From the NCBI RefSeq assembly GCF_020991365.1, contig NZ_JAJLRA010000042.1, positions 1-33,115 on the forward strand: a stretch of 33,115 nt of DNA, read 5' to 3'. Made by a program: the position numbers and the translations under genes. The stretch comes from Streptacidiphilus sp. ASG 303. Its GTDB lineage: Bacteria; Actinomycetota; Actinomycetes; Streptomycetales; Streptomycetaceae. A model generated the notes under the pieces. The model saw only the letters and a list, made by a program, of their open reading frames with translations, was not told the origin of the DNA and searched no databases. Shown here piece by piece: positions 1-33,115 of the stretch; position 1 is the first letter of the stretch; the number at the start of each line of letters is the position of its first letter.

Positions 1-110
1 CCCGCATCGGCGGCCACGGCCTCGAGATCGTCCTCGCCCTCTGCACCCGCCTCCACACCGAGACCACCCCCCACGGCAAACGCCTCCACGCCCACCTCCC
101 CCTCACCTGA
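1..110 (+). CDS. ATP-binding protein, C-terminal fragment (HATPase_c, anti-sigma-type)
   Basis: Only the last 35 codons lie in the window; the frame opens at base 3 and stops with TGA at 108-110. The translation begins RIGGHGLEIVLALC and ends HAHLPLT. This matches the end of the small histidine-kinase-like ATP-binding proteins (RsbW/SpoIIAB relatives) that are abundant in Streptomyces: a G2-box-like GGHGL stretch is followed by a helix and a last strand. Members usually bind ATP and control sigma factors or anti-sigma antagonists. Partner and full length cannot be seen. The family call is moderate because the N box and G1 box are outside the window. Confidence 0.6.
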   Translation, partial: RIGGHGLEIVLALCTRLHTETTPHGKRLHAHLPLT

Positions 111-255
111 CCCCACCACCCCCCCCCGCCCCACCCCGGACAGCCCGCAGCAACCGCACCACCACGGGCGGACGGGGCACGGGAGGCACCGGCCGTGGCC
201 CGGGTCCGCGGCGCGGCGGCCGCCCGCCGTCGGCGTGGACGGCCTCAGGGGCTGC

Positions 256-429
256 TCAGCCGGGGCGACGGACGGCGGCGGTGGACGGCGTGAGGCGCTC
301 CCCGTCCCAGATGCGCCGGCCGAGGAGCTCCGCGCAGACCTTCGCCGGGCCGCCGGGCTCGGGCGCCTCGATCGTCCTCCCCCACCGCATCCCGCCGGTT
401 CGCGACCTCGTGCCGGCGGCCTTCCTCAT
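256..429 (-). CDS. Small hypothetical ORF, 57 aa
   Basis: An ATG at 429-427 opens 57 codons ending with TGA at 258-256. Nearly every third base is G or C, as in real genes of this genome, and the composition (GGMRWGRTIEAPEPGG, CAELLGRRIWDGE) looks protein-like rather than like an antisense shadow. It lies in the 482-base gap between the partial ATP-binding gene and nadK. No clear ribosome binding site precedes the ATG, and the same frame stays open upstream into the region opposite nadK, so it could be a remnant of a longer gene. I do not recognise the family. The rest of 111-592 holds only a nine-C run near 119-127 and the nadK leader. Confidence 0.3.
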   Translation of the reverse strand: MRKAAGTRSRTGGMRWGRTIEAPEPGGPAKVCAELLGRRIWDGERLTPSTAAVRRPG

Positions 430-592
430 GATCGCGTTCTGGTCACGGGCCGGCCGGGCGGTCGTCGACGTCACGCGCCATCCGGCCGGCCGACCGGGGC
501 GGGGGCGGCCGGGAGCGGCCGGGGAGGCGCGGCGGACGCGTGCCCGGGGGCGCATGCTGGAGGACGGAACCGCTCGAACCGGGAGGTGCCCG

Positions 593-1657
593 ATGCCCGT
601 CGGCCGGATCGGCATGGTGGTGCACGAGGGACGGGAGGAGGCCGTGTCCGCGGCCGAGGCGGTGCGCCGGTGGTGCGCGGCGCGGGACGTCCCGGCCGTG
701 GACATCGACGTGTGGCGGGACGACGAGCCGCGCCACGGGGGCCGGGAGGAGGCCGAGGCCGCGGGGAACCCGGACCTGATCGTCACCCTCGGCGGCGACG
801 GCACCTTCCTGCGCGGGGCGCGGATCGCCGCCGCCTGCGACGCCGCGGTGCTGGGTGTGGACCTGGGACGGGTCGGCTTCCTCACCGAGGTCGCCGCCGC
901 CGGGGTGGAGGACGCCCTGGACGCCGTCCACGAGGGGCGGGCGCTGCTGGAGGAGCGGATGACGCTCACCCTGCGCGCGTCCCGCCCGCTGGAGCTCCCC
1001 GAGGGCATGGAGGCCCTGCTGCGCTACGGCCGCGGGCCGGCCCTCCCCCCGCCGCACCTGAGGCCCGGCGACCCGCAGGACGTGGGCTGGGGCGTGGCGC
1101 TGGACGTCACCGCCCTCAACGACGTGGTGTTCGAGAAGCTCGCCCGCGACCGGCAGGCGAGCCTCGCCGTCTACCTCGGCGGGCGCCTGTTCGCCTCGTA
1201 CTCCGCCGACGCGGTGGTCGCCGCCACGCCCACCGGCTCCACCGCGTACAGCTTCGCCGCCGGCGGGCCCGTGGTCTCCCCGCACGTCGACGCCGTCGTC
1301 TTCACGCCCGTCGCCCCGCACATGGTGTTCGACCGCACGCTGGTCGCCGCCCCGGACGAGGTCGTCGCCGTGAGGGTCCTGCCGCACTCCGGCCGGGTGG
1401 CCGTGAGCATCGACGGCCAGCTGCGGGGCGTGCTGGACCCCGGCGACTGGGTCGCGGTCTACGCGGCGCCCCGCCGGCTGCGGCTGGTCCGGCTGGGTCC
1501 CACCGACTTCTACGGCCGGCTGCGCGAGCGCTTCCGGCTGGCCGACGCCCCGGCGGCCGCGGCGGACGGGCAGGCCCCGCCGCTGTACCGGCCCGACGGG
1601 CCGGTCCCGCCGGACCTCGCCCACCTGCGCCTGCCGCCGCACCCGGGTGACGGGTGA
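593..1657 (+). CDS. nadK: NAD kinase
   Basis: 354 residues. It phosphorylates NAD to NADP in the cytosol using ATP or polyphosphate. The family's GGDGT motif is at residues 67-71 (LGGDGTFLRGAR), followed by GVDLGRVGFLTEV and the second signature TPTGSTAYSFAAGGPVVSP at about 212-230. The motif usually written NE(V/I)V reads LNDVVFEK here, so the conserved Glu is Asp. An insertion of roughly 25 residues rich in Pro, Gly and Arg sits just before it, making the protein longer than typical NAD kinases of about 300 residues. The ATG at 593 is chosen because GGGAGGTG lies 5-12 bases upstream; an in-frame ATG at 554 lacks such a site. Streptomycetes commonly carry more than one NAD kinase, and no recN or hemolysin gene is next to this copy, so it is probably the accessory paralogue. 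A strong terminator follows. Confidence 0.9.
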   Translation: MPVGRIGMVVHEGREEAVSAAEAVRRWCAARDVPAVDIDVWRDDEPRHGGREEAEAAGNPDLIVTLGGDGTFLRGARIAAACDAAVLGVDLGRVGFLTEVAAAGVEDALDAVHEGRALLEERMTLTLRASRPLELPEGMEALLRYGRGPALPPPHLRPGDPQDVGWGVALDVTALNDVVFEKLARDRQASLAVYLGGRLFASYSADAVVAATPTGSTAYSFAAGGPVVSPHVDAVVFTPVAPHMVFDRTLVAAPDEVVAVRVLPHSGRVAVSIDGQLRGVLDPGDWVAVYAAPRRLRLVRLGPTDFYGRLRERFRLADAPAAAADGQAPPLYRPDGPVPPDLAHLRLPPHPGDG

Positions 1658-1663
1658 CGGGAC

Positions 1664-1697
1664 GGGCCCCGGTCCCCTCCCGGGAGGGCCGGGGCCC
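1664..1697 (+). terminator. Hairpin terminator after nadK
   Basis: GGGCCCCGG at 1664-1672 pairs perfectly with CCGGGGCCC at 1689-1697. Inside, CCCTCCC (1675-1681) pairs with GGGAGGG (1682-1688). The stop codon of nadK ends 6 bases upstream. There is no U tract, as is usual for actinobacterial terminators. Confidence 0.75.
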
Positions 1698-2050
1698 GGG
1701 GCGCCGCCCGCTCGGTGCAGGGTGCGCAGGAGCTCCGGACCGAAGGGGACGAGGTCCCCGACGCGGCCGGAGCGGATCTTGCCGGCCCACTCGGGGGGCG
1801 CGGCCCACAAGGAGCGGACACCGCCACGGGAGGCCTTCATCCGGAACCGGCGCGTGGCGCACCTCACACGGGTGCCGCCGGGGCGGCGCGGAGGCGTTGC
1901 ACGGCTGTGACGACCGCCGGACAGGGCCCGGACCCCGGGCGGGCATCCTTCGGGCAGCGTCCGGACCGGCGGCCCGTCCGGACGCCGCCCGCCCGCGCAC
2001 CGCGCGGCTGCGGCGGGCACGGCGGCGGCCGCACCTCCGGGGGCCTTCTC
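1698..2050. other. 353-base gap with a possible minus-strand coding remnant
   Basis: No complete gene is supported here. On the minus strand an ATG at 1840-1838 opens a frame with strong GC3 bias reading MKASRGGVRSLWAAPPEWAG and onward for about 45 natural-looking codons. It then runs through the nadK terminator and antisense to nadK without stopping. This looks like the 5' end of a gene whose 3' part is gone. I do not recognise the family. Bases 1860-2050 hold the unremarkable leader of the next gene. Confidence 0.3.
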
Positions 2051-3166
2051 ATGCCTGCTCGCACACTCGTCGCCACCGCCACCGCCGTCGCGCTCGCCGC
2101 GGGCACGGCGGTCCTGACCACCGGGTGCGGCCCGTCGGGCGACGGCCGCACCGCGGCCGGGAGCCCTGGGGCTCCCACGGCTCCCGCCGCCTCCCGCGCC
2201 GTCCCGGCGGGCGGAACGGGGGGTTCCGGGGGCACGGGCACGGCCTCCCCCGGCGGGTCCGGGGGGCCGGGAGGGGCCGCGGGAGGGGCTGCGACGGCCG
2301 TCCCTGCCACGAAGGGCGGAACCGGCGCGGGCGGGACGGGCGCGGGCGGGGAGAGGAGCGGGACGCTGACCGTCAGCGACGGCACCCGGTACGTGCGGGT
2401 GGGCGGGGCCAGGGTCGACTTCGGCACTCCCGTCCGGGACCTGGCCTGGTCCCCGGACGGCCGCAGGGCGGCCTTCGTCGACGGCCGCGGCGACCTCGTC
2501 GTCTCCGCCCCCGACGGCAGCGGGCGGACGGTCGTGGCGGGGAACCCCGGCGGGCAGACCTGGTCCCACCCCGCCTGGCGGGTGATGGCGGCCGACCCCC
2601 GCTACGGCTTCAGGGCGCGCAACGACCTCGTCTTCGCGGCCCGGGTCAAGGGGGTCACGGGGCTGGAGACCGTGCCCGCCACCGGCGGCACGCCGCGGCC
2701 GCTGGACCTGCCGCTGCGGGCCGGGGAGGGCGGGAGCGGGGGGCCGCTGCCGCAGGCGGGCAACACCTGGCCGAGCGCGGGCGGCCGGTACGCGGACGTC
2801 GCCTACGCGAACCCCTCCACCGGGGAGGTCTACGTCCTCGACGACAACCTGCGCGCGACGAGCGCCCCGGTCGGGCACGGCTCGGAGCCCGCGGTGTCCC
2901 CGGCCGGGCCCGGCGGGGAGGTCGTCTTCGTCCGCTCGGTCGGCGGCCACGACCACCTCCTCGTGAGCGGCGCGACGGAGAACGGGCGGGTGACGAGGGA
3001 CCTCACCCCGCACGCCGCGACGGACTACACCGAGCCCGCGTTCTCCCCCGACGGCCGCACCGTCGCCGCCAGGACCCCGGACGGCGTCGTCACGCTGCCG
3101 GTCGACGGCTCGGCCGCCCCCGTGCGGGTCTCCGGCCGCCCCGGGCTGCCGGCCTACCGGCGCTGA
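2051..3166 (+). CDS. Secreted lipoprotein with TolB/PD40-like beta-propeller repeats
   Basis: 371 residues from the ATG at 2051. Residues 1-25 are a lipoprotein signal peptide ending in the lipobox LTTGC with Cys26 as the lipidation site. Residues about 30-105 form a Gly/Ala/Pro/Thr-rich linker, after which the globular part starts (GTLTVSDGTRYVRVGGARVD). Several blades show the PD40/WD40-like pattern: LAWSPDGRRAAFVDGRGDLV, then a blade around EPAVSPAGPGGEVVFV, then EPAFSPDGRTVAARTPDGVV near the C terminus. Such proteins sit on the outer face of the membrane and may bind sugars, peptides or cell-wall components; the ligand is not evident. The start is set by the signal peptide, since the ribosome binding site is poor. 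Its last 13 bases overlap the end of the convergent gene. Confidence 0.75.
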   Translation: MPARTLVATATAVALAAGTAVLTTGCGPSGDGRTAAGSPGAPTAPAASRAVPAGGTGGSGGTGTASPGGSGGPGGAAGGAATAVPATKGGTGAGGTGAGGERSGTLTVSDGTRYVRVGGARVDFGTPVRDLAWSPDGRRAAFVDGRGDLVVSAPDGSGRTVVAGNPGGQTWSHPAWRVMAADPRYGFRARNDLVFAARVKGVTGLETVPATGGTPRPLDLPLRAGEGGSGGPLPQAGNTWPSAGGRYADVAYANPSTGEVYVLDDNLRATSAPVGHGSEPAVSPAGPGGEVVFVRSVGGHDHLLVSGATENGRVTRDLTPHAATDYTEPAFSPDGRTVAARTPDGVVTLPVDGSAAPVRVSGRPGLPAYRR

Positions 3167-3744
3167 CCCCGCCCGGCGAGTTCGGCGCGCAGCTCGTCCA
3201 GGTGCACGTCGGACGTGTCGTGGGGCAGGAACTCGACCACGTCCAGGAAGCGGAAGAGCACCTGCGTCGCGGTGACCGCGTACTCGTAGGCGCCGAAGGC
3301 CGCCACCGCCCCGGTCGCACCCCGCGCGGCGCCCCGGACGGCGCGGCCCGCCGCGCCGTCCGGCTGCGGCGCGGCCGTGCCCCGGCGCGCGTTGGGCCGG
3401 GCCAGGTACGGGCAGACCATGGAGGCGTAGAGCATGCACGCCCGGTGGCCGGGGCCCTCGGTGGTCGGGGCGAGGTTGCGGTAGGGGCGGCCCGCTGCCA
3501 GGGCGTCGGCGATCGCCGCGCTCTCGGCCGCGCCCACCACCCGCCACACGCTCCCCGGGGGCATGGGCGTGCCGCAGACCGCGCAGAGCCGCATCCGCGC
3601 GCAGTCGGCGCTGCGGGCGTGGTCGGTGAGGGCGAAGCGCGGCTCGCCGTCCTCCCACGGGGTGACGGCGGGTACGGGGTAGCCCCGGGGGTCGCGGGGC
3701 CGGTCCCGGACGGCCGGGGGCGTCGGGACGGTGTCGAAGCGCAC
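3154..3744 (-). CDS. Conserved cysteine-rich actinobacterial protein of unknown function
   Basis: 196 residues from a GTG at 3744-3742 to TAG at 3156-3154. The protein has a CAVCGTPMPPGSVWRV segment (CxxC) and, about 50 residues later, HRACMLYASMVCPYLARPNA (two Cys and a His), a pattern suggesting one structural zinc site. The C-terminal part (FGAYEYAVTATQVLFRFLDVVEFLP, then DVHLDELRAELAG) looks helical and has no membrane segment. The family resembles hypothetical proteins of Streptomyces and Nocardia; I know no function. The frame stays open to 4080, but upstream it is Pro/Arg/Gly-rich noise, so the start at VRFDTVPTPP is preferred although no good ribosome binding site supports it. It is convergent with, and overlaps by 13 bases, the lipoprotein gene. 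Confidence 0.65.
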   Translation of the reverse strand: MRFDTVPTPPAVRDRPRDPRGYPVPAVTPWEDGEPRFALTDHARSADCARMRLCAVCGTPMPPGSVWRVVGAAESAAIADALAAGRPYRNLAPTTEGPGHRACMLYASMVCPYLARPNARRGTAAPQPDGAAGRAVRGAARGATGAVAAFGAYEYAVTATQVLFRFLDVVEFLPHDTSDVHLDELRAELAGRGQRR

Positions 3745-4067
3745 CCGCCATGCATACCAGGGCCGTCCGGGCGCGGGCCAGGCCTCGTCCGGCGCGGGCC
3801 GGGCGCGCTCCGGCACCCGGCCGGCCCCCCGTGCGGGCCGGATCCCGCCGTCCTCGGCGCACCGCCGACCGCCGCCGGCCGCCCCGGCGCTCCCGGTCGG
3901 CGCGGGCCGGGGCGCACCGGCCGGGCGTTTCGTCCGGCGCGGGCCGGGCACGGGCCCGGAGCAGGCCGTGTCCGGATCCTTCCGGCGGCCGCACAGCCCC
4001 CGTCCGGGGCGCCGGTGGCGCGGACCGCCCCCGGCACCGCCGGAGAGGCCAAGAAACCCAAGATCAC
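3745..4067. other. Gap without a recognisable gene
   Basis: About 320 bases of extremely GC-rich sequence upstream of the minus-strand Cys-rich gene. Open frames on both strands give only Arg/Pro/Gly-rich translations typical of shadows. Nothing else was recognised before the AT-rich island that begins at about 4056. Confidence 0.5.
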
Positions 4068-4123
4068 TTGACATTGTCAAATACTGGCGTTTACATGTAT
4101 TTAGTTGCTTGAGCTACTCAAGC
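4068..4123 (+). promoter_or_regulatory. AT-rich promoter/operator island with three inverted repeats
   Basis: Three inverted repeats lie in the only AT-rich stretch of the area: TTGACATTGTCAA at 4068-4080, TACATGTA at 4092-4099, and GCTTGAGCTACTCAAGC at 4107-4123. The outer two share the form TTGA(C/G)-N3-(C/G)TCAA. Their centres are about 21.5 and 19.5 bases from the central one, near two helical turns each. TTGACA at 4068-4073 could be a -35 box, with TTACAT (4091-4096, 17-base spacer) as a weak -10. Placed 54-109 bases upstream of the DJ-1/PfpI start, it probably controls that gene and the aldehyde dehydrogenase. The regulator is not in the window. Confidence 0.6.
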
Positions 4124-4176
4124 TTATGGCGCGGGCACCGCCCCCGCGGCACCGAAACCCCTGCAAGGAGGCAGTC

Positions 4177-4881
4177 ATGACCGCCGTCCTGTTCGTCGTC
4201 ACCGGCGCCGACCACTGGACCCTCGCCGACGGCACCCCGCACCCCACCGGCTTCTGGGCCGAGGAGCTCGCCGCGCCGCACCGCGTGCTGCGCGAGGCCG
4301 GCTGCGAGGTCACCATCGCCACCCCGGGCGGCGTGGTCCCCACCGTCGACGCGGGCAGCCTGACACCCGACGCCAACGGCGGCAAGGAGCACGCGGACGA
4401 GGTGGCCTCCTACCTGGAGTCGATCCGGGCCGACCTGGAGCACCCCGCCAAGCTGGAGGAGGTCGACCTCGACCGGTACGACGCGGTCCTCTACCCCGGC
4501 GGCCACGGCCCCATGGAGGACCTCGCCGTCGACGCCGGCTCAGGCCGCCTGCTCACCGCGGCGCTGGACTCCGGCAAGCCGCTCGGCGTGCTGTGCCACG
4601 CCCCCGCCGCCCTCCTCGCGGCCCGGCGCGAGGACGGGTCCTGGCCCTTCGCCGGGTACCGCCTGACCGGCTTCAGCAACGACGAGGAGCGCGCCGTCGG
4701 CCTGGCCGACAAGGCACCGTGGCTGCTCCAGGACCGCCTGGAGGAGCTGGGCGCCGACTACCGGTCCGAGGCCCCCTTCAGCGAGCACACCGTGACGGAC
4801 CGCAACCTGCACACCGGTCAGAACCCCGCGTCGTCCGAGCGGCTGGCACGCGAGCTGCTGGCGGCCCTCGGCCGCGGCTGA
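4177..4881 (+). CDS. DJ-1/PfpI family type 1 glutamine amidotransferase-like protein
   Basis: 234 residues. It starts at the ATG at 4177 with an ideal AAGGAGG at 4165-4171. The flavodoxin-like fold of the family is recognisable: N-terminal AVLFVVTGADHWTLADG, then HPTGFWAEELAAPHRVLREAG, the Glu-bearing loop YPGGHGPMEDL, and the nucleophile elbow LGVLCHAPAALL with catalytic Cys140 followed by His. This arrangement is that of Hsp31-like members, which act as glutathione-independent glyoxalases, deglycases or chaperones; glutamine-dependent amidotransfer is not expected. The FTGFSNDEE-like segment (LTGFSNDEERAVG) is also characteristic. An aldehyde dehydrogenase follows 104 bases downstream, fitting a role in reactive-aldehyde defence (inference). 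Expression is probably controlled by the inverted-repeat island upstream. Confidence 0.85.
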   Translation: MTAVLFVVTGADHWTLADGTPHPTGFWAEELAAPHRVLREAGCEVTIATPGGVVPTVDAGSLTPDANGGKEHADEVASYLESIRADLEHPAKLEEVDLDRYDAVLYPGGHGPMEDLAVDAGSGRLLTAALDSGKPLGVLCHAPAALLAARREDGSWPFAGYRLTGFSNDEERAVGLADKAPWLLQDRLEELGADYRSEAPFSEHTVTDRNLHTGQNPASSERLARELLAALGRG

Positions 4882-4888
4882 CCGCCGC

Positions 4889-4922
4889 CGGGCCGCCGCG
4901 GCCCGCGGACCGCGGCGGCCCG
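4889..4922 (+). terminator. 13-bp intercistronic hairpin
   Basis: CGGGCCGCCGCGG at 4889-4901 pairs perfectly with CCGCGGCGGCCCG at 4910-4922 across an 8-base loop. It lies 8 bases after the PfpI stop and 64 bases before the aldehyde dehydrogenase start, on the same strand. It may be a partial terminator or a processing/stabilising structure lowering expression of the second gene. Confidence 0.6.
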
Positions 4923-4985
4923 CACCCGGCCCGACCACCCCCGCACGCCGCCCCGGCGGCAGCACGGCACAGACGAGGCACACGC

Positions 4986-6365
4986 ATGGCACACCCCGTA
5001 TCCGACACCCGCACCCCCCAGGCCACCGCGTCCGGCACCGCCGGCCGCGGGCAGGACGCCCCGGAGCAGCCCGCGGCGGTCGTCGCCCGGCTGCGCGCGA
5101 CCTTCCGCACCGGCCGGACCAGGCCGCTGGAGTGGCGCACCGGGCAGCTGCGGCAGCTGCGCGCCCTGCTGACCGAGCACGGCGAGGACCTCGCCGCCGC
5201 CCTCCACGAGGACCTGGGGAAGAGCCGCAAGGAGGCGTTCCGGACGGAGGTCGACTTCACCGTCCGGGAGATCGACCACACCCTGGAGCACCTGGAGGAG
5301 TGGCTGCGGCCCGAGCCCGCCCCCGTCCCGGACTTCCTCGGCGGGGCCACGGCCTGGACCGTCCACGACCCGCTCGGCGTCGTCCTGGTCATCGCCCCGT
5401 GGAACTACCCGGCCCAGCTGCTGCTGGCCCCCGTGGTCGCCGCGCTGGCCGCGGGCGACTGCGTGGTGGCCAAGCCCAGCGAGCTGGCCCCCGCGACCTC
5501 CGCCGTGCTGGCCCGCCTGCTCCCCGCGTACCTGGACGCCGAGGCGGTCGCCGTCGTCGAGGGCGGCGTGCCCGAGACCACGGCCCTGCTGGAGCAGCGC
5601 TTCGACCACATCTTCTACACCGGCAACGGCACCGTCGGGCGGATCGTCATGGCGGCGGCGGCCCGCCACCTCACCCCCGTCACCCTCGAACTCGGCGGCA
5701 AGTCCCCGGCGTTCGTGGACCGCGGCACGGACGTGGCGCAGGTCGCCGCCCGGCTGGCGGCGGGCAAGTTCCTCAACGCCGGCCAGACCTGCGTGGCCCC
5801 CGACTACGTGCTGACCGACCCGGAGACCGCCCGCGCGCTGGAGTCCGCCCTGGCCGACGCCGTCACGGCGCTGCACGGACCGGACCCGGCGGCGTCGCCG
5901 GAGTACGGCAGGATCGTCAACGAGCGGCACTTCGACCGCCTGGTCGGCCTGCTCGGCTCCGGCCGCACGGTGGTCGGCGGCGGCCACGACCGGGAGACCC
6001 GGTACATCGCGCCGACCGTCCTGGCCGGGGTGGCCGCGGACGAGCCGGTCATGCAGGAGGAGATCTTCGGTCCGATCCTGCCGATCGTCGAGGTCGACGG
6101 CCTCGACGAGGCGATCGCCTTCGTCAACGACCGCGAGAAGCCGCTGGCGCTGTACGCGTTCACCGAGGACGAGGACGCCCGGCGGCGGCTCTCCGAGGAG
6201 ACCTCCTCCGGCGGCCTCGCCTTCGGCCTGCCGGTCGCGCACCTCACCGTCCCGGACCTGCCCTTCGGCGGCGTCGGCGAGAGCGGCATGGGCAGCTACC
6301 ACGGCCGCTACGGCTTCGAGACCTTCAGCCACCGCAAGGCCGTGCTCGACAAGCCGCTGGACTGA
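4986..6365 (+). CDS. Aldehyde dehydrogenase, class 3 type (NAD(P)+-dependent)
   Basis: 459 residues, a normal length for soluble class 3 (ALDH3/coniferyl-aldehyde dehydrogenase-like) enzymes, which oxidise aldehydes to carboxylic acids in the cytosol. Cofactor-binding IAPWNYPAQLLLAPVVAALAAG and the Rossmann FYTGNGTVGR are present. Glu235 in TLELGGKSP is the general base and Cys269 in NAGQTCVAPDY the nucleophile, 34 residues apart as usual. QEEIFGPILPI and PFGGVGESGMGSYHGRYGFETFSHRK complete the family signatures. No C-terminal membrane anchor is present. The first 30 residues are a Thr/Ala/Gly-rich extension before the conserved RLRATFRTGRTRPLEWR. The ATG at 4986 has only a weak purine-rich site (GACGAGG). 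Substrate is unknown; the DJ-1/PfpI neighbour suggests aldehyde detoxification. Confidence 0.9.
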   Translation: MAHPVSDTRTPQATASGTAGRGQDAPEQPAAVVARLRATFRTGRTRPLEWRTGQLRQLRALLTEHGEDLAAALHEDLGKSRKEAFRTEVDFTVREIDHTLEHLEEWLRPEPAPVPDFLGGATAWTVHDPLGVVLVIAPWNYPAQLLLAPVVAALAAGDCVVAKPSELAPATSAVLARLLPAYLDAEAVAVVEGGVPETTALLEQRFDHIFYTGNGTVGRIVMAAAARHLTPVTLELGGKSPAFVDRGTDVAQVAARLAAGKFLNAGQTCVAPDYVLTDPETARALESALADAVTALHGPDPAASPEYGRIVNERHFDRLVGLLGSGRTVVGGGHDRETRYIAPTVLAGVAADEPVMQEEIFGPILPIVEVDGLDEAIAFVNDREKPLALYAFTEDEDARRRLSEETSSGGLAFGLPVAHLTVPDLPFGGVGESGMGSYHGRYGFETFSHRKAVLDKPLD

Positions 6366-6402
6366 CCCCGCCGCCCTGCGGCGGCACCGCCACCGCCACC
6401 GC

Positions 6403-6439
6403 CCGGCCGCGGACGCGCACCCCGCGCGTCCGCGGCCGG
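6403..6439. terminator. Bidirectional 16-bp hairpin terminator
   Basis: CCGGCCGCGGACGCGC at 6403-6418 is the exact reverse complement of 6424-6439, with the five-base loop ACCCC. It lies between the convergent aldehyde dehydrogenase (ends 6365) and GNAT gene (ends 6553), so it can serve both. A smaller stem (GCCGCC, four-base loop, GGCGGC) precedes it at 6371-6386. Confidence 0.8.
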
Positions 6440-6552
6440 CGGCGTGCACGGGGGCGGTCCGGCGGGCTCGACGGCGGGACCGCCCGGGCCGCCGCCGCGA
6501 CGGCCGGTCGGGTCCGGCGGCCGACCGGACCGGCCGAGGCCGCGCGGCCCGG

Positions 6553-7350
6553 TCAGCGGCCGCGGTCCTCGCGCCGGGGCCGGTGGACGTACGGGGTCGT
6601 GGTGTCCAGCGGGACGAACCCGAGCCGTTCCAGGATGGGGCGGCTCCGGTCGGAGGCGTCGACCCGGAGGTACGGGTAGCCGAGCTCGGCGGCGGCCCGG
6701 GCGCGGTGGGCGACCAGGGCCCGGTACAGGCCCCGGCCCCGCCAGGCCGGCACGGTGCCGCCGCCCCAGAGGCCGGCGAAGTCCGTGCCCGGCTCCAGTT
6801 CCATCCGCGCCGCGCACACCGGCAGGCCGTCGGCCACCGCGACGACCATGCGGACCGTCCCCGGGCTGTGCGCCAGCCGGTCGAGCAGCCGCCGCCGCAG
6901 GCGGTCGCCGTCCGCGCCGAACGCCTGCTCGTGGACGTCCACCACGAGGTCCACCCCGGCCGGATCGGCCACCGGGAGCAGGCGGACGCCCTCGGGGAGG
7001 CTGGCGTCGGCGGGCAGGTCCCGGACCCGGGCGACCATCACGGTCTCCTCCGGCTCGGGGGTGAACCCGGCCGCCCGCAGCCGGGCGCCGAGGTCGCCGG
7101 GCCGGTCGCGGGCGTACAGCTTCCATTCGAACTCCCGCCCCAGCGCCGAGAAGCAGCGGACCTGGGCCGCGATCGCGGCGTCCGCCGTCCCCTCGTCGAG
7201 GTCCGACCAGACGACGCCGTTCCAGCCGTGCTCCGCGCCGACCTGCCGCACCACGGCCCCGTCCCGCTCCACGCGGGCGCCGGGGCCGTCGGGCCGCGCC
7301 CCCCGCCTCACCTGGCGGTCGAACAGGGCGAGTACTTCTGCGTGGTCCAT
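6553..7350 (-). CDS. GNAT family N-acetyltransferase
   Basis: 265 residues from ATG at 7350-7348. The C-terminal half is a GNAT domain: residues about 175-210 give a beta strand VRMVVAVADGLPVCAARMEL, then LWGGGTVPAWRGRGLYRALV with the acetyl-CoA pyrophosphate-binding loop (RGRGL), the helix AHRARAAAELGY, and YLRVDASDRSRPILERLGFVPL, the usual ending that returns to a Gly-Phe. The N-terminal 110 residues hold a second, degenerate GNAT-like half (WNGVVWSDLDEGTADAAIAAQVRCF). The acceptor cannot be inferred. The gene is monocistronic in the window, convergent with the aldehyde dehydrogenase and bounded by the 6403-6439 stem. Confidence 0.8.
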   Translation of the reverse strand: MDHAEVLALFDRQVRRGARPDGPGARVERDGAVVRQVGAEHGWNGVVWSDLDEGTADAAIAAQVRCFSALGREFEWKLYARDRPGDLGARLRAAGFTPEPEETVMVARVRDLPADASLPEGVRLLPVADPAGVDLVVDVHEQAFGADGDRLRRRLLDRLAHSPGTVRMVVAVADGLPVCAARMELEPGTDFAGLWGGGTVPAWRGRGLYRALVAHRARAAAELGYPYLRVDASDRSRPILERLGFVPLDTTTPYVHRPRREDRGR

Positions 7351-7801
7351 CCGCCCATCCCAGCACGGGACGGGCCGCCGGTCACGCCGGTTTCCCCCGC
7401 GCCCCCGCGGGGCCCCGCCTCCGAGGGCGCCACGGGCGGTACCGGCGGCTCCGGCACGGCCGCCCCGGGGCCGGGGTGCCCGCCGCCGGGGCCGACCCGC
7501 CCGGGCACCTGCGCCGGATCCCCGCGCCCCGCGGGGAAGCGGACGCGGGACGACCCGGTCTGCTACCTTCGCGACTGCGCGTCAGGTGTCGTGCGGTCAG
7601 GCGGGCTGCTCCGGGGAACCGGGACGCCACGGCCCGCGGCCGCCGCCCGCACCCGGCCCGCACCCGCCCGACGGGCGCCCTCGCGGCGCCGTGCGGATCC
7701 TGACCTCTCCCAGGAGACCCGCACCGCGGCCCCGCGCCGCGGACCACCGCCGCCCGCGCCCCTCAGGGGAGCACGGGCCGCCGCCCCTCCCTGGAGAGTC
7801 C

Positions 7802-8074
7802 GTGCCTGCCCCACCCATCCCCCCGGCCGTCCCGGCCACTGCGCAGGCGGCGCCCGCCGTTCCGGGCGCGGGCGGAGCCGCGCAGGTCCGCGGACCGCTG
7901 CCCTGCCGCATGCGGACCTGTGCCGCCCCGGCGGCCGGGGCGGCGCCGAGGCCCCCCGCGGACACCGGCGGCACGGCGCCGCCCGGCAGCCCGCCGCCCG
8001 CAAGCGCGGGGACGGACGCGCTGCGCCTGCCGCCGCGCGCCGACGCCGCCCGCCCGCCGCAGCCCCGCGGCTGA
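7802..8074 (+). CDS. Possible small Pro/Ala-rich ORF, 90 aa
   Basis: GTG at 7802 is preceded by GGAGAG (7793-7798), nearly the same site as that of the P-loop gene downstream. The product starts MPAPPIPPAVPATAQAAPAV and stays Pro/Ala/Gly/Arg-rich to the TGA at 8072-8074, with two cysteines in a CRMRTC segment. Composition resembles random GC-rich sequence and there is no recognisable domain, so it may be non-coding. If translated it would be the first gene of the P-loop/ABC unit. Confidence 0.2.
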   Translation: MPAPPIPPAVPATAQAAPAVPGAGGAAQVRGPLPCRMRTCAAPAAGAAPRPPADTGGTAPPGSPPPASAGTDALRLPPRADAARPPQPRG

Positions 8075-8146
8075 GGCGCACCCGCCGGGCGCGGCACCAC
8101 CGCGCCCGGTGCGCCGCCGCGGACGCCGCGGCTCCCCGGCCCGTCC

Positions 8147-8164
8147 GCGGGTCCGCGGACCCGC
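8147..8164. promoter_or_regulatory. 18-bp perfect palindrome
   Basis: GCGGGTCCGCGGACCCGC is its own reverse complement. It lies about 175 bases upstream of the P-loop gene start in a stretch without genes, so an operator is possible. Short palindromes are common in DNA of this GC content, so the call is weak. Confidence 0.3.
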
Positions 8165-8339
8165 CCGCGGGAGGGCCGCCCCGGAGGACGGGCCCCGCAC
8201 GGACGGACGCGTGCGCACCCGCGGAGGGGCGCCCGCACCGGCGGCCCGCTCCGGACGGACCGCCCCGCGCCCGGACGGCACCCCCACACGCAAGCCCCGG
8301 ACCGGGCCGAGCCCCGTCCGCGAGCCCCTGGAGAGACCC

Positions 8340-9497
8340 ATGGACCACGTGCACTTCGAAGGCGTCGCCGACGGCGGCGAGGCCAAGGTCGCGTACACCG
8401 CGCGCCGCCTGCTGGACGTCGGCTACGGCACCCTGCGCCCCCTGCGGGTGCGGACGGGCGAGCACCGGCCGCGGCGGGGGGACCTGGTGCTCTGCCGGGT
8501 CACCGGCATCGGGCAGCACCGCTTCCTGGGGCAGCGGGACGGCGCACGCAGCCGGCTGTTCCCGGGCGACGGCGTGGTGGTCGTCTACGGGGACCGGTAC
8601 GCGCCCGACCAGTTCGAGGCGGTGGTCCCCGACCACCTGGGCCCCTGCCACCTGGCGGCGGGCGGCGGGATCGCGGCGACCGTGGTCTCCCGGCACGCCT
8701 CCATGCTGCCGCCCACCGCGCTCCGCCCCGTCGGGCTGGTGGCGGGCGAGTCGGGGGCGACGCTCAACCTGCGGGCGCTCGCCCACCCGCTCGGGGCGGA
8801 CGGGCCGGTCCGGCCGCCGACCGTCGCGGTGCTGGGCACGTCGATGAACGCGGGGAAGTCCACCGCCGCGGCGTCCCTGGTCCGCGGCCTGGTGCGCGCG
8901 GGCCGCCGGGTGGGAGGGGCGAAGGTCACCGGCACCGGCGCGCCCGGCGACCCGGTGCTGCTGGCGGACGCGGGGGCGGCCTGCGTCGTCGACTTCACCG
9001 ACTTCGGCTTCCCCAGCACCTACCGGCTGGAGGCGGCCGAGGTCCTCGGCGTGCTGCGGGCGGCGGTGGCGCACCTGGCGCGGCAGTGCGTGGACGCGAT
9101 CGTGCTGGAGGTCGCCGACGGCATCCTGCAGCGCGAGACGTCGTTCCTGCTGGGGACGGGGACGTTCCGGCGCCGGGTCGGCGGTGTGCTCTTCGCCGCG
9201 CCGGACGCGGTGAGCGCGGTGGCGGGGTCCCGGTACCTCGCCGGGCAGGGCCTGCCGGTCCGGGCGGTCGGCGGGGTGTTCACCGCCTCCCCGCTCGCCG
9301 TGGCGGAGGCGGCGGAGCTGCTGGAGGTGCCGGTCTACGGGTCGGCGGACCTCTCGGAACCGGCCGTGGCGGCATCGGTCCTGACGGGGGCTCCGGCCGT
9401 GCCGGCGGCCCGGGTGCCGGACCGGGCCGTCCCGCAGGTGCCGGAGCCCGGCGGGCGGCAGCTGACGGGCTCCGGCGTCGGTGACGCGGTCCGGTGA
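8340..9497 (+). CDS. P-loop NTPase of DUF1611/dethiobiotin-synthetase-like type
   Basis: 385 residues. The ATG at 8340 has GGAGAG at 8330-8335. Residues 1-150 look like an all-beta domain (FPGDGVVVVYGDRY, then FEAVVPDHLG). From about 163 a P-loop domain begins: VAVLGTSMNAGKSTAAASL with Walker A Lys173, then GGAKVTGTGAPGDPVLLADA, CVVDFTDFGFPSTYRL, and DAIVLEVADGILQRET as the probable Walker B region. The layout resembles DUF1611, MobB and BioD proteins, whose members couple ATP to carboxylate or amide chemistry or act as metabolic GTP/ATPases; the reaction here is unknown. The stop codon overlaps the GTG of the ABC transporter (GTGA at 9494-9497), so the two are translationally coupled. Context suggests a role in making or exporting the peptide encoded downstream (inference). 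Confidence 0.7.
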   Translation: MDHVHFEGVADGGEAKVAYTARRLLDVGYGTLRPLRVRTGEHRPRRGDLVLCRVTGIGQHRFLGQRDGARSRLFPGDGVVVVYGDRYAPDQFEAVVPDHLGPCHLAAGGGIAATVVSRHASMLPPTALRPVGLVAGESGATLNLRALAHPLGADGPVRPPTVAVLGTSMNAGKSTAAASLVRGLVRAGRRVGGAKVTGTGAPGDPVLLADAGAACVVDFTDFGFPSTYRLEAAEVLGVLRAAVAHLARQCVDAIVLEVADGILQRETSFLLGTGTFRRRVGGVLFAAPDAVSAVAGSRYLAGQGLPVRAVGGVFTASPLAVAEAAELLEVPVYGSADLSEPAVAASVLTGAPAVPAARVPDRAVPQVPEPGGRQLTGSGVGDAVR

Positions 9498-11449
9498 CCC
9501 GCCGCGGCGGCCACCGCATCCGCATGCCGCGCACCCTGGGCGGCGGCCGGCGGCGGATGACGGTCCTGCTGGTGCTGGCCGGCCTGGGCCAGGCCCTGTG
9601 CGTGGTGGCGCTCTCCGTCGCCCTGCACGTGCTCGCCGCCCGGGCGCGGCACCCTCCCGGCCCGTCCGGGGCCGCGGCGGGCCCGGGCGGCGCGGGCGGC
9701 CCGTCCGGCGGGGCGGTGTGGGACTCCCCCGCGCACTGGCCGGCCGCCGCGCTGGTGGCGCTCCTGGCGGCGGCCGCGGTCGCCGCGGTGGCCCTCCAGG
9801 CGGTGCGCCCGCCCCTCGCGGAGCGCCTGGCGCAGAGCTACGTGCACGCCGTCCGGATGCTGCTCTTCGACCACCTGGCGCACAGCGTCGCGTGGGGCCC
9901 GGGGCGCCGCACGGTCGGGGTGACGGTGCTGCGGTTCACCGGCGACGCGGCGGCCCTGCGGCTCTGGGTGGGCCGAGGGCTGGCCTCGCTGCTCGTCGAC
10001 GGGGTGTCCGTGGCGGGCACCCTCGCCGCCCTCGCCGTCCTCTCCCCCGGGGCGGGCGTGGCGGCGGCCGTGCTGGTGGCGGCGACCGCCGCGGGCTCCG
10101 TCCTGGTCGGCAGGGGCCTGGCGGGGCGGCTGCGGGAGACGCGGCGGCACAGCGGGCGGCTCGCGGCGTTCGTCAACGAGCGCGTCACCCACACCGCCGT
10201 GCTGCAGTCGCTCGGACGGGTCCGGCAGGAGCGCCGGATGCTCTCCCGGCGCAGCAGGCGCCTCGGCGAGGCGTCGGTGGAGCAGGCCCGGTGGGCCGGG
10301 GCGCTGGGGGCGCTGGCGGAGGGCTGCCGGATCGGGACCGCCCTGGTGGTCGTGGGGGTGGGGTTCTCCGACGCGTCCCACCGGGAGCTGCTGGGGTGGC
10401 TGCTGCCCGTGGCGGGCTTCCTCGGCGGTCCGGTCTCCTCGCTGACGCGGGTCCAGGAGTACCGGCAGGCGTCGGCCGTGGCCCGGCGCCGCATCTGCGA
10501 GGTCCTCTCGGTCCCCGCTCCGCTGCGGCCGCCCGCCGGGGCGGGGGCGCTGCGCGGCGGGCCCGGCCGCCTGGACCTGGTCGACGTGTGCGTGGAGGGC
10601 GTCCTGGACGGCGTCACGGCGTGCGCGGCGCCCGGGTCGAGGGTCGCCGTCACCGGCCCCGCGGGCGGCGGCAAGTCGCTGCTGCTGGCGGTCGCCGCAC
10701 GGCTCGCGGTGCCGGACCGGGGGTCGGTCGCGCTGGACGGCCTGCCGCTGGCCCGCCACGACCCGGACTCGGTGCACCGTGCGGTGCGGCTGGTCAGCCG
10801 CGACCTGCCGCCGCTGCGGGGCAGCGTGTCGGCGGGCCTGCGCCACGGCGACCCGCCGCGGCGGCCCGCCGCGCCGCAGACGCGCCGTCCCGGACATCCC
10901 CCGGCGGACACGGCCCGCGACAGCGCCCGGGGGCACGCCCGGGACCACGCCCGCGACGGCGCCCGGGAGGACCCCCCGGACCCCGCCTGGGACGACCTGG
11001 CCGGACGTCTGGAGGGACGCCTGGCCGCCGCCCTGCCCCGGGGCCTGGACACGCGGGTGGGCGAGGGGGGCCTCGGCCTGTCGGCGGCGCTGCGCCACCG
11101 GGTGGCGCTGGTCCGGGCGGTGCGCAGCCGGCCGCCGGTGCTCCTCGTGGACGAGGCCGACCTGGCGGGGGAGCTGTTCGAGGAGGTGTGGCGGGACTAC
11201 CCCGGCAGCGTGGTGTGCGTGACCGCCGCCGCGCACCTCCTGGCCGGGGCGGACGCCGTGTGGGTGCTGGAGGGCGGCCGCCTGGCGGTCCTCCCGGCGC
11301 GGGCGGCGGCGCACCCGGCGGGGGCGGCGCGCCCGCCCTTCCACGGCCCCCGGCGGGCCCCGGGCGCCGCAGGGGCCGGCCGGGGTGCGCCCCCGGGTCC
11401 GGGGGCGCACCCCCGGACCGCCCCGGAACGCTCTGTTACAAACCAGTGA
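9494..11449 (+). CDS. ABC half-transporter (permease fused to ATPase) with degenerate motifs
   Basis: 651 residues. Residues 20-340 form the membrane domain with about six hydrophobic segments (VLLVLAGLGQALCVVALSVA, then AALVALLAAAAVAAVAL, and others) and an Ala/Gly/Pro-rich extracytoplasmic loop. The nucleotide-binding domain has Walker A GPAGGGKS with Lys394, Walker B LLVD553 followed by Glu554, and an H-loop His in AAHLL. The signature reads GLSAAL near residue 530 instead of LSGGQ, and the Q-loop region reads RLVSRDLPPL without the Gln. A low-complexity insertion (repeats of A-R-D/G-x) of some 45 residues sits between Walker A and the signature. The C-terminal tail (after about 600) is Pro/Ala/Gly-rich. 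Peptide and lipid exporters share this layout. GTG start by 4-base overlap with the P-loop gene. Confidence 0.8.
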   Translation: MTRRGGHRIRMPRTLGGGRRRMTVLLVLAGLGQALCVVALSVALHVLAARARHPPGPSGAAAGPGGAGGPSGGAVWDSPAHWPAAALVALLAAAAVAAVALQAVRPPLAERLAQSYVHAVRMLLFDHLAHSVAWGPGRRTVGVTVLRFTGDAAALRLWVGRGLASLLVDGVSVAGTLAALAVLSPGAGVAAAVLVAATAAGSVLVGRGLAGRLRETRRHSGRLAAFVNERVTHTAVLQSLGRVRQERRMLSRRSRRLGEASVEQARWAGALGALAEGCRIGTALVVVGVGFSDASHRELLGWLLPVAGFLGGPVSSLTRVQEYRQASAVARRRICEVLSVPAPLRPPAGAGALRGGPGRLDLVDVCVEGVLDGVTACAAPGSRVAVTGPAGGGKSLLLAVAARLAVPDRGSVALDGLPLARHDPDSVHRAVRLVSRDLPPLRGSVSAGLRHGDPPRRPAAPQTRRPGHPPADTARDSARGHARDHARDGAREDPPDPAWDDLAGRLEGRLAAALPRGLDTRVGEGGLGLSAALRHRVALVRAVRSRPPVLLVDEADLAGELFEEVWRDYPGSVVCVTAAAHLLAGADAVWVLEGGRLAVLPARAAAHPAGAARPPFHGPRRAPGAAGAGRGAPPGPGAHPRTAPERSVTNQ

Positions 11450-11470
11450 CACAGAGTCGCAGTTCGGCAC

Positions 11471-11500
11471 TTGCGGCGACCTCCCGCGAGGCCGTAGCGT
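11471..11500 (+). promoter_or_regulatory. Putative promoter of the 71-residue peptide gene
   Basis: TTGCGG at 11471-11476 and TAGCGT at 11495-11500 are separated by 18 bases, a fair match to the streptomycete vegetative consensus (TTGAC, 16-18 bases, TAg--T). The transcript would begin near 11507, inside the large inverted repeat that follows, and would have an 88-base leader. Confidence 0.5.
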
Positions 11501-11537
11501 CCGGTGTCGTCGGACAGGACGTCCGACGAGACCGGAC
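11499..11537 (+). promoter_or_regulatory. 17-bp imperfect inverted repeat over the predicted transcription start
   Basis: GTCCGGTGTCGTCGGAC (11499-11515) and GTCCGACGAGACCGGAC (11521-11537) pair with one mismatch around a five-base loop, AGGAC. The repeat overlaps the end of the -10 box and the predicted start site, 58 bases before the peptide GTG. It may be an operator, a 5' mRNA hairpin, or a terminator for the ABC gene ending at 11449. Confidence 0.6.
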
Positions 11538-11594
11538 GACGGGCCGCCGGCCCGCCGCCCCTTCCCACCCCCACTCCCCCATGAGGAGATCCCC

Positions 11595-11810
11595 GTGATC
11601 GACGCCACCGAGCTCGAGAACGAGTCCGCCGAGCTGCTGCCGGGCCGCGAGGCCCTGGGCCGGTTCAGCCTCAACCTCACGAAGCTGACCTGCGTCACCA
11701 AGCACGTGGCCAACGTCCACGCCGACAACAGCTCGTACGCGGTGAACAACTTCTCGGACGACGCCGTCGCCCAGGCCAACTCCGGCCAGTGGATCAGCGT
11801 CAACCAGTGA
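11595..11810 (+). CDS. 71-residue peptide resembling a RiPP precursor
   Basis: GTG at 11595 has GAGGAGAT at 11583-11590, a strong site. The N-terminal part (ATELENESAELLPGREALGRF, here split: ATELENESAELL then PGREALGRF) is acidic and helical like a leader peptide, with an ELLPxRE-type motif. From about residue 24 the sequence becomes Asn/Ser/Val/Ala-rich (FSLNLTKLTCVTKHVANVH, then SSYAVNNFSDDAVAQANSG) and ends WISVNQ. There is one Cys (residue 33) and no signal peptide. Codon bias is good. The length and two-part layout suit a ribosomally made, modified peptide, and an ABC half-transporter gene lies directly upstream. No known maturation enzyme (LanM, LanB, lasso cyclase, YcaO, radical SAM) is in the window, so the RiPP call is inference. 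I do not recognise the family with certainty. Confidence 0.65.
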   Translation: MIDATELENESAELLPGREALGRFSLNLTKLTCVTKHVANVHADNSSYAVNNFSDDAVAQANSGQWISVNQ

Positions 11811-12053
11811 CGCACCGGGGCCGGGGCGCGTGGCCGCCCCCGCCCGGAAGGCGCTAGGAGAGGCCCTCTCCCCGACCGCCCTCCCGCAGCCCGGACCCCC
11901 GGGGGTCCACCGCTCCGGCGGCGGACGGCCCGGATCGGGCGGCGGGGCGGACACGGGAGGCGGGTGCGCCGACCGGACCGCCGGACGACCCTCGCGGGAC
12001 CGGCCCCAGCAGGACCGGCTGCCACCGGTCCGACCGTCGAACCGTGGAAGGAC

Positions 12054-12092
12054 GGTGTTCCCGGCGGCGCGGCACTCGCCGCCGGGAACACC
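12054..12092 (+). terminator. 16-bp perfect hairpin downstream of the peptide gene
   Basis: GGTGTTCCCGGCGGCG at 12054-12069 is the exact reverse complement of 12077-12092; the loop is CGGCACT. It lies 244 bases after the peptide stop. It is probably the terminator or a 3'-end-protecting structure for the peptide transcript, separating it from the ligase gene. No U tract follows. Confidence 0.65.
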
Positions 12093-12173
12093 CCGCCGCA
12101 CGGCCCGCCCGCGGGCCGCACCGCCCCGGCCCCGTCCGGGGCCTTCTGCCGTGCGCCGCAGGGCGCCGGCGGG

Positions 12174-12234
12174 CGCAGGACGCAGGACGCAGGACGCAGG
12201 ACGCAGGACGCAGGACGCAGGACGCAGGACGCAG
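12174..12234. repeat. Tandem repeat (CGCAGGA), eight full copies plus five bases
   Basis: Eight uninterrupted copies of the 7-base unit CGCAGGA run from 12174 to 12229, followed by CGCAG. The unit length is not a multiple of three, so it would encode all three phases if translated. It lies between genes. Perfect identity between copies suggests recent expansion by slippage and likely variation between strains. Confidence 0.95.
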
Positions 12235-12330
12235 CGTACGGCCCGCCGGGCCGCCCCGCCCCCGGACGCGGCGCGCGGGCGGCGCCCGCGCCGGTCCCCC
12301 TCCCCCGCGCCGGTCCCGCTCCCCCGCACG

Positions 12331-12358
12331 ACCCCGGTTCCGGACCGGGAACCGGGGT
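12331..12358 (+). promoter_or_regulatory. 11-bp hairpin immediately upstream of the ligase start
   Basis: ACCCCGGTTCC (12331-12341) pairs perfectly with GGAACCGGGGT (12348-12358). The structure ends 11 bases before the GTG of the carboxylate-amine ligase and would cover the only purine-rich stretch available as a ribosome binding site. Operator or translational control is possible. Confidence 0.45.
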
Positions 12359-12369
12359 ACGCGTGACCC

Positions 12370-13464
12370 GTGATCAGTGTGGGCGTGGAGGAGGAGTTCC
12401 TGCTGCTGGACCCGGTCACCGGTCTCCCGGTGGCCCAGGCCGAGCAGGTGCAGGCCGCGGCCCGTCTGCAGCCCCCGCTGGGCGACCGCGAGCTCTCCCC
12501 CGAGCTGCTCCAGGCGCAGGTCGAGACCGCCACCCCCGTGTGCCGCGACCTGTCGGAGGTCGGCGGCCACCTGCTGCGGCTGCGGCACGCGACGGGCGTC
12601 GCGGCCGAGAAGTGCGGGTGCCGGATCGCGGCGTGCGCGGCGGCGCCGTTCTCCTGCGGCACGCCGGTCCCCGTGGCCGACAGCCCACGCTACCGGGCGA
12701 TGCGGGAGCAGGCGCCGCGCCTCGTGGAGGAGCAGCTGATCAACGGCATGCACGTCCACGTGGGCGTGGAGGACCGCAGGACGGGGGTGGCGGTCCTCAA
12801 CCGCATCCGCCCCTGGCTGCCCGTCCTGCTGGCGCTGTCCGCCAGCTCGCCCCTGTGGTGCGGCGCGGACACCGGTTTCGCGAGCTGGCGCACCCTGGTC
12901 TTCGGCCGGTGGCCGGTCAGCGGCCCGCCGCCGCACTTCGCGGACGCGGACGACTACGAGGAGCGCTGCCGGACCCTGCTGGGGACCGGGACCATCCGGG
13001 ACCTGGGCCAGCTGTACTGGCACGCGCGGCTGTCGGAGCGCTACCCGACCGTGGAGGTCAGGGTCGCGGACGTGCAGCTGCGGTGCGACGACGCGGTGAT
13101 GGTCGCGGGCCTGACCCGCGCGCTGGTGGCGACCGCGCTGCACGAGGAGGAGCGCCGCCTGCCGCAGACGCCCCCTCCCGGCGAGCTGCTGGCCGCGGCC
13201 ACCTGGCACGCGGCCCGCTCCGGCCTGGGCGGGAACCTCGTCGACCCGCGCACCGGCGCGGCCCGGCGGGCGGGGGACGTCCTCGGCTCCCTCCTGGACC
13301 ACGTGGCGGCCGCCCTGGACGAGGCCGGGGACACCCGCGAGGTCGCCTCCCTGGTGCACCGGCTCCTGCGGGAGGGCACGGGCGCCGACCGGCAGCGGGA
13401 GGCGCTGCGGCGCGGCCCGCTCGCCGTCGTCGACCTGGTGACCAGGGAGACCGTCTCGGGCTGA
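12370..13464 (+). CDS. Carboxylate-amine ligase, glutamate-cysteine ligase type 2 (YbdK/GCS2) family
   Basis: 364 residues, normal for the family. It starts with the hallmark [17 protein letters not shown], whose glutamates bind metal-ATP, and carries [33 protein letters not shown] and the late motif [11 protein letters not shown]. Members form amide bonds between a carboxylate and an amine at ATP expense; some make gamma-glutamylcysteine, others have unknown substrates. Several Cys (residues near 80-97: [17 protein letters not shown]) are unusual. GTG at 12370 is chosen because the family begins at this motif; a ribosome binding site is not evident, and the hairpin at 12331-12358 abuts it. 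The gene lies 559 bases from the peptide gene, so membership in a peptide-modification locus is only possible. It ends 15 bases from the convergent amylase gene. Confidence 0.85.
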
Positions 13465-13479
13465 GCCCGGCGGCGGGGG

Positions 13480-16506
<3,027 letters not shown>

Positions 16507-16746
16507 GGGGTGCTCCTCGTGCGGGGCCGCCGGGCGGCGCGGCGGCCCGGCACGCCCGCGGCGCCGGGGGCGGCGGGGGCGGGCACGGGGGGCCGCCGGT
16601 GCGGCGCGGGCCGTCCGGGGCGGCGGAGGGGTGGGTGGGGAGCGGCGGGCCGGGTCCGGACCGCGCGCGCCGCCGCCCCCACCGGCACGGGTGCCGGGTT
16701 CCGCGGGGGCCGCGGGCGGGTGGTGGGCGGCCAGGTCGGCCCGCTC

Positions 16747-16756
16747 CTTGCGCAAG
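16747..16756. promoter_or_regulatory. LacI-family-like operator CTTGCGCAAG
   Basis: A perfect 10-bp palindrome with a central CG, the form typical of LacI-family sites, placed about 14-23 bases downstream of the predicted amylase transcription start. A further CTGCAA half-like site follows at 16760-16765. Streptomyces amylase genes are known targets of the LacI-type regulator MalR; that this is its site is inference. Confidence 0.5.
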
Positions 16757-16776
16757 CGGCTGCAATTCCTGTCAAG

Positions 16777-16805
16777 AGATTACCGATACATGACAGCCGC
16801 GTAAA
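16777..16805 (-). promoter_or_regulatory. Putative amylase promoter
   Basis: On the minus strand TTTACG (16805-16800) and TAATCT (16782-16777) are 17 bases apart, in a distinctly AT-richer stretch. Transcription would start near 16770 and run toward the amylase gene. A TTGACA on the same strand (16775-16770) has no good -10 downstream. Confidence 0.5.
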
Positions 16806-16892
16806 GACACGTCACAGGCTCGGGTGACCCACCGTCAGGGCGGATCCCCGACCGGTGCGACCGGACCGGAGGCGGATCGCAGGGGCCCGGCC

Positions 16893-16904
16893 GCAAGATC
16901 TTGC
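16893..16904. promoter_or_regulatory. 12-bp palindrome GCAAGATCTTGC
   Basis: A perfect palindrome carrying the same CTTGC/GCAAG half-sites as the operator-like site at 16747-16756, located about 90 bases upstream of the predicted amylase promoter and 235 bases before the divergent DUF3556 gene. It may be a second site for the same regulator. Confidence 0.4.
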
Positions 16905-16931
16905 AGGGACCGCCGGCGTCCGGCCGCCCGT

Positions 16932-16948
16932 GGTGACGTGCCGTCACC
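16932..16948. promoter_or_regulatory. Inverted repeat GGTGACG-TGC-CGTCACC
   Basis: Seven-base arms around a three-base spacer in the 632-base divergent region between amylase and DUF3556 genes. It is closer to the DUF3556 start and is an operator candidate. Otherwise bases 16507-17138 hold the amylase leader (16507 to about 16770), the promoter and sites listed separately, and no supported gene. Confidence 0.35.
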
Positions 16949-17138
16949 TCCGTTGCCCGCCGGGCACTTCGGCCCGTCGCACCCCTCCCCCCGGCGCGGG
17001 CCCGCGTGGGAGCATCGCGTCCGCGCACCGCGTCCGCGCGGCGCGGGCACACCACGGGCGCCTCCCGGAGGGGCCAGGCGCGGCGGCGGTCGGACGCGCC
17101 GCGCCGCGCCCGCGGGCAGGACGAGAGGGAGGACCGGC

Positions 17139-18863
17139 ATGGGATTCCGCACGCCCCGCCTCGCGGACCTCGACGTCGGGGAGTGGCGCTCGCTCCCCTA
17201 CCTGGACCGGATCAGGCCGCTCGCCCTGCACTGGGTCGACCACGGCTTCGGCACCCCCGGCGCCGTCCACCTGCTCTACGCCGCGAAGACCGCGGTGTAC
17301 GCGGCCGGCGGCCTGGCGGTCGTCGCGGCCACCCCCGGCCTCGGCGGCCTCGCGCACCTCGGCTCCTGGTGGGCGGCGCCCGTCGCCTACCAGAAGCTGG
17401 CCGTGTGGACGCTGCTGTGGGAGGTGCTGGGCCTGGGCTGCGGGTCGGGCCCGCTCAGCTCGCACTTCGTGCCGCCGGTCGGGGCGTTCCTGCACTGGGC
17501 GCGGCCCGGCACCGTGCGCCTGCCCCCGTGGCCGGGGCGGGTGCCGTTCACCGGCGGCACCCGCCGGGGCGCCGCCGACGTGCTGCTGTACGCGGCGGTG
17601 GCGGGCGCGGCGGTGTGGCTGCTCTGCTCGCCCGCCGGGCGGGACGGGATGCTGCCGCGCGTGGCGGTCGCCGCCCTCGCTGCCGCGCTGGCGCTGCTGG
17701 GCCTGCGCGACCGGACGGTGTTCCTGGCCGCCCGCGGGGAGCACCACGGGCTGGCGCTGGTGCTCTTCCTCTTCCCCGCCGCCGACCTGGTGCCCGCCCT
17801 GAAGCTGCTCATGGCCGCCCTGTGGTGGGGCGCGGCGACCTCCAAGCTCAACCGGCACTTCCCCTTCGTCGTCGCCGTCATGGTCAGCAACAGCCCGCTC
17901 CAGCGGTGGCGGCGGGTCAAGCGCGCCTTCTACCGGCACCCGCCGGACGACCTGCGCCCCTCGCGGACGGCCGTGCTCGCCGCCCACGCGGGCACCGCGG
18001 TCGAGTACGCCGTGCCGCTGGTCCTGCTGCTCTCGCGCGGCGGCACGGCGACGGCCGCCGCCCTGGCCGTCATCGTCCTCTTCCACCTGCACATCCTCTC
18101 CACCGTGCCGATGGGCGTGCCCCTGGAGTGGAACGTCTTCTTCGTCTACTCGGCGCTGGTGCTCTTCGGCCGGTACGCCGCCGTCGGCCCGACGGCGCTG
18201 CACTCCCCGCTGCCGGCCGCGGTCCTGCTCGTCTGCCTGGTGGGCGTCCCGGTGCTGGGGAACCTCCGCCCCGACCTGGTCTCCTTCCTGCCGTCGATGC
18301 GGTACTACGCCGGGAACTGGCCGACCAGCCTGTGGTGCTTCCGCCGCGGCGCCGAGGGCCGGCTCGACGCGGGGGTCGCCAAGGCCGCGGCGCTGCCCGT
18401 CGACCAGGTCGCGGCCCTGTACGGGCGGGAGAACGCCGAGCTGCTGCTGCACCTGGGCCTGGCCTGGCGGTCGCTGCACAGCCACGGACGCGCGCTCAAC
18501 GGCCTGTTGCCGCGCGCCGTCGGGGACCCCGACGCCTACGATGTGCGGGACGGCGAGACGGTCGCCGGAGCCGTCCTCGGCTGGAACTTCGGGGACGGGC
18601 ACCTGCACGGGGAGCAGCTGCTGCGCGCGGTCCAGGAGCGCTGCGGCTTCGCCCCGGGCGAGCTGCGCGTCGTCGCCCTGGAGTCGCAGCCGGTGCACCG
18701 CCGGTGCCAGCACTACCGGATCCTGGACGCGGCGGACGGGACGGTCGAGGAGGGCTGCGTGGACGTGGCGGACATGACGGGGCGTCAGCCCTGGCTCGAC
18801 GGACCGGGGAGCACGGTCCCCGTACGGCCCGCGTGCCCGGCGGCGGCCGGTGCCCGTGGCTGA
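17139..18863 (+). CDS. DUF3556 family integral membrane protein
   Basis: 574 residues; the ATG at 17139 follows a purine-rich GAGAGGGAGGA at 17124-17134. The N-terminal PYLDRIRPLALHWVDHGFGTPGAVHLLYAAK and the block PGTVRLPPWPGRVPFTGGTRRG are typical of DUF3556 proteins of actinobacteria. Roughly eight hydrophobic segments span residues 45-410, with conserved NRHFPFVVAVMVSNSP and STVPMGVPLEWNVFFVYSALVLFG between them. The last 150 residues are soluble (AVLGWNFGDGHLHGEQLL, ELRVVALESQPVHRR). Function is unknown; several His and Asp/Glu pairs in loops would suit metal-dependent lipid chemistry, but this is speculation. The downstream FAD oxidoreductase starts inside the last 14 bases, so the two are translationally coupled and probably act together. 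Confidence 0.8.
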   Translation: MGFRTPRLADLDVGEWRSLPYLDRIRPLALHWVDHGFGTPGAVHLLYAAKTAVYAAGGLAVVAATPGLGGLAHLGSWWAAPVAYQKLAVWTLLWEVLGLGCGSGPLSSHFVPPVGAFLHWARPGTVRLPPWPGRVPFTGGTRRGAADVLLYAAVAGAAVWLLCSPAGRDGMLPRVAVAALAAALALLGLRDRTVFLAARGEHHGLALVLFLFPAADLVPALKLLMAALWWGAATSKLNRHFPFVVAVMVSNSPLQRWRRVKRAFYRHPPDDLRPSRTAVLAAHAGTAVEYAVPLVLLLSRGGTATAAALAVIVLFHLHILSTVPMGVPLEWNVFFVYSALVLFGRYAAVGPTALHSPLPAAVLLVCLVGVPVLGNLRPDLVSFLPSMRYYAGNWPTSLWCFRRGAEGRLDAGVAKAAALPVDQVAALYGRENAELLLHLGLAWRSLHSHGRALNGLLPRAVGDPDAYDVRDGETVAGAVLGWNFGDGHLHGEQLLRAVQERCGFAPGELRVVALESQPVHRRCQHYRILDAADGTVEEGCVDVADMTGRQPWLDGPGSTVPVRPACPAAAGARG

Positions 18864-20265
18864 CGCCGTCGTCGTGGGGTCCGGCCCGAACGGCCTGGCC
18901 GCCGCCGTCACCCTCGCCCGGGCCGGCCTCGGGGTCACCGTCCTGGAGGCCGCCGACAGCATCGGCGGCGGCACCCGCACCGGTGAGCTGACCGTGCCCG
19001 GCCTGCTCCACGACCACTGCTCCGCCGTGCACCCGCTGGGCGCGGGCTCGCCGTTCCTCGACTCCCTCGGCCTGGAGCGGTACGGGCTGACGTGGCGGTG
19101 GCCCGAGATCGACCTCGCCCACCCCCTGGACGGCGGCCGGGCCGGCGTGCTGCACCGCTCGCTCGACGCGACCTGCGCGGGCCTCGGGGAGGACGGCGCC
19201 GCCTGGCGGCGGCTCTTCGGGCCGCTCGCGGACGGCTTCGACGACCTGCGCGAGGACGTGCTGCGCCCGGTGGTCCGCGTGCCCTCGCACCCGGTGGCGC
19301 TGGCCCGCTTCGGTGCGCGGGCGGCGCAGCCCGCCGCCGTCCTCGCCCGGCGGTGGCGCACCGGGGAGGCGCGCGCCCTGTTCGCCGGGGCGGCCGCCCA
19401 CGCCATGCACCCGCTCACCCGGCCCGCCACGGCCGCCGTCGGGCTGATGCTGACCGCCGCCGGGCACCGCTACGGCTGGCCCGTCGCCGAGGGCGGCTCC
19501 CGGGCGGTCACCGACGCCCTCGCCGCCGTGCTGGGCGAGCTGGGCGGCACCATCGAGACGGGGGTGCGGGTGCGCTCGCTCGCCGAACTGCCGCCCGCCC
19601 GGGTCGTCATGCTGGACCTCGCGCCCGGAGCCGCGGCCGACGTCTGCGGCGACCGGCTGCCGCCCCGGGTGCGCCGCGCCTACCGGCGCTGGCGGCACGG
19701 GCCGGCGGCGTTCAAGGTCGACCTCGCGGTGGAGGGCGGCGTGCCGTGGACGGCGGAGGCCTGCCGCCGCGCCGGGACCGTCCACGTCGGGGGCACGCTC
19801 GCCGAGGTCGCCCACGCCGAGCGGGAGGTCCACCGCGGCCGGATGCCGGAGCGGCCGTTCGTCCTGGTCGCCCAGCAGTACCTGGCCGACCCCTCCCGCT
19901 CCCGCGGCTCCCTGCACCCGGTGTGGGCGTACGCGCACGTCCCGCACGGCTGGGACGGCGACGCCACGGAGGCCGTGCTGCGGCAGGTCGAGCGGTTCGC
20001 CCCCGGCCTGCGCGAGCGGGTCGTCGCCACGGCGGTCCGCTCCCCCGCGCAGTTCGCCGCGTACGACGCCAACTACGTCGGCGGGGACATCGCGACCGGC
20101 GCCAACACCGTCCGCCAGCTCGCCCTGCGGCCGCGGCCCGCCGCCGACCCGTACCGCACCGGCGTCCCCGGCGTGTACCTGTGCTCCGCCGCGACGCCGC
20201 CCGGCGCCGGCGTCCACGGCATGTGCGGCCACAACGCGGCCCTCTCCGCACTGCGGGGGCTGTGA
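18850..20265 (+). CDS. FAD-dependent oxidoreductase, phytoene-desaturase-like
   Basis: 471 residues. The dinucleotide-binding motif VVVGSGPNGLAAAVTLARAG sits at residues 7-26, followed by VLEAADSIGGGTRTGEL, the second FAD contact, and the C-terminal PGVYLCSAATPPGAGVHGMCGHNAA, the family's final FAD-binding stretch. Length and motifs match the CrtI/retinol-saturase-like group of flavoproteins that desaturate or saturate isoprenoid or other lipid chains; the substrate here is unknown. GTG at 18850 overlaps the DUF3556 gene by 14 bases; an in-frame GTG at 18856 is a possible alternative. The pairing with a membrane protein suggests a hydrophobic substrate (inference). Confidence 0.85.
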   Translation: MPVADAVVVGSGPNGLAAAVTLARAGLGVTVLEAADSIGGGTRTGELTVPGLLHDHCSAVHPLGAGSPFLDSLGLERYGLTWRWPEIDLAHPLDGGRAGVLHRSLDATCAGLGEDGAAWRRLFGPLADGFDDLREDVLRPVVRVPSHPVALARFGARAAQPAAVLARRWRTGEARALFAGAAAHAMHPLTRPATAAVGLMLTAAGHRYGWPVAEGGSRAVTDALAAVLGELGGTIETGVRVRSLAELPPARVVMLDLAPGAAADVCGDRLPPRVRRAYRRWRHGPAAFKVDLAVEGGVPWTAEACRRAGTVHVGGTLAEVAHAEREVHRGRMPERPFVLVAQQYLADPSRSRGSLHPVWAYAHVPHGWDGDATEAVLRQVERFAPGLRERVVATAVRSPAQFAAYDANYVGGDIATGANTVRQLALRPRPAADPYRTGVPGVYLCSAATPPGAGVHGMCGHNAALSALRGL

Positions 20266-20331
20266 CCGGGGCTGCGACCGGGGAGGTCTCCGGGTCCGCG
20301 GCCCGGATCGGGGGCGCCGCGCCGGGGCCGC

Positions 20332-20337
20332 TACCCT
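20332..20337 (+). promoter_or_regulatory. -10 box TACCCT for a leaderless transcript
   Basis: TACCCT ends 7 bases before the ATG at 20345 and no Shine-Dalgarno sequence intervenes. This spacing places the transcription start at the A of the ATG, the pattern of leaderless mRNAs common in actinobacteria. The -35 region is not clear. Confidence 0.5.
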
Positions 20338-20344
20338 CTGCCGG

Positions 20345-20872
20345 ATGACACAGCAGACCGGACGGACCGTCGCCCTCACCTACTCGACCGACGCGGCGGA
20401 CTGGGCGGACGCCTTCAGCACGGCCTTCCGCACGCGACGGAGCTGGATCCTCAAACCCTGGTTCACGCTGCCCCTGTCCCTCGCGGGGGGTTGGACCGCG
20501 GTCCGCGCGGGCGACTGGTGGGTGCTGATCCTGGTGGGGTTCCTGGTGGTGATGTCGGTCCTCCCCCGCCTGGTCTTCCTCCCGGCGGGCCGCCGGATCG
20601 CCCGCAACAACCCGCAGGTGTGCCGGGACCTGGCGGTGACCCTCGACGACGGGGGCGTCCACACGGTCACCGCGGTCGCGGAGGCCCGCGCGTCGTGGGC
20701 CCAGTACGCCCACTACGCCGAGACGGAGCGGGTGTTCGTGCTGATGACCGCGAAGCGCGGCGCGATGGTCCAGCCGCTGCCCAAGCGGGCGCTGCCCGAC
20801 GCGGAGACCGAGCGGCACCTGCGCGAACTGCTCGACGGACACCTCGTCAGGATCGGTCCCGGGCGGCGCTGA
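20345..20872 (+). CDS. YcxB-like membrane protein
   Basis: 175 residues. Two adjacent membrane segments at about 38-75 (WFTLPLSLAGGWTAV and WWVLILVGFLVVMSVLPRLVF) are followed by a soluble C-terminal domain (TLDDGGVHTVTAVAEARASW, AHYAETERVFVLMTAKRGAMVQPLPKRALPD). This is the layout of YcxB-like proteins: the N terminus carries a short beta part, and the conserved aromatic and PKRA segment ends the domain. No biochemical role is established for the family. It is read from its own probable leaderless promoter and ends before a long hairpin. Confidence 0.75.
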   Translation: MTQQTGRTVALTYSTDAADWADAFSTAFRTRRSWILKPWFTLPLSLAGGWTAVRAGDWWVLILVGFLVVMSVLPRLVFLPAGRRIARNNPQVCRDLAVTLDDGGVHTVTAVAEARASWAQYAHYAETERVFVLMTAKRGAMVQPLPKRALPDAETERHLRELLDGHLVRIGPGRR

Positions 20873-20921
20873 GCGCAGTCCGCGACCCGGACCGCCCCGC
20901 AGGCCGACCCCGCACGACGTC

Positions 20922-20985
20922 GGACGGGCCGGACGCGGCGCTTCCCGGTGGTCGTGCGTGCCGGGGGCGCCGCGTCCGGCCGTCC
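20922..20985. terminator. Long bidirectional hairpin between YcxB and IHF genes
   Basis: A 15-bp perfect stem pairs 20927-20941 with 20967-20981. It is extended by GGAC/GTCC (20922-20925 and 20982-20985) after a one-base bulge, and capped by an inner CCCGG/CCGGG stem (20944-20948 with 20961-20965). It sits between convergent genes ending at 20872 and 21018, so it can end transcription from both sides. Confidence 0.8.
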
Positions 20986-21017
20986 GGAGGGGCGGGCGGC
21001 GTACCGGGCGGGGACCG

Positions 21018-21350
21018 TCACCGGCCGTCGACGGCCGCCAGGAGCTCCGCGCGCTGGCGGGCGCCGAGGCCGCGGACGCGGCGGGTGTCGGCGATGCCCA
21101 GCTCCTTCATGAGCTGCTCCGAGCGGACCGAGCCGATGCGCGGCAGGGCCTGGAGGAGCCGCAGGACCGGGATGCGCTGCGCCACGTGGTCCCCGGCGTC
21201 GGAGCGGGACAGGACGTGGCGCAGCCCGTCGGCGCCGTCCTCGGCGACCTTGCGCAGGAGCGCGGAGCGGGCGCGGCGGGCCTCCAGGGCCTTGGCGAGG
21301 GCTGCGGAGCGCTGCTCGGTGCTCAGGGCCGGCAGGGCGGGAGCGGACAT
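21018..21350 (-). CDS. Actinobacterial integration host factor (mIHF/sIHF) paralogue
   Basis: 110 residues from ATG at 21350-21348, with GGAGGA just upstream. It has the family's pattern: N-terminal ALPALSTEQRSAALAKALEARRARS helix, then RIPVLRLLQALPRIGSVRSEQLMKELGI, the S13-like helix-two-turns-helix DNA-binding domain, and the hallmark RRVRGLGARQRAELL. These proteins bend DNA and help organise the nucleoid, with effects on sporulation and antibiotic production in Streptomyces. The sequence differs clearly from the typical housekeeping copy (for example an Ala-rich DGADGLRHVLSR middle part), so it is probably a second, accessory paralogue. It is divergent from the RsbW-like ATPase gene across 194 bases; TACGAT on the minus strand at 21367-21362 may be its -10 box. 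Confidence 0.85.
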   Translation of the reverse strand: MSAPALPALSTEQRSAALAKALEARRARSALLRKVAEDGADGLRHVLSRSDAGDHVAQRIPVLRLLQALPRIGSVRSEQLMKELGIADTRRVRGLGARQRAELLAAVDGR

Positions 21351-21544
21351 GGTGTCCTCCGATCGTAGGGAACGACGGTCCGCCCCTTCCCCGTCGGCGA
21401 GGGTTTCATCACAGGGCGCCCCGGGCTTCCTCCGGACCCGGCGGGACGGCACCCCCGAACGGGTGCATGGGGGACGGGAGGTGCGGACAGGCGGTCCGTG
21501 GACGAAAAGCACGGACCGAGCGGACCGGACGGGGCGGGAACGAG

Positions 21545-22006
21545 ATGAGCGGAACGTCGATCAAGGCCAAGGGCTGGGTCAGGACCCTCCCGGCGTCGGC
21601 CGGGGTGCGCGCCGGGCGGCAGTGGACCCTGCACCACCTGGAGTCCCTCGGGTGGCCCGACAGCGACCCGGAGACGGTGGACGCGGTCCTGCTGACCGTC
21701 TCCGAGCTGGTCACCAACGCCCACGTCCACGCGCACAGCGACGCGCACCTCGTCCTCGCCTGGGACAGCCGCTGCCTGCACGTCAGCGTCGGCGACTCCT
21801 CGCCGTACCTGCCCGCCCCCCGCGAGCCCGACCCGGCCCGGACCTCCGGCCGCGGCCTCGCCCTGGTCGGCGCCCTCGCCGACACGTGGAACGTCCACCC
21901 CACGGCGGAGGGGAAGACCGTCACCGCCTGCTTCACCCCCTCCGGCCCGGCCCGGCCCGCGGAACGGCCCACGGAACGGCCCGCGGAACGGCCCGGGCAG
22001 CGGTAG
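21545..22006 (+). CDS. RsbW/SpoIIAB-like ATP-binding protein (HATPase_c)
   Basis: 153 residues from ATG at 21545. The Bergerat-fold boxes are clear: N box in VLLTVSELVTNAHVHAHSD, G1-like VSVGDSSPYLPAP, and G2 SGRGLALVGALADTWNV. There is no sensor or dimerisation domain, which is the form of streptomycete serine-kinase anti-sigma factors or orphan regulators. The C terminus is a short repeat of (P/T)-A/T-E-R-P, probably disordered. No antagonist or sigma gene is adjacent; its divergent neighbour is the IHF paralogue. The upstream in-frame extension (from 21467) is Arg/Gly-rich and not preferred. The fragment at 1-110 is another member of this group. Confidence 0.85.
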   Translation: MSGTSIKAKGWVRTLPASAGVRAGRQWTLHHLESLGWPDSDPETVDAVLLTVSELVTNAHVHAHSDAHLVLAWDSRCLHVSVGDSSPYLPAPREPDPARTSGRGLALVGALADTWNVHPTAEGKTVTACFTPSGPARPAERPTERPAERPGQR

Positions 22007-22070
22007 GCCGTCCGGGCCACGGGCCCGCCGGCGGGGTTTGGGAGCCGCCTGTCCGGCAACCCGGCCCCCC

Positions 22071-23015
22071 ATGGAACCGGACCAGGTGAAGCAGAGCGAC
22101 AGGGTGGAGACGACGGCCCGCCGTGCCCGGCAGGGGGCGCGGCGGGCGGGGGCGGCCGGGGCGGTGCCCGAGGCACTGGACGCCCTCGGCCGGATCGAGG
22201 CGCTGGACGGGGTGGTCGCGGCGGTGCAGCGGGCGGTGCGGGGCCTGCCCCTGGGCCCGCTGCGGGACGTGCTGCACGGCAGGCAGGTCGGGCACCCCCT
22301 GCACCCGGCGCTGGTGCAGCTGCCCATGGGGGCCTGGATGTCGGCCTCCGTCCTCGACCTCGTCCCCGGCGCGTCGCGCGGGGCGCGGGTGCTGGTGGGG
22401 GCCGGGGTGGTCGCGGCGGCACCCGCGGCGCTGGCGGGGTGGGTGGACTGGGCCGAGCAGCACGAGCAGCAGATGCGCACCGGACTGGTGCACGCCGCGT
22501 CGAACGTGCTGGCCGTGGGGCTGTACGCGGGCTCCTGGGCGGCCCGCGGCCGCGGGCGCGAGGGGCTGGGGAAGGCCCTGGCGCTGGCGGGCCTGTCGGC
22601 CGCGGGGGCGGGCGGTTTCATCGGCGGCCACCTGGCGTACCGGCAGGGGGCTGGGGCGAACAAGGCGGAGCCCGTTCCGCACCTGGTGGAACCGGGCTGG
22701 CACACCGTGGGCCGGATGGAGGAGTTCCCCGCCGGAGCGCCGGTGCGCCGGGCGGTCGGCGAGGTTCCGGTGCTCGTGGTGCGGGAGGCCGGCGGGGAGG
22801 TCCACGTCCTGGCGGACCGCTGCAGCCACCTGTCGGGACCGCTGTCGGAGGGCGAGGTCGCCGACGGCTGCGTGACCTGCCCCTGGCACGGCAGCGTCTT
22901 CCGGCTGGCGGACGGCAGGAACGTGCGCGGGCCCGCCACCGCGCCGCAGCCGTCGTTCGAGGCGCGGGTGCGGGACGACGGCACGGTGGAGGTCCGGCTC
23001 CCGGACGCCGGCTGA
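22071..23015 (+). CDS. DUF2231 membrane domain fused to a Rieske [2Fe-2S] domain
   Basis: 314 residues from ATG at 22071. A basic N-terminal helix (about 1-60) precedes a DUF2231 domain with four hydrophobic segments (HPLHPALVQLPMGAWMSASVLDLV, GARVLVGAGVVAAAPAALAGWVDW, GLVHAASNVLAVGLYAGSW, ALALAGLSAAGAGGFIGGHLAY). The cytoplasmic Rieske domain runs from about 215, with cluster ligands Cys251-x-His253 and Cys270-x2-His273 (RCSHLSGPL, TCPWHGSVF). Such fusions are found in actinobacteria and are presumed to carry electrons at the membrane; the partner is unknown. No Shine-Dalgarno is evident before the ATG. It is convergent with helD. Confidence 0.85.
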   Translation: MEPDQVKQSDRVETTARRARQGARRAGAAGAVPEALDALGRIEALDGVVAAVQRAVRGLPLGPLRDVLHGRQVGHPLHPALVQLPMGAWMSASVLDLVPGASRGARVLVGAGVVAAAPAALAGWVDWAEQHEQQMRTGLVHAASNVLAVGLYAGSWAARGRGREGLGKALALAGLSAAGAGGFIGGHLAYRQGAGANKAEPVPHLVEPGWHTVGRMEEFPAGAPVRRAVGEVPVLVVREAGGEVHVLADRCSHLSGPLSEGEVADGCVTCPWHGSVFRLADGRNVRGPATAPQPSFEARVRDDGTVEVRLPDAG

Positions 23016-23458
23016 CCCCGGCTCCGGCCGGTCCGGGCGCGGCCGTACGGGCGGCCGACCCCGGGCCCGGCCGTACCGGCGGCGGGCGGGGCCGTGCCGG
23101 ACGTCGCGGCGGGCCCCTCCGCCGCTGGCAGGGGGATCACCGAGGCGGGCCCCGGAGGGGCCGCGGGACGGCCACGGTTCCCTGAGGCCGCACCCCGTCA
23201 CATGTCCGGCCCTGCCCGGCCGGTGGGACGTCGGGCTCCCGGCATCGAGCCGGGGGCGTACGCCCCGAGGCCCGACGTCGGCTCCGCCCTGCTGCGCGGA
23301 GGGGATCCGGACGCCGTCGGCCCGGACCGCAGCGCGTGGTGCCGGGTGCGGCCGCGGGCGGTGAGGCGGCCAGCAGCCCCGTGCGCGCGGGCCGGTGTCC
23401 GTACCGCCGTCCGCACCGCGCCGGGTGCGCCCGCGGCGGCACCGCGGGCGCCGGGTCG
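23016..23458. other. 443-base gap between convergent Rieske and HelD genes
   Basis: No gene is supported. It holds direct copies of GGCCGTAC in the first 70 bases and the structured element at 23227-23279 described separately; the remaining bases show nothing distinctive. Confidence 0.5.
23227..23279. other. 53-base element that folds as a three-way junction
   Basis: GACGTCGGGC (23227-23236) pairs perfectly with GCCCGACGTC (23270-23279). Inside, CCCGGC (23238-23243) pairs with GCCGGG (23249-23254) around ATCGA, and GGC-GTAC-GCC (23255-23264) forms a second small stem. The result is a closing stem with two internal hairpins. It lies between convergent genes and may be a bidirectional terminator, or a small structured RNA. 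It is too short for a tRNA. Confidence 0.55.
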
Positions 23459-25540
23459 TCAGTCGGGCCGGACGGTGACGGTGCAGAGGCGCTTGGTGGC
23501 CCGGGTCAGGGCCACGTACAGGTCCCTCTCCCCGCCGGGGCGGGCCGCGGTGATCTCCTCGGGGTCCACGACGACGACCCCGTCGAACTCCAGGCCGCGC
23601 GCCTCGGACGCCGGCACGACGCGTGCGTGGCGGGCGACGCCCCGGGCCGTCAGCCCGCCCACCCTGCTGTCCGCGCAGACCACGCCCAGGAGCTCGCCCG
23701 GGTGCGCGGCGCTCTGGGCGCGGAGCTCCCGCACGACGGCGGCGGCTAGCCCGTCCGGAGGCGCGGTCACGGTGCGGGGGACCTCACCGCTGCGCAGCGA
23801 CCGTGCGGGCCTCCGGTCCGGGGCGATCCGCGCGAGCAGGTCCCGGACGCCCTCCAGGATCTCCTGCGTGGTGCGGTAGCTGACGGTCAGGTCGTGCAGT
23901 CTGAACCGCGGTCCGACGTGGGGGCTCAGCGCCTCCTTCCAGTCGCGTGCCGTCGCGACCGGGCCCGCCTGGGCGAAGTCGCCCACCAGCGTCATCGACC
24001 TCGACGGGCAGCGGCGGACGACCATCCGCCACTGCATGGCGGTCAGCTCCTGCGCCTCGTCGACGACGACGTGCCCGTACGTCCGCCCCGGGGGGCCGTC
24101 GACCAGGCTCGCCGCCTCGTCCAGCAGCGGCACGTCGGCATCGGTCCACGGGTCGTCCGGACCGCGCAGCAGGAGGGACCGCTCCTGCGCCGTCAGGCGG
24201 GGCAGGTGCTCGGCGAGGGCGCCGGCGTCCGTCAGGAGCGCCTCGACGAGGTCGCCGGGCGCCAGCCGCGGCCACAGCGCCTCCACGGCCCGGTCGACGC
24301 CGGCGTCGCCGAGGAGGTCGGCCCGGACGGCGTCCAGGTCCGGCTCGTGGGCCGGACCGGGGTCGGCCGCACCCTCGGCACGGCGCCGGGCGGCTCCCGT
24401 GAACCGGTCGAGGTCGAGGCCCGTCATCCGTTCGGCGTCGGCGTCGATCTGCTCCAGCAGGTCGCCCATGTCCCGTTGCAGAGCGTCGGTGACGGCGTCG
24501 ACCAGGAGCTCCTTGAACACCCGGCGCGCGGGGTTGTGCCCCGGCACCGCCGCCACGGCGGCGTCGCGTGCCCTGGCGACCTCCGCGCCGGAGAGGCGGA
24601 CGAGGTCCCGTCCGACCCGCACGGTGAAGCCGCCGACGGGGGCCTGGTGGACGCGCAGCAGGCCGGCCAGGGCGCCGGCGAGGTCGGAGCCGCCCTTGAG
24701 GCGCGCCGTGCCGGACGGGTCCGCCGGGTCCGTGGGCACCCCGGCCAGTTCCCCGCAGGTCGCCAGCACGACGTCGTTCTCCCCGAGCGAGGGGAGCACC
24801 TGGGAGATGTAGTCGAGGAACCGGGTGTTCGGGCCCACCACCAGGACGCCCTCCGCCGCGGCGCGCGGGAACGCGTACAGGACGTAGGCCGCCCGGTGCA
24901 GCGCGACCACCGTCTTGCCGGTACCGGGCCCGCCCTGCACCACGGTCACCCCGCGGTGGCCGGAGCGGACGATCGCGTCCTGCTCGGCCTGCAGCGTCGC
25001 GACGGCCGCGTGCATCCTGCCCGTCCGCCGCGCCGACAGGACCTCGGTCAGCGGGCCGTCCCCCACGACGTCCCCGCCGGTCGGGGCGGTCCCGTCCAGC
25101 AGTTCGTCGCTCACCGAGACGACCGTGCGCTTCTCGACGCGCAGGTGCCGGCGCCGCCGCAGGCCCATCGGGTGGACCGGTGTCGCCTCGTAGAAGGACC
25201 GCGCCGCGTTCGCGCGCCAGTCCACGAGCAGGGGCAGGTCGTCCTCCTCCGTCTGCAGTCCGATCCGCCCGATGCGCAGGACCGTGCCGTCCGCCCCGTC
25301 GACGCGCCCGAAGACCAGCCCCTTTTCGGCGCCCTCCAGCCGGCCGATCTCCTTGGCCAGGCGCTCGGCGGCGATTTCCCTCTCGTACACCTCTCCGGCA
25401 CTGCCCGCCGGGGTTTTCAGCACATCCGCCCGGCGTTCTCGCGCCTCGGAAATCCGCTCGGCGAGCAGGTCGTACAGGGAGGACACACAATCCTGCTCCA
25501 AGTCAACCGCACGCGCAGCGGGATCATTGGTTTTCGACAA
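23459..25540 (-). CDS. helD: HelD-type RNA polymerase-binding helicase-like ATPase
   Basis: 693 residues. The start is a TTG at 25540-25538, supported by AAGGAG at 25553-25548 with 7-base spacing; the protein then begins MSKTNDPAARAVDLEQ. An N-terminal coiled coil (about 10-75: LAERISEARERRADVLK and YEREIAAERLAKEIGRLEG) is the arm that enters the polymerase channel in HelD. UvrD-like motor motifs follow: Walker A GGPGTGKT with Lys209, DEAQ at 494-497 (motif II), SYRTT (motif IV area) and YVALTRATKRL (motif VI). HelD releases stalled RNA polymerase from nucleic acid, and HelR-type members protect against rifampicin. No rifamycin-associated element was found upstream. The 5' end is AT-richer than neighbours. 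Confidence 0.85.
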   Translation of the reverse strand: MSKTNDPAARAVDLEQDCVSSLYDLLAERISEARERRADVLKTPAGSAGEVYEREIAAERLAKEIGRLEGAEKGLVFGRVDGADGTVLRIGRIGLQTEEDDLPLLVDWRANAARSFYEATPVHPMGLRRRRHLRVEKRTVVSVSDELLDGTAPTGGDVVGDGPLTEVLSARRTGRMHAAVATLQAEQDAIVRSGHRGVTVVQGGPGTGKTVVALHRAAYVLYAFPRAAAEGVLVVGPNTRFLDYISQVLPSLGENDVVLATCGELAGVPTDPADPSGTARLKGGSDLAGALAGLLRVHQAPVGGFTVRVGRDLVRLSGAEVARARDAAVAAVPGHNPARRVFKELLVDAVTDALQRDMGDLLEQIDADAERMTGLDLDRFTGAARRRAEGAADPGPAHEPDLDAVRADLLGDAGVDRAVEALWPRLAPGDLVEALLTDAGALAEHLPRLTAQERSLLLRGPDDPWTDADVPLLDEAASLVDGPPGRTYGHVVVDEAQELTAMQWRMVVRRCPSRSMTLVGDFAQAGPVATARDWKEALSPHVGPRFRLHDLTVSYRTTQEILEGVRDLLARIAPDRRPARSLRSGEVPRTVTAPPDGLAAAVVRELRAQSAAHPGELLGVVCADSRVGGLTARGVARHARVVPASEARGLEFDGVVVVDPEEITAARPGGERDLYVALTRATKRLCTVTVRPD

Positions 25541-25611
25541 AAGAGGGCTCCTTCGATTCGGGAAATACCATACAGCCGCATTCCCTCGAAGATAAGTCTT
25601 GACCTGCTCCG

Positions 25612-25815
25612 CTAGGCCATGGCCTCGCGGGCCCATTCATGGCGGCAGGCCGTACGGCATATCGCGCATTCCGCCGTTCCGTATATCGCCGGTTGCGCTC
25701 GCGGTTCCCGTATGCCTCGGACCTTGTCCCACGCGGTGAATTCGGCCGGTCGTCCGTGGCGTGCGACGGCGGCGGCGAGGTCGCAGAAGGGCGGGCGGGG
25801 CAGGTGGTCGCGCTC
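25612..25815 (-). pseudogene. Orphan C-terminal coding fragment, 67 codons without a start
   Basis: A minus-strand frame ending at TAG 25614-25612 reads RERDHLPRPPFCDLAAAVA, then FTAWDKVRGIREPRAQPAIY, then CAICRTACRHEWAREAMA. It looks like a real protein end, with a CxxCxxxC cluster that could bind metal. Moving upstream the frame becomes Pro/Arg-rich and runs antisense-like through the glycosyltransferase gene with no credible start. Its codons (ATA, GGA, GAA) are less GC-rich than those of neighbours. It is either the remains of a truncated gene or the out-of-frame old tail of the glycosyltransferase. Bases 25541-25611 are the helD leader; TATGGT on the minus strand (near 25574) may be a -10 box. 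Confidence 0.4.
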
Positions 25816-25859
25816 GCGGCCGCGGGCGGCCGGCGGCCCGCGGCCGGGCTGCGGAACCG

Positions 25860-26675
25860 TCAGGCCGGGTGGCTGCAGGGCGTCGGGGCGGGGCCGGGCG
25901 GCGGGCCGTCGCCGGCGGCGGCCCGCCGCGGCCCCCGGGCCTCCGCCTCCAGGCCGAGGAGCAGGTCGCCGAAGCCGCCGCGCGCCCGCGGGGTGCGGCG
26001 GGCGGAGGTGCGGACGGGGCACTCCTCCGTCCGCCGGATGCGGTATCCCGCGGCCTCCAGCGCCGCCGTCAGGGCGTGGTCCTCGCCCACGGCGGCGGAC
26101 GGGAACCCGCCCGCCCGCAGGTAGGCGTCGGCCCGGACGGCGAGGTTCGCACCGTGGACGTGCGGGTGCCCCTGCCCGGGGACGCCGCCCGCGGCCCCGG
26201 GGGCGGCGCGGTGGGCCTCGTACAGGCGGCGGAAGCGGAGCGCGGTGGCGGGCAGGTGCCCCGCCCAGTCGTCCACCTCGACGGTGCCCGCCACGGCGTG
26301 GAACCCGGCGGCCGCGGCCTCCAGGTGGTGGGCGAGCCAGCAGGCGGGGACGCGGGTGTCCGCGTCGGTGTGGGCCAGCCATGTCTGACGCTCCGCCGGT
26401 CCGCCGGCCCGGGACAGCAGTCCGGCGAGGGCCCGTGCGGTGCCGAGGGCCCTGGCCCGTCCGGCGCTGCGCACGGCGGTCTCCACCACGGCCGCGCCGT
26501 GGGCGCGGGCCAGGACGGCGGTGCCGTCCCGGCAGGCGTCCGCCGCCACCACCACCCGCACGGGGACGCCGCGCAGGCGCGGGTGGGCGGCGGCGCGCCG
26601 CACCGACTCCAGGCAGGGGCCGAGGAGCCGCACCTCGTCGTGGGCCGGGACGACGACGGCGACCGCGCGGATCAC
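25860..26675 (-). CDS. Family 2 glycosyltransferase
   Basis: 271 residues from GTG 26675-26673, which overlaps the stop of the methyltransferase (GTGA). The GT-A fold is clear: VAVVVPAHDEVRLLGPCLESV at the N terminus, VVVAADACRDGTAVLARAHGA, then WLAHTDADTRVPACWLAHHL with the metal-binding DxD (DAD), and later GANLAVRADAYLRAGGFPSAAVGEDHAL with the ED catalytic-base region. It would transfer a sugar from a nucleotide-sugar donor to an acceptor in the cytosol; neither is known. There is no membrane segment. The C-terminal 40 residues are Arg/Pro/Gly-rich. It is the last gene of a four-gene operon with 4-base overlaps throughout. Confidence 0.85.
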   Translation of the reverse strand: MIRAVAVVVPAHDEVRLLGPCLESVRRAAAHPRLRGVPVRVVVAADACRDGTAVLARAHGAAVVETAVRSAGRARALGTARALAGLLSRAGGPAERQTWLAHTDADTRVPACWLAHHLEAAAAGFHAVAGTVEVDDWAGHLPATALRFRRLYEAHRAAPGAAGGVPGQGHPHVHGANLAVRADAYLRAGGFPSAAVGEDHALTAALEAAGYRIRRTEECPVRTSARRTPRARGGFGDLLLGLEAEARGPRRAAAGDGPPPGPAPTPCSHPA

Positions 26676-27298
26676 GCCAGTCCCTCGGCGGCCGCGACCG
26701 ACAGGCTCCCGGGGTCCGGCCGCTCCCCCGGTCCGGGGCGGACCAGGACGTCGAGCAGGAAGTCCGGCTCCTCGTGGCCGGCGGTCCGCACCAGGCCGGG
26801 GGTGGCCCGCACCGCCGCGTGGACGGCGTCGCCGCTCTGGGCGTGGTCGGGCGCGGGGCGGCGCCAGTGCACGGCGAGCAGGGTGCCCCCGGGCTCCAGG
26901 GAGGCCGCCGCGCGCTCCAGCAGGTCCCGGACCCCGGCCGGGTCGAAGTAGTACAGGACCTCGGAGAGCACGACGAGGTCGAACCGCTCACCGGGCCAGT
27001 CGGCGGGCAGGGTCAGGTGCTCGACGCGCACGTGCGGCCGGTCCGCGAGCCGGCGGCGGGCCGCCGCGACGGCGCGCTCGGAGCGGTCGCAGCTCAGCAG
27101 GCGCTCGCAGCGGTCGGCGAGCACGGCGGTGAGGACGCCGACCGAGCAGGCGGGCTCGAAGGCGCTGCGGTAGGAGGGGCGGGGCAGCGAGGCGGCGGTG
27201 AGCGCGTACTTGCGCCGCTCGTACCAGCGGCCCGCCAGGTCCCAGGGGTCCTCGGTGTCCCGGTACATCGCGGCGAAGTACTCGGCGGGCGTGTTCAC
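26672..27298 (-). CDS. SAM-dependent methyltransferase, NodS-like
   Basis: 208 residues from GTG 27298-27296. The N terminus NTPAEYFAAMYRDTEDPWDLAGRWYERRKYALT is typical of NodS-family methyltransferases, followed by the SAM motif I FEPACSVGVLTAVLADRC, acidic LLSCDRSERAV, FDLVVLSEVLYYFDP (motif II/post-II) and LEPGGTLLAVHWR. NodS itself N-methylates the deacetylated glucosamine of Nod factors; other family members act on varied amines. Here the deacetylase-like gene directly upstream could create the amine (inference). Both ends overlap neighbours by 4 bases (GTGA), so it is translationally coupled with the PIG-L and glycosyltransferase genes. Confidence 0.85.
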   Translation of the reverse strand: MNTPAEYFAAMYRDTEDPWDLAGRWYERRKYALTAASLPRPSYRSAFEPACSVGVLTAVLADRCERLLSCDRSERAVAAARRRLADRPHVRVEHLTLPADWPGERFDLVVLSEVLYYFDPAGVRDLLERAAASLEPGGTLLAVHWRRPAPDHAQSGDAVHAAVRATPGLVRTAGHEEPDFLLDVLVRPGPGERPDPGSLSVAAAEGLA

Positions 27299-28155
27299 CG
27301 CAGCACCACCTCGTGGTCGCGCAGGAAGTGGGCGAGCTCCTCCGGGGGGAGGACGGGGGCGTCGGCGGGGTCGTCGCCGAGCGGGCGGACCTGGCTGGCG
27401 AAGCAGTCGAGCGCGGCGCGCTTGCGGGCGGCCGCGTCGGCGCCGAGGGGGATCCGGGCGGCCCGGTGCCAGGGGACGCGGGGGTCGTCGGGGCGCGCCC
27501 AGTGCCAGGTCCACACGGGGTAGTGCAGGACCGGGACGCCGGTGGCGGCGCCGGCCGCCGCGGCGGCGCGGCCCGCGGCCTCGTGGTCGGCGTGCACGTC
27601 GCCGCTCCAGGGGGCGGCGACGGCGTCGAAGCCGGCCATCAGGCCGGCGAGGCGCTCGGCGAGGGCGGCCTCGTGACGGGCGACCTGCGTGTCCGGCAGG
27701 CCGAGCGGGACGACCTCGGTGTCCCCGGCGCCCAGGGCGGCGAGGGCCCGGACGGCCTCCTGCCGGCGGACGCGGGCCAGGTCGCGCGCGGCGGCGGCCG
27801 TGCTGTGCGGGTGGGACGCCTCGCCGTCGGTGACGGCCGCCAGCCGCAGGCGGGCGCCGGCCGCGGCGAGGCGGGCGACGGTGCCGCCGAGGCCGAGGAC
27901 CTCGTCGTCGGGGTGGGCGGCGACCAGCAGGACGCGGCGCAGGCCGGAGAGGTCGAGCTCGGGGAAGGAGGCGGGGGCCTGCCAGGCGGCCCACACCTCC
28001 TCGGGGGTGCCGGGCGCCTGGATCGGGTCGGCGGGCGCGGCGGGCACCGCGGTCACGGCGGTCACGGCGGTTACAGCGGTCACGGCGGTCGGCGGGGAGG
28101 CGGCGGCTGCGGCGTCCCCGGCGGGGCGGCGCGGCGGGCGGGCGGGACGGGTCAC
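27295..28155 (-). CDS. PIG-L family deacetylase (LmbE-like)
   Basis: 286 residues from GTG 28155-28153. The zinc motif AAHPDDEVLGLGG and the later HADHEAAG supply the metal ligands and catalytic Asp of the GlcNAc-PI/mycothiol MshB-type de-N-acetylases. Residues 1-60 are an Ala/Thr/Val/Pro-rich extension containing (T-A-V) repeats from a 9-bp tandem repeat, then TPEEVWAAWQAPASF leads into the domain. Such enzymes remove N-acetyl groups from sugars or sugar-linked molecules. It is the second gene of the operon; start and stop overlap neighbours by 4 bases. The substrate is unknown. The mycothiol enzymes MshB and Mca do not usually sit in this context. Confidence 0.88.
   Translation of the reverse strand: MTRPARPPRRPAGDAAAAASPPTAVTAVTAVTAVTAVPAAPADPIQAPGTPEEVWAAWQAPASFPELDLSGLRRVLLVAAHPDDEVLGLGGTVARLAAAGARLRLAAVTDGEASHPHSTAAAARDLARVRRQEAVRALAALGAGDTEVVPLGLPDTQVARHEAALAERLAGLMAGFDAVAAPWSGDVHADHEAAGRAAAAAGAATGVPVLHYPVWTWHWARPDDPRVPWHRAARIPLGADAAARKRAALDCFASQVRPLGDDPADAPVLPPEELAHFLRDHEVVLR
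28049..28090. repeat. 9-bp tandem repeat inside the PIG-L gene
   Basis: GCGGTCACG and one variant (GCGGTTACA) occur four times in a row plus a partial copy. On the coding strand they give a run of T-A-V triplets near residue 25-36, in the extension before the catalytic domain. The unit keeps the frame, so copy-number change alters only length. Confidence 0.85.
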
Positions 28156-29321
28156 CGGTCCTCCTCCCCGGCCGCGCGCCGGGCGTCCGCGACCGCCGCG
28201 CCGAGGGCGGCGAGGTCGCGTTCGCCGTGGTGCTGCCGCAGGTAGACGGTCAGGTCGGCGGTGGTGCGGGCGTGGACGGGGTCGTGCGCGAGGGGGCCGG
28301 CGCCCAGGGCGCGGCCCGTGCGGTGCAGCACCTCCGAAGCGACCGCCTCGGTGAAGGAGCGCACCCGCAGGGCACGCAGGGCGGCGCCCCCCGCGCGGTC
28401 GCCGGGATCGGCGTCGGTCTCGGCCGCCGCCCGGTCGAGCAGGGCGTCGACGGCCTCCAGCGCCGCGTCGACGGCGCCCAGGTGCGCCAGGGCGTGCGGC
28501 TCCGGCGGGCGCCGGGCGGCGGCGTCCCGCAGGGTGCGGGCCACCGCGCGCGCCCCGCCGTACCAGCAGGCCGCGACGCCGACGCCGCCGTGGTGGAAGC
28601 CGGGCCGCTCCAGGTAGGCGCCGGGCGGGCCGACCGGCACCGCCGGGGCGGAGGCGAACGCGACGTCGAGCGTGTCGCTGCCCGCCATCCCGGCGGACTG
28701 CCAGCTGTCCGGGACGGGGGCGGCGGTCGCCGGGTCGAGGGCGACGGCGAACAGCCTGCGCTCCTCCCCCTCCCGGGCGGTGACCAGGGCGTGGGTGCAG
28801 ACACGCGCACCGGAGCAGTACGGCTTGGGACCGGACAGCAGGAAGCCCCCGTCCGGGCCGCGCACGGCCCGCAGCCCGGGCCCGGGCGGCTCAGCGGCCC
28901 AGACGCCCCAGCGGGACCCCGGGGCGGGCTCGGGCACGCCGGGGACCCCGGCCGCGCGCAGCTCCGCCAGGATCGCCAGTGCGTCGGTGTGGCCCTCGGC
29001 CAGGCGGGCCAGGGCCAGGTCGCGCTCGGCCACCGCGGTGAGGGCCCGCCAGCGCTGCCGGGTCCGGCCGCCGCCGGGGAGGGGGAGGTCCAGCCGGCCC
29101 TCGTCCGCCATGCGGGCGAACTCGGCCGCGACGGCGCGGCGGTGGGCCTCTGGGCCGGTCCCGGCGGCGCCGCTCCCGGCCGGGCCGCCGTGCGGACCGG
29201 CGTGCAGGCCGCCGTGCGGGTCGCCGCCCTGTCCGCCGTACGCCGCCGGGCGCGCGGCGGGGTCCGTGCCGCCGCGGTCCGCCGGCGTGTCCGCCGGAGC
29301 GGTGCGCTGCCATGCCGTCAT
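28152..29321 (-). CDS. Acyl-CoA dehydrogenase-like flavoprotein
   Basis: 389 residues from ATG 29321-29319; an in-frame start further upstream lacks similarity to the family. After a Gly/His/Pro-rich tail (about 15-55), helical and beta domains follow: RLAEGHTDALAILAEL, SGPKPYCSGARVCTHALVTAR (the beta-domain FAD/substrate pattern), MAGSDTLDVAFASAPAVPVG, and a C-terminal helical bundle ending YLRQHHGERDLAALG. The layout suits FAD-linked acyl-CoA dehydrogenases or related hydroxylases/nitroalkane-oxidase-like enzymes. The catalytic Glu of true acyl-CoA dehydrogenases could not be placed. It is the first gene of the operon with the PIG-L, methyltransferase and glycosyltransferase genes; the substrate may be a lipid or nucleotide-activated sugar (inference). 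Confidence 0.75.
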   Translation of the reverse strand: MTAWQRTAPADTPADRGGTDPAARPAAYGGQGGDPHGGLHAGPHGGPAGSGAAGTGPEAHRRAVAAEFARMADEGRLDLPLPGGGRTRQRWRALTAVAERDLALARLAEGHTDALAILAELRAAGVPGVPEPAPGSRWGVWAAEPPGPGLRAVRGPDGGFLLSGPKPYCSGARVCTHALVTAREGEERRLFAVALDPATAAPVPDSWQSAGMAGSDTLDVAFASAPAVPVGPPGAYLERPGFHHGGVGVAACWYGGARAVARTLRDAAARRPPEPHALAHLGAVDAALEAVDALLDRAAAETDADPGDRAGGAALRALRVRSFTEAVASEVLHRTGRALGAGPLAHDPVHARTTADLTVYLRQHHGERDLAALGAAVADARRAAGEEDR

Positions 29322-29493
29322 CCCTCGTGGCCTCCCGTCTGTTCGGTCCTCCGGACCCTCCGGGCCCACCGGGGCGCCGAGCCCCCGGGGCGGCTGCCCA
29401 GGGCCGGACGGCGGAAACGGACGGACGGCCCCGGGTCCCGGGGTGTCCGCGTCCGCGGCGGCCTCCCGGGGCGCCGCGGCGGGAGGCCCCCGA

Positions 29494-29533
29494 CCGGACG
29501 GTGCGGGCCCGGTGCGGGGCCGGGCCCGTCCGG
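29494..29533 (-). terminator. Bulged hairpin between L,D-transpeptidase and operon
   Basis: CCGGAC (29494-29499) pairs with GTCCGG (29528-29533) and, after a five-base bulge, GGGCCCGG (29505-29512) with CCGGGCCC (29520-29527). It lies about 200 bases downstream of the L,D-transpeptidase stop on its strand and is a plausible terminator. Confidence 0.5.
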
Positions 29534-29593
29534 GAACCGCGGCATGCGGGGCGCGGGGCGCGGGGGTCCCGGCCGAGGAGGCCCGTGCGGCAC

Positions 29594-29640
29594 GGCGGCT
29601 CGGCGGCCCGGCGGCTCGGCGGCCCGGCGGCCCGGCGGGG
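29594..29640. repeat. 8-bp repeat (GGCGGCYC), five copies
   Basis: GGCGGCTC and GGCGGCCC alternate from 29594 to 29633, followed by GGCGGGG. It is intergenic, with no coding consequence. Confidence 0.75.
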
Positions 29641-29729
29641 ACGACGCCGCTCCGGGCCGGACGGCGGGATCCGTCCGGCCCGGGCGGGGCGCGCGGGGTG
29701 CCGTGCGGACCGGGCGGTCCGCCGCGCCG

Positions 29730-30281
29730 TCAGGTACCCGTGACGATCACCGTGTCACCGACCCGGCTGAAGTCGTAGAACCACTTGGCGGCCGCCGTGC
29801 CGAGGTGGACGCAGCCGTGGGAGATGTCGGCCGAGCCGATGGAGTGGTCCCAGGGGGCTCCGTGCACGAAGAGGCCGGAGTCGGTGAGCCGCACCGCCCA
29901 GGGGGCCATGACGTCGTAGTAGTCGGGGCTCGCGGGGTTGCAGGTGAGCCGGATGCTGCACGAGGTCATCTCGACGACGGCCTCCTTGCCGAGCACGTGG
30001 TAGGTGCCCGACCGGGTGGGGAAGCGGGGCTGCCCGAAGCCTGCGGCGAAGACGGCCACCGTCCTGCCGTCGACGGTGGCCCGCAGCTGGTGGGTGCGGG
30101 CGTCGATCACCGTGACGTGCCCCGTGGCGGCCGCGGGGGCGCGGACCGGGGACGCGGCCTGCCGTGCCGGGGCTCCGGCGGCGGGTCCGGCCGCGGCCGC
30201 GCAGAGGGCCGTCGTCAGCAGCGTCGCGAGGGCGCCGGACGCGGCGGCGCGCCGCAGTCCGCGGAGTCTGTTCCTGGTCAT
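29730..30281 (-). CDS. L,D-transpeptidase (YkuD), exported
   Basis: 183 residues from ATG 30281-30279; an in-frame GTG at 30290-30288 is an alternative. Residues 1-45 are a signal peptide (RNRLRGLRRAAASGALATLL, TTALCAAAAGPAAG). The YkuD domain follows: GHVTVIDARTHQLRATVDGR, FPTRSGTYHVLGKE, SGLFVHGAPWDHSIG and the active site SHGCVHL with nucleophile Cys157 and His155. The usual SHGCVR motif has His in place of Arg. These enzymes form 3-3 peptidoglycan cross-links or attach proteins outside the membrane. It is divergent from a second, different L,D-transpeptidase gene; the shared 486-base control region may coordinate both. Confidence 0.88.
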   Translation of the reverse strand: MTRNRLRGLRRAAASGALATLLTTALCAAAAGPAAGAPARQAASPVRAPAAATGHVTVIDARTHQLRATVDGRTVAVFAAGFGQPRFPTRSGTYHVLGKEAVVEMTSCSIRLTCNPASPDYYDVMAPWAVRLTDSGLFVHGAPWDHSIGSADISHGCVHLGTAAAKWFYDFSRVGDTVIVTGT

Positions 30282-30498
30282 CCTGATCACCACCGTGGTG
30301 TCGGTGAGCACCTGCGGCCGCGGGGGCGGAGCCGCGCAGGCGGGTCGGTTCACTGGCGGCACCAAGGCGGCGACGGCCCCGGGAGGGGCCCGGTCCATGG
30401 GAGGTGTCTGCGCGGCCGCCCGGCGACGGAAGCGCACTTCTGCGCCTTGGTGAGCGATTTGTCGGGATGATGCAGCCGTCCTCCTACCCAGCCGCACG

Positions 30499-30528
30499 CG
30501 TCCCACACCGGCGAACCGTCCCACACCG
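30499..30528. repeat. Direct repeat CGTCCCACACCG, two copies
   Basis: Exact 12-base copies at 30499-30510 and 30517-30528, spaced 18 bases apart, just before the 10-bp array. They may be protein-binding sites in the divergent control region. Confidence 0.6.
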
Positions 30529-30539
30529 CCCCTCATCGA

Positions 30540-30589
30540 TCCGAACCCGCCTGAACCGTCCTGAAACACCCTGAACCGGCCTGAACAGG
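30540..30589. repeat. Five tandem 10-bp units, consensus CCTGAACCNN
   Basis: Units TCCGAACCCG, CCTGAACCGT, CCTGAAACAC, CCTGAACCGG and CCTGAACAGG follow each other with no gap. Every 10 bases is about one helical turn, so the sites would face the same side of the DNA. Read on the minus strand the core is GGTTCAGG. Cooperative binding of a regulator to the divergent promoters is a reasonable inference. Confidence 0.7.
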
Positions 30590-30767
30590 CCCGTACGCCC
30601 GCGAGCCGGCGCCGAGGAGGCCGGCGGCCGGAGGAGCGGCAGGTCCGCCCGTCGGGGTGAAAGGGCGCCGGGCGTACCGCCGGTGCGGAAGGCCGGCGCC
30701 GCACCCGGGGAAGAATCCGACCGCGGCCGGAAGGCGCGGCAGCGGAGCGACGAAGGAGCAGCACCCC

Positions 30768-31439
30768 GTGCACACCCGTTCCCGACCGCTCGCGGCGTCG
30801 GTCGCAGCGGTGGCGGCCCTGGGCGCCCTGTCGCCGCCGCAGGCTCCGTCCTTCCCGGTCCCGGTCTCCGTCGGCGGCGCGACCCAGCTGATCACCGTCG
30901 AGGCCGACGGCTCGTACGCCACCGTGACGGCGTGGGAGAAGGGGCCGTCCGGGTGGACACCGCAGTTCGGCACCGCCTCGGGGCGTGTCGGCTCCCGCGG
31001 CGTGACCGACGGCGCGACCAGGCGCCAGGGCACCTGGACGACGCCCGCCGGCACCTGGACGGTCACCGAGGGGTTCGGGACGCTTCCCGTGGGGACCGCG
31101 ATGCCGTACACCGTGGTCGGTGATGACGACTGGTGGGTCGGGGACCCGCGGTCGAGGTTCTACAACCGGATGCACGGCGCCCGGGGGGCGGACTTCCCGC
31201 TCACCGAGGAGGGCGCACGGGGCAGCGAGCACCTGGTCGACCACCCCGTGCAGTACGCCGAGGCCCTCGTGGTCGACTTCAACCGGTGGCCCGCCGCCCC
31301 CGGCCGCGGCGCCGGCATCTTCCTCCACGTCAACGGGCGCGGCGCGACCGCCGGCTGCGTCTCGGTGCCCCGCGCGACCATGGACCGGATCATGGCGTGG
31401 ATCAGGCCGTCCGCCCACCCCCGGATCGCCATCGGCTGA
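30768..31439 (+). CDS. L,D-transpeptidase family protein with GATAGC-type active site, exported
   Basis: 223 residues from GTG at 30768, with AAGGAG at 30753-30758. A signal peptide (about 1-30: RSRPLAASVAAVAALGALS) leads into a beta-rich domain: QLITVEADGSYATVTAWEK, ASGRVGSRGVTDGATRRQGT and TPAGTWTVTEGFGTLPVGT. The active site is HVNGRG with His187, then ATAGCVSVP with Cys197. This is the variant of the YkuD fold found widely in actinobacteria, where SHGC is replaced by TAGC. A cell-wall cross-linking or hydrolytic role outside the membrane is likely. It is divergent from the SHGC-type gene at 29730-30281. Confidence 0.82.
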   Translation: MHTRSRPLAASVAAVAALGALSPPQAPSFPVPVSVGGATQLITVEADGSYATVTAWEKGPSGWTPQFGTASGRVGSRGVTDGATRRQGTWTTPAGTWTVTEGFGTLPVGTAMPYTVVGDDDWWVGDPRSRFYNRMHGARGADFPLTEEGARGSEHLVDHPVQYAEALVVDFNRWPAAPGRGAGIFLHVNGRGATAGCVSVPRATMDRIMAWIRPSAHPRIAIG

Positions 31440-31983
31440 CGGCCCGGCGGACGGCGCCCGTTCCCGGCGGTGGGGCGGCCGGGGGCGAATCCGCCGGGTC
31501 GGCGGTCGCGGCGGTGGAGCGGGCGGTGCCGCCCTGTCCGGCCGCCGGGAGCCCGGCGGCCGGGGCGCGGCGGCCGGGGCGCGGCGGCCGGGCCCGTCCG
31601 CGTGCGCGGACCCACCGGCCGGGAAGGGCGGCGCCTGGAGCAGGTCCAGCGGCGCCGCCGTACCGGTCCGGCGCGCCGCCGGCGTGCGATGCCGCAGGCC
31701 CCCGGCGGGCGGGACCCGCGTGCCGGGGGCCGCCCGGCCGGTGCGGGCCGACGAGGACGCCGTCCGGGACGCGGCCCACCGGTTCGACGGGACCGGCCCG
31801 GCCGGTCCGGCCCCTCGGGGACGGGAGGAGGCCCGGCGAGCCTCCCCGGGCCACGGCACCGGCCGGCACCTCCCGCACCGCGGGGGGACCTCGCCGCCGA
31901 CCGCCTCCCGGCCCCGCGGAGCAGTGCGCCCTGGGCGTCGGGCCGGTGTTCCGGGCCGTGCTCCGGCTGCGCCTGCCGGCGGC
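31440..31983. other. 544-base gap without a supported gene
   Basis: The sequence is extremely GC-rich and all open frames look like shadows. It holds a 9-bp inverted repeat (CCCGGCGGA 31443-31451 with TCCGCCGGG 31490-31498) just after the L,D-transpeptidase stop, a plausible terminator, and a 14-bp tandem repeat (GGCGGCCGGGGCGC, 2.7 copies, 31555-31592). Confidence 0.5.
31443..31498 (+). terminator. Long-loop inverted repeat after the TAGC-type L,D-transpeptidase gene
   Basis: Nine-base arms pair perfectly around 38 bases and begin 4 bases after the stop codon. The long loop makes the terminator call weak. Confidence 0.35.
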
Positions 31984-32979
31984 TCAGTGCGCGAGCACGT
32001 CCGGCAGGCCGGACATCGCGACCAGCGAGGAATCGTGGAACTTGACCACGCGTGAGACGCCGGTGGGGGTGGGGGCGAGCACCACGACGCCGTCGGCCCG
32101 GAGCGTGCCGTCCGCGTCCCGGCGGTACACGGCGGCGGCGGGCTGGCCGTTGGCCGTCGTGGCGGTCATCCGCCAGTCGCCGGGTGCGCCCAGGACGTAC
32201 GCGTCGAGCACGTGGATGCACGCCGCCCGGCCCGCCTGCCAGTCGCGGAACGGCGTCGCCTCCAGCGTGGCGTCCGCACGCAGCACCTGTTCCAACAGGC
32301 GGGCGTCGGAGCGCTCGAAGGCCGCGATGTAGGCGTCGAGGAGCGCGCGTGCCCGCCGGTCGGTCGGTTCGAGCAGTTCCTCGGGCGCCGGATCGAGCTC
32401 GTCCAGCCGGGCGCGGGCGCGCTGCAGGCCGCTCTTGACCGCGGCCGCGGTGGTGCCGAGGATCTCCGCGGTCTCGGCCGTCGAGAACGCCAGCACCTCG
32501 CGCAGGATGAGGATCGCGCGCTGGCGGGCGGGCAGGTGCTGCAGGCCGGCGATGAGCGCCAGCCGCAGCGACTCGCGTCCGACCACCACCGCGGCCGGAT
32601 CGCCGGCGGGCGGGGCGGTCCGTGCGTCCGGCAGCGGTTCCAGCCAGGAGACCTCGCCCGGCGCCGCGGCGTCCGGCGGGCGGTCGGGTCCGTCGTACGG
32701 GCCCGCCAGGCCCGAGGGCAGCACCCGGATCGGGCGCGGCTCCAGCGCCCTCAGGCAGACGTTGGTGGCGATCCTGTAGAGCCAGGACCGGACCGACGCC
32801 CGGCCCTCGAATCCGGAGTAGGACCGCCACGCCCGCAGGTAGGTCTCCTGCACCAGGTCCTCGGCGTCGTGCGCCGAGCCGGACATGCGGTAGCAGTGCG
32901 CCAGCAGCTCCCGGCGGAACCGCTCCGTCTCGGCGGTGAACCGGTCCTGACCCGCCGCCGCCCCCGCATCCGATGCCAC
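31984..32979 (-). CDS. ECF sigma-70 factor with C-terminal SnoaL-like domain (SigG/TIGR02960 type)
   Basis: 331 residues from GTG 32979-32977. Region 2 is FRRELLAHCYRMSGSAHDAEDLVQETYLRAWRSY followed by RASVRSWLYRIATNVCL; region 4 is LQHLPARQRAILILREVLAFSTAETAEILGTTAAAVKSGLQRARARL, a helix-turn-helix. From about 205 a SnoaL-like domain follows (LLDAYIAAFERSDARLLEQVL, ending VKFHDSSLVAMSGLPDVLAH), as in sigma factors that act without a classic anti-sigma factor. The variable linker after region 2 is typical. It recruits RNA polymerase to unknown promoters. The coding sequence is intact, but an IS5-family element starts 13 bases upstream of the start codon, so the native -35 region is gone. Confidence 0.88.
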   Translation of the reverse strand: MASDAGAAAGQDRFTAETERFRRELLAHCYRMSGSAHDAEDLVQETYLRAWRSYSGFEGRASVRSWLYRIATNVCLRALEPRPIRVLPSGLAGPYDGPDRPPDAAAPGEVSWLEPLPDARTAPPAGDPAAVVVGRESLRLALIAGLQHLPARQRAILILREVLAFSTAETAEILGTTAAAVKSGLQRARARLDELDPAPEELLEPTDRRARALLDAYIAAFERSDARLLEQVLRADATLEATPFRDWQAGRAACIHVLDAYVLGAPGDWRMTATTANGQPAAAVYRRDADGTLRADGVVVLAPTPTGVSRVVKFHDSSLVAMSGLPDVLAH

Positions 32980-32985
32980 GCCGCG

Positions 32986-32991
32986 AGCCTA
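32986..32991 (-). promoter_or_regulatory. Possible -10 box TAGGCT left next to the IS end
   Basis: TAGGCT reads on the minus strand 6 bases before the sigma-factor GTG, the spacing of a leaderless promoter. The next bases outward belong to the IS element. No TTGAC-like -35 was found 16-18 bases upstream inside the element. Confidence 0.4.
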
Positions 32992-33115
32992 GGCCGTGTC
33001 TGACAAATGATCATGTCTGGGGTTCGCGGAGCCACAGGATGAGTGAGGCCAGGACGAGGCCGGTGCGGTAGCGGGTGGCGAGCTTGTCGAAGCGGGTGGC
33101 GATGGCGCGGAACTG
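32992..33115 (-). mobile_element. IS5-family insertion sequence, right part outside the window
   Basis: The end GGCCGTGTCTGACAAATGAT (from 32992) resembles terminal inverted repeats of streptomycete IS5-family elements (GTGTCTGAC). The transposase C terminus lies just inside it. The element is cut by the window edge. A CTAG at 32989-32992 spans the junction and could be the target or its duplication. Confidence 0.7.
33011..33115 (-). CDS. IS5-family transposase, C-terminal fragment
   Basis: 34 codons and a TGA (33013-33011) remain on the minus strand: QFRAIATRFDKLATRYRTGL, then VLASLILWLREPQT. The FDKLATRYRTGLVLAS(L/I)ILWLR ending is characteristic of the DDE transposases of IS5-family elements in Streptomyces, often the second reading frame of a frameshifted pair. 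The catalytic residues other than those near the C terminus lie outside the window, so activity cannot be judged. Confidence 0.85.
   Translation of the reverse strand, partial: QFRAIATRFDKLATRYRTGLVLASLILWLREPQT

Follow-up and report, generated by a model that had tools for sequence, protein, structure and literature searches.

The window, i.e., the 33,115-nt stretch of Streptacidiphilus sp. ASG 303 DNA analysed here, carries four open reading frames of interest on its forward strand, and the coordinates read from the sequence bear out both these frames and the GTGA coupling described in the first-pass annotation. The P-loop gene (8340–9497, 385 aa) is DUF1611-like, with DUF1611, CbiA and AAA_26 matching its product only under the Pfam cut-offs (DUF1611 at 18.4 bits vs. 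25). It overlaps through GTGA with a degenerate ABC half-transporter gene (9494–11449, 651 aa), the product of which is matched by both ABC_membrane and ABC_tran of Pfam. A 145-nt gap containing a predicted promoter and operator separates the end of the ABC gene from a leader–core peptide gene (11595–11810, 71 aa, GTG start), recognised by its relatives, its paralogues and its conservation relative to the flanks. The GCS2 carboxylate-amine ligase gene (12370–13464, 364 aa) scores 190.6 bits against GCS2 and 430.6 bits against a glutamate-cysteine-ligase-like NCBIfam model (cut-off 332).

Relatives of the peptide, full-length or nearly so and 51–63% identical, occur at 79 loci of other genomes, and further copies of the gene are present in its own genome; the ORF is therefore not a chance one. 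It shares 93% DNA identity with the closest copy, on C111 of the same genome, vs. ~69% in the flanks. The dN and dS values are 0.05 and 0.16 against the C111 copy, 0.27 and 0.34 against the C167 copy, and 0.21 and 0.11 (i.e., dN > dS) against the C44 copy; because the two distant copies give untidier ratios, dN/dS alone does not prove constraint and serves as evidence of it only in the comparison with C111. Pfam, NCBIfam and PHROGs returned zero matches for the 71-residue peptide, known amyloid families included, so that identity with a known family was rejected. Two kinesin coiled-coil chains found in a PDB sequence search (E 0.55 and 0.81) were taken as chance, and a phage origin was rejected, with no peptide match among 50,697 phage records. 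One of 72,556 plasmid records carries the peptide, which is followed there by the protease and secreted-protein genes discussed below, all annotated as hypothetical.

The proposal that the ORF is precursor-like, a conserved leader half being joined to a distinct core half, held up in an alignment of 75 sequences. In the leader part (residues 1–22; 11595–11660), A12 and L14–L21 (LLPGREAL) are invariant in 75/75. LLPGREAL recurs in 143 of the 144 peptides called from loci L005–L083 and was not found in the running text of the open-licence full-text literature. In the core part (residues 39–71; 11709–11807), A43, N45, S47, A49, N51, S54, A59, Q65, I67 and the final Q71 are invariant in all 75 sequences, the even positions being otherwise variable, and none of 20,000 shuffles matches this alternation. 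Thus, the expected contrast of a conserved leader with a variable core was right for the leader and half right for the core, in which alternate residues are largely invariant. The alternating invariant A/N/S/Q/I face reads as a beta-strand pattern of two strands, one that appears to recur in the secreted partner, and an AF2 model places strands at residues 40–50 and 60–70 at low confidence (pLDDT 65, pTM 0.22). Such a strand motif with a conserved alternating face is that looked for in functional amyloids. At locus L059, the same leader type precedes an unrelated repeat core (GHDRGGD) beside its own protease homologue. A near-invariant leader, a distinct core and this reuse of the leader together give the peptide the leader–core make-up of a RiPP precursor.

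In relatives, the usual operon encodes two leader–core peptides, followed by a membrane protease of HExxH type and by a secreted protein; in most cases, an XRE regulator gene diverges from it. Two peptides are encoded at 64 of the 79 loci. The protease gene, transcribed in the same direction, lies no more than 2.5 kb downstream of the peptide at 63 of 67 testable loci, being missing just downstream at four single-peptide loci, and the secreted-protein gene lies within 4.5 kb at 62 of 65. Peptide(s), protease and secreted protein were all present at the six loci read among the window's relatives. A divergent XRE gene within 1.2 kb is missing in 19 of 77 testable loci. Rodlin-like genes stand beside the peptide operon at 8/79 loci, a linkage that may reflect one event in one clade. 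The earlier statement that no standard RiPP-modifying enzyme is present was confirmed and extends beyond the window: among the genes linked to the 79 peptide loci, which set the scope of the comparison, no modifying-enzyme gene is common to most, nor is a dedicated one, as a RiPP would have, conserved with the precursor.

The secreted protein possesses four invariant Cys residues and a strand pattern related to that of the peptide core. The core profile resembles a stretch of this protein with a score of 24.0, which 0/200 column shuffles reach, although hhalign assigns the similarity a probability of 17–22%. A structure search with the secreted protein gave no match at E 0.001 or better, a search in which the absence of a family excludes nothing; its weak rows include FapC (Foldseek E 0.085), CsgA (Z 3.5), SufB/D and an adenylyl cyclase, all with Z < 4. 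Two rows of a PDB profile search with the same protein (E 0.33 and 0.56) were taken as chance.

All 13 aligned proteases carry HEFGH and LDGY motifs, i.e., the HExxH/LDG metal ligands. The label "M50" rests on these motifs and on weak NCBIfam matches, because one whole protease (L120) has no Pfam match at E 0.1. No curated model matches above its cut-off (Pfam for one whole protease, NCBIfam for two): the two proteases score 77.5 and 64.9 bits against daptide_HExxH, far too low for membership (cut-off 300), and LiaK/YydH gives 42.4 and 30.4 bits (cut-off 225). The below-cut-off daptide alignment runs from model position 18 over residues 140–411 of one protease. Five N-terminal protease stretches showed no Pfam match, including none to an RRE (PqqD-like) domain, and a PDB profile search with the protease returned nothing. 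The membrane protease appears to be M50-like and distantly related to the proteases that mature daptides and epipeptides. In the open-licence full-text literature, no report was found for peptide zinc metalloprotease with Streptomyces, for RRE-Finder with peptidase M50, or for daptide, metalloprotease and precursor peptide together.

Comparison with these two known systems shows both kinship and distance. Daptide precursors (MpaA) are several and short and share an acidic leader motif (ELExMEAP), and MpaP is an RRE-site-2-protease (PMC10036551). The present family likewise has several short precursors, of which the conserved leader motif is acidic, encoded beside a membrane HExxH protease, for which daptide_HExxH is the best NCBIfam match, yet its core ends in Gln rather than in the invariant Thr of the daptide core, and it adds a secreted partner and an operator. 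No aminotransferase, dehydrogenase, methyltransferase or ABC gene is conserved with the peptide across loci, and no Thr-converting genes are common to them. The RRE-family mining in that study may already have met the peptide family in its supplement. Epipeptides employ an M50 protease (EpeP/YydH/LiaK) thought to cleave and export a small peptide (PMC10885120); here, too, a small peptide accompanies an M50-type protease, the match being weak as given above. No radical SAM epimerase was seen with the peptide loci, and the present system, unlike epipeptides, has paired, strongly patterned cores.

The window peptide appears to be a free-standing paralogue belonging to an undescribed peptide/protease/secreted-protein system of actinomycetes, and the explanation we favour, with modest confidence, is that protease-matured cores build an extracellular beta-rich surface or matrix material. 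The mechanism and function are inferred from sequence. An XRE protein would control the peptide copies. The protease would bind the LLPGREAL leader through its N-terminal part, cut this leader off and help the core across the membrane, the window peptide being processed in trans by the protease encoded at C111 or C167. A hairpin between the genes would allow the peptide to be made in excess over the protease. Outside the cell, the cores would form beta-ladders, either among themselves or together with the secreted partner, and this pairing would yield the surface or matrix material. Curli (CsgA/CsgB), FapC and the streptomycete chaplins and rodlins are surface proteins to which the system bears a sequence-level likeness in its Asn/Ser/Gln-rich strands, single conserved face and secreted partner of related pattern, besides the rodlin-like genes adjoining it at 8 of the 79 loci. 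In contrast to these proteins, with which there is no sequence family match, the peptide carries a leader instead of a signal peptide, and this leader is probably removed by a membrane metalloprotease. A broader version, which we put forward tentatively and consider rather doubtful in its full extent, is that in mycelial actinomycetes the exchangeable LLPGREAL leader routes unmodified repetitive cores through a cutting and exporting protease into an extracellular polymer, nucleated by the secreted protein, which would bear the same ladder. An XRE operator with almost no other purpose would govern this hitherto unrecognised pathway, and free-standing copies like that of the window would feed the same assembly. 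The cores so routed would be the A/N/S/Q beta-ladder or, in one case, the GHDRGGD repeat.

The strongest competitor, which we nevertheless regard as unlikely, is a RiPP-like or bacteriocin pair, in which the protease frees two leaderless peptides, possibly modified, that act jointly on competitors or as a signal, the secreted protein serving as immunity protein or receptor. The frequent pairing of peptides, the distant resemblance of the protease to epipeptide- and daptide-maturing ones (PMC10885120, PMC10036551) and the dedicated operator-like element would suit this explanation. So would an FAD-dependent monooxygenase-like gene directly 3′ of the secreted-protein gene, found in 20 loci only and located among chromosomal neighbours that the loci share as a block; a part of this gene in peptide modification is conceivable. 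The candidate modifier would be this linked gene or an unlinked enzyme. However, the want of a modifying-enzyme gene common to most loci argues against such a pair, as do a core face that stays invariant from genus to genus, where bacteriocin cores typically vary, and a partner that is secreted and bears four invariant Cys residues and a related strand pattern.

The window copy itself belongs to a stand-alone unit of promoter/operator, peptide gene and hairpin (11486–12089), which is 79% identical to C111 (G000:C111) by blastn and is a duplicate from such a peptide operon in its own genome. The C111 counterpart (L118, 8960–9566) precedes protease and secreted-protein genes, while the window copy retains only promoter, operator, peptide and hairpin, with no protease gene in the window. 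The predicted promoter (11471–11500) consists of TTGCGG (11471–11476), an 18-nt spacer and TAGCGT (11495–11500), the same arrangement as the family consensus TTGCGC-18-TAGTGT. Overlapping its −10 is an operator-like element (11496–11539) with the palindrome GTCGGAC-N5-GTCCGAC at 11509–11527. Since 0.94 occurrences of the palindrome pattern with two mismatches are expected by chance in this GC-rich window, the palindrome alone is not rare, and the operator is properly tested by the weight matrix; trained on 66 sites, all from other genomes, the matrix gives 18.6 at 11496 and −26.0 at the next independent site in the 33-kb window. Most loci have the element ahead of their first peptide gene (13/79 lack it), and the XRE regulator that C167 encodes is proposed to bind it. 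A genome-wide scan of the own genome placed the pattern upstream of four peptide genes (by construction) and of a decayed-looking fifth copy at C44:86539, where it is near-intact, as well as at one unexplained place with three mismatches (reversed control, 0); in three Streptomyces genomes, it occurs only at the peptide operon. The GC-rich hairpin closing the unit (12054–12092, 16-bp main stem, z −5.1) has its parent-locus counterpart between the peptide and protease genes, and a hairpin is visible in 8/8 peptide–protease gaps folded. These features bear on whether the window copy, like the degenerate-looking one at C44, is a duplicate in decay that no longer has a function. Neither protease nor partner gene stands beside it, its start is GTG and its operator half-sites have drifted, all of which, with the existence of the C44 copy and its operator, fit decay; the ORF at 93% vs. 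~69% in the flanks, the intact leader and core face, and the kept operator and hairpin, the stem of which differs from its copy by paired changes, make it improbable.

The first-pass annotation had joined the P-loop, ABC, peptide and ligase genes into one system, a proposal that the neighbourhoods of the relatives do not support. Within the flanks available, peptide homologues adjoin the same P-loop and ABC genes at 0/79 loci, and the ligase gene is equally absent from them. Elsewhere, the P-loop/ABC pair has a third gene in between at 6/6 loci read, none with a peptide found. The pair is a separate conserved P-loop/(X)/ABC module with the P-loop gene first, and the P-loop gene is no part of the peptide system. 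GCS2 relatives occur in 50 of 61 genomes searched, vs. 13 for the peptide, which marks the ligase as a general, widespread gene outside the system. The supposed structure of the 559 bases 3′ of the peptide is real in part, as the one 16-bp-stem hairpin; because the peptide gene is served by a predicted promoter/operator of its own in the 145-nt gap and is closed by its own hairpin, co-transcription with the ligase, the link suggested earlier, is unlikely. Therefore, although the genes adjoin, the P-loop and ABC genes are GTGA-coupled and, the window being without a protease gene, this copy might conceivably use a different exporter, modification of the peptide by the P-loop protein and the GCS2 ligase with export by the ABC protein is very improbable, and a role of any of the three on the peptide was rejected from the neighbourhoods. 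No report of DUF1611 together with RiPP was found in the open-licence full-text literature.

Chaplins, rodlins and SapB are known surface or matrix materials of filamentous actinomycetes. The role known for membrane M50 proteases in peptide clusters is a late step in the making of modified natural products. The operon described here is conserved, contains a distant M50 relative and apparently makes unmodified, patterned peptides together with a secreted partner. If the preferred explanation is true, the operon would represent a new export-and-assembly route for such material in filamentous actinomycetes and would supply a small leader/protease pair with which various cores might be exported. 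A bioinformatic handle is also provided by the operator, as it marks the peptide genes in the four genomes scanned, its only other marks there being the decayed-looking copy and the one weak unexplained site.

The 71-residue window peptide (GTG start; ORF 11595-11810, forward strand) is an orphan copy that retains an intact leader and core face; the system to which it belongs is undescribed and made up of a leader peptide, a membrane HExxH (M50-like) protease and a secreted protein. When the genome collection was scanned by pattern with the peptide in frame, 93 encoding stretches were recovered; the 80 best, which were retained, represent 79 distinct loci (a few genomes give more than one) spanning Streptomyces, Streptacidiphilus, Actinacidiphila and other relatives. 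The peptide proposed in the first-pass annotation was confirmed as an in-frame ORF with relatives in 79 loci, the leader and core face being conserved across genera. Further copies were found in the window's own genome, on contig C111 (90% identical), at C44:39241 and as a pair in C167. A match was observed in 13/61 genomes (own plus 60 relatives) and, within the genus to which one Streptomyces match belongs, in 8/101 genomes (the matching genome counted), and the distribution is therefore patchy, not universal. On a linear Streptomyces plasmid (L157, NZ_CP107797.1), the peptide, protease and secreted-protein genes are all annotated as hypothetical. A solo copy in the window's own genome (L119, 9242-10445) has a methyltransferase-like gene 188 bases further on.

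Neighbouring genes were called with a simple codon-bias caller, clustered and verified by tblastn; the protease, secreted-protein and XRE counts use only loci with enough sequence (67, 65 and 77, respectively). Two peptides lie within 1.5 kb in 64/79 loci and a single peptide in 15/79, a same-strand protease gene follows within 2.5 kb in 63/67, the secreted protein is encoded within 4.5 kb in 62/65, and a divergent XRE regulator gene is located within 1.2 kb upstream in 58/77. Peptide(s), protease and secreted protein were present in 6/6 loci read among the window's own relatives. The four loci with the protease missing just downstream (L031, L032, L036 and L056) are single-peptide loci of a subgroup that is also without the operator, and in two of them a second peptide with a protease occurs about 8 kb on. 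In 13/79 loci (L018, L031, L032, L035, L036, L037, L046, L051, L056, L060, L067, L076 and L079), short genes of an IS3-like transposase type (two of the proteins scanned), possibly domesticated, lie close to the peptide genes; 8/13 of these loci belong to the operator-less subgroup. Among enzyme-like neighbours, a FAD-binding monooxygenase-like gene is the commonest, present in 20 loci (e.g., L010 13488-14663), where it comes straight after the gene for the secreted protein. This gene could encode a peptide-modifying enzyme; it is probably chromosomal context, since other neighbours shared between loci lie beyond it (clusters 9 and 10, 27 loci each).

An alignment of the window peptide with 74 others, taken from the 91 left of 144 called peptides after dropping those >93% identical, revealed that A12 and residues 14-21 (LLPGREAL) of the leader (residues 1-22) are invariant across all 75. 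LLPGREAL is found in 143/144 called peptides, and the C44 copy reads LLPRREAL. Within core residues 40-71, 11/16 odd positions exhibit an entropy of ≤0.2 bits (A43, N45, S47, A49, N51, A59, 61, 63, Q65, I67 and Q71), whereas 15/16 even positions exhibit ≥1.5 bits, the exception being S54; the mean difference of 1.6 bits was reached by 0/20,000 shuffles. The anticipated contrast between a conserved leader and variable cores thus held for the leader and 15/16 even core positions, but not for the 11 near-invariant odd ones. Judged from the alignment, this alternation is what strands having a single buried or stacked face would show, and an AlphaFold2 model puts strands at residues 40-50 and 60-70, albeit at low confidence (pLDDT 65, pTM 0.22). 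In a Streptacidiphilus jiangxiensis peptide (L059 7624-8430, minus strand), MFSTEELEAQKAGLLPGREALGVFRF precedes an extended core of GHDRGGD repeats, and a protease homologue is encoded 125 bases downstream on that strand. The same leader with an unrelated core and the same protease type suggests, from this one case, that the leader, modular by this comparison, is likely the recognition element.

Window positions 11486-12089 align with the C111 stretch ahead of the protease gene at 79% identity over 623 alignment columns, with the similarity stopping 38 bases before the C111 protease start; the duplicated unit comprises the promoter region, peptide and hairpin. The two peptide ORFs are 93% identical, with 15 differences (5, 3 and 7 by codon position; dN 0.051, dS 0.157), and the 5′ and 3′ flanks are identical in 74/107 and 200/290 columns, respectively. 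The comparison with the more distant C167 copy gave dN 0.27 and dS 0.34, and that with the C44 copy dN 0.21 and dS 0.11; by themselves, substitution ratios are thus no demonstration of constraint; constraint is indicated by the cross-genus conservation of leader and core face. The folding energy is −42.4 kcal/mol for the window hairpin (z −5.1) and −44.3 kcal/mol for that of C111 (z −5.8), and the differences between the two, compared by eye, are paired changes. A long GC-rich hairpin was also present in 8/8 folded peptide-protease gaps of other loci (z −5.2 to −1.0, 7/8 at −2.15 or lower). Located between substrate and enzyme genes, it would favour an excess of peptide. Beyond the duplicated unit, tandem GGACGCA repeats (window about 12173-12232) occupy part of the stretch that separates the hairpin from the GCS2 gene.

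The region upstream of the first peptide was compared with a 40-base seed from these loci, and a match at ≥26 positions was found in 66/79 loci and not in 13/79, with the operator/promoter consensus TTGCGC-18-TAGTGTCCAATCTCGTTGGACAGC-n-CGTCCGACC. A weight matrix built from the 66 sites, with the window genome held out, scored 18.6 at window 11496 against −26.0 at the next independent window place, and also picked the peptide promoters of L118 (the C111 locus), L119 and L120. In six relatives' loci the best matrix site is just upstream of the peptides, five scoring high and L140 weakly at −0.4. A genome-wide pattern written from four own-genome sites (up to 3 mismatches) matched, in that genome, the four source sites (by construction), a fifth at C44:86539 and one 3-mismatch place at C189:246943-246970, and also read three known sites on the reverse strand; the reversed pattern, used as a control, had no match in the whole own genome at up to 3 mismatches. 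In three Streptomyces genomes the pattern occurred at the peptide operon only. The C44:86539 site (L156 6520-6871; 1 mismatch) precedes an ORF resembling a decayed peptide copy with a Gly-Leu expansion. Since the operator at 11496 matches the protease-operon sites, the stand-alone window peptide is seemingly under the same control, and the divergent placement of the XRE gene leads us to infer that its product binds the operator.

The peptide had initially been proposed to form one candidate system with three forward-strand neighbours, namely a P-loop gene (8340-9497), an ABC half-transporter gene (9494-11449) and a GCS2 gene (12370-13464; strongly matched by a glutamate-cysteine-ligase-like NCBIfam model). 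The existence and positions of all four ORFs are borne out by the window sequence, as is the GTGA coupling of the first two, and the ABC protein was fairly called degenerate because LSAALRHR stands where the usual signature is expected, with Walker A present (read from sequence). However, the single system is unsupported: tblastn (E 1e-6, flanks ≤10 kb) detected the window's P-loop, ABC and GCS2 proteins in 0/79 peptide loci, and peptide homologues adjoin the same P-loop and ABC genes in none. GCS2 relatives occur in 50/61 genomes searched. P-loop relatives were found in 5/60 related genomes besides its own (41-43% identity, E 1e-20 or better), and the order P-loop gene (DUF1611-like), gene of 350-394 codons, ABC transporter was seen in 6/6 loci (L131-L136; six of ten places). 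The middle protein had no Pfam match (three proteins scanned), and its gene is missing from the window, which holds a two-gene version. The peptide was not found in these six stretches, and among the five genomes only G023 has it, on a different contig. By gene order and co-occurrence, the window's P-loop and ABC genes are another module than the peptide system.

Among NCBIfam models, the protease comes closest to the daptide intramembrane metalloprotease and to the YydH/LiaK epipeptide protease, with scores far under the cut-off in both cases, and the one protein scanned whole had no Pfam match. For daptides, RRE domains fused to a leader-removing site-2 protease have been described (PMC10036551), and according to a review EpeP is thought to perform both cleavage and export of its epipeptide (PMC10885120). 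The peptide loci do not share the modifying enzymes of daptides or those of epipeptides. An RRE in the protease is plausible from alignment to the daptide model, Pfam giving no support. The sequences establish the anatomy, operator and duplication; we infer that the leader would be removed, and the core exported and assembled.

The secreted protein has four invariant Cys (35 aligned). A model of good confidence (pLDDT 84.7, pTM 0.80) arranges it as a run of six long strands, then two helices and a final strand; an N-terminal stretch of about 30 residues, which by eye resembles a signal peptide, is modelled with low confidence. The profile of the secreted protein aligns with the peptide core over the A-x-N-x-S-x-A-x-N motif and scores 24.0, whereas 200 shuffles of the columns averaged 10.9 (sd 2.2, maximum 21.6) and the controls gave 13.3 (reversed) and 7.8 (protease). 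The hhalign probability is 17-22%, and the resemblance may reflect distant homology or shared strand chemistry. A structure search with the secreted protein gave no significant match, the weak rows including FapC and CsgA. The peptides may possibly act as an antimicrobial or signal pair; rodlin-like genes together with the strand pattern point to surface or matrix material as the role. Fifteen rodlin-like genes are clustered beside the operon in 8/79 loci, and two of the proteins scored 184 and 183 bits against the NCBIfam rodlin model (cut-off 75). Most of these species are whorl-forming streptomycetes, so the linkage may trace to a single event within one clade.
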